DNA of 64,000 nucleotides from Macrocystis pyrifera (lineage: Eukaryota > Sar > Phaeophyceae > Laminariales > Laminariaceae): NCBI GenBank assembly GCA_031763025.1, contig JASSKH010000020.1:5115756-5179755 (forward strand), written 5' to 3'. How positions within the stretch are numbered: the stretch's first letter is position 1; each line of letters starts with the position of its first letter. The notes below the pieces were generated by a model. It was not told where the DNA came from and searched no databases. It saw only the letters and a list, made by a program, of their open reading frames with translations. Both the position numbers and the translations under genes were made by a program. Shown here one piece after another: positions 1 to 64,000 of this stretch.

Positions 1-29
1 TTGTAGCGATTCGAGGGTATATGGTCATA

Positions 30-88
30 CGACTACGGCCATGCATGAGATCGAACACATATTTCCTATCGAATACACCCCCCCCCCA
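30..88. repeat. Dispersed repeat fragment ending in a C-run
   Basis: Read on the minus strand, this segment is a G-run followed by sequence that closely matches 60811-60866. Both share a CTCGATAGG-like stretch and an ATCATGCAT-like stretch after the G-run. The two copies are inverted relative to each other and diverged. The element type is unknown. Confidence 0.55.
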
Positions 89-130
89 GTATCCGTTCAA
101 TTTGTCCTGCTGATAAAACCACTGTGCCCC

Positions 131-719
131 TACCTGCTTCGACGATGTTTTTTCAATGTTCCTGCATTATATGCCTGTTATGCGATACTTGACAACATGT
201 TTGCAGTACTTGGTGTGTATGGAATTTTCGGTTGGGCTGTATGTGCGCCACTCATCAATACCGGTTTTCGGGTGGAATATTAAGCTTCTCCCTGGGTCCC
301 CCCTTTGCGGATGCAGGACTCATAAGGGTCTCCTGGAATATTGATACATGTGTTGTTGCTCCTACCTTGAAGCAATGATGCGTGTCTCTAGGCCCTGTCT
401 CCGTCAAGAGAGCATGCACAGGTGGCACCGAAGTGCCTGTGAAGATTAATTGTGATGAAGTAGAAAGTTTGTACTTTCGAAAAGAGCTCAGGCGACCATC
501 ATAGAAAATACCTTATGAGAGAAGTGAACTGGAGTTGAGACGAGAGAATATAGAGGGGTCGCCGGCACTTGAATAATCACGCGACAATGCCAAAACTACG
601 GACAGGTGTACTTTTCGAAGCCGGTGATGTTCCCTGTGAAGTTCTCTTCAAAATGATTTAAATGGTAACGTTCTCAGGATCGTTACTGATGACGACGCGT
701 CGAGGTTCAATTTCCACTT
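131..719. other. No gene recognised
   Basis: No convincing coding frame. The part around 370-440 resembles 26345-26415: both have GATGCGT, then AGGCCCT, then GGTGG(C/A)ACCGAAGTG in the same order. This suggests an old copy of the repeat found near 26.3 kb. Confidence 0.4.
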
Positions 720-734
720 GTGAGCTCGGATCGT

Positions 735-910
735 CAGGCAGGTAGGCTGTTCAGGTATTTTGCGTCCTGTCGGGATCAAGGTACGGGCGAAGACCCAACT
801 CAAACCCGAACCTTAACCCAGACCCTAGCCCTGAGCCCCAACCGCAGCCAGAACGGGCCCCGATTGGTCACAAACGCGGCTGCGGCGCGTTTGCACCGAA
901 CAGGAACTTT
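735..910 (+). repeat. Dispersed repeat with degenerate telomere-like units
   Basis: This block matches the reverse complement of 49020-49190. Shared landmarks are a GTAGGCT-TTCAGGTATTTTG stretch, a GGGATCAAGGTACGGGCGAAG-like stretch, a CCCTAA-like tract (about 791-840 here, badly degraded) and an AACCGCAGCCARAACGGGCC stretch. The two copies lie 48 kb apart in opposite orientation, so this is one dispersed element that carries telomere-like sequence inside it. It is not a chromosome end. Confidence 0.7.
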
Positions 911-3720
911 CTCAATTGCTTACGACGATTCCGATGGCAGACCACCCCAGGCAATTTTCGAGCCAAAAACACCCCTAACTATTCGAGCTCACACATTGTA
1001 AAACCTGCTCATGAGTCGGATATACAACTAACGGTACGCGCGTAAGACAGGGTCGTAGTTCTTACGCATACTGTATCTCCCCCCGACTTCCACTCTTATC
1101 GCTGTGGAGTAAGTTAATATCCACACAACTTGTATCTCTCTATTAATAGGATTAATGAATCGGCACGGACACTGGTTTTGCTGGATGTCGACCAGTAGAA
1201 ACAACATTTAAAAGTCAAGAACAGACACACTCATATACTCGCACTCGTGCGCAGTGACCGCATATCAAATGCATGTATATGGATATCAACGTTCATATTT
1301 CGATACGTCTCCATGTTTAAAAAAACATAGCTCTTGTTTTCACATTAACCCATTGCCACAATGCAATGCATTATGTGGTGCAGGACAGGCTCCAATACCT
1401 CTGGAGTGGAAGAATGCCTCGGTTGAAATACAAAACATGCAAGGAATGTTACACATGACAACTGAAGCACATCTACCCCTCAGACAAAAGTAGCAAACAA
1501 GGTCCGCGCACGTAGGTAAGCTGTACAAGCCGCCACAGAAACGGAGAACCGAAAAAACCGCATACTACCCAGCAAGGAATAGACAGGATGAAAACAAACA
1601 ACTCGACGTCGAAAAATCAAAAACGAGATTGAAAAAATCCAAAATCCGAAACTAAAAAAGTCAGAAAAAATACAATTCAGACTAGAAAGCAAGAAGCAAG
1701 AAAACAAACACACGAGAGAATGCGCAGATTTTCGGAGATTTCAGACGTTCAAGCTACGCGAAGGGTGCAGAACAGAGATACAAACCAAAAAAAATGAAAA
1801 ACTCACTCCGCTGTTGAGAACATCAGAGAAGCAAAACAGAAACTAATAGACAAAAAACAAAAAGGAAGACGACGAAGCAAACCAAAAAAAGAAAAAGATG
1901 GAAAAAAAGCAAAAGGGAAGATTCAGACAGACGCACAAAGCGGGACAATCGGGAAAAACGGAACGAGGAAAATAACAAGGATGAAAAGGGACATACGCCA
2001 TCATCAATAGCTCAAATCAAACACGTTGATGGTGTCGAAACATGATCCTCGGCAAATGAATGTATGTTCGCCCACGACTCCGAGCGGTGGCAACTTGAAA
2101 TATAATATAGATGCGCCATCCTAGATAAGAGTGTGATTGCTCTTCCCCAGCGAACCGAAAAGAGTATTCTAAAACTGACTTCCTGGATCGATCTAAAGCG
2201 TTTGATTTTTTTTTTTTTTTAACGTTAAACGTTTCAGACTCCTCGAAAAACAAATCGGCCTTACCCCCGTATTTGCGTCCCGGAGAAGTGCTCGCCAATC
2301 GACTAGGCGTCGTCGGTTTAGGCAGGATAGAACTCCGCAAGGGGGCCATCGCACAAAAAATCTGAGGAGAGGCTTCAGAAGTTCTTAGAGGAAATCTTAG
2401 GAAATCGCTAGTAGGTCGAAAATCTGGCTTTTGAAGGGACGTACCCGGCGATTAACAGTGCCTTTTTCACTTAGGTTATGGAGAATGCTACAACCGACGT
2501 TACACGCATTGGCCCTGAAAACGTCACACCGCTAGGAAGACAGGGTTATTTTTTGTGAACCGTCCCCGGGCGGCATTTCCGCTCCAGAGTTGCCCTTTAA
2601 TCGTCAGTACCTGCACCTGACAAGCACCAAGTTCAAATGTAAGCACATAGTTGTGATCCACGTCCCTACGTCAAGGGACACATATTCAAGGCTCGTATCT
2701 TAGCACGCATTTGTTGACCTTCTTGACGAAACAAAAAAAAAACAATCAGACACGCACAACCGAGGACGGCGCTTCTAGAAACAAGTCACGGTATAAAATG
2801 TGTTTTCGCGATGTCGTCGGCAACATTGGTTTAAGCCTAACGACTGTGTGTGGTTGACGTACGAACAAAAACCATATTTTGACGGGAGAAGCGATGCCTC
2901 GATATCACGCCCTTCGAAACTATACATAGAGCTATACTATGTGCGTGAAACCAACGTCTATTGAAAACATTGGACGCATGTCCGGCGCTGGAACAAATGC
3001 GTACCTACGAATCAGGCATATCGTGTACGTACGTTTGCACTCGAATGCAAATAGTTGCTGGTATTAACACAGTTTGTAGGGTAGACTATGGTGGGCGTAC
3101 TCTATTATCCTTTTACAATAAAATCATGATCTAGGACGAAAATATTCCAATAATCGACCACAGATCGTACGGTAGACAATCGCGGGCTTGTGGTCGATTT
3201 GGAAAACATACCGAGATATATTTTTTTTGCTGCAAGTCCCGTTCATGTTTGCTTGCTCGCTGAGAAGCGCCACAATGCTCACCAGTTGCCCGGTAGTGCC
3301 GTTGTAGAAGCGATATGGTGCAGGAAAATGGTAACTGCTGAAATATTGTCAGCTATTCAGGTCCTAAAGGTTTCTTACGCTTGCTTTTCCCGGGATGTAT
3401 CTCGTCGGTCAACAAAATATCAACACGATAATATTTTGCGGTCACCTGATAGCTCCTGGTATTTCTTCTGTCATTATTTCCAGCATTTGGTTTCGTCCGG
3501 GCCCGTTTCTTATCGTTTTTGCATTTATTCTCAGAATTTCGTGCCTACGTGCCGTTTTATGTGACTTATCACTGTGTTGGATTCGCACTCTCCTTTCGAG
3601 CTCGCTGTGCAGGTAAGATACAGCGATCCCCAGTAGGTATGGCACCCGCAAGAATGTGGGCTTCGCCTCCGCGTAGGCACGGACTCTCTACTCGAAGCTG
3701 CTCTCTACACCGCTATATCA
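911..3720. other. No gene recognised; A-rich tract at 1530-2010
   Basis: Short open frames here have no protein-like composition. The part from 1530 to 2010 is strongly A-rich on the plus strand, similar in texture to the 3' regions of the LINE copies at 37320 and 49860. I could not align it to them convincingly. Confidence 0.5.
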
Positions 3721-3912
3721 GCGTTCCTTCTTTCTTTCCCTCCTTTCGTCTTTCAATTGTTTCGTCCCTTCCTTCCTTTCGTCCTTTCTCCTGTAATTTC
3801 CTTCGTCCTTTCCTTCCTTCCATCTTTTGGTCCGTCCTCCCCCCCTTCTTTGTTTTTTCCTCGCTTCGTTCCTTGCCTCCTTCCTTGTTTCCTTCCTTCT
3901 TTCACATCCCGA
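3721..3912 (+). repeat. Pyrimidine tract (CCTT/CTTT)n upstream of the Cys-rich gene
   Basis: About 190 bases are almost pure C and T, made of imperfect CCTTC and CTTTC units, and end some 60 bases before the ATG at 3970. Such tracts can form triplex DNA or act as initiator-rich promoter sequence. A promoter role here is inference from position only. The reverse strand reads as long Lys/Arg/Glu-rich frames, which are artefacts of the repeat. Confidence 0.75.
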
Positions 3913-3969
3913 ACTTGTCCTTGAATCTTGCCCATCGAAGGCAATTGTCAATATATCAATCGTTACGAC

Positions 3970-4989
3970 ATGGGTGCTGTAAAGGCTATTCTGATTGCGA
4001 TAGCCCTCTTGCCGATCACGGGAACGTTGGGCGACTTGCCGGACTACCCAATGAGCCGCAAACAGATGGAGGTCCGCGCCGGCTACTACACGGAAGACGG
4101 CAAGTACCGGGGGGGGCTCCCACATCACATCGAAAATAAGAAGTCCTACGAGTGCACGGCGTTTAACTCAGACAACGTTGGCAGTGGTACGTCGGTCAAC
4201 ACCACGGACGGGAACGCGACCGTTTGCATGACATGGACAGCGAATATGCCCGGTTCGGAAGTATGCGACGGGGGCAACTGCTCGTGTCAGTCCGTCGCGA
4301 GCGCCGGGTACTGCGACGAGTGGACCTGTACCCAACGTGACGTGACTACCGCGACGTGTAACTGCGAGGCAGCAGATGCCGACGCACAAACCTTCTGCTC
4401 ATCCTGGGCGTGCCTTGAGAATGGTTCCGACGGCGGCCAAGGGATGGGTGAATACCAGTGCCTGACTGCATTGTCCGGCCCTCAGTTTTGTGAGGCGTGG
4501 ACGGGCGTGTATGAGGGATCGAAGAAGGTGGAGGATTCGACCTGTGCGTGCGCCGAAGACTTGGAAGGTATCGGCGTTTGTTCATCCTGGGATTGCCAGG
4601 AGCGGCATTTAGCGATATGTTCCCGTGGCGGGGGAAGCTGGTGCAATATTCGCGTGTCCATAGGTGTGGGCTGTTTCTTCGGCTCTTTCGGCGCACTGCT
4701 TATTGCCTTTGGGTTCAACTACGAGCAAGAATACATTGCAGACTGCTCTTTGTGGTCATACTGTATGACCGGGTTTATCTGGATGGTGGGCTGGTTCGGT
4801 GGCGTTGTCGTATGGGGAGGGCATGATGGAGCGGTGTGTGCGGGAATCGTGTGGGGCGCGATAGTGGCGTTTGGATTGCTCTATCGCTGCCTGTGTAACT
4901 ATCGCCACCGCGACACGAAACGTCTCGCTTTATATCGTGGTCAAGCATCACGACACCGTGCTCAACAAGATACATCAGTACCAAGCTAA
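3970..4989 (+). CDS. Secreted/membrane protein with five CxxW modules and three membrane segments (paralogue 1)
   Basis: A 339-residue protein of no family I recognise. Residues 1-22 are hydrophobic and look like a signal peptide. The luminal or extracellular part (about 25-225) has five tandem modules of 28-31 residues, each starting [FYV]-Cys-x2-Trp (Cys86, 115, 143, 174, 204), most closed by Cys-x-Cys. Three hydrophobic spans follow (about 227-249, 264-283, 287-309), then a short basic tail. Asn-x-Thr/Ser sites lie at about 77, 82 and 151. I chose the ATG at 3970 because the paralogue at 59530 starts at the same MGA and both are in an ACATGGG/TCATGGG context; the in-frame TTG at 3928 is not conserved. 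Disulfide-rich modules with a membrane anchor suggest a cell-surface or wall-facing role, which is inference. No introns are seen. Confidence 0.85.
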   Translation: MGAVKAILIAIALLPITGTLGDLPDYPMSRKQMEVRAGYYTEDGKYRGGLPHHIENKKSYECTAFNSDNVGSGTSVNTTDGNATVCMTWTANMPGSEVCDGGNCSCQSVASAGYCDEWTCTQRDVTTATCNCEAADADAQTFCSSWACLENGSDGGQGMGEYQCLTALSGPQFCEAWTGVYEGSKKVEDSTCACAEDLEGIGVCSSWDCQERHLAICSRGGGSWCNIRVSIGVGCFFGSFGALLIAFGFNYEQEYIADCSLWSYCMTGFIWMVGWFGGVVVWGGHDGAVCAGIVWGAIVAFGLLYRCLCNYRHRDTKRLALYRGQASRHRAQQDTSVPS

Positions 4990-5155
4990 TGTTCATGTCG
5001 ACAACGGTATTTATTACCCCCGTTCATGTACGAAGGAGGGTAACATAGCTAGGAAATTGTGTTGTCTCTGTCTATTTCTTGAATATGCCTGGTTCCCACC
5101 TGGGTGGGCGATGCATTACAGATAATATACACTAGAGACGCACGCGAGCCAAGGT

Positions 5156-5261
5156 GGGGGGGGGGGGGGGGGGGGGTACTCATTTGTTGCTTGCCTTATT
5201 CATTTGACCAATGACCACGCATCCCTTTCGAGACGGAGCGGGGGGGGGGGGGGGGGGGGGG
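5156..5261. repeat. Two long poly-G runs
   Basis: Runs of 21 G (5156-5176) and 22 G (5240-5261) flank about 60 bases of ordinary sequence. The exact lengths are unreliable in any assembly. Similar runs occur at 60810 and 60866. Confidence 0.9.
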
Positions 5262-5349
5262 CACGGAAACCTTTCAATGCTACTACTAGGTTAACAGCGG
5301 TTATACGAAGGTCTTTATTTATCATTTGTCTACCATAGTCAATCATTTG

Positions 5350-5856
5350 CTACTGGAGCCGAACACTCAATTCCCATAGGCTACGTTGGGAACAAATCGA
5401 AGAAAATCTTTTGGTGGGCCCAAACATATTACGGGCAGCCCCCAAGCCCGTAATATCCTTTTTCCCGACACGGCGGCGCAGTATCTCCTTCGGAGCATGG
5501 GCCAGTGGCATGGTGGCTTCAGGTACAACCTCCACCTGTATTTTGCGTGGAAGAACGATGGAGATGACCTTAAAACGCATGCAACTCGTCCAGCCCTCGT
5601 AGGGGGTGCCGTACCACGTCCAGTCTAGCGAGGTCTCGCTAAACACCAATAACGCCGTATCATGATCGTGCACTTGATCAGGCGGTGGATAAAGTGGCTC
5701 GTCGGGCACGGTCGCTTTACAATTCAGGTGTGTGAGAGATCGTGCGGACACTCTGGTGCAAGGGACTTGCTCAAGTGTGCATTTGTTGTAGGGATACATA
5801 ATCTCCCAACAAACGGGGTCGATGATTTGCTTCAGACGCCAAATTGTACAATATAC
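5350..5856 (-). CDS. Candidate exon of an unrecognised protein
   Basis: The minus strand is open from about 5856 to a TAG at 5350. An ATG at 5799 gives 149 residues, but 19 further in-frame codons upstream also look protein-like (rich in Trp, Cys, Ile). That stretch begins just after a CTGAG that could be an intron acceptor, so this may be the last exon of a spliced gene. Composition is balanced, with Trp-rich stretches (for example LDWTWYGTPYEGW) and no simple repeats. I do not recognise the family, and no other exon was found. Confidence 0.4.
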   Translation of the reverse strand, partial: VYCTIWRLKQIIDPVCWEIMYPYNKCTLEQVPCTRVSARSLTHLNCKATVPDEPLYPPPDQVHDHDTALLVFSETSLDWTWYGTPYEGWTSCMRFKVISIVLPRKIQVEVVPEATMPLAHAPKEILRRRVGKKDITGLGAARNMFGPTKRFSSICSQRSLWELSVRLQ

Positions 5857-8130
5857 TCAGACATGAGTATCGTGATTAGCGTGGTATATATATGTGTGAA
5901 TGGGTTATCTTGTTTTCATGTTGTGTGAACCCCACCGGGAAGAATCAAACAGAGTAGGGACCCCAAGACAGCGGCGGCGAGCCGAATGCCGTGCGCCGGA
6001 TAAGTGAGACGCGGATCATGACTATTGAGGTTTTTTGGGAGGGGAGGGGGGGAGTCCAGGAGGAGCAGGAAGAAGACGAGGGCGAGAATGACGAGGAGAG
6101 AGGAAGAGGGGGGTTTGAAGCGGAGTGGCTGGCGTCTGACAGGATGTCCGACCATCACCCCACCAAGAGCTCTTCATCAATGAAAACATTGGTTTCTCGA
6201 GCGTTGTGCTCCGTTTGGCCATCACACTGTCAGGCTCCAACAGTCGTACTGCAGGTGCTGTGACTCACAACACACTGCACTTCATCACCGCAACGCTGAT
6301 GTACTTGTATTACTTTCACCTGGGACATTTTCCTGAACACTGAATACATTTAGGCATCAACGAACAAGAGGGAACGCCCGTCATGGCCCATCCAAACAAA
6401 TGTTGTGTCCTACTGCGGTAGTCTCGATTGGGCGTTTAATCGTTGACAATGTACTAACACTTGATGTTGTGGTTTAGTCCAAGCTCAAAGGGCAACTACG
6501 AGGTTGTCTACTCTAGATGTACATTAGGTCTCAGGCTGGTCGTATAAAGACGCACTGTAACGGCATGTGTTGCTCGATGCCGTTTCTCCGCCAGACACCG
6601 AGCGCAGGGTAGTAATTTGATCCGGCGCATTTTCCGTCTGTTTGCAGGCTTTGGGAGTACATACCTTGTCCACGCCTTTCATCGATTAGTTACGGCGCAA
6701 CAGAGCAGTAGAGGGGGAAACATATATATGGTAGATACAGAACAGCACGTGTTAATGCACCGTACAAGGTGCCGGTTAATCACGCCTACTTCGCAGGTAC
6801 AAAGTAGTCATACCGTATACAATTATGTTATTAACCATTTGATAATCGAACACATATCCGAGGAAAAGCCGCGATCGTCTCGATACTGCTGTTTCCACAA
6901 ACTATTGAACAAACGCGAAAAAAACGATTGTTCGCCTGGCTTCCGAAGAAGTACACATACGACACCGCATGTGATAACAATCACTGGTGACTCAAGAGCA
7001 CCAAATTGTACGGATTGAGGCTGGGGTCAGCGACATTTACTCGTACTTTTAGAGGTCCCGTACATTATACAGCCTGGTTCAAGACTGCCACACAAACATT
7101 GTTTAATAGGCAATGCCAACAACGATGTTCGGGGATAATGTTTGAAAATTGTGACACCACTTTTATGAACCCCTGCCAACCTGTTACCGGTTGGTTTGTT
7201 GTTCTCTTGGTTGCGCCAGATATATGGTGCTTCGTATTTTTGAAGACACTTGTGTAAGTGTCTCAAGAGATCCCATATTTTCGGCGAAATGCAAACCAGA
7301 CAAGAACCACGAAAACATATTCACGGGTTGGATGGGACTGGTAGACCACGGGTGACACATTTGAAGGGGCCCCTCGCCAAAACAGGAACTGAACTCTCAG
7401 AACTTACTGTTTAAATAGAACGAATAGGTTTTTCCTCGTTCTCACTCAGATCAGTAATGGTATATATTGTACACAGTCGTATTTAGTATGAATACGGTGA
7501 CACGTTGAACAAATATGCATTGGAGTAACTGCAATCGGTTTGTTTAGAAACCAACTGCGGGGTAAAGGTTAGTGTACTCGACATCATATATAGCCATAGT
7601 CGTATAACCATAGATCTTCAAATCGCCCAAAGGTCGGGGATAAGCACGTCGAGTTTGTAATAACGAGGCAGATATTGCTCACACCAAGCGCGACGTACCG
7701 TGGGGTGCTCGGCTAGTCGAATGAAGGGTGAGTGGCATCCTGCAAGAAATCGCATGTGAGGCGGACTCGCATAGGAAAGACAGCTCCATCGAGGGGAAAC
7801 AGTTTTCAAGGTAGTCACGTGTAGAGACAGCAATGTGGGTACCTGTAACTGCATCTAGGGTGCCTCGTCATATACACTAGGTGCTACGATAGTCCCCTTT
7901 CTCCAGAGTTAAGGTTGTCCGTCCAGCACAAAATGACCTATCACGATCGCCAACTATTTTCGACCGAAAACAAACGACACAAAACCACGGTGTCCTGATG
8001 GTCCAACTTACGCAGTGAGGGGCATAATTTCCAGCCTACTTGCCAACCGCCGCCCCGCAACCTTTATAAAACATACCGAGGGGGGCGGGGAAATTCGTTC
8101 GAATCCTCCTGCCTAGTATTGACCTATCGA
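5857..8130. other. No gene recognised
   Basis: There is a GA-rich tract at about 6030-6115. Otherwise only short open frames without protein-like features or similarity to the rest of the window. Confidence 0.5.
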
Positions 8131-8199
8131 AGCGTCAGTGATCAGTCCAGAGACATGTACAGCTGCGGCGCCACTTCTATGTCCTTATGAAAACGAAGT

Positions 8200-8650
8200 G
8201 TCTGCGACAGAGTTTGACTGTCTGTGCACGAATGCAGGCCCCACCACGGGCCACACTACGGTGCGGTCTAACTCCGCGGGGGAGGGGGGTTTCCTCGTGA
8301 ATGCCTGTTCGATATTGACCTCTTTGAAAGCCTGTGATATAGTCTGCTCCTTTTTCGGCTGGAGCGCCAGTCCTAGGTCCAGATAAACACAACTTGGCTA
8401 CGTCTTCGTCTGTGTCCGGATAAAGGCACCACCTCGATCCAACTGACAGCGAGTTTTAACTCCGCAAATGGGGGGAGGGGGTGATTCTCTCCGGAGCGCC
8501 TGCTCATATTTGAACTCTCTTAAGGCCTGTGATTGATCTACTCACATTTTCGGCGGTGCGACCAGACCTAGGCCACTACACAAACGAAGAGGCTACGTCG
8601 CCGTCTCCTAATGTCGGTGCCCGGAAGCAGGCGCCACTCCGAGCCAGACT
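8200..8650 (+). repeat. Diverged tandem repeat, period about 188 bp
   Basis: Landmarks AACTCCGC followed by a G-rich block, then GCCTGTGAT and a TTTTCGGC-like stretch, occur at 8270 and again at 8458. A third partial unit lies around 8600-8650. A plus frame at 8138-8386 encodes 82 residues with several Cys and overlaps unit 1. The units have drifted by indels, so that frame is probably not conserved coding. Confidence 0.6.
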
Positions 8651-10200
8651 ACGGCATAGTGTAGCTGCGCCGGTGCGAAATTGGATTTTAAAACGAAAGA
8701 AAGCGAGCGGGGAAGCGGCAGGTCGAACACACCCTGCGAGAAAATCGGCTTTACTTAGATCACAACCGCAAGGGTGGAGTTATTATATTATCGACTATAG
8801 CGTGGACAAAGGTTTCGGTGCATAAGAGAGGTAGTATGCAGTAAAAATTACGCAGTGTATACCAATCCTCCGGACGGTGGTGCATCTCGATGTGATGTGA
8901 GTTACAGAATGCATCATTGGGGGCAAAGAATATTTCGAGCCAGAAGGTAGAATTTTGATAACTTGCTGGAACCAGCTCGTACAACGGTTGGAACACAGTG
9001 TCCGCTCTGCTCTTTCCCCCGCACGAGTCTCCGGGCCTCTGTTTAGCGCAGCTCGACTGCTTAGTCGCCCCCTGCACAATCGCGCGGCTAACTTTCTCTC
9101 TGCCGCAAGTCTGTCGTTCGCCGTTGCGGCAACGCCTGGTCGCCCCTCCTTCTGTCTTAGCTCTTCTGTACCACTATTGTGGCATCGTACAGATTTCCGC
9201 ACGCCACCGTCCTTGCAGGCCAAAACGAAACCCCGGTTAGTGAGGGGAGGTTCACGGCTTTTGACACGTGCTCACGGGAAGGTTCAATGCAAGGTATCAC
9301 TGTACATACATGGACACGCTTGAAGGTCGTAAAATTGAACAAAGTCTATGATGTCCGTCAGTGTCCCGGAAGGGTGGACTGTTCCTGATCATTCCGTTCG
9401 GCTGTGTCGTACAGTAGTATTTTGCAATCACATATATATATTGGGTTATCAAGAGTTTCCGTGTGATTTATGTTTCGTGTCTGTTTCGCAGCATTGCAAC
9501 TTTGCCGGTTGTCGTAACATGAAGTGCCTGCCTCGTCGTTTTTTGTTTTGGTACGGGTTTGTGGTGACACATTTCAGCAGTGAAACAGGTGGCCCTTTCT
9601 GGCGCCCACAGCCATACCCAGTTCGGCATCCAATACCGTCGCCGCCCTACACCAACGCCTTCTTTGAAATATGAGGAACGTTTGAAAATGGCAGTTGTTT
9701 GGGAGGGGACAAAGTAGTGGGCATACCGCAGATCACATTGTTGTTTGCAGTGTGTGGTGACAACACGTTTTTCAGTCCCAGATTATTGCTCAGATTAAAC
9801 CCCAGCATCGAATCATGTCCAGAATGAAACTGGCTATATTTTCCGCTCTGCTTCCCGTCCAACTCGACCAAAACGAAGGTGTAATATGGTGGAGCCTGAG
9901 ACCAGAACGCATCACAGGGCATACGTAAACTCGAGGATCCTAATCTATTCGAGTATAGGGGTGCTACACTCTCGGCAGGGAGTAGCACGAGCTTGCGCTG
10001 GCAGTGACTGAACTACCTGGTTGCCGTGTGCAATCGAAGGAGATGTTTCAGGCTAAACCTTGCCGCTTGAAGGCAAAAGCTAAAAGAGGAGAAAATAATC
10101 GAAGGGGAAAAACAAAATATTAAAGGAGTGCGCTTGCACAGTCGTCCTCGACCAATATCAATATACGGCTACGTGGACTGTGTTCTGCAGATTGTTTTAC
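8651..10200. other. No gene recognised
   Basis: Open frames of up to 142 codons occur on both strands around 8800-9320 but overlap one another without a clear winner. Nothing recognisable. Confidence 0.45.
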
Positions 10201-10202
10201 TA

Positions 10203-10318
10203 TCACGGAAGACCATAGTAAATAACACCTGCGGTACACGCAAAAACCTATATATATATATATATTTCCCTTTTTTTTGCTGACAAAATTTGGTCCCATT
10301 TACTATGATCCTCCGTAA
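10203..10318 (+). mobile_element. MITE copy 1 (TA target duplication, about 116 bp)
   Basis: Flanked by TA on both sides. The ends are an inverted pair (left TCACGGAAGACCATAGTAAA, right TTTACTATGATCCTCCGTAA). The interior has a TGACAAAATTTGGTCC stretch shared with the copy at 49339 in the same orientation. This is the most diverged of three copies. TA duplication and short terminal inverted repeats fit a Tc1/mariner-type non-autonomous element. Confidence 0.75.
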
Positions 10319-10320
10319 TA

Positions 10321-13300
10321 GAGGACGTACAGCATCCTTTCTTTGTTTTTCGTAGCTCCGTGCCATACCGTTTTTCCGACTAGCTACTGGAGGCGATCTT
10401 CCTGAAACTTTCGTCCACGTACATGATACTGACGAGTAACTATTAATACCATAAACAACTATTAATTTTTGGTATTGGTACCGTAATACGAATTGCACCC
10501 CTTTGCTCGAACGTATACCATTTTTACGTTAGTATGGCGGTAGATCAAACACATAACTCTGACTGCGATGCAGTTGCTTATTTAGTAGCACTCGATACTG
10601 CTGGGCATTGTAGTCGCGCTACCGACCATTTATCATGACAATAGGCTCAACTATTGCTCATTTTTCAACAATCCCCGTGATGGAAGTCGCGTCTGCAAAA
10701 ACATATTTTGTCACAAACTAAGCTAGTGGTGGTAGAAATTCCTACCCTGTTGCCCCGTGTTTTCCTGTCGCGATAGGCGTGCTCATCAACCCATTCGGAA
10801 GCGAGGGGGCGCCGCGTTACCGCTACGACGATTGTTGCAAATAAATGAATAAACGAGTGTACTCCACATATACTAACAATAACAACGGCTCTCTACACGT
10901 TCACATTGGGTGAAGCTCGAACTTGAAGGTTTCACGCATTTTGAGAAGGTCGATACCGTGGAGGAGATATACCACGATTACAAGTTTCTCTTGCAACAGA
11001 CGGTACTAGCACGATCGCTTGTTGCCAAGGCCGAACATTGTAGAACCGGGCACGTTTGACGCGGGTCCCTTCTTCTCGAAACTGAACCAAACTCAGAGAA
11101 CAAGGAGTCAAGATTTTCCGCGTCTCGCCATTGAGCCACTGCATCCCTGACTTGGCCCCTGTCCTCTCTTTCAAAACTAGTCGTTGACCGGGCATCGATA
11201 CCAGCTACGGGTCTGCTTGTTGGCATTGCCACTGTTGTTGCCTAAAACGTGCCTTCCTTCACCCCGATGGCCTCTTGCGAACATACCAGACAAGTATCTT
11301 TAAACGCCATAAAGAATAATCTCTGGAGATACCGTTTCACGAGCAAACTCAGGCATAAACAAGGTAAACCCGGAAAGTGTACAGTCCATGTTGTGTTTCT
11401 TTTCAAGCGTGTCAGTACAAGTTCCGACACGCACAAGCCCAACGCCCCAACGGGTAGGGTGGACCGAAGCTGGACAGTGTCCGGTGCGAAGGCCTCATAG
11501 CCTAGGTGTTCCTTAGTGGGCGAGCTCGCGCGGTCCCCACACTAACAGCAGGAGACGACTGTCCTTGGTGGCTATCTCCATCGGACCTGCTCTTCTCGGG
11601 GGTCAGGTCAGGTCAACGTGTGCCCAAACGCCAGCATCACCAGCAGATTGTTCTGATGATTTAACGGAAACTATGGGTTACATTGACACAAGAGACGAAA
11701 TAAAAAGGTGGAGGTGTGATTAGTTTAAGATTTATATCTATCAATCCGCCGGAAGATACAAAAATATATGTAGATAAACATATCATCGTCAAGACCGAGT
11801 CGCATGACAACCCCGTGTGTAACCGACGAAAAGATGTCAGCCATTTATTCACGACTGCTGTTTGCGAAACATTTTATGCGTTCGTGGGAGATTCCGTCCG
11901 AGGGGACTGACGCGTTCAGAGTGAGAATGGAATCCCGAATCGGGGTAGGGTTGAGTTGCCATAAAACAAACCTGAAGGCTTGGTTCGTGAGCCGCGGCGA
12001 CTCACGCAGTCATTGTTTGACTTACGATACTTTCTCGTGGTATCCGAACCCCGTCCCCTCCTATCCTTCCCCTGCGTAGCTACACCGACAATCGATGCAG
12101 AGTTGATGTTGTCTTCGAGGTACCACACCTCGTCGGTGGCGAAGGGCGCGGATCCTTCGGTTGCTGTCAAGTCGAAGCATCTGTCCAGTTCAGGAAGGCG
12201 TTGAAGCCTCTTGCTTTACACTAGGTCCTTCGCTGTCGTTCAAACTACTTTGCCGGAACAAAACAGTGTGGGGAAACGCTTTCCGTGGGCGTCTGCCGAG
12301 TACCGACTTCATGTAGCGTGTGTTGATGAATGTTTACCCCATTGCGTTGAACACGAAATTGGTCACTGACCGTATTAAGGTCTCCACGGAGACCCTCACG
12401 TGCCCAAGAAAGGGATTGTGTCGTCACTCACCCAGTATATCCCTTGGAAAATTAAATCAATAATACACGTTTGTCAGGCGGAGATAACATATTTCGTGTC
12501 CGCTTGGGGATAGGGTAGAATGAAAATCAAAACTTCACGACTCGAGCTACATACGTAGCGTGGATAACCTACTTTCGACAAAAGAGGGACACGATATATT
12601 GAGATAGGAACGAGCGAAATATATATGCATATACGTACCCGATATACGCTATATCCTTCAAGATGAGTTTTTGCGTTTGTACCTCCGAGGCCCGCGACGC
12701 GTGCTACGATGAGGGGAGCACATGTGGTTTTTCGTTTCTTGTTTTGTTTGCGGGGTTACGCAATAAAAAAACTGCCCATTATCATAACTCACGTTTGTTG
12801 TCGACCGCAGTTTTCGAACAACAACAACGATAGACCGAGTTTGAGAGTCCTTTGAGTTTCTCAAACAAATCATTCGGGCGTTGTATAAGAGTTCTGTATG
12901 TCAGTAGCCTCATAAAGGAAAAAAAAACTACCTCTTCTTACCGCGGTGGCACACGTCCCACGGCGTCCTCTTCGCAATCTGAAACATGGGTGGTGTTGTG
13001 GGTTGCGAACCACAGTATATTATGTATGTTGTGCACCGAACAACACGGCAGTGACATTGCCGGTCGTGTGCGCCTGTCAAGAGGTTTTCAGAGTTTATGT
13101 TGGGCTGTCCACAGCAGGAATACACAGCAGTAGCTCCTTGTGCTAGGAACAAGAGGAATATATGTGATGGTGCATGAAATCATTCTACGATGCCGTTGGC
13201 GTGACTACTGGGTATAATATTACATACGAGGGCAACGTGCGGTAACACGGGAACTGGAAAGTGAGTAGATGCCGTGGTAGGCACTTGTAAACTTGACCCG

Positions 13301-16100
13301 GCAGGAAATCTTGACCCGTTAGGCCAAACAAATGTGTGGTCGAGGCGTTCTCCGATGGAGGTATCACCTTATTGGAAAAAAGCTTTCTGGGCCACTACGA
13401 CATCCTCACCTGGCGCCAATTGAAGGGGGGGTACCGTACAACCAGAGTTCGTGGGGATGTCTGAGAGTAATTGACGGCGCGCGCCCCGAAAATCGTAAGC
13501 ATCGATGGTATTCCTACCTCTGTCCGTGTTGAACTCCGCATTCTATTTTGGGGGACATAGGAGCCTCAGGCAATATAGGGTAAATCTCTGGCGTCGAACG
13601 CTTCACTCGTAGAAGATATACGTAACTGCCGAAACAAAGTATGCCATCAGTTTGACGGCCTGTTAGCTATTCGATAGCATGTATGTGAGTCTTCGTCCTA
13701 TATCTTGGACGAAGTATATAGAGAGCAAGCGCGCGGTTGTATTGCGTGGCTTCCTCAAAATAGTACGCGCTGCAATGACGGTCTTACTCCGTCTTATCCC
13801 TGCAATCAGTGCTAACGGCTACAGATGCAGCCAAATGAGAGAGGAGTACAAAGTCCGTCTACGGATCCACGTTCCGTAATCTCCGATGTCCCACGTCCTA
13901 CGGTTTTATACCAGTCGATGGCTACTGCTCTTGAAGTGAGACAGTCATTTACCTGCCACATGTACTCGATTGCACGAGAAAACGTTCATTGACGAGCACG
14001 AGCGTTGGTTAACTCATTGACTTGTTGGGTGAAACGATTTGGTTAATCGCAAGAGAGAAAGCGAGGAACCGAAGCCAACCACCTCTGTCTTGAGGCAAGC
14101 TGAAACTTTATTCTTCCAAGCACTTTTTGCAAACGATCGAATCGACATGAACTACGGACTTCACTTTATCCTCCAGATGAGTTATCCTTGTCTTCGGGCT
14201 GGAGATTATCTGACGATCACATCCCCTAATGCGTGTGAAACAGATCGACGGAAGACGCACTTTGGGCCCCCATGTTTTCGTGTCTGATCAGATTTTAAGA
14301 ACTAAGCCGAAAATCTTTTTGTTTGCTGTTGAAAACTTTTGGTTGACCTGGTTCGAGATATTGTTTCCCGTACGACGTCGGTGCTGTTCGTGAAAGACTG
14401 GCTTGTAGTCTACGGCAAAACATGTCACTGTTTTAAGACGACAACATTGACAAGACGTATTCGGGGCTCCAACCCATAAAAAAACGAGAGTTTTCATGCT
14501 GCAGTACCTTACAACCATTCAATAGCAATTTCTAAGCGGCGCTGCATTTCATGACGAAGTCCAAACAATATACTTGAGGTACAGGTAAACCAACCTTACT
14601 CTGAGGTTCCTCACCTGGGGGGGGTCTATTTCCCGGTGACAGCCTAAACCTTCTCCATAAACAATATTTAGGTGCTGCTAGCTGAACAAATCGCACGGCC
14701 TGCTCGAAGGTATCGTAACGCTATTACCGCAAAAGGAGAACGGACCCCAATGATTTTGGAATATAGAGCTCCAACATTATTCGTTTTTTAGCCACAACGT
14801 GCCCGTGCCGCTACAGTAGCACGCATCTCCATCTAACCCGAATATAGCGTCGGCCATGTCGGCCTGTACCTCTGGTCTCTTTTCTCATTTTGGCACTTTT
14901 CAAGTTGCTTGGATAACTATTTAAGGTAAATACACGAATATCAATGCCGCGGACGGCTGGTTGTCGTAGTGGAACATCGGCCGAACATGAAAGATGTGGG
15001 CCATTTTCCTCTTGCAGGCTGCGTTTCCTTGCTGTCTAGGGTATCCAACATCTGTTTTGTCGCTGCGCGTCACGTCAGCCTTCCGGGTCTCAGCGATGAC
15101 AAGCGCATGTCACCGGGACGCGTGCAGAGGCAGGGGTGCTATGATGTAATACATTTCGAGGCCCCTCTGGTCAGAAGCTCTACACAGCTCACCTCTTAAA
15201 TGACCCCAAGATAACATATGGAAATACAGTGGTTGGTGGACAAACACATGGCCTCGGCATCCCAAACCCGTAAAATGGTGGTATTCTTAGCGATATAGGA
15301 AGGCCATTTTAAACATTACATCAGGACAGCAGTCCTCGCAAGACTCATGCTGTGGTGGGGAGGATGCCCACCTTTCGTTAGCCTCTCTAGTAAGCTGAGG
15401 AACTCTACGCTTCGTCCCGTAACATAATTTATCTACGCAAAGTCATACGCGCTTCACACACAACAAATCCAACAACACACCTACTATGTACCAGGTATAC
15501 AGCGTTAAAATAATTTCTGGGGCCCGGTAAGTAGTTTCGAGGAGGTTAACGCCTCACCCGAAGCGCAAATTCTACTACGAGTGTTCGCGCGATCATGCTA
15601 TATGTATGAGCTTGTCCTTACCTACACATATTACCGTGTAGAAAACGTCGCCACAAACAACCAGTAATCGCTCACACGGAGGGATTCGACCGTTCTAAAC
15701 TTTCTGAGCTTGTTCGTGCATGCCCTACCGTGGAATGAATGGCGACAGCGATGCAAATTCTATTTTCCACGTGGGTCGCAAGACCCGGGTTTCCTTCTCT
15801 GTTTGTTCTCGCCCCAACTTTGTTATTTCGATTTTTTTCTACCCTTTGAAAGACCTTCCTTACTTCATGTGCTTATGAATCTGTCCCGTACTTTTTTCGT
15901 CACCATTACAAGGGGCGTAACCCGCGATCATCATTTCCGCCATTGTGTCGCTCGCACGATTGAGTTGCAGTATACCTGTTTATCAATTAATACATACCAC
16001 GCTACAGAGAAGCTGCTTCCTGCTATTAATAACAGTGATGATTTTGGTTATTTGGCCTTTCTGTATTGTTGACGCTGTTTTTGTCACGTACGTATAGAAT
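10321..16100. other. No gene recognised
   Basis: About 5.8 kb of AT-leaning sequence with only short open frames on both strands. No repeats shared with the rest of the window were noticed. Confidence 0.45.
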
Positions 16101-16109
16101 TCTGAAGTA

Positions 16110-16790
16110 GTTTGTATAGCATATCAAAGTTGTAGTTGCAGTGTTAGTAGTAGCCCATTGTATTGAGTGCATGCTGCTTCCCTATTAACGCCTGTCGAAT
16201 AGCAGTATAGTACTACCGGTACTATAAGTAGTAGCAATAGTCGTCATCGTTGTAGTCTCCGCTATTTTAGCTATCGTTGCCGTTTACATGCTGTTCTTCT
16301 ACCTGGCGAAGAGCAGTAGTAGGTGCCCTCAATGTATATAATACGTTCCCTGTACGTTTACAAATATTGAGAGTAGTCGTGGTACTAGGTACTGCTGTAG
16401 TGTAGTATTTACCCTTGCTGCTTCTCTACCTGTACTGCATCTACGTACTACTGGCAGTGGTGTATAGTGTCACAAAGTATAGTAGTCATGCCCCACCCAT
16501 GTTACCACGTGGTGACTTGACCTCTCCGTTACCATGACGTTGTCTGTATTGTATGAGCGATTGAGCATGCTCTAGCTGTGGTACTTAGTAGCATAGTTGA
16601 TAGTCAGTAGTCGTAGTAGTAGTACCGGTAGCATTTCTCAGAGCGCATGCCCCTTCTACCTATATTGCATCTGCGTAGTAGTGGTAGTGGTGTATAGTAA
16701 CAGTATAGTAGTCAATCCATGGTATCGCGTGCATGCAAGGTAGTAGTAATTGCTACAGAAGGAATAGTACTCAGTTCCTGCTGACTACTG
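16110..16790. repeat. Degenerate GTA/TAG-rich trinucleotide region
   Basis: Clusters of GTAGTAGTA, AGTAGTAG and TAGTAC with frequent interruptions run through about 680 bases upstream of the gene at 17046. Two blocks resemble each other: TGCTTCTCTACCTGTACTGC near 16420 and CCTTCTACCTATATTGCATC near 16650, each followed by TACGTACTACTGG- or TGCGTAGTAGTGG-like sequence and GTGGTGTATAGT. This points to an old duplication. It is simple-sequence derived. Confidence 0.6.
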
Positions 16791-17045
16791 AAATATTAAT
16801 AGTACTGTTTCCTTCGAGCAATACAATAACCCATGGCTCGGGTTTCCGCCAAGAACAGCTATACGTGTGTTATCTGTGACTCCCTTTTCGCCTTGCGACG
16901 CCCCCAGTATTTCACGTTACCTAACTCCCGAAGGGGAACCTTGTATATGTGTTCTATTCGATATTCACGTCAAATCTGAACTTCGACGTTGTTTATTTTG
17001 GCAGTTTTACACATCAACGTGTTCGAGTGACGCGTCACGGAAAGG

Positions 17046-17270
17046 ATGGTGGCGGAGGTGACAGCGATCGTTGCTTCGTCAGGAATCGTGCAAACCGTTG
17101 CACAGTCGACTGGTCTCGTGGCTAGGACTGGAGTGCTTCAGACGAGGCAATGGATGGATCGGAGGCGAGGGCTGAAACTGCTCAAGAAACTTCCGACGAG
17201 TCTAAAAGCACTCGTGTTTGGCGACGACATGACACCGGAACTATTGGCTGCCCTCTCTCTGGGGGGTTAG
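17046..17270 (+). CDS. N-terminal segment of an unrecognised ~670-residue protein (frame break at its end)
   Basis: Starts with ATG at 17046 and encodes 74 residues: an Ala/Val/Thr-rich start, a basic patch (RRRGLKLLKK) and an amphipathic end (MTPELLAALSLGG). The frame closes at a TAG directly after a run of six G (17261-17266). The next frame is open from 17233 and continues smoothly as a helical-looking HELATLALLMTIEWE. One G fewer would join the two. I therefore read this as the start of the same gene as 17233-18236, not a separate small protein. The open points are whether the break is a sequencing error, a mutation or a programmed +1 shift. Confidence 0.55.
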   Translation: MVAEVTAIVASSGIVQTVAQSTGLVARTGVLQTRQWMDRRRGLKLLKKLPTSLKALVFGDDMTPELLAALSLGG

Positions 17271-18236
17271 ACCGGGACACGAGCTCGCCACCTTAGCGTT
17301 ACTGATGACGATCGAATGGGAAACGTTGCACACGCTTGAACCTTGTCACAACGGCCTGCCTGAGTCTCACCTGTATCATATTTTGGGGGAGGAAGCCATA
17401 CCACCGCTGCCAACGGACCCGGCGGTCCCCTCCACCCGGATGGACGGCGACCTCCACGAGGTGAACCTTCTGGATCGCCCTGGCGCCAGGAAAATGCGTT
17501 TGCACACATGGTCCACGCAGACGAGGGAATCCCTGGATGAAAACGCGTTTCTTGTCGTCGTCGGCTACGTTACCAGTCCAGATGGGGTGGTTGTTTGTGG
17601 TTCCACGGATGGCCGTTTCTATTACTGCGAGAATAGTTTTGGGTGCCTGCACTGCTCCTCCTCCGTGGACACGTGCCCAAGGGGTGAACGGGCTGTTGAC
17701 AGGACGTGCACGAACTTCCTTTCGCGGGTGTTCACAGTGACCCCAGGTGTCCTTCACTCGTACCCTGAGTTGTTTCGCCTGTGCCGGCTAGCGGGATTCA
17801 GGGCCGTAGGGGTTAGGGAATTATTGGGCTTATCTGAGGTGGCACAGTCCTTGGGCCTTCACTTTGCGGAGGAGATTACTGGGGGTAGTCGCGAGGATTT
17901 GCTGTCGCTGAAACACCTGCGGAGCGTGCACCACCGTTTAAGTAGTGACCGGGAAGCGCTCCAGATGCCGAAATTTATGTTTGAGTTGGTTTGTCGTGCA
18001 GGTGCAACCCTTTCACTGCGCGATCGTGCGTACGAGCGCACGCGGTTTGGGTCGACACGAGAAGCCACTGCTGTGTATGTGGGGAATATCCAGACCCTAG
18101 CTGGAAGCACTGGCAACGTGGGCGTCCGCGCCACTGAGTCGACGCGCTCATGCCTAATAAAGAGCTGTGTGGTGGGGGCATTTGGGCTGGAACAATCGTT
18201 TGCGATTTTTCCAAAGTTCAGCACTTACCGGTGAAC
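17233..18236 (+). CDS. Middle segment of the unrecognised protein
   Basis: Open from 17233; its first ATG is at 17305 (309 residues from there). The protein is rich in Cys, Arg and Gly, with a cluster CENSFGCLHCSSSVDTC about 110 residues in that could bind a metal. No membrane segment or signal peptide is visible. It ends at a TGA at 18234-18236, overlapping the next frame by about 95 bases. In the overlap a run of five G (18175-18179) is the natural crossover point: one extra G would carry this frame into the next. The sequence is GC-richer than the flanks and intron-free over 1 kb. I know of no family it belongs to. Confidence 0.65.
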
Positions 18237-19064
18237 ATTGACGTCTCTCCAGGATGCACGGCCATATATTTTCCGGGTTTGAATATGACGGTGGCGTTTC
18301 CTGATGGATCTGCGACAGACGTGGGGGTGAGGAGAGCGTTCAGGCCAGCTTGCCCGTTCACGTCCGAGCTTTCCGAAACATTCGGCATTCTCGTGGACTT
18401 AGCACCCAGGATAGGGAAGGGTAGATTGCGAAAGATAGCTCTCGCGCTAGGTAAGGACTTGGCGGCTGACCCTTCTTTGGTCTTGGACCCCGTGACGGAG
18501 AATGTGGTGCGGTCTTTCGCAACGAGTGTAGACGAAACGCCCGCTCAACACTCGTTGATCACCTTACTGCAATCGTCAAGCTTGGGCGAGGGGCGTCTCC
18601 ACCGTGAGGCGGCCTTGGCGGGAGTCCTATGTCAGCTAGGGCTGAATTTCGCAGTGGCTGGTGGCGCTGACATGCGCTGCTTCTTCCACTGTTGTCACGA
18701 GGCGGGGTGGGGAACTCCGAGAGGTAATGCCGGCGTGGTGTTGGTTGATTGTAAAATCGACATTTCCGGCTGTCGTTTGTACACATCAGTGCGCGGGGTT
18801 TTCGTGGGGAGACGAGGGATCACAGGGGATAGGTACTACGGCAGGCTCGTAGGCCCGGGCCTGGACGGCCGTCGTTTTGACATCCATCAGGGAGGCAATT
18901 ACCACCTCGAACCAACCGACGAGGAAGTAGATTGCTTTCCCTACGCGATGCCGTTTGGTGGCAAGTGTTACGTTGGCAGCTGTCGCACATCTTTGAGGCA
19001 ACTTGATGACGGTTTGAGTTCGTCGATAGCGGACGCCAAAGTGGTGGATGTTGGTGAGCGGTAG
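18138..19064 (+). CDS. C-terminal segment of the unrecognised protein
   Basis: Open from 18138 to a TAG at 19062-19064; the first ATG is at 18150 (304 residues). It could start independently there, but the preceding frame runs into it without loss of protein character, so continuity is more likely. It contains a Cys/His group (CFFHCCHEAGW), a basic stretch GRLRKIALALGK and a Gly-rich C-terminal half with CFPYAMPFGGKCYVGSC. No known motif was recognised. If joined, the three frames give roughly 670 residues. Alternatives are two overlapping genes or a recent pseudogene. Confidence 0.65.
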   Translation, partial: VDALMPNKELCGGGIWAGTIVCDFSKVQHLPVNIDVSPGCTAIYFPGLNMTVAFPDGSATDVGVRRAFRPACPFTSELSETFGILVDLAPRIGKGRLRKIALALGKDLAADPSLVLDPVTENVVRSFATSVDETPAQHSLITLLQSSSLGEGRLHREAALAGVLCQLGLNFAVAGGADMRCFFHCCHEAGWGTPRGNAGVVLVDCKIDISGCRLYTSVRGVFVGRRGITGDRYYGRLVGPGLDGRRFDIHQGGNYHLEPTDEEVDCFPYAMPFGGKCYVGSCRTSLRQLDDGLSSSIADAKVVDVGER

Positions 19065-19980
19065 CATGGTCTTGCTAGTCCTGGTGTAATACGTGATGCT
19101 CCTGGTAAACAGCAACAATGCAATGACGACATGGAGATGTGGACGGGGGGCTGAAATCCCCCCGCTAAGTTTAAGCAAGGGCGTACGCCGAGCGTGCACA
19201 ACGTGGGGCCACCGTCGGGGTACGTTGCTGTGGTAGTCTGCACCCGCGTATGTAACCATTGCCAGGGTTGGTGACGGCGGTGGTGATGCTCAAGTTGTGA
19301 AAGACCGTGTGTTTCTTCATTGATACATGCGTGCATGTAAGTTTGCACGACGTATACTATACGGTATATAACGCTTGGTACAGTCGTGACCGCGGCGTCA
19401 AACATATGTGCGAGCAGCTCAACCTTTGGTTTCACCGATTATTCTGAGCTTGAACCAGAAATATGGGCAATGTCAGACAATTTTGGGATAGCAACGCTTC
19501 CGGTCGGGCGATGTACAAATTTATACCCGTCGTACCTTATCGGCGTGCACGATGTTGGGTCGCAACGTACCCTGGTCGGGAACCATATCGATGGGCACGT
19601 TAGATTCGTCGTGAGAGATGCGCGCTGTCGATGATATGGTCATGCAACACGTCACAACTGTCGTAATCGTGTATATTACCTCCTGTATGAATGATAGATT
19701 ACCCGAATTGCACACAAAGACGGTAAACACGCACCCGTTCTGTTCCTCTCTACACCGCCATTAGGGTTGTAAACCCACCACAGGTCCAACTCTACCTTTG
19801 ACTCGATGTCTACCTTACCACTGCCGTTCGACTCGTACCACATCCAAAAACCGGGCGAAAAAAAAGCTGGGATTGCATGAGCGATGCATGTGTTGAGGTA
19901 TAATTTCTGCCAAGATAGATGGCGGAGGTGGCATTGAAATATCTGTGAATGTTGCTTGTGAAGAAGAAAATATATTGTTT
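19065..19980. other. No gene recognised
   Basis: Minus-strand open frames here are shadows of the upstream gene or short. Nothing identifiable. Confidence 0.5.
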
Positions 19981-19989
19981 TCATAGAAG

Positions 19990-20400
19990 TGCTTACGTGT
20001 CCATTTCGACGAAATTGATGCCAGAGATCAGGAAAACAGCAAAAATGGATCAGAGAAGAAAAAAGTGAAGAGAGGAGAGGAGAGTAGTACATGAGTTTGG
20101 GCGTGGCCGACACTCGATCATTTCGGGAGAATATCCATGTTGCGGGCAGGTGTATTCTACCATAGCCCGTACTGTTTGTTCTTTGCAGGGTTCTCTACAA
20201 TGTTTTAGCAACTTTCGACACGTAGGTATTTGTGATGCGTGTGATATAAAATGGATCATACTACGAGTAATACACACTCGTACCGTACCCGCCTGTTGTG
20301 GTTACCCGAATATCCAAACTAAGGCACCCGTACAATTGTATCCGTGCGTAGTGATTGCGCATGAAACAAACTACGTTGGGCGCCAACTTCCATCTATCTG
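19990..20400 (+). repeat. Dispersed repeat, second copy at 26480-26790
   Basis: Same order of landmarks as 26480-26790 on the same strand: GAGAAG-rich block, GGGCGTGGCCGACWCT, CATNTTGCGGG, ATTCTACCATAGC versus ACTTTACTATAGC, CATACTACGAGTAA and ACTCGTAC. The copies have diverged considerably. The element type is unknown. Confidence 0.6.
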
Positions 20401-20590
20401 CTAATACGCCCGTGTAATGGAAGTCGGTACCGAGAGTAACGCTTACGGTGTGGAAACCGGATACCCGGATAATCAAAACGCAAAATACTGCTACAGTAAT
20501 ACGCCCCCGTAATTGAAGTCAGTAGCGAGAGTAACGCTTAAGGTGTGGAAAGCCGATACTCGGATATCCAAAACACAAAATAGAACCTGG
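20401..20590 (+). repeat. Tandem duplication, period about 95 bp
   Basis: AATACGCCC at 20403 and 20498 both lead into GAAGTC-GTA-CGAGAGTAACGCTTA-GGTGTGGAAA. Two diverged units sit at the end of the preceding dispersed repeat. Confidence 0.8.
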
Positions 20591-21760
20591 TAAATCACGT
20601 TCAGGCCTGAGCGATGAAAAGGCCAATGTGGATTGACAGTAAACACTAAGTGAACGGGACACGTGCGATAATGGCGGCAATATGGTTGTTCTCATGTAAG
20701 AAACGTTACTCGTGGTTGTGGATGGCCACTGAGTCTTAACCTGCGACGAAGAGCGTACAGGACTATCTGCTATACTTGCGACGCGCCCCGATCAACATAT
20801 TTCTACGATACAGTAGTAGCACTATGAAAATAGTACGGAGACTTTCAGGACGATAAAAAGTTGATGGGTGTATACCCCGGCGCTAAATTCGTTGCATGAC
20901 GACGTAACCGTACGTATCAACGCACGATTATCTAGCAATGAACAATAGAGAGTTCAAGAGGCGTTTGAGCAAACTGGGTGTGTGTCCAGTGTCCCAGTGT
21001 CACGAGCGTACGTACGTGTCTTGTATAAATCGTACAGGATACTACCTGGTTTACGCAATGTCCACGAAGAAATAAATTCTGTATGAATACCGGCGATATA
21101 TACCTTCAAAAAGGAGGGTCAACCCGACTGTCGGGTGTTCGACGTGCATCCTGAATTAATTGCTACGAATAGAGCAACATGAAATCGAAGGAGTCGAAAA
21201 ATTGTGGACGATCGTCCAGAATCGCGGGAAAAGGTGTAAAATTCAGTTTTGTGCATGTACGTACTATCTCGAAAGAAGTCTACAAGTACATAGAGGATGG
21301 CAACAGGCTACGATGTGCTCAGTTCTATCACAAAATATACTCGTAGACCCTTGTAAAGGTATTGGTTTTACTAGTAAGTTGTATCCTGGAAAATAATGCG
21401 CCAGCAAGTGTCTGCTGTACGCATATTTTCCCCCCTGTGGATCCTACTGTGGAACAACAAACAAATCGACAAAAGAAAAGGAAACAAAATGGTGGACGTA
21501 CACCATACTGAAATACTAATGTGGCTTCGCCGTGGCGGGCCGACGTCCGCACGCGGCTCCGCACATGCCTGTGATGGCTAAGGGCATACTGGCATGCAAC
21601 TCGAGACTGTTAGTCCAACAGTACTGCTAAGGGGTGAATTAAAAAAAACAATTTGGAGTGAAGAGAAGAAAAACGCTGCAAGCACGAGACAAGCAAACAT
21701 TGCCACCAGCCAGCCGGACGAACAAGGCATTACCCGTTCGAATACAACTGCAAGCAGCAC
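20591..21760. other. No gene recognised
   Basis: Only short open frames, with no shared repeats noted. Confidence 0.5.
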
Positions 21761-22099
21761 TACAAAGTGCTACGTACGAGACGCTCGGCGTCCATACTGT
21801 GTACTGCCTGTACAGAGAGATACAGAGCAACTAGTTGTGCAGCAGTTGATCGAGTCAATCGACAGTGCGAAGCGTCGGCGACTACGTTGGTGCAGCAAGC
21901 TCAGCAGCACAATAGCGTACACGTACATATCATACGAAACCTACGCTGGCACGAGATCTCCGCCGAGATGCCATAGAAATGTGAATTGCGAGACGGTACT
22001 CGTACAGCTTCCGAAGCGGATGAATCCGTCTTTCGGCCTTAAGATGCGGAGATTCATCACCAAGAGGAGTTGACTTGCACAATAACCATGCTCACATGG

Positions 22100-22410
22100 G
22101 GGTCAGCAGCGAAACATGTCACAGACAAAGCAGCAGCACTAGCCGCAGAACAAAACAGCAAACAGCAGGACATACAAAGTAGTAGCACCAGGGCACAGGA
22201 TGAACAGCGGCACCAGCAGCAGCAGTAGCTCATCATGCACGTCAGAGCCGGTGGGGGGCGAGGAGGAAAGGCACAAATATTATATCTCTGGCCTTCCTAC
22301 TCCGACAGGGGGCCTGCGTGAGCAGCAGGAACAGCAACTGCAGATTAATACAGCAGCAGCCCCTAGCAGCAGCAGCAGCAGAGCAGCAGCAGAGTAGCGG
22401 TAGTAGCAGC
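22100..22410 (+). repeat. CAG-rich trinucleotide patch
   Basis: Interrupted CAG/GCAGCA runs. Similar patches lie at 22915-22945 and 23730-23850, and appear as CTG on the inverted arm (62290-62410, 63215-63310, 63960-64000). They are an integral, repeated part of the complex element rather than independent microsatellites. Confidence 0.75.
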
Positions 22411-24689
22411 AGGAGTAGCACATCACGCACGCCCTAGGCCACCCAGGGCGGAGCAGTCGAGGCAAGGGAGCACGGTGGAGCACGACGAGGAAAGATAAAA
22501 TGTCGTCCCCGACGGAGTTGCTCTCTACTGGGTGAATCTCGTCCCCATTAAACTCAAGTTTTGGCGTCGAGATTTACCGAGTGCGTGCTCTTGCTCGTAG
22601 AAAGGATTTCTAGCGTGAAACCTTGACGAGCGGCAAGCGTGAGAACGTCACGAGCCTTGCCTGCCGGCTGACCGGGTGTGCTGCCGCTCGGTTGCTACAG
22701 AAACATTTTAAATAGGTCAGCTGTGCGCAAGACCAGTTGAGCGATCGATGATTATATATCGCAGTCTCGTGGCCAAAGCGTTTGGTTGACGGCAAACCTT
22801 TTCCCCGTCAGGGTTACCTTTTGGTCCGTCAAACCATTTTCTGATAAAAATACTAGACCGACTTACTCCGCAAAGGGGACTGCATGAGCAGCAACAGCAG
22901 AACGATACAGCAACCGCACGTTGCAGCAGCAGCAGCAGCAGCGGCACACCACGCACGCCAGCCTGCTGCTCCTGCCACTGCCGCTGGACATTTTTCTTTT
23001 TTCTCGTGTACATGCTCACGCAGTGCCCAGTCGGGGCTCGAAAATCATTCGAAAAGGTTCCCGCGGGATTTCACGGTATGTGAAAACGATTACCAGTGCA
23101 CGTGACTAGTTTGCATGGGATCGAGATTAGAAATAGAAACCACGGGACGGGATCGTTATCGCGAAACACTCCACGCCATCAGTTTGAACGGGAACGGGAT
23201 TTTCTAAATGCCACGGGTTCACGGGATTATCCCGTACCCCGCGGAATCCCGCGGTACGTTTACAACTAGAAAAATCTCGAACTTTGACGTCCAAGTTCGC
23301 AGTGGTTCACGAGATACTACCTTCGGATGGTTAATCCATTTTTCGGCTGGCCCAGCTAGTACGTACGAGACGCTCGGCGTCCGCACTCTGCATGCATTCC
23401 GTATGTAGATGGATACAAAACAATTTGTTAGGCAGCAGTCGTTATAGTTTAATCGACAGTTGAAAGCGCCGGCGACTACGTTGGTGGAGCAGGCTCAGCA
23501 CCAGCAAGCACCAGGAGCATACCGTACAGGTACATAAGATAAGAATACACAGCTGGCACGAGACCTCCGCCGAGATACCTACAAAAGTAAACTGCGAGAC
23601 GGTACTCGTACAGCTTCCGAAGCAGATGCGTCCGTATTTCAGCTTTAATGCGGAGACACATCACAGAGAGGGGTTGACTTGCACAATTGTCATGTCTACG
23701 GGGGTTAGCAGCTAAAGCGTATTACAGGCATATCAGCAGCAGCAGCAGCAGCAGCAACTACAGAACAGGAGAGTAGCCGCACATACTTAGTAACAGCACC
23801 AGAGCAGCGGAAGATCAGCGGCAGCAGCAGCAGCAGCAGCAGGAGTAGCAACACATCATTCAGACCCGAGCCTGCACCTAGCACAACAGTCGGGGCTGGG
23901 GGGAGCCCGGTGGTGCACGAGGAGGAAGAAGCACGACATCGTCGTCGTGCCTCGTCGTATCCGGTACATGTTCATGACTACAATGTTAGCTTGGCAGTTA
24001 CACGATTTTGAAGAAGGACGCCTTCACAATACAACCGAACCTCCACGCCCCATGTGAGGCTGGTGCCCTATGGCAATGATGAGTACTCGTCATTGACATT
24101 GCTGGTGCCTATTGAGACTGACTATTGCCGTTCCCATTGACAATGGTCATTGCTATTGCTCCTGCCCGCTGGGTGTAAACCACAAAAATCGTAGACACCG
24201 CTTGCGCCACCACTGTACCACTCCTCCCGCGGCGTAGACTTTTCTGCTTTGGGCGAGACCAAAGACCCCACTATCTCGGGCTCACGGTGCCCGGTTGCCT
24301 AGTGTGCTCAGCAACCGAAGCTGCTCGTTTCCCGACCATATGGTAGCTTACGAATCTCAACATTTTTGCTCAAAACACATGTAATCACACGTAAAATAGC
24401 CCGAATCTGAATTTTGACACTGTTTCTGGAGCGCCCAACCTTCAGCGCACCGGCAACGGCAGAGCATGAGACCGACTACTCCAGCTTATATTCCCCACAC
24501 CCTTGCCGCCGTGAGCTGTCGAAAGCCGTGGAGGATTCGGCCTCTCCCGTTTCGGCCAACGGAGAAGAGGTCCAATCAGGGTGCTGGCGTCGAAACCATA
24601 ATGTTTTTACCATCGCGAGCGAGCATAGATGTCGGTTGACGGCACATTTTCCCCTTAACGGGCAGCCCTCAAGGACATCTTAGTGCTCA

Positions 24690-25530
24690 AAACTACTATG
24701 TTTCAGGAGAGGGTTTGACGGGTAAAAGGTAGACCTGGCGTGGCAAAGGTAGGCCGTCAACCAAAATTGTTGGCCATGAGACTGATTAAGCAACTGTCGA
24801 CCACTCATCTCGTCCAACTCAAAGCTTATGTTTAAATAAAAAGCCTCTGCAAGAAACGAGTACAGCACACCCGGCCACAGCTGTCAAGGACATCCTAATG
24901 GAAAAAACTAATTAATTTTGGAAGAGGGTTTGACGGGGCAAGATTAGGTCTGACGGGGAAAATGTAGGCCGATAACCAAATTGTTTTGGCCACGAGACTG
25001 TGATAAACCAAGTATCGACCACGCCACTCCCACTCACAGCGGACGCATACACACCCGGTCAAAAGAGAAGAGGTCCAATTTGGGTGCTGGAATCGAACAC
25101 AAAATATTTTTACCGTCGCGAGCGAGCATAGATGTCGGTTGACGGCACATTTTCCCCTTGACGGGCAGTCGTCAAGGACATCCCAGAGCTCGAAATTACT
25201 AGGTTTCAGGAGAGGGCTTGACGGGTCAAAGATAGGCCTGACGGGGCAAAGGTAGGCCGTCAACCAAAATCTTGGGCCACGAGACTGATTAATCAAATGT
25301 CTACCACTTAGCTCGTCCAACTCATAGTACATGTTTTAATATAAAGGTTAAGCAAGAAACGAGTACAGCACACCCGGCCACAGCTGTTAAGGACATCCTG
25401 GTAAGAAAGACTATATTCATTTGAATAAGGGTTTGACGGGCCAAGAGTAGGCCTGACGGGGCAAATGTGGGCCACGATACTGTGATAAATCAAGTATCGA
25501 CCACTCAACTCGTCCAACACGCAGCTGACA
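24690..25530 (+). repeat. Array of four ~125-330 bp spaced GACGGG units
   Basis: Near 24710, 24930, 25215 and 25430 the sequence reads GTTTGACGGG-CAA-GTAGGCCTGACGGGGCAAA or a close variant. Each is followed by CCACGAGACTG-GAT-AA-CAA-T-TCGACCAC and CTCGTCCAA. A reversed copy is at 22735-22850, and matching units are at 61290-61620 and 63360-63470. The repeated GACGGG/CCGTC core makes this a candidate protein-binding or structural array inside the element. Confidence 0.7.
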
Positions 25531-25745
25531 AATTCACACCCGGCCAGTCGGCAGCGAGGGCATGGTTCAAGCACGCCCGAGGCCGCCCCCGACACGGTCA
25601 AGATCGGGGATCAATATGAGGCAGTTTCGTCCCGTGAGGTGAACCCCATCTCGCGCTAGCACGAACAACACACAACAATACCTGATAGAAACGTTGAGGA
25701 GCACAGGGCCAACAATATAGTATATAGATTTTTATGTCCTGGGCT

Positions 25746-26170
25746 TGCACTGAACTGTGCGTGAAGTACACTCGGCACTGTGAGGTGGTATGTGTGATGT
25801 GTACTACAGTAGGAGAAAAGCTGACCAAAATTGTAGAATACAGGTTTGAAGCATATACACGTGGGTTGACGTGAGAGTCCGGTGTACCACACACTGCATA
25901 CCAGGTACCATGTTTAGAACGACCTTCTATGATACGATACTATACTAGTTTTTGTTATGTTACAGAAAAACCGAATGACACATGAAAGGCACACATATGT
26001 TCGTGAATCCAGTGCAGCAGATGTGTACCATGTTTTGTACGATGTTCTTGTGCGATCTGTACTTCGTACGGATGAAATACAGCAACGTCAAAAGTTCAGT
26101 TGAAAAGATTTCTCAGAAAACAAAATTACCAGAAAAGTAAACTAGCTTGTATCGTACTGCGGGAGGCTCC
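25746..26170. other. No gene recognised
   Basis: Flank beyond the end of the inverted repeat. Nothing identifiable. Confidence 0.5.
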
Positions 26171-26179
26171 TCTCCTCCC

Positions 26180-26790
26180 CGGCGCAGTGCTGGAATGTGG
26201 TTGATGTTGCTGGTCGTGGTGGGCACTATCTCCCAGCTGATGTTGTGTATTTTCTGGAAGAAGTATTAGAAGAAGAGCAGAACATTGATGACCAGCGGCT
26301 ACTCAACGCAGCTATTGGAGGAACTGAGTACTTGCTTTGTAATGAATGATGCGTATGTCGAGGCCCTATATCTTAGAAACAGGGATGGCAGAGGTGGAAC
26401 CGAAGTGTAGGACATCTCTCCTGGATGACAAGGAAATAGATAGTGTGAAAAGTGGCGCGTATGTGGCCATTACGGGGAGGAAATCGATCTCAGACATCAA
26501 GACGAGAAGCGTGGAGATACGAGAAGAGGAGAAGAGTGGAGTGAATACATGGGCGTGGCCGACTCTGCATCACCTCGGTGCAATGCCCACATTGCGGGAA
26601 GATGTACTTTACTATAGCTCCTACTGATCCCCTTATGTCTCGCTGGAACGTTATCAATATCGCTACTTTTGGCGATGCATTGGATACACAACATACCATA
26701 CTACGAGTAAGAAAGACTCGTACTATGTCCACCTATTGCACTGACACGAATATATCAACTAAAACACGAGTATGCTTGTATCTGGGGGAG
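26180..26790 (+). pseudogene. Broken coding remnant plus dispersed repeat
   Basis: From about 26180 one frame reads protein-like text (WNVVDVAGRGGHYLP, then an acidic FLEEVLEEEQNIDDQRLLN) to a TGA at 26346-26348. An overlapping frame seems to continue it (NDAYVEALYLRNRDGRGGTEV) until the next stop. From 26480 it matches the repeat at 19990-20400. The acidic, helical text is unlikely to be chance. It may be a decayed transposon protein, family not recognised. Confidence 0.4.
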
Positions 26791-26929
26791 TAGCTGAACC
26801 TCAAAATATTTACCGATGAATCTCGACGTCTACAAGCTTTTTTCATCAAAATATTCAATTAATAGAACGCAAGGGCCATTCGAACGGATACCTTGCTACC
26901 TGACCTATCATGTCACTGCTGTATTCGTC

Positions 26930-27960
26930 GACCGCTGTATCAGTATGGTCGCCCCCCGCTCTTCCCGTTGTCACCGTAGTGGACGTCCTCAACTGTTTGG
27001 ACAAGCAAACCCCTCTATCGCTCGCCCCTGGGCCATCTCGCCATCAACCACTCTGTCGCTTCGACGACCCGCCGATAACACTTCCTATTGTTTTTAGCCG
27101 CCCTCGGGCATCACACCGTCTCCTATTCCGAGCAGCCAACCAATGTTTTTCGTTGGTGTCTCGAAGGCTTGAAACCCCCTGAAGTCGTCTCCTAGACAGT
27201 GGGCCCAGTTTATTTGCGGTTCAATTGGTCTCGAATTCTCCCCCCGCCTGCCATCGTCGCAAACATCACCCGACGGTTCAGTCACACATCGATCGTCTGC
27301 CTTACGTCTCCTTCAAAAAGAAGGCGTCGTTTGCGGATGGTTGTCTCAACGTATCTCGCATTGTGCCTTCTTGAGAACATTAGCGTACGACATTACGCGG
27401 TCGGTGTATCGTCGGTGCTGAAAGCCAATGATCGGGTAGAAGAAGGTTGCGGTGTGCCGTTCGGAGGTCAGCGAGGAGTTCCTGGTGAAGATTTCATGTC
27501 AAACATATTTGCAGCGCGGTCCTATCATCTCGGTCTTCAACATGCGAACCATTGGAGTGAACGTGGCATCTTCCATAGTCAACAGCTCCTGTTTGAACCG
27601 ATTGTGTCATTCCCATGCGAGTCGGGTCCGTCGGCCGATCTCTGATGCAAGGTCAGCGCGTGCGAAGACGACGCCGCCCTGCTACATAAAGTGCATCGTC
27701 CGTCTATACCTCCGGCCCGCGGCTTCGATGACGAAGAGAGAGGTCCGTGGTGCCTGGTTTGGCGTACGCAGCAGCAGTTTTCCGTTTCAATTGGGGAAAC
27801 GGTGGGACCGGCTGCTTCGAAGACGGCCAATACGATTGTCATCATGTTCGTAAGGCCTTAAGCCAATTTATACACAACGCGTGCATCGTCGGCGTGCGGC
27901 ATGCCTCATACTTCCTTCCGTACACATGCTACTGGGTCTACCTTCACCCCGTCGTCCACG
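26930..27960 (-). pseudogene. LINE reverse-transcriptase remnant C
   Basis: Minus-strand text at 27845-27650 (MTIVLAVFEAAGPTVSPIETE) aligns with the region just after the YADD box of LINE B ([21 protein letters not shown]). Nucleotides 27315-27430 match LINE B at about 50730-50840 (GAAGGCGTCGTTTGCGGATGG versus GAAGAGTCGCCGTTTACGGATGG). The segment near 27850-27910 matches the coding sequence around the YADD box. It is riddled with frame breaks and covers only the C-terminal third. The lower limit is uncertain. Confidence 0.7.
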
Positions 27961-28166
27961 GATAAATACCAGTAAGTAAGCCGTTGAGTGTTAACTGTCG
28001 TACTTAGCAAGCGCAAGGCCTCTTTGGGCCAAGATCCGATATCATCGATCGTCAGTGGAACTAATCGACGGCGGAGGACTTTCCCGTACGTGCAAGGCTA
28101 TTCGGATTTGCGCGAAAAATGAATGAGATTGTGTGTATAGCACGACTTGATGTAGATATGCAAGGC

Positions 28167-28928
28167 CTAAATGATACCAAATGGGATGAGGTGCCTGGTG
28201 GGTCCCCAGTGGCGTTTTTCGAGGGCTGATCCTGTTTCCGCACCTTGTGGGTGAGAGCAGTGTCTCGGATGGGACGGACCCACTGTAGGGTTAAAGTACC
28301 GATTGGAAAGAGGGGGGTAGTTGGTAAAAACAATGCGCGCGAATTTAATAGCCTTGCCTTCCACGTACGCGCAAGCGATCCGCCGGTCGGGGACCGGGGG
28401 CAGCTGTGGCCCAACCATACACCAAACGCCGCAAGCACGCCCACCAATGATCTCAGCTGATGGATGACTCATGCAATCAAAAATTGCTTTAGCACCCACA
28501 ATACACAGCATCGTATCACGACTCACTAAGCAGGCATATGCTGTAGTACTCCAGGTTGGTATGGAAGGGTCTGTAAGGCTGTGCGCGTGTGTGCCGGCTG
28601 CCGTACATGCTCCGCGAAGGGGTGAAGGGCTTGAGGGGTTGAGAAGGGTCCGATACCATAACAACATACTACTGTTATCGTGGGTATTAGGGTGAAAATT
28701 ATGATTGGTCGGAAAATCGACGGCACACACTTTCCGGTGAAGGGCATGAAAAATGGATAATAGTTCAATATTGCGATATCGAACAATTGAAACAACCCTT
28801 TTTAGCATTACATTCATGGAACATGATATACTATATATATACATATATATATATATATATCGTCCTTCAGTCATACGACGCGGCTTACCGCGGCACACGA
28901 AAGGCACAGAGCACACGGCAGACAACAC
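28167..28928 (-). CDS. Long open frame, doubtful
   Basis: 253 codons without a stop. The N-terminal part is translated from an AT microsatellite (28831-28860, Ile-Tyr repeats). The C-terminal part (about 28170-28440) has more ordinary composition. There is no recognised motif, and part of the opposite strand (28245-28460) is also open. Probably chance, kept because of its length. Confidence 0.15.
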   Translation of the reverse strand: MLSAVCSVPFVCRGKPRRMTEGRYIYIYMYIYSISCSMNVMLKRVVSIVRYRNIELLSIFHALHRKVCAVDFPTNHNFHPNTHDNSSMLLWYRTLLNPSSPSPLRGACTAAGTHAHSLTDPSIPTWSTTAYACLVSRDTMLCIVGAKAIFDCMSHPSAEIIGGRACGVWCMVGPQLPPVPDRRIACAYVEGKAIKFARIVFTNYPPLSNRYFNPTVGPSHPRHCSHPQGAETGSALEKRHWGPTRHLIPFGII

Positions 28929-29014
28929 ACAGATGTATGAAGTTCATTACATTTTTCTCTTTCAAATCGCGCAATACCGAGACCAGTTGCACTGATCAGG
29001 TTTGAAGTGAAGTG

Positions 29015-29106
29015 CATTGATGAAGCACATCTAATCATGTCTGAAATCTATCTGCACTGCTTTTGATGAAGCACATCTAATCATGTCTGAGATCTATCTG
29101 CACTGC
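29015..29106 (+). repeat. Tandem duplication, period 46 bp
   Basis: GATGAAGCACATCTAATCAT followed by GTCTGARATCTATCTGCACTGC occurs at 29019 and 29065 with one mismatch. A third trace (AATCAATCAGCACTGC) follows. The high identity indicates recent duplication. Confidence 0.9.
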
Positions 29107-32100
29107 TGATAATCAATCAGCACTGCGTGTTGTGTGTTGTGGTATCGTCGGGACAAGAGCACTGCTGCCGACCAAGGTCGACGTAGGTGTCTCTGAGTAC
29201 CGGCGTCATTGAGAAGCTAGAGTCACCGCGACCATGGAAATGGCAGGATGTCCGAACGACATACACCATTGATACTACAACACTATTAATAGTACAGTAG
29301 TTGGTGTGATATTGAGATTCATACGTTTTGCGGCATGGGGCATTATGTGCATGCTGAAGTAAGTGCCCGCATGGATGCATGTGCCGTGCGCAAACCAAAC
29401 ACCCTGAACCAAGAGAAACAGGGGGAAATGCTGATCGCTGGAACTGTCCATCGCTCACTGCTGTCCCATACTGCTGGGTTTTCTGTGAACCATGGACACT
29501 GTTGATATCAGTCCAGGAAATACACGACGGTTAACATAGCGCGTGATGTACCACACTACAGCACACGCTGGGAAAATTGATTGCGAGAATCGAGATCGAA
29601 TCGATATCGGCATTTTTATTCGAAGATCATTGAAATCGACCAACATCGTAGGTCGTCAATCTTGAAGAGACATTCGCTTTCGTTGTCCGAACGACCAGAG
29701 ATACTTCCACCTACTACCTACTGTATCGACACAACACGGCGTCCGCTGAGAGGTCACAGGCTAGTGAGGTTGAGATGGGCTGTGACGCGGGGAATAGCGG
29801 CGTTGCGTTGCTACGGTACGCTCTGTGGTGGGGGGGGGTGCATCGTTCCGATGTGACACCTCGTGGTCATACCACCGTGTTCGTACCTATTCATAGGATA
29901 TAGCCACGACATGACTGCTCGTAACACATTTCAATAGCTGCCCGCCCTCCAACCAATTTATTTTGCCCGTCCTTACAACCCTTTCCTAAGCAAGACTTTT
30001 GTCAGCGGTACTTGGTCATGCGTCCTTGGAGATATTGCTTGTGATTGGTTGGTCGTTACAGCCCAATCGTCATGCGTAGAAGGTGAGCCTTGTTTTCGGC
30101 GTTGGTGGTACCGACCGCCCCACGTTTTGCGTTTCCACTCTCACAGGATATTTTATTTCAGTCAGAACACGTTGTAAGTTTACATGTGTCTACGCTGCGC
30201 TTAAAGGGGTGCAAGAACGCTGCAAGAACGATAATGAGCTTTAGAATACTCCGTTATGTTCGTAGACGTAGACATACATACCGTGGGACATATTTGTGGC
30301 ACTTTAGCACGAACGTCAAAAATATTCACTCACAACCGTTGCAGCGATCGAAACCAGCGCAAGCAAGGTCCTCGATGGGGTTTGACGCGAGTGGACTAGG
30401 GAAGAAACGTGTATAAATTTCTCCCCATGAAGATTCAAGGCATGAACCGCTGTGACTAGAGGGCAGACGAGGCGGGTACGTGACCCCGGATGGTGGATAC
30501 GACTAAGAGGGCGTGAGAAACATGCTCGAATATGTTAGTGGGACGGGAAACTAAAAGATCTACCCCTACGGGAACCCACAAAAAAAGTTGTGATACTTTG
30601 TAGTTCCATATATATATATATATCATGAAAGTGTGTACTGAACATATTTTGATATTTCCTCATTTCGAAAACGCCTCATATGTGCTGCCCAACACTCTCA
30701 CGCGCAAGACCACACGAAGCAAGCTTAAGCCAAATCCGTGCATGTACATCATAACTTCGGCTTTTCGTCGTGCATCTGTGTGACCGGTCCTGCAGGCACG
30801 TATCGTCTTGACCGAACTCAGCACAAGGTAACTTCAAAATCGACTCTTACTACTTTGCTGTACAAGTCAACCTTGACTACAGTAACTACGGTATCCAAAG
30901 TGCCAATGTTAATGTTAAAGCTTTTCGTACAGACAAACGCGGTTGCGCCACCCAGGTTTTGCTACACCGAAGCACCTACTAATGCCACTGCTACCTAAAC
31001 GTAGGCACATGGTGGGTGCACATGCTACCTGTAGTTCTCTGACACCTGAGTTTGTCTGTTCTCGGTCTCCGATTGTATCTGTAGCATCTTGTTTAGAAAA
31101 TCCCGCACGTATACCTGTTCCCATTGTACGTAAAGCTGTCGTCCTCCCGCTCGCTCGCTCACGTAGTTGTCCCCAAGAATTCTGCTTAGGCAGGGAGTTT
31201 TTTTTTCATACTTCGCTTTTTCGTGGAGCAAGCGCGTTGAGCTCTTGTCCGCAGGGGAAAGTACGCCTACTACCATTATCGACGATTGTGCTCGTTGTTC
31301 TACAGCGCACAATTGACTCACGGATAAATGTGAAGAAACATAAACGATCAGCGGTATATTCGTTTCTCCTTAAAAAAGTGGACAAACGTTATCGGTGATA
31401 CCGAGAATTCCGTTCAACCTTAACGTTGAATGCTATGTGCGATATGCCGGTCGCTTGTCCTGCGGAGCGTAAAGCCTCGCGGACGCTACTGGTCAGTGAC
31501 GTTGCCGAGTCGTGGTAGCAAGGACCCCAGGACACTTTGTCAAGACGGCTAGGTTGCAATCAATCGTTTTGCCTTATATAGTTCACGATGTAGTGCACGT
31601 ACCCACATGTGCTCGCGCGATAGGTGCCGGCCGCAAAGAGACAGGTCATGTTTCCGTTTTTTTAGGTACGGGTCATGGGGTTTATTATGGTACAGATGCA
31701 TTCATACAAGCTAACGTAAGGCAGACCACAGCCCAGGAAATTTGGTCGTAAAACAGTTATAGCGTTTAGTGTTGGTTTGGCGGCGATATGCCGACTGCAA
31801 ACACGGGTCAGCTTTGCGTCAGTAGCGCTCCGTTGCCTACGATGGCCTATCTCCACTCGTCTTCGATTGTGTCGTCACTAATGTTTTGCTGAACGTCACC
31901 TCTGCTACATACCGATATAACTTGTCTTCTCTCGGCCAACTCCAAAGCCATGCAGAAATTCAGCGTTGAGAAACAGAGCGGCCGGACGTTCCCACGACGT
32001 CCACGCCGTGTTGTGGTTGTCTTTGCGTTGTCATGCAACATCAAACGCAGCAATTTTTACTAGCTGGTCTCGCTGATGCCGCCCTCAAAGGCGGCGAGCA

Positions 32101-32930
32101 CACCTTTCACGTACCTACTTCACTCAATAACGCGTGCAAGCAAGAGGCCCGCAGTATATCCTAACTAAACAAACAAGGTTACGCAAAATCGAACCAAAGC
32201 ACGAGCGAATGAGCACCAAATACAATCGTCTGACTAATAACATTTTTTATATATATACAGGACTTCTATGCTACTGTATATCTGTATTGAACTGAAGTTG
32301 TCGTACATAACTGTCCATCGCATATGTTTCCCCTCTGCTGCCCGATTCGAACCCCAACTCGAAGAGTGCTTGCTGGTAGTTCGGTCATACTGCAAGTACC
32401 GTCTCAATTTTCAACAAGGCACGATCTTGTCTACATCGCGAAGTTGAGCTGGATCAGACGCCAAGTTACGCATCGGCGCGGACTAGATGGTATCAAAGCT
32501 TTTGGCTTCTAACCATCGACTTTGAACTCGAAATTCCCTAGATAATCGGGGATGAACGCCACATGTTGCCCGCGCTGCATTGGAAATTGTCTCGATACCG
32601 CGGCAATCCTGACATCGGCGAGCAACCGTTCTGCCAAACGCTTGGCGACCTGACCGCGAAGCGAGACCCGCGACAGGATTTTGTTCATCGGCGAGAGATT
32701 TTGTTACCGAGGCGCATATGCCAGACAGCGTACATTTGGACAGGGCACGGGCTCTGCGTTATGTTAGCAGCCAACGTCGCTGCACGTGTGGACAGCAGCA
32801 CCCTCACCCCTTTCGAGACCTCAACGAAGGGTGGGCAAACGACAGACTATCTGAACGACCTTTGGGGGTGTGGAAAAGCCTGCAAATGTGCGGTGTTCTA
32901 CCCTCTGTGACGCCTGGGCATCTCTTATTT
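29107..32930. other. No gene recognised
   Basis: Open frames up to 151 codons (30943-31398) lack protein-like composition. There is a short AT microsatellite at 30608-30622 and a T-run at 31200. No shared repeats noted. Confidence 0.45.
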
Positions 32931-32939
32931 GATGCGCTC

Positions 32940-34835
32940 AAACAAAGGAGCTTAGAAGGTCTTTGGGCTGGATTGGCCTACATTCTATGGACGTCGACAG
33001 GTGTTATTTTTCATCCCCAGTCGTATATGGAACGCCTGTGGTTTCCCCATCTTGTGAGGATGTCAAAGGGGGGAAGGGGACTGTCCAGCTTGCCAATGCA
33101 CTTAGTGACACGCAGTTGGCCGCGGTACCAAAGGGGACCGTTGTATTTTTAGGCCAAGAGTTTTACGCGGATTTTGATTGGTGGAAATGGACTTTGCACG
33201 AACCATACTTGGTGGACGGTGTGTCTTTACATAACGGCATTCGGAACGGCATTGGCTATCGGATGCTACTCTATGTGCGGTTGGAGGCTTCTGTGTAGAG
33301 ACAGGGGTGTGGTGGAGATACGATTCGGCATCTGAAGAGAAAAGTAGGTCCGAGGTAGAGGAAAAGTTCGCAAAGCATACCACGATCTCAATAAATTTGT
33401 TGGGATTGCTGGGGATGGTAATGACAGCGTATGTGATGGAAGTGCAGCAATCGAACCACTCGACCATTTTTGGAGTACCCGTTGTTATGCTTGGAGACAA
33501 CGTGTCGGCGGTGGCGTGGGTCAATAACGGCGTGGGAACACGTGATCCAAGAGCTGCGCTTCTGATGCGATGTTTGGGCAGGACAGAGATAAGAGCTGGT
33601 TGATGCTTTGAAGCCGCGCATATTCCAGGAGTCAAACATGTTTGGCTGATGGCATTTCTAGGTGGGCTCGCGAATGTAATAATCCGCGATTGTCTTCCCT
33701 TTACCCGCATGTGCAATGGCAGGAGGCAAGTTTGAGGGAGAACGGTGGAACGAGTTCGGGAATCTAACAGGCGTATTGGCTACGGTCGGAGCGGGTCCTT
33801 CGACAAACGTCACTTATAAAGCTGCCTGGCGTTTGTGGACGCAGTGGCGTTTAGTTGGTGTGCACAGAAGCAAGCGTATATTTGGACACGGAGTTGGGAG
33901 AGGAGGCCATGGCGAGTGAGATTGCGAAGTATATTAGACATTAGTATTTTTCTCGTGGAATCAAAGCGTCGATCGTTGAACGGAAATTGGTCGCTGTACA
34001 GCTTTTTCATCGCCGAGTGGGAATAGAATTGCCAATGAAGCATGTTATCTATAAATCCGTGCAAGCAGGCATTTGGAGAGAGCCCACCGAAAGGGTAACC
34101 TCAACGGATTCGGCGTCCAGTCTCTGGGTCATGTTGAAACAAGGATTGTCAACTGTTCCGGGGTGGGGGGAAGGGGGCTGAGTGATGTGGCTGATGCTGG
34201 CGGTGTCATGAATATTTTTGGGCCTTGCGTCGGAGATGTTCGCATACAATGATTGAAAAAAACGCAAAGAGTTTGGAGTGACGCAGAGAGACGTGTCTTT
34301 GTTTTGTGGTATGGTACACTTGCAAGCGCCTGAAACGTGTCGGTGTGCTGATCGGGTAGAGCTTTTGTTCAGAGGATCAAAAGGAGCTCAGAAGAGGTAT
34401 GGAGAGGTAGTCTTACGCACGAAAACGGTAGTTTAATTCGTGCGAGTGGATTAAATTGGGATAGTATGTCACCGTCTATATCAATTTTGAAGGGAGAGGC
34501 CGGCGGATTTGGGGTGATGCTCGAATTTATGATGCTGTATCTCACCTTGGACGTACGTAGTCCTTTGGCTACGTACACAGACTGGAATAGATGAAGAGGG
34601 TGGACTCGTAACCAGGCCATTGTATCACTAAGATAATTTTGGGAAGGCAAGGCTTGGTGCCAGGTGAGTACGCATTCCATTCCGGAAGGATTGGGGGTGA
34701 AACGAACCTCGCTGCAGGAGGGGTGTCGGCAATGGAAATCCAACGTCAGGGGAGGTGGAAGAGCGACGTATTTACTACGATGTATGTATGAGCGACAAGA
34801 GAGGAGGAGAATAAGGTTTCAAAAGTTCTATCTTC
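32940..34835 (+). pseudogene. Tyrosine-recombinase retroelement remnant (DIRS/Ngaro-like)
   Basis: The reading passes through several frames. At about 33140-33300 there is a Trp-rich DFDWWKWTLHEP-GVSLHNGIRNGIGYRM block, then ETGVWWRYD at 33300 and GDNVSAVAWVN at 33493, typical of the RT/RNase H part of YR retroelements. A HIPGV motif near 33620 ends RNase H. From about 33880 a recombinase follows: GIKASIVERKLVAVQLFHRR, then VPGEYAFHSGRIGGETNLAA (His at 34678, Arg at 34687), ending TTMYV with a candidate catalytic Tyr at 34783, 32 codons after the Arg. The RT palm was not found. Several frame breaks show it is dead. Confidence 0.75.
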
Positions 34836-35177
34836 TGATGCAGTGGCCGGAGGGATTCAGCCAGGACATGGGACAAACTGGAGAGGGGGCGGAGTGTTCG
34901 GAGCGCTCACGTATTTGTTGCATGGATCCATGTGTAACGGTATTTGGGAGTTCCACACAGGAAATATGCGTGTTTCTGTGTGGAGTGGTCAGCGGGTTGC
35001 GACGTGTTTTGTCAACCACTTCTTGTTCAACTATTAGTACGTGTTCGACTCGATATTCTCCTTTATTCCTTGTCTTGTGTTTTAAGTGAATAACATATAT
35101 ATATACCCTAAGGGGCTTCTACGAACTGACTCAGGCTTGGCCTATCATCTTTGTGAGTGCACCGAGCACGCTAGCGT

Positions 35178-35683
35178 ATGTTCCGATTGAACGCGCTCGC
35201 AGACTGGGGCTTGCTGGGAGAGATATATGTTTCGACACTGAGCGGAAGAGAGAGGGCGACAATCGGCACGGACGAGATCCGATGCAGGAGGTGCCAGCGG
35301 ACTAGGCACGCCCTACCGCAGTTCAGGGCGGTGGTGCAAGTCATGGACGCTCCGGCCCCGCCGCTCCATGCCTACCTCGACGCTGAAATGCTGCCTTCTG
35401 GCTACAACTACATCGATTACAGTCGTGTCCTCACCAGTGCCGAGCTGGCATCCCTGCCACCGCTGCAGTGGGTCGCAGATCGGAGACAACGACAACTGGA
35501 GCAGCAATACCACCAGCAGAAGCAGCAGCAGCAACAGCAGCAGCCGCCGCATGCGCAGCGGTGGCTCGAGCAACAGTTTCAATATCAACAGAAATGCAAG
35601 CAGCAGCTCGAGAAGCAAGGGCAGCAACTCGAGCAGCAGTGGCTCGATCAGGAGCAGCAATGGCAGCAGCTCCTCCAGCGCGT

Positions 35684-35716
<33 letters not shown>

Positions 35717-35867
35717 TCAGCCTATTGGGGTGACAGTGGCCGCGGGAGGTGCAAACAAGCAGTTCCCGTGCCAATATAATTCTTCTTCTTTTACGCCTCC
35801 TGCGGAACGCCGGGCCGATGGTTTTTTCAAGAATCCTAGAGTGCGTGTGAAAATGAGAGCGAGGTAG
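35178..35867 (+). CDS. Polyglutamine-rich protein, unrecognised
   Basis: ATG at 35178, 229 residues. The first ~110 residues are ordinary, with a CRRCQ pair and a hydrophobic PPLHAYLDAEMLPSGYNYIDY stretch. Residues ~110-185 are Gln-rich (QQQ runs from CAG, interrupted by WLEQQ and WLDQEQQ), then a Ser/Pro/Arg-rich tail. The CAG repeat keeps all three frames open, so length alone is weak evidence. The unbiased N-terminal third supports real coding. It may continue into 35918-36420 through an intron or frame break. Function unknown. Confidence 0.45.
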
Positions 35868-35917
35868 AGAGATAGAGAGAGAAGGTCGGTGAGAGGCTGG
35901 ACACCAACACGCGCGCG

Positions 35918-36420
35918 ATGCAGAGGCGGTTGCCCGGTGAGACAGAGCAGAATGCTCTTTCAAGCCAGCCGACTATCGCGGCGGGAGGGATTTCCCCGGA
36001 CGCGAGAAAATATGTGCCAGATGGTACACACGGCGCGGAAATAATGGAGTACGACACGCGGGGGATGCAGAGGCAGTTGCCCGGTGAGACTGAGCTGAAT
36101 AATCCTCCAACATTGCTGATCATCGACGACGCGGGAGGGACTTGTCCGCGCGAGAGAGAGAGAGTGCACCAGAGGATACACGAGGGCAAGGACGCCCGCT
36201 TGTCCGGCAGGAGCCGTCGCCCACGAGAGTAGGCGAGTCAACACGCGGGGTTGTAGGCGATGCGCATCGGAGCAAGAACGGCATCGCTGTTGTGCTTGCA
36301 TCCGAGCAGGAGTCGTCTGACGAATCCGGTGCAGAAAACAGCGTGGAGGAAACGAGGACCCCCGATGAGGCGGAGAGCAAGGCGGGAGAGGGACAACGGA
36401 GGGACGGCCCGCATGGCTGA
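35918..36420 (+). CDS. Possible continuation of the polyglutamine gene, two frames
   Basis: One frame (35918-36232) contains MQR-LPGETE-N twice, 147 bases (49 codons) apart, at 35918 and 36065; a period divisible by three fits coding. Another frame (36142-36420) ends with acidic text (EQESSDESGAENSVEETRTPDE) that also looks coding. Overlap in different frames means an intron, a frame break or decay. No start context favours a separate gene. Confidence 0.35.
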
Positions 36421-37100
36421 CCGAAGGTGGCAGAGCAGGCTGCGTCGGAGGGCGACAACGAAGGGGACACGAGTTAAAGAGAAGAACAAGGAGACCGAGT
36501 GTTGCAAGCTGGGGGCTTGATGGAAATTACAGGTTGTTTTCTAGTTTTCTTGGTTTGATCGGTTTGGTTGGATGATTTGGTTTTTACTGTACCGCACGCG
36601 TAATGTTTTTGGCCCGACGTTTTAAGATAAGATGGATTTGTTTTCTTGTCGGCGGTATGTTTTTGATGACTGCTGTATCTTGCCCTCCCCCTTATGCCCA
36701 ACTCCCCCCCCCCCCCCCCCCTTGCGCGTTAAAGTTGACCCGTTTGTGAGTGAATCGGCAGTTGGTAGAGTATGCGATGAGCGTCAGAGGTAGTTTTGCG
36801 GTAGCCAACTGCTGTACCCGCACGAGTGTAGCTATACGTACTGCTGTGCTGTTTCTTTGCGTTGATTTTTGAGCAGGACGTGAGTGACGAGGAAATTCAT
36901 TTTTGGTTGGGTGCTTCGATCCCTGTCTGATGATCCTCGAAATTAGGATCTTTAGCACTAAACCAAGTCGTTTACGGTAAAATACGGGTGCATTACGGGG
37001 ATTTCTATCCAGGTGATTTAGGTGTAGATTAATGGTTGATGACATGATAGTTGCTGGCTGAATGCGTCATTTCTGGAATTCTGTTTTATACCCTACATAA
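36421..37100. other. No gene; poly-C run
   Basis: A C-run at about 36703-36721 is the only notable feature. A minus-strand frame here reads low-complexity sequence. Confidence 0.5.
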
Positions 37101-37807
37101 TGTTTGTGTTCTTCACATTAAACCGTTCTTTCTACCCGTGGACATCCAGCACAACCAGTGTCCGTGCCGGTTCTTCAATCCTAGAAGAGAAACAAGTTAT
37201 GTGGCCACAACACTACGCCACCGAGATACTACGTTGCCACGTATGCAGTAAGCACAGCAGTGGGCAATTCAATGCCATGTCATTATACTGGATACGACTG
37301 GCACGACATACCCATTCTATGGAATAGAGAAAACGAAACGAAACAAAGAAAAAAAAACAAAAACGAAAAAGAAACATCGAAAAAAAAGCAAAAACTAAAA
37401 TGTAAGCAACAAACTGTCGTGCCCCCCCCGCAGGGGATATGGCAGACACTCTAAAGGAACGAGCTGAAATAAAAGCATAACTTAGAAAAACCCCACTACT
37501 CGCCGTAAACGGAGTAAGACTAAGAACCAAGGGAAACTAACAGGCAAATCAAGGCACAAGATTCCTCCGAGTAGCGGCAGCAGTTCGTGGTACGAGTAAC
37601 ATAGCCAGGTCCTCCCTGCTAGTCCGCCCGGTACCTTGCTACCCTGCCTGCCGCCTCCGTCCAGCGTTCGTCAACTAACTATGCCCGGCCCCTCGGCGTC
37701 GGACAATACGAAACAAACAAAGCAGGCTCGTCGTCCACCCACGCCACACCACTCCTTAAATAAGGCTTATCTATCGAAGAAAGGAAGAGAAATAAATTAA
37801 AAGAAAA

Positions 37808-39320
37808 TCACAGAGGATCAGCGCAAGAAAAAAATAGAAAATACAAAACAAAACATAACCAAAACAAAAACAAAAGGAAGACAAAGGAAGACCACGTTCC
37901 AACCAGCTGCACCAGTTGGTGGCACGAGTAGTATGAGCATGCTCTACTTTCTATCCGCCCGGTATCTTGCCACCCTGTCTGCCATCTCCTTCCTACTTTC
38001 GTCCACTGCAGTTTCCGTTCTGCTCTTGTTCCCCCCCCTCTCCACATTCCCTTGGTCGGGTTTTCTGCAACTCCTCCTGTTGCCCCCGCCCTCCCCCCGT
38101 TCCCTTGGACACCACCCACGGCGGATGCGCGGCGCTGCCTGCTCAGCTCAGCCTCAGCCTCGTGCCACCTCACCATTGTGAACCGTAGGGCTGCTTGGAG
38201 GCTCCCCCAGTACCACTTCCCCGCTTTTTTTGCAGCAGTGAACGACAGCACGGTCTCAACTCCAAACACCATGGGGGCAGGTTTCGTTGACCCTTCGATG
38301 GCTCCGAACTCCCTAAGGTCTTCGACTATGCATCTATGCCAAGCCTTAAACTGTCCGCCAGGTCCCGGGTTCTTCCCATCAGCCATCGTCCTGAACATTA
38401 CCCGACTGGGTAATCGCTCCTTGCTTTGCCGTGCCACCTCCCTCGCAAAGGAGAGCCGCCAATTGCGAATGGTCGTTTCGACGCTCTCGCAACGTGTCAT
38501 CTTGAGGGCCGCGTACGAGAGGGTGATATGGGCAGTACGAAGTCGGCGCTTCCGTTCGAAGCTTGGCAAAGTGTTCCGCTCAGAGAGCGTAGCATTCAGA
38601 CTTTCAGGCTAAGGGTGATATGGGCAGTACGAAGTCGGCGCTGGAAGTCAATGGCTCGCAACAGGACTTGGTGGTGAGCCGTTCGAAGCTTGGCAAAGTG
38701 TTCCGCTCAGAGAGTCTACGCCACACACCCGTACAGCAGGGCCTCAATCACCTCGGCCTTCAGCATTCAGACTTTCAGGCTAAGGGGAGCGGTTGTCCTA
38801 TCATACAGCTCCGGGCCGACCCGTTGGAGGCATGCTCGTTAATTTCGAGCGAGAGGTCAGCATTTTCGTGGATAATGCCGCCTAGGTATATGAACTGGGC
38901 CGTCTGCTTATACCTCTGGCCTGCTGCTTCGATGACGTGCGGTGGTGCGAGGGTTTTCTGGTCTGGTGTTCGTAGAAGCATTTGTCTCTGTCTTCTTTTC
39001 CGACACCGTGAGGCCTGCTGCTTCGAAGACAGTCGCGATGACTGTCATCAGTTTCGCGAGCCCTTCAGCCGACTTCGAGACAATCCCTGCGTCATCGGCG
39101 TAAAACATGCCCCAAACAGCCCTTGGCACGCACGCCAACGGTTCCTGCTCCTCCGTTCCAACTACTCCAGCATCACTGAGTTGGACCAAATCCTTTTCGA
39201 TGGCTTCGTCTCGGCTGAACGTACTAGTACGACGTATAACGCAGCAGCGAAGAATACGTTGAACAGTAACGGTGATAGCACACAGCCTTGCCGCAGCCCC
39301 TGCGCGACATAGAATCATCC
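37808..39320 (-). pseudogene. RT C-terminal half of LINE copy A
   Basis: Three frames match the second half of LINE B's protein in order: [22 protein letters not shown] (38908-39318), [18 protein letters not shown] (38775-38981) and a C-terminal frame of 253 codons (37808-38569) with ETTIRNWRLSFA and [17 protein letters not shown]. Frame breaks and a duplicated segment at 38520-38730 show it is non-functional. Confidence 0.85.
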
Positions 39321-40330
39321 CGAGTGCTCGCCGTCATCCGTGCGCACGCGAGCCCGCATGCCATCGTGAAAATTACGGATAATTCACAGGATCTTGGTTG
39401 GTACGCCAAAGCGTGTGAGTACCTCCCATAACAGCTCTCGGTCGACAGAGTGGTACGCTTTCTGCAGATCGATGAAGCACAAGAACAGGGGTTTTTCCTT
39501 TGTCGTCCAAACTCTTGCAACCGGCGCACGACGAACGACATATCAATCGTTGATCGTGCGGGGCGGAAGCCGCACTGTTCCCCCGGGAGTAATTCCTCGG
39601 TCTCGCAGTAGTTGCTGAAGCGGGACGCGACGATTTTTAACAAAACGTTGCCTGCGTGGGCAACAAGCCAATCCCTCCGTACTTGTTGCAATCAGTTCGG
39701 TCCTTCTTTTTGTGAAGGACCTTGATGATCGCATTTTTCCATTGCTGAAGGACTTCTCCTGTTACCCAAACATTGACAAGGATGTTGTGAAACTACTGGG
39801 CGAATGCGAGGTGGTGGTCGATGTTCTGGAGTTCGGCCGGGAGACCATCTGGCCCCACAGCTTTCCTAATTGACATCCCCTTAAGTGCATCGTAATCTCG
39901 TCCATGGATGGTTCATCTCCGAGCGACAGCTTAAGCGGTCGTGGTGGCAAGAGGTCGGTGATCGTGGATTTCGTGTTCAAGAGTCTGTGGTAAACCTCCC
40001 CCCCATCGTTCACGAATTCGCATCATATCCCGCAACAGCGTGCCATCCTCGTCCCCAATGAACTGTTCGCTCCTCGCTTTAGTCTCTTCCAATCCTACCG
40101 TACTCTTAGGTGCTTGTAAAAGTCTCCCTAGTCGTTGTTCTCTAGGAGTCGTTCGGTCTTAGCGAGGTACGCTTAGAAATACGCATGCAGTCCTGCGGCA
40201 ATAACCTTCTGCAGGTTCGCACACGCAGATCTCAGTGTCTTCCACGCGGTTCCATCCCGGGGGTGAGCACGCAAGAATTGTCATGCATGCTCCCTCGCTG
40301 TCCATGCTAATATGAAAGATTTCGGCAGAC
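39321..40330 (-). pseudogene. RT N-terminal half of LINE copy A
   Basis: The minus strand carries broken pieces matching LINE B: YHRLLNTKSTITDLLPPRPL (39762-40013), then [20 protein letters not shown] and [12 protein letters not shown] (39224-39691). The sequence near 40200-40250 matches the start of LINE B (CTGCAGGTTCGCACACGCAG). Several indels break the frame. Confidence 0.8.
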
Positions 40331-40950
40331 TCACATCATCCAAGTCTGCGGCCCCCGGCGGCGACGTGCAGGGGGTGGTACCGCTTTTTCGATCGCATCA
40401 ATAATAGCCGCAGTGAAAAACTCAACCATTCCAGACGGATAACGGAACTGGATAAGCTGGTTGAGATCGGAGATAACCCTCGCGACTACTCGTTCACGAC
40501 ACTTTTCATCGGACATAAAATCTGCCTGTCGAACTCTCGGCGTTTTGTCGGCCTACGTATTTGTCTGTTGGGCGCAAAGTGACCACTGAGTCGGACTTTG
40601 ATACACAATATGTTGTGGTCTGAGTCAGCCTTAGCTGGGGCAGAAAGCTGTGGGAAGACTTTAACACCTTGTACTCTAGGTCGGTGGGCTTGGCGGGTTA
40701 GGATGTAGTGGATCCGCTCGCGGTCATTCGGGCTGGTGCCATTGTGTTTGCGAAATCCCACTCTTGCACGTGCTGAAAAACGTGTTGGTGAGAGCTAACT
40801 TGCAATTGGTGGCGAACGGCAAGAGTCGTTCGCCATTATCGTTACGAATATCACGTACATATGCTCCAAGCACTCTACTTTTATCATCACCGCACGCTTC
40901 CGTCCTCCAGTGGCCACCTGTGCACTCAACCCTCGCAGAAATTAGTGAAA
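40331..40950 (-). pseudogene. Endonuclease C-terminal part of LINE copy A
   Basis: Minus-strand text covers the end of an exonuclease-endonuclease-phosphatase domain: ARVECTGGHW (where the GDxNARV catalytic motif is expected; the Asp-x-Asn part is lost), DKSRVLGAYVRD, NTFFST, a frame break, NDRERIHYILTRQ, and SDHNIL. A linker (40331-40516) leads to the RT. The LTR element begins at the upstream end of this segment. Confidence 0.75.
40947..40950. repeat. Target-site duplication GAAA, left
   Basis: GAAA directly before the 5' LTR is repeated directly after the 3' LTR at 47065-47068. A 4-bp duplication is within the range for LTR retrotransposon integrases. Confidence 0.8.
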
Positions 40951-41406
40951 TGTTATGGTTTTAGACCGTTTCAGGAGTTACGACGACTTGCGTTTTTGTA
41001 TCAGCAGGGGACGCGTCATTTACGGCCCCTCCCCCATTTGTGGATTGCCACTCTTTCTCTCTCCTCTTCGGCGGGTCCTACGTGTTGCCTCGGTCATCGC
41101 TCTCGACCGGAGGCTCAAAGCAATCAGTTTACCATCTACATACCTGGGAGACCTTCTCCCTAGCGTCAGAAGCACGCTATACCCCTCTGGGACACGTGCG
41201 AGCCCACGTCTCGACTCGGTTGGATCGTGGCCAGACTTGAGGTTGGTCTTATTATTTGTATATTTTAGGCATGTGTTGTAATCCTGTTCTATCCTGTATC
41301 TGAAGCGGACTGTCGACGGCTGATTTTTTAAAATAGGCTCATGCCCGTGCTGCTTGCCTCATCCTGACCCAAGACCTCATGACCTATACGCTCCCGATCC
41401 ATATCA
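40951..41406 (+). repeat. 5' LTR
   Basis: 456 bp, TGTTATGG...CCATATCA. It has a TATA-like TTTGTATATTTTAGG at about 41256-41270, which could set the transcription start. It differs from the 3' LTR only by one G in a GGCGGGTCC/GGCGGTCC stretch. Confidence 0.93.
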
Positions 41407-41424
41407 TGGTGTCCAATCCGAGAC
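41407..41424 (+). other. Primer-binding site
   Basis: TGGTGTCCAATCCGAGAC starts directly after the LTR's terminal CA. Its complement ends in GACACCA, as expected for a tRNA 3' end. A tRNA-Leu-like acceptor (GTC...GACA) would fit, but the tRNA cannot be fixed without the genome's own tRNA set. Confidence 0.7.
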
Positions 41425-42780
41425 ACGCGCTTGCACGCACTGGGGATCGTTCTACGCATCCCACTCTGTTTTGTTTTTTTTATTTGTGCGGGACCCTGAG
41501 ATCTCTGTGGGTTTTATGCACACGAGGATACGTACAGCAGCAATACGTATAGCATGCGATACTTGCTGCTGTGCTGCTGTACTACAGCAGTATTAAAATA
41601 GCAGTCCTGCTGTTTTGTTTTTTATTTTTTTCGTTTTGCCTCGAATGTTTTCGCTTTGTTTTTCGGGGGAGGCAACGGACACACTCAGGAGCATATAATG
41701 CCCTGGCGTGTGTCTTATCTCTTGGTTCTAACGGCTACCCTATCCAGTTCTGTTTGCCCCTTTGCACTTTGAGGCTTTGTTGGGATGGCACAGGTGGGAG
41801 TCCAAAGCTTGCAGCACACTCGTTAGGGCCCCACCCTTTTCTTTCCACCGGCAGCGATAAAAATGAATGAAAAGCAAAAGCCCGAACGTGATGTGACCTG
41901 TGGTTTGTGCGGCCCCGAGTGTGCTCGCTTTAGTGACTCCCGGGCCGGGTATCCACTTGCCATCTGTCTGTCTGCGCGTCTGCTGCTGTCGCCGTACGCC
42001 ACTCGTCGCTATCGCGACGCGTGGCTCTGCATTGCTGCGAACGCGGCACTTGCTCCACTTTCTCTGCTGTGGGCACTACCCACAAGTGCCTGCAGCAGGA
42101 TTCACGGGGAGATACCTCTTGGTCTAAATGTACGATTATTTTTACAGAGTAGTTACTCTGTACCAGGTATGCATATATTTATGTTGTGCGAGCTACTATT
42201 AATACTAGTGCTGTAGATCGAGGTCAGGTCTCGAAATGTTGGTTGGTTGCGTTCGACGTGAACATAGTATCAAAGATCCAGCTCGTACGACGTATCTTTT
42301 GGGTCGAGTTGTGACGTATCAATACGACAGAAAAATGACTACGATATCAAGATCCTACAGATATCTGGCTTTCCAGTGGTAAAAGTGACAAGTAGGAGCG
42401 ACCTACTTCGTCAAAGTTGTTGTCGTTGTTCTCACATTTAATTCATCGCCATAATAAAAAACAATGCAGTTCGTGGTCGCAGGACATGAGAATACCTGGG
42501 ACCTCGGTAAGGCACTTGTTAATTATTACTCAAGTATACAGCAGAATAGACCCACCAATAAGAACCTGATGGAAACAAGAAGCTCACTGTTTCAAGGACG
42601 CCAAGAAATTGCATCGAGATGATGCGCTCCGCGGAAGTTACGTCTTCTTCAATAAATAGTATTATACCCGGTACCTGGTACGTGTTATTTGTCGCTGTTG
42701 GTCCTGTTTGTTTTATTATGTATTTCCTCTTGTTTTCGCGCTATACCTTTATGCCCTCATCTGCCATGGTGTCAGTAAGG
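41425..42780 (+). other. LARD interior, leader region
   Basis: No convincing frame. A segment at about 41976-42050 (CTGCTGTCGCCGTACGCCACTCGTCG...CGCGACGCGTG) recurs at 44145-44212 with a different central loop. CACTCGTCG and CGACGCGTG can pair with one mismatch, so it is a repeated hairpin. Confidence 0.6.
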
Positions 42781-42784
42781 AGAG

Positions 42785-43380
42785 ATAGGCCAGTGCCTCG
42801 TGGAAAGCGAATGGTTTCGTCAACTAAGCTTACACGGGGTCTGCGCCTATCCTACCTATCTGGCATGCGTTTTGTGTTTATTGGAGATGGGTCTGTGCCT
42901 TGTGGGGACATAATTATGGTCTTGAACCGAGCCTCCACAAGGTCTGTGCCTGTCCGCCTTGCACCTGTTGTTGAGATGGGTCTGTGCCTTGTGGGGACAT
43001 GGCTATGGTCTTGAACCGAGCCTCCACAGGGTCTGTGCCTGTCCTACCTGTACCTTTATAATATTTTACGTCTGCGCCTATCCTACCTATCTGGCATGCG
43101 TTTTGTTTTTATTGGAGATGGGTCTGTGCCTTGTGGGGACATAGTTATGGTCTTGAACCGAGCCTCCACAAGGTCTGTGCCTGTTCTCCTTGCACCTGTT
43201 GTTGAGATGGGTCTGTGCCTTGTGGGGACATGGCTATGGTCTTGAACCGAGCCTCCACAGGGTCTGTGCCTGTCCTACCTATACCTGTTTATTATTGTAT
43301 AGGAGAGATAGGTCTGTGCCTCGTGGAAGTGGTGCCGTGTCTTTACCCGTCGCGGGAGACAGAAACGAACTTCCACGAGG
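42785..43380 (+). repeat. Array of six hairpin units with GGTCTGYGCC motif
   Basis: Six units lie at 42785-42850, 42898-42942, 42987-43031, 43129-43173, 43218-43262 and 43319-43380. In each, a left arm after GTCTGTGCC pairs with a right arm preceding GTCTGYGCC. The arms are CCTTGTGG/CCACAAGG in units 2 and 4, CCTTGTGG/CCACAGGG in units 3 and 5, CCTCGTGGAAGT/ACTTCCACGAGG in unit 6, and CCTCGTG/CACGGGG in unit 1. Unit 6 also has nested GTCT/AGAC and CCCG/CGGG stems. Units 3 and 5 and units 2 and 4 are near-copies, so part of the array arose by a ~231-bp duplication (42889 versus 43120). Confidence 0.85.
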
Positions 43381-43639
43381 TCTGCGCCTGTCCTACTTAC
43401 ACGGTCTGTTAGTATGCTCTCTACAATTATACTTCTTTTATTCAGGACAAAAATATTTTCCCTTTTTATTTGTAATTTTTAGGTGCACCTATCCATTTCG
43501 TGTGCCCGAAGACGGAGAATAAATAATTCTCTCTATTTCCAGTACGAAATAATTAAATTGAAATTGGGGTCAATTTAGTTTTATGCATTTCCCACCTGGA
43601 TTATAATTACTTGTCGATTCGTGTTTACATTGTTGGTGT

Positions 43640-43770
43640 GTTATGCTGCTCTGCTGCTGGTTGCACTGATTTCCGCGTGTATCGGTGCTGATATTCGCGC
43701 TTATCTCGTTATGCGGCTCTGCTGCTGGTTGCACTATTTTGCCCGCTTTCATCGGTACTGACATTTTCAT
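43640..43770 (+). repeat. Tandem duplication of about 65 bp in the LARD interior
   Basis: TATGCNGCTCTGCTGCTGGT followed by TGCACT and ATCGGTRCTGA occurs twice, near 43642 and 43710. Diverged units, no coding frame. Confidence 0.7.
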
Positions 43771-43909
43771 CGTTTTTATGTTCCGTCATCGCAACATGTT
43801 TCTGCAATGACGGGCGAGCGGGAGTGGCGGCCGCATGCATTAATAATTTTCCTGATTCATCTTGTGGGTGCACGCATATTGTATGGTTTGTCTCAGCTTG
43901 GGAGGACCG

Positions 43910-43946
43910 TTGTTGCTGTCTCCATTAGGCAGAGAGATAGCAACAA
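43910..43946 (+). other. Hairpin TTGTTGCTGTCTC/GAGATAGCAACAA
   Basis: A 13-base left arm at 43910-43922 pairs with 43934-43946, with one G-U wobble and an 11-base loop. It is flanked by the same GGACCG...AAGGTCTCTGG arrangement as the hairpins at 44337, so it is the same structural family with a different stem. Confidence 0.75.
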
Positions 43947-44294
43947 GGTCTCTGGAATACTGAAACGTTCGGCTAATGTACCCCGCCGCTTCCAGCATGC
44001 TGTGCGGGCAGCTAAAGATGAGCACTCTCGTATTACCGCGTATATTAATGTGCTTACCAGCTGTTAATTTGCCGACGTTCCCGTGTTCCACTGTTCGCGT
44101 TCTTTGTCTTATCTTGACATTCGCTTGCCATGCCTGTCTTCATCTCCGCTGCTGTCGCCGTACGCCACTCGTCGATGGCGCGACGCGTGACTCTGCGTCG
44201 CTGCGAACGCGTCATCTCTTGTTTTATGCTCTGTGTTTGTTTTTTTTCGTTTGTGTGTCTGTTTGACTATTTGTCCATTCCTCGGATAGAGAGT

Positions 44295-44616
44295 GGATGT
44301 CCAGAGTGGTTGGGGTCTGCGCCTATTGGGACCGTTGTTGCTGCCTCCCATGCTGAAGGGAGACGGCAACCAGGCCCCTCTAGGTCTGTGCCTTAGCCAC
44401 GGGGCTTTTACCTGTTTGTCGTTTAGTTTTGTGTCGTTCGTCCGTTTGTTTCTTTGGATGTCCAGAGTGGTTGGGGTCTGCGCCTATTGGGACCGTTGTT
44501 GCTGCCTCCCATGCTGAAGGGAGACGGCAACCAGGCCCCTCTAGGTCTGTGCCTTAGCCACGGGGCTTTTACCTGTTTGTCGTTTAGTTTTATGTCGTTC
44601 GTCCGTTTGTTTCTTT
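44295..44616 (+). repeat. 161-bp tandem duplication carrying a hairpin
   Basis: Two almost identical units start at 44295 and 44456 (GGATGTCCAGAGTGGTTGGG). Each holds a hairpin: GGGG, GCCT and GTTGCTGCCTCCC pair in order with GGGAGACGGCAAC, AGGC and CCCC, bounded by GGTCTGCGCC and GGTCTGTGCC as in the array at 42785. The stem has one G-U and one mismatch. Confidence 0.88.
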
Positions 44617-45239
44617 GCTCCTCTGTTTGTTCTTGTTTGTTCTATTCGCTTTTATTGTTTGTTTGGTCGTTTGTTTTGCTTGTGTATTTGTTTTTTGCGA
44701 ACCCGCTTGCCCGTGCATCCGCTCGCACTGACTGTGACCTTTACTGACACCCGCACTCCGTCGCATGTGTCCCGCAGTTTGATGCCGTCCCGTGTGCGCT
44801 GTGCGTGCGTGTCCATCGTGGTTATTTTAGTTCCTTATCACTACGTTCTTTTCTGTTCATTTTTTGGCGGGTGAAGGACGCATCAAGGAAACTATTGCCC
44901 TGACATGTGTGTTATAGCCTGGACCTGACTGTTAGGCTCGCCAGTTGCCTGGACCTGACTCTCAGGTTCTCCAGTTCTCTTTGTTTCTCCCGTTCGCGTC
45001 TTTTTTTTTTTTTTTTTTTCGTTTCCACTCTCGTTGACGGGGGGAGGGCGCCGCGTTCGTCGGAAGCCTGCAACGGCATGAAGTCACCGAGATCAACCAA
45101 GTGGCTCAAATATCACCAACCCGATATCCTTCACGCGAAGGCACCGGAACGATACCCATCTGGGTCAGCCTTGCCCCTGTTTCCGTTAGGCAGTAGGTGT
45201 CGCTCTATGAAAATACTTTAATGGCGATCTCAGACGGCA

Positions 45240-46080
45240 GAATCAGGTGTACGATTGCAGAGACCGCTACTGGCGAATACGCTACAGCAACCAGAACTGG
45301 GAGGAGCTGACCAGCCGCGAGATGGAGCAGTTGAAGAGCGGAAGCGATTATCGAGCGTCAAGCGCAGTGGACCGCTTCCTCGCTTCCCATGCGCCGTTTC
45401 CTTTCTGTCTCGCTTGCCGGTATACCGTTCCCTCGCTTTTCCGCGCGTTGTTCCCTCTATACTCGGCGTACGCTATTGCCTCGCTTTCCCGTGTACCGCT
45501 CCCTTGCACCGATGTCTTGTCCGTGCGCCACTCCCTCACTTCGACGCCGTGCGTTGTCTCGCCCCGGAATCTTGCCCGTCCGCCGCTCGCTGCGCCGCTC
45601 CCTCGCTCCGGCACCTTGCGTTCCCTCGCTCCGGTATCTCGTCCGTCCATCGCTCGCTTGCGCCCGTGCGCTGCTTTCTTGCCCCGATGCCTTGATCGTA
45701 CGAGGTACTGCCCAACGGCCAGAATTGGAAGGAATTGACCAGCCGCTATACGGAGCGGTCGAAGACCTAAAGCGATACTGTGCGTTCGCCGAGGAGGCGA
45801 AGACCTTCGACTTCTGCCCTTCGTTGTTTTGTGTTTTTGTATGAAACGGTGGGGGTCCTGCCCGCAACAGCTGGTCGTTTTGGCGTGAAACTGTTAGGTA
45901 TAGACTTGTGGGGTGTTGGATGTACGTTGTGACTTCGTGAATGTTTGTGTGTTTGGGTTGGGAACAGGCGTATTCTTCCGTGAATGGTGGGGTTACAATT
46001 TCGTAGTTAAGTGATATGAGGAGCAGTTCCAGATCGGCAGCGATAATGAGCGTTCGCCGAGGACGCAAAAATCTCTGGTG
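45240..46080 (+). repeat. Degenerate minisatellite and duplicated coding-like fragment
   Basis: 45370-45690 is an imperfect minisatellite of CGCTCCCTCGCTCCG-like units, which keeps all frames open. It is bracketed by two related fragments: one at 45260-45350 reads NQNWEELTSREMEQLKSGSD, the other near 45715-45760 reads NGQNWKELTSRYTERSKT. This may be a last trace of a gag-like frame, or captured sequence. I cannot assign it. Confidence 0.5.
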
Positions 46081-46601
46081 GTTCTGTTGTTCGAGGCTAC
46101 GTGTTTTTGTGAGAGATTGAGAGGTACCTGCTTGTTACAGCCAGTCGGTCTGGCGTGGATTAGTTGGGTATTTTTTTGTATGGGGGTTTGCTCTTCCGTG
46201 CCGGGTAGTGGGCTAACTTGTTTTGACGATTCGGCTTCCTCGTATGTTTTCATCCGATTTGGGGAACTCAAATCCCATGGGTATTGACTTTTGACCCGTT
46301 CAGAGAACGCAGAGATGGCGGTTTAAGCTTAGGCGTTAGTGTACTGCGCTTATTCACTGTTGAAGAAGTGTGGTAGGATGACTATAAACCATTGATTATT
46401 GGTCAGGCAGTCAAACTCGCAGTGAAAAGGCGGGGGTGGTGAGGGTTTTTATCGGGGATTTCCCTCTGATGGCCCCTGCGTTTTCTGTTTGTTTTCGCCT
46501 ATCCCCGAGATCATTATTTTTGTATAGAGCCTTGCGGTTCCTTACCCTTGGTTATAGTCAAAGATTGCTATAGCATATTGCTCAGTTATTCGCATTATGC
46601 T

Positions 46602-46609
46602 AGGGGGGA
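46602..46609 (+). other. Polypurine tract
   Basis: AGGGGGGA immediately before the TG of the 3' LTR, the expected site of plus-strand priming. Confidence 0.85.
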
Positions 46610-47064
46610 TGTTATGGTTTTAGACCGTTTCAGGAGTTACGACGACTTGCGTTTTTGTATCAGCAGGGGACGCGTCATTTACGGCCCCTCCCCCATTTGT
46701 GGATTGCCACTCTTTCTCTCTCCTCTTCGGCGGTCCTACGTGTTGCCTCGGTCATCGCTCTCGACCGGAGGCTCAAAGCAATCAGTTTACCATCTACATA
46801 CCTGGGAGACCTTCTCCCTAGCGTCAGAAGCACGCTATACCCCTCTGGGACACGTGCGAGCCCACGTCTCGACTCGGTTGGATCGTGGCCAGACTTGAGG
46901 TTGGTCTTATTATTTGTATATTTTAGGCATGTGTTGTAATCCTGTTCTATCCTGTATCTGAAGCGGACTGTCGACGGCTGATTTTTTAAAATAGGCTCAT
47001 GCCCGTGCTGCTTGCCTCATCCTGACCCAAGACCTCATGACCTATACGCTCCCGATCCATATCA
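46610..47064 (+). repeat. 3' LTR
   Basis: 455 bp, identical to 40951-41406 except for one missing G. Followed at 47065-47068 by GAAA, the right copy of the target duplication. Confidence 0.93.
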
Positions 47065-47068
47065 GAAA

Positions 47069-47387
47069 CACCGAAATTTCAGAGAAGAAACGAAATAAAA
47101 TACGTCTCGCGCACATCTTCGTTTATGGTGTCTGCTATGTACGCACGACTCAGACGCGCGGGCTGGCGTGAAGAAGAGGAGAGGGGGGGTGGTTTGCTGC
47201 GTTTGTACGTTGTCCAGCGTGTTGCGCTCGCCGTCTTGAGCACAGTATCCTGAGACCACCTCCTGGGTCTGCGGTCTCTGGGCTCACTTCTTGCTCCTCT
47301 GTCCAGCCATGCTGCGTACCCGGCGGTCCAGCGTATCATACCTGTACGTACATACCTGGTACGCGCTAATAAATAGATCTTCAACAG
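47069..47387 (-). other. Flank of the LTR insertion, possible LINE A 5' part
   Basis: The target duplication implies this sequence was continuous with 40950 before insertion, so it should be upstream LINE A or its flank. A minus-strand frame runs through it, but I could not recognise the N-terminal endonuclease motifs. It may be non-coding. Confidence 0.35.
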
Positions 47388-47615
47388 TGTGTGCGAGAGA
47401 GTGCTAGAGAAAACGTTAAGGATTTTCCCTGGGATCTCGGACTCTCCTGCACGGACAACCTGTCGGAATACTTCAATATTTTCAAGGTTTAGATTTCCAC
47501 CTGTGTGCGAGAGAGTGCTAGAGAAAACGTTAAGAATTTTCCCTGGGATCTCGGACTCTCCCGCACGGACAAGCTGTGGGAAGACTTCAAGATTTTCAAG
47601 ATTTAGATTCCACCT
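47388..47615 (+). repeat. Tandem duplication, period 114 bp
   Basis: TGTGTGCGAGAGAGTGCTAG starts at 47388 and 47502, and both units read through TTTTCCCTGGGATCTCGGAC. Few mismatches, so the duplication is recent. Confidence 0.9.
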
Positions 47616-48950
47616 CTCGCCACGAACGAACGAACGTTGCTGGTTTGGAGCGTTCTTGGTCTTGTTCCTCGCGCAGGTGATGGTGGACAATTTTTTTTAC
47701 AGCAGTACCTGCTTTCGAGCAGAAAGCAGCGTGTGTACCCAGAGCCCAGAGCCCCAGACCGCGAACAAGACCTGAAGAAGCCGAAGAGCTAAAGCAGCAC
47801 ACTCTGCAGGCCGAACGTTGAACGGCACAGCAACAGCAACATCTTTCTCTCTCTCCTTCGTACCACTACACGGCTGAGGCGCACGTACAGCAGGTACTTG
47901 AAAGTATATATAAATGTGTCTATTTGTAGTCTGTTGTGTCTCAAAAGAAGTGCGCGTAGTGCAACAGCAGCAGCAGGTTGCCGTCCTATCGTCGCACTGC
48001 TGTTTTCACTGCTTGCCGCATCTCGGTATTTAACGCGCGGCACAAAATTTACGCGAAGTGTGTACTCAGCTATATATACATGCGTCCCGGTATTTATTGC
48101 TGTCGAATATCTGACCTTCTTTTTGCTGACCCGGTGGGCGTGTCTTCATGAGGTGGATATCTTCTAGTATATCAACCGAGCCACGTTCGATGTATGTATG
48201 TACGTGAACATTCGTGTTCTGCAGGTGTGACGGGAAGACCGCACTGACTTAACTGTGTTGTTGATGGGTGTCGTAGGCAGTCAGTAAAGAGGGGATGCAG
48301 GCGAGAGCCGACGTGCTCACAGCATGGGCCCAGCTACAACAAGCAACTACTCTGACAAAGGCAGCAGCCTCGTTGCTACTGCTATATGTAACCCTGAACG
48401 TACAAGAAGCCTGGTGGGATATGGGTTGTGTGGCGCTTGCAGCTGAATCAGAATGTGACTTGAACATTCCCACTCGATAACGCCCGCCCGGTCTAAAACA
48501 GTGGGCTTCGCTCCGAAGTCTACTACTACTGGGTTTTTTTTCTTGCTCGTGGGATCTCTATTATTAATAATAGCTCGTGGGCTTTGTGCTGGTGTGCTCA
48601 TAGATTTCTGGGCAAATGCCAAAATCAGTTACACCTGATCCGTTTGAGACAAAATCAAGTACAAACTAAAACCAAGTAAAAAACGCGCGCCACGAGCGGT
48701 GGCATGTCCATTAAAATCCGGTGAAAAAAGGATGCTCCTAAATCATTAGGCGTGCCACATGGCCTCCGAAATCTGTTTGTTTTTTTTTTTTTCTTTCGGG
48801 TGCGCCTCCACTTGGACCTGCAGAGAGACACTATTGAAAGACTTCGTTAGTTTCGCCACGGCGGGAGCGCCAAGAGTATTTACTCTGGCGCCCCCCCCCC
48901 TCGTTGACAGCTTTAATGTTTCTAGACCGCCCTCGCGGAACCGCCTGCTC
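47616..48950. other. No gene recognised
   Basis: A 61-codon plus frame at 48295-48480 (Ala/Leu-rich, ending before TAA) has protein-like composition but no support. Around 48619-48680 the reverse strand resembles 52590-52650 (CTTGGTTTTAG-TTGTA-(C/T)TGATTTTG), hinting at a small dispersed repeat. Confidence 0.4.
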
Positions 48951-49019
48951 GGCACGAAATTATCTTGCCGTGCCAAACCTAAGACCACCTCGACGTGGGG
49001 TGGTGCAGACGAAATTTTC

Positions 49020-49190
49020 TGGTTAGATGTAAACCCGGCGCAGTCGCGTTTATGGTCAGCTTTGGCCCGTTTTGGCTGCGGTTTGGGGTTAGGGTTAGGG
49101 ATAGGGTTAGAGGTTAGAGTAGGTCTTCGCCCGTACCTTGATCCCAACAGGAACCAAAATACCTGAATAGCCTACCAACCTCAAGACCCA
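49020..49190 (-). repeat. Dispersed repeat with interstitial TTAGGG units
   Basis: Inverted partner of 735-910. The telomere-like core at 49085-49116 reads GGGGTTAGGGTTAGGGATAG then GGTTAGAGGTTAG, clearer than in the other copy. The flanks on both sides are also shared, so the telomeric motif is part of a mobile or duplicated unit. Confidence 0.75.
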
Positions 49191-49338
49191 AGCTTACAGT
49201 TTGTAATGGAACCTCCGACATGCCGTGTGATAATGGTGCTGGATAGAGTGCTGTGACCATAGACTGAACAGAGCACACGTCACAACAACGAACTGAATGA
49301 AGCGCATCGCACACCCAAAAAAAGAAAAAGTGAAATTA

Positions 49339-49446
49339 TTACGGGGGGGGTCCATAGTTTATAGGACCTATGGTATACATAAATACCTATATATTTACCT
49401 ATTTTTACTAACAAAATTTGGTCCTGTTAACTATGGACCCCCGTAA
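49339..49446 (+). mobile_element. MITE copy 2 (108 bp)
   Basis: TA duplications at 49337-49338 and 49447-49448. Terminal inverted repeats are TTACGGGGGGGGTCCATAGT and ACTATGGACCCCCGTAA. Same orientation as copy 1 and opposite to copy 3. The whole element can fold into one hairpin. Confidence 0.85.
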
Positions 49447-49633
49447 TAGTATACGCATATACGTACTTCTACGTATGACGTACCAGTCGTGAAGAGTTTA
49501 TACGTTAATTCAGAAGAATTTCAACCGAGGGAGGGCATATATACGGAGAGAAAAAACAGAAAAACAGCAGTGTGCTTATGCTCTCGCTGATTGATTCAAA
49601 GTTGGCCAAAACTAGCTGAAAGCTTTTAGTAGA

Positions 49634-52486
49634 CAGTAGTGTGTGTGTGTGTGTGTTTCTTCACATTAAACCGTTCTTCTACTCGTCGACATCCAGCAAG
49701 CCCAGTGTCCGTGCTGATTCTTCACCCTAGAAAGATACGAGCTCTGTGGTCACAGACTACGACACAGAGATAACACACCGTAATGCATTAATAGCCTACG
49801 CAATACCATGCCTTCGCACTAGGTGCGGCCGACACAACATACATACATACGCCACCAACCAAAATACACCATAAAGAAAGAGAAGCAACGAAAAAACCAA
49901 ACCGAAAAAGAACAAGAAAAGAAAAAGAAAAGGAGAAGAATCCCAAATAAATAAATAAAAAATGGGAAGCCAAAGCTCAGACACATACATACTTACCCCG
50001 AGCATGAGCCAAAAGGGACGTGCAAGGGGAAAGATACAAGAAGGAAAAAGGGGACTATGCATCCCGGTGAACACTTAACTAAGTAAAAAGAGCGATAGTG
50101 AGTGGGCCAACATACGCTCGTCACCCACCCACTATGTAGTACTTCTTTCATAAGGATAAGAAGGGAAAAAATCAAAATGCATACCGAACGGCCGCAGCAG
50201 TTGGCGGTACGAGTAGCAAAGAAAAGTCCAACCTATTAGTCGGCCTGGTACCTTGCTACCCTATCTGCGGTCTCTCTGCTACTCTCTTCTACCGCGGTTT
50301 CCCTTCTACTCCTCCTGTTCCCCCCCCTGCCCCTATACACTTGTACGGTGTTCCCTCTACCCCTCCTGCTGTTACCCCTCCCCCCATTCCCTCTAACACT
50401 ACCTGCAGCGGATGCACGGCGCTGTCTACTCAGCTTTGCCTCAGCCTCGTGCCACCTGCCCATGAACTGTTCAGCTGCTTCGAGGATTCCCCGGTACCAC
50501 TTTCCCGTCTGTTTTGCTGCAGTGGGCCACAGTGCGGTCCCAACTCCAAAGACTAAGGGGGAGTCTTCCGTTGATCCCTCTGAGGCTTTGAACACTCTAA
50601 GGTCCTCAGCAATTGCCCTAGGCCAAGTCTTAGGCTGCCCGCCTGGTTTCGGGCTCCCCCCACCAGCGATCGTCCCGAACATCAACCGACTGGGCAATCG
50701 CCCCTCGTGTTGCCGCACCACAGCCCCCGCAAAGAAGAGTCGCCGTTTACGGATGGTCGTTTCGATACTTTCGCATCGTGTTATCCTGAGCGCCTTCGCA
50801 TACGAGAGGGTGGTGTGGTCGGTGCGTAGTCGGCGCTGGAAACCAATGACTCGCAGAAGGACTTCGTGGTGGGCTGATCGAAGCTTGGCGAAGTGGTCCG
50901 CATTGAGGGTCCACGTCACGCAACCGTACAGCAAGGTCTCAATCACCTCGGCCTTCAGCATCCGGACTTTCAGACTAAGCGGTGCGTTCGTCCTATCGTA
51001 CAGTTCCGGACCATACCGTTTGAGGCATGCCCGCATCAGACGGATTCGTCGCTCGATTTCGAAGGAGAGGTCAGCGTTCTCGTGGATAATGCCTCCTAGG
51101 TACAAAAACTGGGTCGTCTGTTTATACTTTTGGCCTGCAGCTTCGATCGCGAGCGGTGAGGTGGTAAACGTCTGATCCGGTGTTCGTAGGAGCATCGTCT
51201 CTGTCTTCTTCTCGGATACCGTGAGACCTACTGCTTCGAAGACAGTCACGATGACTGTCATCATTCTCGCAAGGCCTTCCGCCGACTTCGAGACTATTCC
51301 TGCATCGTCTGCATACAACATGCCCCACACAGCCCTTTGCACGCATGCCAACGGTTCCTCTTTTCCGACAACCCTGTCCTCTTCGAGATGAACCAAATCC
51401 CTTACGATGCATTCGTCTTTGCTGAAGCGTACCAGCACGATGTGTATCGCAGCGGCGAAGAACACGTTGAACAGTAACGGCGATAGTACGCAGCCTTGCC
51501 GCAGTCCCTGGGTTACATTGAACCAGTCCGAGTGTTCACCGTCATCCGCACGCACGCGAGCCCGCATGCCTTCGTGAAAATTGCGAATGATTGTGAGCAT
51601 CTTGGTTGGTACACCAAGGCGTGTGAGTACCTCCCACAACAGTTCTCGGTCGACAGAGTCGTACGCTTTCTGCAAGTCGATAAAGCACATGTACAGGGGG
51701 ATTTTCTTCTGCCGCCCGAGCTGCTGCAACCGGCGCACGACAAACAGCATATCGACTGTTGACCGTGCGGGGCGGAAGCCACACTGTTCTTCAGGGAGTA
51801 TATGCTCGGTCTCGCAGTAGCTGCTTAGACGGGACGCAACGATTTTCAGCAACACCTTGCCTGCGTGAGCAACAAGCGAAATACCTCTGTAGTTGTTGCA
51901 ATCAGTTCTATCCTTCTTTTTATGAAGGGTTTTTATGATCGCATCTTTCCATTGCTGGGGGACTTCTCCAGTTACCCAAACGTTAACAAGGATACTGTGA
52001 AAATACTGCACGAAAGCGGGGTGGTCAAGTTTCAGTACTTCGACCGGGAGACCATCTGGTCCAACGGCTTTCCAGTTTGACATACCCTTCACTGCTTCCA
52101 TCATCTCGTCAATGGATGGTTCATTTCCAAGGGATAGTTTCAGCGGTCGTGGTGGCACTAGGTCGATGATCGTGGGGTCAAGTTTCAGCGATTTCGTGTT
52201 CAATAGTTTGTGGTAGTGCCCCGCCCATCTTTCACGAATTCGCGCTTGATCTCGCAACAGCGTGCCATCCTCGTCCATGATAAACTGTTCACTCCTCGCT
52301 TTCGTACCTTGCAACCCTACCGTACTCTTCAGGTGCTTGTAGAACCCTCGTTGATCGGAACTCGTGAGGAATTTCTCGGTTTCAGCGAGGTACTCTTCAA
52401 AATACGCATTGACTCCTGCGGCGACCACTTCCTGCAGATTCGCACAGGCGGATCTCAACTTCTTCCACGCTGTACTATCTCGGGGG
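49634..52486 (-). mobile_element. LINE copy B, 5'-truncated non-LTR retrotransposon
   Basis: Minus-strand element. Its 3' end shows a (CA)n tail (TG run at 49639-49656 on plus) and the 3' sequence shared with LINE A. Coding text starts abruptly at about 52486 ([18 protein letters not shown]) without an ATG or endonuclease, the classic 5' truncation. TAGTAGA at 49627-49633 and 52487-52493 could be the target duplication; seven bases could match by chance. It is less decayed than LINE A. Confidence 0.85.
50236..52486 (-). CDS. LINE reverse transcriptase (5'-truncated, no ATG)
   Basis: The frame is open over about 750 codons. Counting from a TTG codon at 52458, the protein has 740 residues. RT motifs in order: GPDGLP (133-138), [11 protein letters not shown] (226-236), [13 protein letters not shown] with the first catalytic Asp (259-271), [11 protein letters not shown] (317-327), [13 protein letters not shown] with the catalytic Asp pair (378-390; YADD codons at 51304-51315), then [17 protein letters not shown] and the thumb region. 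The C-terminus is basic ([21 protein letters not shown]) and may bind nucleic acid. It lacks the APE endonuclease seen in LINE A, so it cannot be a full protein. In an intact copy the protein would drive target-primed reverse transcription in the nucleus. Confidence 0.93.
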
Positions 52487-52689
52487 TAGTAGAAAAGTCA
52501 GGTATACCTTGGCGTTTTCGATATAAAATCAGTTACGATGTCAGCCTGGCCAATAGCAGGGCTCCTGGCATGTATTTTGTGCTTGGTTTTAGCTTGTAAC
52601 TGATTTTGGCCGAAAATTGGCCAGGTATGTCTGATTTTGGCTGAAACGCTACCAATAGGTTATTCTACGTACAACGGTATGTATGCACT

Positions 52690-53180
52690 GGACCACACCC
52701 TGGACAATAAGCACTGGCCCCTGCAATGGCAATAGAATTTGGTGCAATGGACGGCGTGTCTATTGACGTCGGCAAAGTCTATCGATCGGCACGTTCCTCG
52801 ATCCGTTGTCGTCGGTAATGTCTATCGATAGATTACGTCCCCAACATATTGTTCAGGCTGGGTTGAAAGCTATTATTGTCACCGACAATGGCTATCGACG
52901 GATAGCTTGCAGAATCTACTGTGGTCCACAGTAGCTATCGGTGAACACGTTTATTTCTTGATCTGTTGTGGGCCGCAACGGCTATCGATAGATGCATGTT
53001 TTAATATATTGTGACCGGCAATGTCTATCGATAGGTAGGTATGTTTCTGAATATATATGTTGTGACCAGCAATGGCTATCGACAGATACATTTCAAATCT
53101 GGTGTAGCCGGCATTTGCTATCGATGGACACAGTTGAGAGCTGATTGTGGTGCACAATGTCTATCGATGGACACCGTCAC
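52690..53180 (+). repeat. Iterated palindrome array, arm 1
   Basis: About nine copies of (G/T)CTATCGATAGA or close variants, near 52766, 52821, 52894, 52931, 52981, 53023, 53072, 53117 and 53159, mostly 40-50 bases apart. Most are preceded by TTGTG-CC-GCAATG. The core TCTATCGATAGA is itself a perfect palindrome. Between copies the sequence is not conserved. Confidence 0.85.
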
Positions 53181-53559
53181 CCGCCTATTTCCACACCTAC
53201 CTAAAATGCACTCTGATTTTCGAAGCAACGCAATATTTTGTGCCGCAGCAATGTCAATTTTTCATCCTGTGATCACCACCGGTATGGAATGAGTGCATGG
53301 TGTATTGTTATGAGCAGCAATGTCGGTGCATGGCATAGCGTGAAGGAGGGCTGCAACGTTGTGTCTCAACAAGGAAGTGGGCAGCATGGGGGTTATGTTG
53401 CATTGTCGGCTGTGTTGTTGTGATTGGTACTCCGTGTTATTAATATTTGTATCGATCCTGATCGGTTGGACTCTCTAAGTATAAGATAGATGAGGTAAGA
53501 TAACAGAAAGGAAATAGAACATTGCCGCTACAGAGTAGCCCGGAAAAGCGTGTGTCAAT

Positions 53560-54140
53560 GGATATTATTGTCGACAATAATAGACTGGCAACGCTGGCTA
53601 ACGATAGACATTGTGAACCACAACAGACCAGTGGCAACACAGTCGATCGATAGAAACTGTTAACCACAATGGACCGGCAACGCTGTTCATCTATAGATGT
53701 TGTTTACGACAATAGACTGGCAACGCTGTCTATCGATAGATATTGTCAGGGAACAATATATTTTCGGGAACGGAGACAATATGCCTTAGCCACAACAATA
53801 GAGTCACAAGGTTGTCCATAGATGGCCATTGTCCTGAACAATAGATAGATGTTCGGGAAGCAACCGTGATAGATATTGTTCCAACAACAAACTAGAAACG
53901 TTTGCCTATCGATGGCTATTGCCGCCAACAATAGACACGCAATTGTATCCATCAATAGCCATCACCACCCACAACGGACTGTTCAGCGTGTGTTTTCGCA
54001 ATAGACTATGGCCTAATTGTATACCGTGGAATGATGCATGTCGATGGCCACATTCTTCACCGCCGAAGATTCTCTTGCCGCCAACAATAGGTACGCAGTT
54101 GTGTCCAACAACAGCCATCGCCACCCACAATGGATTGTTG
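53560..54140 (-). repeat. Iterated palindrome array, arm 2 (opposite orientation)
   Basis: About ten copies of the same unit in reverse: TATCGATAGAYATTGT followed by AC-ACAATAG, for example near 53597, 53645, 53690, 53729, 53820, 53903, 53950 and 54100. AATAGACTGGCAACGCTG links several. The spacing again is about 45 bases. It is separated from arm 1 by about 380 bases without the motif. Confidence 0.8.
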
Positions 54141-54149
54141 GCCGGGCTA

Positions 54150-55480
54150 AAAACAAATTTGAATCTGGCATACTTAATTCCAGTATAGGACAAAAACCTC
54201 GAGTTAAGAAACGGAAAGAAAGCTGACAATTTATTTGTCAAGGTGATTTTATTTTTAGTATCCAGATTATTTTCGAAAGTGCAACTAATATTTATTTGTG
54301 AAATGAAAAGGTTTCAACATGTTGCAACATCATATCAATATCCCTTGTTCGGGATATACTTTATATAGTATCAGTGCGCAGAATGATTATTTAAAATTGT
54401 ACTGTTGACCCGGGCAGCATCCAGGGGAGTCGCTGGCCTATATCTTTAACAAGCCTAGGAATCACATATATAATACGCGCGCTGGGTTTATCACAATAAT
54501 TGTAAAATTCGGTAAAAATGGAATATAGACGAGGCGTATACGCAGCTTGCAAAGTTGAGCATCAACTTTTTAATCAGTCGAACTCACAACTGGCGTATTT
54601 CAAAATTTATACAAAAAAAATACACCGTAAGGAAGGGTAATCGAATTTATTTCCGGGCAAAAAAAAACAATATAAAATTATGATGACCAGCATCCAAAAA
54701 AACAACTATTACTTACTTGGTTTCAGTATAAGACATTCCCAAGCTTTTCGTAGGCAATTTTTTGGAAATTGGACTTGCCATTTCATCTGGCAAGTTTTTA
54801 GCAAGAAGATCTGAAACATCCAAATTTTCAAAAACTTGCCAATTTGGCAAGTTTTCTCAGCAGTGTCGTTAAAAACGTGTTTTGTTTTTTTTTCACAGCT
54901 GACGTCTTTAATAAATATATATATTATATAAAAATGTAGAAAAAAGTAGCGTCTACGGGGGGACTCGTGCGCACGAAATAGACCATTTGCCTACCTTTTC
55001 AGCTGCGAGATTTAACCCACAAGAAGATCGCCCGGGGGGTCCACCTGCTGATTTATACCAACCAGCGAAGTGCAGCGACTAAAAACTGCAGTACCACGCG
55101 GCGGACTGACACAGGAAGTACGGCCACAGCTACTTGCTGTACCGCCTCTCCATCGCCCTTCGCGCGCTTGTTTTCATTACGGTTGCATGTTGCAGAGCCT
55201 CCTGGACTTTTCAGTAAATCGTATAACAAGAAGCCAATCGATCTACTGTACTACGGCACCTGCGCGGTGGTCATTGTTACCTGGTACATATCGTACTGGT
55301 ATTATACATTGTTTTTACAGAATTCAAAAATTCCCAAAGTTTCGAATATTCAAGGATTGCTTCAATCTTGTACCTTTTTTTGCCAGCAGCCCTTGGAAAA
55401 AACTTCGAAATTTCGAAATTTTGAAAGTCGGAAAGTTGGCTAGTCAACAACTACTACAGCAGTGTAGGGAAAGGTAGACT
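54150..55480. other. AT-rich region, no gene recognised
   Basis: Strongly AT-rich from 54150 to 54950, with a short inverted AACTTGCCA/TGGCAAGTT pair near 54770-54860. Plus frames at 55070-55477 overlap each other without a clear winner. Confidence 0.5.
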
Positions 55481-55489
55481 AAAAATGTT

Positions 55490-55965
55490 ACGTAACAAAC
55501 GCTACATGAATTTAAGGCTGATAAACTCGATTTCCACCACATTCTCCCTCACTAAACCTGACGCATCTCTTCTTGCGAGTAAGTCAAGAACCCCGATGAG
55601 ACTGAGCCTTCGATTTTTCGGTACTGAACTCAGTATGCAATGATCGCATTGGTCTCATCGTTCCTTCCTGGGTGTTTTCTAAGTGTACCTCCGACTTTTC
55701 GGTACTGGACTCAGTATGCAATGATCGCATTGCTCTCATCGTTCCTTCCTAGGTGTTTTCTAAGTGAGTGAGTTTCACAGGTTCTTGAACATGAGATGTT
55801 CCCCTTTTTGGCTTTTTTCGGGGGATGAAGGCGAGAATCGAACCATGGGCTCCGCTCTTCACAACCTCAGGCCCTGCCTGCAACGCCATTGTAGAAAAAT
55901 GTAGGCTAAAAATGTTACGTAACAAGCGCTACATGAATCCAAGGCTTTTAAACTCGATTTCCACC
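55490..55965 (+). repeat. Direct repeat pair flanking a tandem duplication
   Basis: CTAAAAATGTTACGTAACAA followed by CGCTACATGAAT and AACTCGATTTCCACCACA occurs at about 55478-55545 and 55892-55970. Between them, 55611-55766 is a tandem duplication (period 81) of CGA-TTTTCGGTACTG-ACTC, ending TTCCTAGGTGTTTTCTAAGT. The pair could be the ends of a small element. Confidence 0.8.
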
Positions 55966-56526
55966 ACACAACTTAACAGGAGTTCTCGCACATGGGCGGC
56001 GCATCAGTCGGGGCCAGCTAAAGTCGCACGGGTCGTTATTATATACCAACCACACTGGCCCGAAAATATGAATCCATAGTCCCCGCGTGACATTCACAGC
56101 ATATTCCTAACGTAGATTGTTAATACCGGTACAGGATAGTGCCGGCTATTAACAGTAGACTAGAGTGGTGTGAGAGAAGCTCAGCATCAGCCGCCTGTAT
56201 TATTAATAATGCACAATCCTGCTTGGGGCCGGGGCGGTGGTCGCATGAAATTTCATCAGTACTCTTATCCTAAATATCACCAGGGTTTGGTTTCGCAATT
56301 AGTCTATACCCAGTGCGCATATATCATGAGATAAGAGTGGTACATACAGCAGTAGTGTACGAGTACCGTATGGATGTGAGTCATCGCACCGCGCCCAGAC
56401 CGATTATCTTTGCTCGATTACTCGAGGCATTCTACGATAGGGGTTCACCCTATATTTTCTGAGGCTCTTCACTTAAGGAACTCCACACCTCACCCGAAAC
56501 CTGACTTCAGCAAAAATCAGATTGCA

Positions 56527-56665
56527 TGCCGATGAATAATCCCATGGCCCAAGTATTACCACTCCGTCATTTTTCGAAAAATAAGATTGTCATTCCGACG
56601 ATTTTGGGTTAAGGAGCACCGTCATTCAGGAAACATTTCCGCGGCAAAAAATGTGCCGCGTACAT
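56527..56665 (+). repeat. Dispersed repeat, second copy at 59200-59330
   Basis: Both copies run AATA-TCCCATGGC, CGTCATTTTTCGAA, ATTCCGACGATTTTGGGT, AAGGAGC-CCGTCAT and ACATTTC-GCGG in order on the same strand. The second copy lies about 200 bases upstream of paralogue 2 at 59530. Confidence 0.85.
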
Positions 56666-58009
56666 CTGTCGTGGAGACGTCGACTCCAAAATCGAGAGGC
56701 TGCGAAAACCGTCCGACTGACTCATATAGTTACGGTGTTGTTTTTTGTTCGCCACCCGTGAAAACGCTACTCTATGGCACTGCTGCTAATTTGGTCAGTG
56801 GTGCTTGTCTACTCCATCGCAAGAACCAGACGACGAAGCATGCTCGCCCATAGTGCTGAAAGCGGCACTCAGGCATATATCCTGAGTAGAGGCGGTGCTC
56901 TTGAGAGAGCGCCGTCCATGCACTGAAAGCACCAAAGGCAGCAAAAGACAATACTATCCTCCCCGCCTAGACAACGACTTAGGTTCAGGACAACTCCTTA
57001 AGTCTCCGCATGACTCCCGTCGTTTCTCGCCGAAATTGAGGATGGGGATAGCGCAAGTACGGTCTGGTGTGAAATATAAAATGTGAAGCTGTCGATTGCG
57101 CAACTAGCCATCGTGCCGGTGGGTTTCCATCGTGTTGTGTGTTCTTCAACAAACAACATCCCTGGTAGCTGTAACCGCCAGGGGTCATCAAAGTGGTGAC
57201 TACATTACTCTGGCGAGGGGGAAGAAAATGGTAATAGTACATTGGTTTTTTTTTCATGAAAAGCGCTCCTGTTTCGCCTACAGCATCGATCAGCGTATGC
57301 CTGGCACTACGACGGCGTATCGGTCGCGATGAGATATTCGCAAGCGTAGCGATGTTGCCGTGCTAGCAGACTGCGCGCGAATTTGCGACACGACAGTTTT
57401 GTGCGAAAAAACGTGCAGTACAATTTCAAGGATCACGTCAAAAAAGCATTGGAATCAATTAAACCCGCTAAAAAAGTCCCCCTCCCCCAACTTGTTCCTG
57501 CTGGTGAATACCGCATTCTCTCGCACCCCTTCGTTCCTTTCGTTCCCAGATACCCCTGCCTTTGCTCGGTGTACCCTTACAGTACCGTAGTGGTACCATG
57601 GTTATTGGCTTGTTGCGCATGTTGCCCTTCTTAGACAAGTGCCTTTTTGTGTGACGTTTAGAGCTCTTCATGCGAAGAGCCTGTAGATCAAACCAAAACG
57701 GGTACCCCCCTCTAACTCGTGGCACCGTAAGCCCCCGACGTCTGGGCCTTAGCCGCGACGCAACCTACTACCGTAAAACGTGTGATGCGGAATGGGTTCA
57801 GTGCCTAATGTTTTCACGGACCTCCTAACTTGAAGAGCTCTACCTGTACATCTCCCAAGAATCAAATCGAGAAAATATAATAACGCATGCTTGATACGCT
57901 CGGGCCTATATGGTACGTACTGTTCGGACCACGTTGTGGATGTGTAACCACATGAGATTGACGGACTTGGATGGTTTGTCAGTGCCCTTGAGGAGCGCCC
58001 CATAAGCTA
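56666..58009. other. No gene recognised
   Basis: Short frames on both strands. Nothing identifiable. Confidence 0.45.
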
Positions 58010-58114
58010 TTACGGGGGACCATAGTAAACAGAACCAAATATTGTTAGTAAAAATAGGTAAATATATAGGTTTTTGTGTATACCATAGGTCCTGTTAACT
58101 GTGGACCCCCGTAA
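58010..58114 (-). mobile_element. MITE copy 3 (105 bp)
   Basis: TA duplications at 58008-58009 and 58115-58116. Ends are TTACGGGGGACCATAGT and ACTGTGGACCCCCGTAA. The interior (GTTAGTAAAAATAGGTAAAT) is the reverse complement of copy 2's, so it inserted in the opposite orientation. Confidence 0.85.
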
Positions 58115-58116
58115 TA

Positions 58117-59199
58117 GGAATATTGCCTTAGAGGACAGAAACCGCTACGATAATACTTCTGTTGTCACACAAGTCCTGAAGCACATTGGTCGACAGGGAT
58201 TTTTGTAGGCATGCTGTGTCAGGCAAAGCACCTAGCTGATACTCTGAACGGGAATATGATTCACGTTTGTATTCCAATATTAAGAAAAAACAGATGTAAT
58301 GCTGCCGGTCAGGGAGAAGTATAGTATGATGCTCTCACTAGAACCCCCCCCCCCCCCGCTACTTCTACCAAAACTAGAGTGTTGACCTATTAGTTTTGCC
58401 AGCGCGATGAACGATCCCGTAGCCAAGGACATATAACCAGAGAACCTGCGCAGCACACAAGCAGAACACCGGTGCAGTATTTGCTCAGTCGAGAGCAGCT
58501 TCGTCGGCCGTGCGTGTTTTATTCACAAGGTGCTACATATGCATCCCTGATCGTGTTTAATTGCCGAGAGACGGCTGGTCTAGGAAGAACGGAAGAGCGT
58601 GGTCAAGCACCCGACCGTTTTACGTATATATGCGTAACGTAAGACCCGTGCTGCGATCGAGATCACACGTGCTGTCCACAAACAAAAGTAAGACTGGCGG
58701 AGCCCTTCTTCAGACAGGAGCCTGCCCAGTATCGTTAGAATGGCATTAGTGTTTTCCCATACGTTGTATCGGTTGCATACCTACTGCTTGCTTTGTTTTC
58801 GTTGCCCGGTTTTGTGAGAGAGAGGATGAGAGAGCTCATCAAGTGAGGGGGTATCAGAAACAAATCGGGGCTACCCCCTACAGTCAGCAAGCGATATATC
58901 AAACAATTCACGAAACCCACATATACATTACCTATTACGTTTGGTCGTCTGTTTCTAATAAACCGGCGTCCAAATAGTTTTTATCAGTCGCCTCGCCAGC
59001 CTACGCCACATGCCGTCGACCGACGTGCGAGCAATGCGACACTCGGGTACGTCGAAGACCCCAGCGAGCGAGTTCCGCTCAGATTGAAAGACGGAGTCGT
59101 TGATTTTGTCGATCGATGTCTGCCGAGGGTTCTCATAAAAGTTGTGTTCATTCGCCAGAGCCGCCAGAACAGGGGTTCATATACAGCAGTGCGCCTCCC
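58117..59199. other. No gene recognised
   Basis: A C-run at about 58346-58357. Otherwise short frames only. Confidence 0.45.
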
Positions 59200-59330
59200 G
59201 TTGAATACTCCCATGGCTCAGGTGTACCAAAACGTCATTTTTCGAACCAAGATTGACATTCCGACGATTTTGGGTCAAGGAGCCCCGTCATCCAGAACAC
59301 ATTTCAGCGGAAATGTGCTACCTCTACTGT
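59200..59330 (+). repeat. Dispersed repeat upstream of paralogue 2
   Basis: Second copy of 56527-56665, same orientation. Its proximity to the gene at 59530 may affect that gene's promoter; no such copy was seen upstream of paralogue 1. Confidence 0.85.
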
Positions 59331-59529
59331 AGAACGCGTCCGCGGCGCACAATTAAAGTTGGCGAAAGCTGTCGCGCGACGTCCACATTTTGCATATATG
59401 TCTCGTCAATGCTGGTAGGTCCAAACAACTGGCATGTTTTAAAGCCCACTCTCGCTTCGCTTCGCTGCCCGGTCGTTTCTCCCTTGCTGGCTCCTAATCT
59501 AGGCGAAGTTAGTATCTCGACCGTTCGTC

Positions 59530-60489
59530 ATGGGTGCGAAAAAGGCCGGACTGGTCGTTGTTGGGGCCCTCCTGCCGATCACAGGAACCTTGAGCGTACT
59601 GCCCGACTTTCCACTGAGCAGCAGAGAGATAGAGATCCGTGCCCGCTACTATACGGAGAACGGTAAGTACAGGGGAGGTATTCCGAGATTCGAAAACGCC
59701 TTGCAGCTCTACGAATGCACTGAGGTCTACTCGGACAGCACCATTGCTACTACCGACGGCAATGCTACTACTACTACTACCGACGGCGGGGAAGGAAACG
59801 CAACGGTGTGCATGGCCTGGACAGCGAACGCGAGCGGCCCGGAAGTGTACGAGATCGGGAAGTGCTCCTGCCAAGCCGTCGCGGACAACTCCGAGTACTG
59901 TGAGGCGTGGACCTGCAGCCAGGTGGGCGTAGAGAGCACGCGTTGCACCTGCAAGACGGAGGACGACGATTCGGGAAAATTCTGCTCGTCCTGGACGTGC
60001 GTAGAGACCGACTCCGACGGGACCCAAGAATTCGGGGAGTACCAGTGTGTCATCGCGTCAAGTTCAATTCCCTCTGAGTTTTGTGCGGCATGGACGGGGG
60101 TAGTCGAGGGGTCGGGAGAAGCGGAGGTTGCGGCCTGCGAGTGTGTCGAGCAGTGGGACGGCGCCGGTGTTTGCTCGTACTGGGAGTGCAAGGAACGGGG
60201 TTTGCGCAAGTGCTCTCACGTCGACAAGAGTTGGTGCAACATAGGCGTTTCCATAGGGGTGGGCGGCTTCTTCGGTTCGCTGGGGGCGATGCTGGTGGGT
60301 TATACTTTGTTCGCCATGGCCTACGAGAATGTGAATTGGATAGTGAGTATTCTTGGTGGGTTCATTTGGATGGCGGCTTGGTCGGCCGGTGTTGTCGTGT
60401 GGGGCGGCCAAGATGGAGCCGTGTTTGCAGGCGTATGGTGGTGCTTAGTAATAGCGCTGGGCGTGATTTGCCGCGGTATCTGTACGTAA
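59530..60489 (+). CDS. Secreted/membrane protein with five CxxW modules and three membrane segments (paralogue 2)
   Basis: 319 residues, homologous over its full length to the protein at 3970. Signal peptide at about 1-21 (LLPITGTL is shared), then a conserved RARYYTENGKYRGG-IP region (RAGYYTEDGKYRGGLP in the paralogue). The five modules are all kept, with Cys-x2-Trp at Cys94, 124, 152, 185 and 215. Three hydrophobic spans (about 238-262, 269-291, 296-316) follow, with GVVVWGG-DGAV identical except for one residue. Differences: a Thr-rich insertion at 74-90 with TTDGNAT partly duplicated, and a shorter C-terminus without the basic tail. The preceding 80 bases are CT-leaning. Conservation of all five modules despite divergence elsewhere argues that both genes are functional. 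Confidence 0.88.
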   Translation: MGAKKAGLVVVGALLPITGTLSVLPDFPLSSREIEIRARYYTENGKYRGGIPRFENALQLYECTEVYSDSTIATTDGNATTTTTDGGEGNATVCMAWTANASGPEVYEIGKCSCQAVADNSEYCEAWTCSQVGVESTRCTCKTEDDDSGKFCSSWTCVETDSDGTQEFGEYQCVIASSSIPSEFCAAWTGVVEGSGEAEVAACECVEQWDGAGVCSYWECKERGLRKCSHVDKSWCNIGVSIGVGGFFGSLGAMLVGYTLFAMAYENVNWIVSILGGFIWMAAWSAGVVVWGGQDGAVFAGVWWCLVIALGVICRGICT

Positions 60490-60809
60490 CGCGATCGCGT
60501 CAGGGAAGACAGAAATCAGCTGGATGCACCCATCTATAACTGAGGCATGCCGTCGATGCTCAGAGGGTAAGGCCTGAAAGCAGTGATACTCTGCTCCACC
60601 TGCCCCTGGCTTGCGAGAAAGAATCCGACATGTATGAATTTCGGACTGAGACTACTGGTAGAGAACAAAACACTTCAGAGACCACCGGTTGGATTGAACT
60701 TCGTGTGGAACACACCCTTTCTGAACTTATTTCATTTAGTCTTACCCTTTAGATATCCTGACGGTTATATATTGGAAGGCCGGTACTGTGGGGCAGGAAT
60801 CGGGGAGGC

Positions 60810-60862
60810 GGGGGGGGGGGGGGTACTCGATAGGAGTGATGTACTCTATATCATGCATAACC

Positions 60863-60896
<34 letters not shown>
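60810..60896. repeat. Two poly-G runs with a dispersed repeat between them
   Basis: 14 G (60810-60823) and 31 G (60866-60896) bracket a 42-base segment that matches 30-78 in inverted orientation. The run lengths are not trustworthy. Confidence 0.85.
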
Positions 60897-60897
<1 letters not shown>

Positions 60898-61049
60898 TGC
60901 CATATGGTAGGGATATACTTTCATTTTCCTGCGGCTCCTCACTTGAGGAGCTTGCTCTGTATACAGGTGCAGCATTCCCAAACATGGATTTAGTTTTTCA
61001 AGTGTACGCTTGACCCCGACGAGCAACCTCATGGCCTACAGCCTAATAC

Positions 61050-64000
61050 ACAGATATAGATGTATACGATATTATTGGCCCTGTGCTCTCAGCGCTCCTC
61101 AACGTTTCTTTAACGTATTTAATTGCGTTGTTCGTGCTAGCGCGAGAGGAGGTTCACTTCACGGGACGAAACTGCCTCATCGTGATCCCCGATCTCGACT
61201 GTGTCGGGGGCGGGCTCGGGTGTGCTTGCACCGTACCTTGGCTGCCGGCTGGCTGGTTGTGAATACGTCAGCTGTGAGTTGGACCAGCTGAGGGGTCAAT
61301 ACTTGATTTATCACAGTCTCGAGTCCAACGAATTTGGTCGTCGGCCTACCTTTGCCCCGTCAGGCCTTCTCTTAGCCCGTCAAACCCTCTTCGAAAATGT
61401 TATAGTATATGCCATTAAGATGTCCTTGACAGCTGTGGCCGGGTGTGCTGTACTCGTTTCTTGAAGAAGCTTTTTATTAAAACATCAGCTGTGAGTTGGA
61501 CGTGTGGAGTGGTCGATACTTGATTTATCACAATCTCTTAGCCAAAGATTTTAGTTTACGGCCTACCTTTGCCCCGTCAGGCCTACCTTTGACCCGTCAA
61601 CCCTCTCCTGAAATGCAATAGTTTTGAGCATTGGGATGTCGTTGCCGGCTGCCCGACAAGGGGTAAAAGTACCGTCAACCGACATTTATTCTCGCTCGTG
61701 ACGGTAAAGGTATTCTGTTTTTGATGCCAGCACCTAGATTGGACCTCTTCTCCTTAGGCCGAAACGGGAGAGGCCGCATCTTGCGCGGGTTTCGACAGCT
61801 CACGGCGGCAAGAGTGTGGGGAATAAGGGCTTGGGTGACCGGTCTCATGCTCCGTCGTTGCCTGTGCGTTGAGGGTTGGGCGTTCCAGAAACGGGTGTCG
61901 AAGTTCCAATTCGGGCTATTGTACGTGTGAAAGCACGAGTTTTGCGCCAAAATGTTGAGATTCGGTGGCTAGCATATGTTCGGGAAACGGTCGTCACGAG
62001 CTTCTTCATCTGCTGTGCACGCCTGGCGACGAGGCTCCGTGAGGCAGAGAAGACGGGGTCTTTGAGTTCGACCGAATCGGATGAGTCTACGCCGCGCGAA
62101 GAGTGGTACAGGGATGGAGGTACGAGCGGTGTCTACGATTTTGTTGTTGGTTTACACGCAGCAGGCACCAGTAACGGCAATGATTGCCAACAGTGGAAAC
62201 GACTATAGTCATTCCCATTAGGCACCGCAATGGCAATGACGAGTTCTCTCCAGTGCCCCGACTGTTGTGCCAGGGGCATCCTCGGGCCTGCATGATGTCC
62301 TGCTACTGCTGCTACTGCTGCTGCTGCTCAGCCGCTGCTCTGGTGCTGCTACTATGGATGTGCGGTTACTGTCCTGTTCTGTTGCTGCTCCTGTTGCTGC
62401 TGCTATGCCTGGAATATGTTTTTGCTCCTAACTCCCGTGGGCATGGTTATTATGCAAGTCGACCCCTCTCGGTGATATGTCTTCTGGTTCAAGCTGAAAT
62501 ACGGACTCATCTGCTTCGGAAACTATGCGAGTACCGTCTCGCAATTGCCATTTTTTTAGTGTCTCGGCGGAGGTCTCGTGCCAGCGGAGTTTTATTTTGA
62601 TGCGTATCTGTACGCTATGCTGCTGGTGCATGCTGCTGGTGCTTGCTGCTGTAAGCTTGCAGCACGAACGTAGTCGCCGGCGCTCGTACTGTCGATTAAT
62701 CTTAAACGACTGCTGCCCAACCATTTTTTTAGTATATATCTGCATACGGAATACACAGTACGGACGCCGAGCGTGTCGTACGTACGAGCTGGGCCAGCCG
62801 AACAATGGATGAACCATCCGAAGGTCGTATCTCTTGAAGCACATTGAATTAGGACTTAAAATTTGCAGGTTTTCCTCGAGATTTTTCCCGTTGTGAACAT
62901 ACCGCGGGTTTCCGAGGGCTACGGGACAATCCCGTGAGTGATCCCGTGGAATTTTGAAAATCCCGTTCCCGTCCAAACTGATCCCGTGGAAATATTCGCG
63001 ATCACGATCCCGTCCCGTGTATTTTTTTTAATATCGATCCCGTGCAAACTAGTCCCGTGAAAGTTGGGCAACTCCCGTCAAATCCGTGCCCCGTCTCGTG
63101 CAAACCCTTTGAAAAGCTTTTCGCGCCCCGGGTGGGCACCGCGCGAGCGTGTACACGAGAAGAAAAAAAAAACGCCCAGCGGCAGTGGCAGCAGCAGCGG
63201 CAGGCATCGGGCGCGCGTGGTGTGCTGCTGCTGCTGCTGCCACTGCTCTGCCGCTGCTCTGCTACTACGGTTACGTGCGGCTGCTGTATTGTTCTGCTGT
63301 TGCTGCTCACGCAGCCCCCTGCGCGGAGTAGGCCGGCCGAAGATATATATATATCACAAGAGGGTTTGACGGGCCAAAAGATAACTCCGACGGGGTAAAA
63401 AGTCAACCAAAATCTTGGGCCACGAGGACTGTGATAAACCAATGATCGACCACTCAACTAGTCTTACGCACAGCTGACCTTTTTAAAATGTTTCTGTGGA
63501 CACCGAGCAAACAGCACACCTGGTGAATCGGCTGCCAGGGCACATCACGCTCTCACTCTTACCGCTCGTCCAGTTTTTACGCAAGAAAACGTTCCTACGG
63601 GAACGAGCACGCACTCGGTGAGACTCGATCCCACAACTTGACTTTAGTGCAGACGAGATCCATCAACTGCGAAGTAACTCCATCGGGGACGCCATTTCAT
63701 ATTTCTTCGTCGTGCCCCACCGTGCTCCCCTGCCTCGGCTGCTGTGCCGTGGGCACCCTCGGGCGTGCGTGATGTGCTAATGCTACTGCTACTAGGGGCA
63801 GCTGCTGTGTAGTTCTGCTGTTACTGTCGCTGCTGCTCAGACCGGCCCCCTCGCGGAGTAGGCCGGTCTGAGGTATATTATTATGTCTTTCCTCCTAGTG
63901 CGTCACGGGCTCCGCTGCCCCGACCGTTGTGCCAGTACCAGCCTCGGGCGTGCATGATGTGCTACTGCTGCTGCTGTTGCCGCTGTTCATCCGCTGCCCT
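61050..64000 (-). repeat. Complex repeat, right arm of the large inverted repeat
   Basis: Collinear on the minus strand with 22100-25745. Pairs: 61050-61210 with 25618-25740 (CCTCAACGTTTCT, GTTCGTGCTAGCGCGAG, GACGAAACTGCCTCAT); 61640-61765 with 24550-24690; 62480-62830 with 23340-23670; 63060-63360 with 22860-23110; 63720-64000 with 22100-22480. CTG-rich patches mirror the CAG patches. It reaches the window end, so the full length is unknown. No gene is called; frames here follow the CTG repeats. Confidence 0.75.

Follow-up and report, generated by a model that had tools for sequence, protein, structure and literature searches.

A tandem array of predicted RNA hairpins in a gene-less LTR element of Macrocystis pyrifera and in its Ty3/Gypsy relative

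The stretch of Macrocystis pyrifera DNA analysed here (64,000 nt in all, hereafter the window) carries an LTR element at 40951-47064, flanked by the target duplication GAAA/GAAA at 40947-40950 and 47065-47068. The features of the element are collected in the table below. When the two LTRs were aligned, 456 of 457 positions matched with one gap, a count that includes one base before the LTR. Seven of the 63 ORFs of at least 60 aa, the four longest among them, were scanned, and the 5.2-kb interior gave no Pfam match above the cut-off with these. An earlier note on this DNA had described a gene-less LTR element, and this was borne out by the LTR pair, the primer binding site (PBS), the polypurine tract and the lack of a Pfam-recognised gene in those seven ORFs. 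The sole coding trace found in the element was a 43-aa remnant of a pol C-terminus, which matches the end of the pol ORF in a coding copy on another contig, C49, at 79% identity (E 2e-21, single comparison). The remnant is itself partly duplicated (45291-45348 against 45719-45776, 79% over 58 nt), beside tandem C-rich repeats. A GC-rich 84-nt module, hairpin-forming by eye, was seen once upstream of each of the two groups of hairpins described below (41965-42048 and 44131-44214, 85% identical).

Elsewhere in the window, a reverse-transcriptase ORF of 753 aa lies at 50236-52497 on the minus strand (RVT_1, E 5.9e-35) and was read as LINE-like; blocks 81-87% identical to its region are present at 38612-40107. 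Two plus-strand ORFs, at 3925-4989 and 59503-60489, look related, cysteine-rich and membrane-like by eye, and had no Pfam match. The segments at ~21.9-25.7 kb and ~61.1-63.8 kb form an extended inverted duplication, split into many blocks that are 75-89% complementary.

Table. Features of the LTR element and its hairpin units, in window coordinates
Feature	Position	Strand	Basis
5' LTR (TG...CA)	40951..41406	+	aligned to 46610-47064; ends read directly
Primer binding site (PBS) TGGTGTCCAATCCGAGACACGCGC	41407..41430	+	adjoins 5' LTR
Unit 1, type A stem, divergent 5' motif GGCCAGTGCC (42788)	42780..42855	+	fold; covariance model, 78.5 bits (unit in model)
Unit 2, type B stem CCUUGUGG/CCACAAGG	42882..42958	+	fold, column comparison, covariance model
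Unit 3, type B, U-G at stem pair 3	42971..43047	+	fold, column comparison, covariance model
Unit 4, 231-bp duplicate of unit 2	43113..43189	+	self-comparison, fold, covariance model
Unit 5, 231-bp duplicate of unit 3	43202..43278	+	self-comparison, fold, covariance model
Unit 6, type A stem CCUCGUGGAAG/CUUCCACGAGG	43303..43396	+	fold, column comparison, covariance model
Hairpin x, v-type apical stem sequence, without intact motif pair	43904..43950	+	20-nt family common to v; fold
Unit v1, same motif pair, other stem sequences	44306..44400	+	28 bits, E 1.1e-5; fold
Unit v2, 161-bp duplicate of v1	44467..44561	+	self-comparison, covariance model
Pol C-terminus remnant (Tudor-like tail)	45211..45339	+	43-aa match to C49 pol end
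Polypurine tract AGGGGGGA	46602..46609	+	sequence; just ahead of 3' LTR
3' LTR	46610..47064	+	aligned to 5' LTR; ends read

The motif GGTCTGYGCC was found as an exact match 15 times in the window, with 0.33 expected, and none of 100 shuffles of the window reached this number. All 15 matches are on the plus strand, between 42838 and 44553, and thus inside the LTR element; the motif differs from its reverse complement. The hairpin units that contain it form an array 1.4-3.2 kb from the 5' LTR. When folded, each of units 1-6 gave a single hairpin; the fold energies of the units are -27 to -54 kcal/mol. In units 2-6 an outer helix is followed by GGU/GCC pairs around a CUGY/CUGY 4x4 internal loop and then by an inner helix, such that GGUCUGYGCC is present in both arms and stands antiparallel, opposite itself. 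The pairing of unit 1 is slightly shifted, alongside its divergent 5' motif. The outer helix (GATRGG/CCTRTC in the window) lengthens the stem past the motif, while the apical parts differ between units and unit types. Units v1 and v2 have the arrangement of the u-type units with different stem sequences. A covariance model was built from seven u-type units, v1 and v2 not being among them; as it found these two (E 1.1e-5), the u and v units are related. In a stability scan with segments of 110 nt, the only sense-strand outlier was unit 6 (z -5.5, among the best 45 of 2324 segments). Rfam gave no match at the gathering threshold, and none at E up to 1 for 42700-44650.

The hairpins and the stems quoted in the earlier note do exist. 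Its six units are all real, and two more of the same design, v1 and v2, had been missed; the motif boundaries that it gave to units 1-6 are exact in 11 of 12 cases, the 5' boundary of unit 1 being divergent. The stems had been said to change in step, and they do so by a double change at stem pair 4 (columns 22/77), which is U-A in units 2-5 and C-G in units 1 and 6. The 'G-U intermediate' did not hold up. The U-G of units 3 and 5, seen also in unit 1, lies at stem pair 3 (columns 21/78) and hence is not an intermediate of the change at pair 4. A further double change, absent from the earlier note, was found at columns 28/71. A partial origin by duplication was confirmed, units 4-5 being a 231-bp copy of units 2-3 at 96% identity, and the window on its own is consequently weak evidence. 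Within it, two pairs are changed on both sides, for which 172 of 500 shuffles were as high, and the covariation score was reached by 1 of 500 shuffles.

The genome (537,376,219 bases in 223 contigs) was searched for further copies. The array search gave 41 matches, 40 at 98-100% identity and one at 87% (40 of 154 candidates scored). The motif-pair pattern had 807 genome matches, some of them spanning neighbouring units, and the backwards control had none. Stems missing from most copies would have spoken against a maintained fold; the array was present in all 40 of the 5' LTR-leader copies (the best-scoring 40 of 541 candidates). In 34 of these the array match shares the LTR's strand and begins 1.8-2.2 kb from the LTR start. 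The other six were read in sequence, and each of them has the array in the same orientation as the LTR, with between 7 and 13 exact motifs. Unit number varies by copy, the 231-bp duplication being present or absent and the v unit count differing. The most diverged copy read, L238, is about 93-96% identical along the element and has one extra u unit. The base after the motif was other than T in 11 genome matches, namely eight inter-unit spacers and three hairpins in which that pair is lost, so the following U is nearly fixed.

Two of the copies (L294 and L295, on C204 and C206) have an internal deletion that fuses the u array to the v array, as if recombination had used the shared motif; their aligned parts are 97-99.7% identical for full-length pieces. 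Another subfamily, seen in C7 and C129 copies (L280, L284, L301, L302), has a longer u array, of at least 7 and 9 units, and the motifs of its v-type unit are damaged. Downstream, over the 5.0 and 3.6 kb read, this subfamily looks gene-less, the longest ORFs being of 247 and 246 aa. Perhaps the u and v unit types can replace each other.

A coding relative is present on the minus strand of C9 (L288). Its LTR-PBS region is ~69% identical to that of the window element, and the first 31 nt from the PBS (41407 in the window) are identical. Between its PBS and a gag-like ORF lie five tandem 127-bp units with v-type hairpins (rc 3880-4521, 40.9-45.1 bits); four of the five, units 2-5, have the 5' motif GGTCTGYACC and not the exact motif. 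The comparison with the leader of a coding partner, proposed in the earlier note, thus did reveal related hairpins. The gag-like ORF (767 aa, rc 4621-6924, with a plausible start methionine at rc 4885) had no Pfam match. It contains a CX8CX5CX3H motif, which we take to be a CCCH-type zinc finger. The pol pieces of the C9 element gave no Pfam match above the cut-off, and 14.5 kb of sequence around the element revealed no second LTR. After the gag-like ORF there follow in order, as read in the C49 copy (99.5% identical to the C9 element), a protease-like DTGAG, RVT_1 (6.5e-19), RNase H, Integrase_H2C2, rve and a Tudor-like tail that is below the Pfam cut-off. This pol was read as it stands, as three overlapping ORFs, the upstream one containing RVT_1, the middle one RT_RNaseH, and the downstream one RT_RNaseH, Integrase_H2C2 and rve. 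The order of RT, RNase H and integrase is that of Ty3/Gypsy elements. Given the same PBS, a related LTR and the pol tail, sequence comparison shows that the gene-less window element descends from this Ty3/Gypsy family.

We assayed the pairing in a larger set of units with the covariance model. When 18 loci were searched (L281 being replaced by L288, which contains it), 15 yielded 85 matches, of which 68 are distinct and 6 run off the end of a stretch, and L287, L301 and L302, whose v-type units have damaged motifs or pairs, gave none at the threshold, which favours paired units in the sample. In these 85 matches (alignment A6, which, like the smaller A4 used below, was fitted to the model), 95.0% of 1139 cells pair, compared with at most 53.1% for slid partner columns. 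The covariation score was 0.237, against 0.138 for shuffled columns (reached in 0 of 500) and at most 0.090 for slid ones. Five pairs were changed on both sides, which is not unusual (83 of 500 shuffles), and neither was the number of pair types (133 of 500). For the v-type helices alone, covariation was not significant (86 of 500).

As the units are related, a tree was also used to simulate substitutions, each column receiving as many as were observed and the root being fully paired. The rows used were 61 of the 68 distinct rows of A6 and 37 of the 44 distinct rows of A4, incomplete rows being left out. With 61 rows and a null without recombination between units, the observed paired fraction was reached in 0 of 5000 simulations, and the covariation score in 3 of 5000 (all-column tree) or 1 of 5000 (unpaired-column tree). 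The count of pairs changed on both sides was not unusual (504 and 1295 of 5000). With the 37 rows, run earlier, the counts were 1, 3 and 84 of 5000. Compensatory change beyond phylogeny is therefore seen in the paired fraction and in the covariation score, and not in the both-sided count.

A window v unit was also compared with a C9 unit. In a shared fold chosen to suit both units, four pairs vary, three of them on both sides (UG>GC, UA>AU and CG>UA), and none is broken; the minimum-energy fold of v itself has two end pairs that C9 lacks, and the C9 unit's own fold has three pairs that v does not form. Among near-identical copies, recent variants break a stem pair 18 times and keep it 7 times (13 and 7 when a one-base-shift artefact in the v row of L238 is left out), and one of the 'breaks' is a base private to the window. 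These counts were not taken as evidence, because they use the window's own folds and unpolarised changes and have no neutral expectation.

Part of this could be produced by a functionless tandem-repeat expansion of a fold-back sequence, the compensated stems arising via template switching, arm conversion or concerted evolution. The 231-bp and 161-bp duplications, the differing number of v units and the fused u and v arrays of two copies all suit such an expansion, as does a tree-aware null that leaves out exchange between units. In young copies, moreover, the rate of change in the array is no lower than around it (12.7 substitutions per kb, against 7.5-13.7 for the rest of the internal sequence, in 18 close copies that exclude L230, the window itself, and the rearranged L244). 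Arm conversion, however, predicts a reverse-complement 3' motif; instead, in the units analysed, the same 10-mer faces itself time and again, and we infer that a direct repeat within an inverted repeat is not the product of fold-back copying or arm conversion. Pairing and covariation exceed the nulls. Cells with G-U number 168 and those with A-C 6 (9 and 4 when distinct pair states outside the motif are counted), which agrees with selection on the sense RNA, with a T-rich strand explaining part of the difference. A functionless expansion is judged unlikely. The maintained fold suggested in the earlier note was upheld by pairing kept across units and subfamilies, in the 85 model matches and against the tree-aware nulls; covariation, which that note expected to vanish over more copies if it was wrong, still exceeds the nulls. 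We consider it highly probable that the hairpins are a selected RNA structure.

The 10-mer is short, conserved and clustered, and these properties would suit a repeated binding site at the DNA level for a host or element protein. This has been suggested for Sireviruses, whose clustered palindromic repeated motifs are compared with transcriptional activators in the part of PMC2829016 available to us. A DNA site, however, leaves the covarying helices on both sides of the motif unexplained, the motif is not a DNA palindrome, and none of its 15 matches is in an LTR. We regard such a site as quite improbable. Lower still in our estimate, and very improbable, is a supply of small RNAs or a silencing decoy; the long stems with their strongly negative fold energies would serve for either, but they are interrupted by the fixed 4x4 loop, and their apical parts differ among unit types.

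The strongest rival of a cis-acting signal in the genomic RNA is translation control in the coding ancestor. Here the hairpins would act on gag translation in the coding element (through ribosome landing, shunting or the start site), and the gene-less element would have inherited them. Leader hairpins often affect translation, and the C9 units end at ~rc 4521, some 360 nt before the plausible gag methionine at rc 4885. However, the window element has eight units compared with five in the C9 relative, though it is without a recognised gag ORF (seven of 63 ORFs scanned). In addition, the array is kept in 40 of 40 leader copies (best 40 of 541), and u-type stems are paired across subfamilies. Translation control therefore appears somewhat unlikely to us as the main role of the array.

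The leader position, the larger number of units in an element without recognised gag and the conserved sense-strand fold fit a cis-acting signal of the genomic RNA, and a role in packaging or dimerisation is the most likely one that we infer for it. Our main reading, to which we give a probability of about one half, is that the array is a conserved repeated RNA hairpin module of a Ty3/Gypsy leader with such a role. Through the repeated motif, the genomic RNA would carry a cis-acting signal for predicted Gag binding, packaging or dimerisation. The partner's Gag would recognise the leader module, and gene-less copies could borrow the partner's particles through the hairpin signal. A more specific form of this is offered tentatively, as a possibility that we rather doubt. 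In it, a dosage-variable Gag-recruitment array, near two-fold-symmetric, would be read by a Gag-like protein with a CCCH finger rather than a CCHC knuckle, and gene-less derivatives would compete for particles through having more modules than the coding element has. The interpretation given in the earlier note, taken as a whole, is partly supported. To our knowledge, the way in which a partner's Gag selects the RNA of a gene-less LTR element has been worked out mainly in yeast and retroviruses; a module common to a gene-less element and its coding relative is a defined candidate signal.

In the literature searched, as titles and beginnings of abstracts, we found no retroelement cis signal described for brown algae and no such hairpin arrays in LTR elements, and the word 'hairpin' was absent from the searched parts of PMC12477816. 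Viral contigs were searched with two patterns. The 16-base pattern gave 72 single matches against 37 for a scrambled control and was treated as background, the two-fold difference notwithstanding; the gapped motif pair gave at least 120 matches, many of them 45 or 60 start to start, which were read as coding repeats. Phage DNA gave no match.

Several known systems may be set beside the array. Like LARDs, the window element has near-identical TG...CA LTRs, a PBS, a polypurine tract, a short target duplication and a long interior without recognised genes; unlike LARDs, it carries one conserved hairpin module in an array whose copy number varies. The packaging signal of murine leukaemia virus contains UCUG-UR-UCUG Gag sites (PMC3236853). 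There too, an LTR element has UCUG repeated next to paired segments of its genomic RNA, but in the array two UCUGs face each other in opposite arms of one hairpin, the distance from the LTR and the sequence context differ, and the likeness may be a coincidence. For Ty1, the accessible part of PMC4974528 places cis signals within 580 nt of the RNA 5' end and describes gene-less mini elements that move with proteins in trans, as is proposed for the window element; the Ty1 signals are near the LTR, whereas the kelp tandem array is 1.4-3.2 kb inside. Sireviruses, as far as the available part of PMC2829016 describes them, are similar in having clustered short conserved non-coding motifs in LTR elements. 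Their motifs are palindromes upstream of the LTR TATA box or near env, whereas the kelp motif is a direct repeat in leader hairpins, and palindromic boxes in the LTR are not a feature of the array. Among these systems, the array would rank as a cis-acting LTR-retrotransposon leader structure, a known kind of structure whose form here, modular, tandem and symmetric, is unusual.
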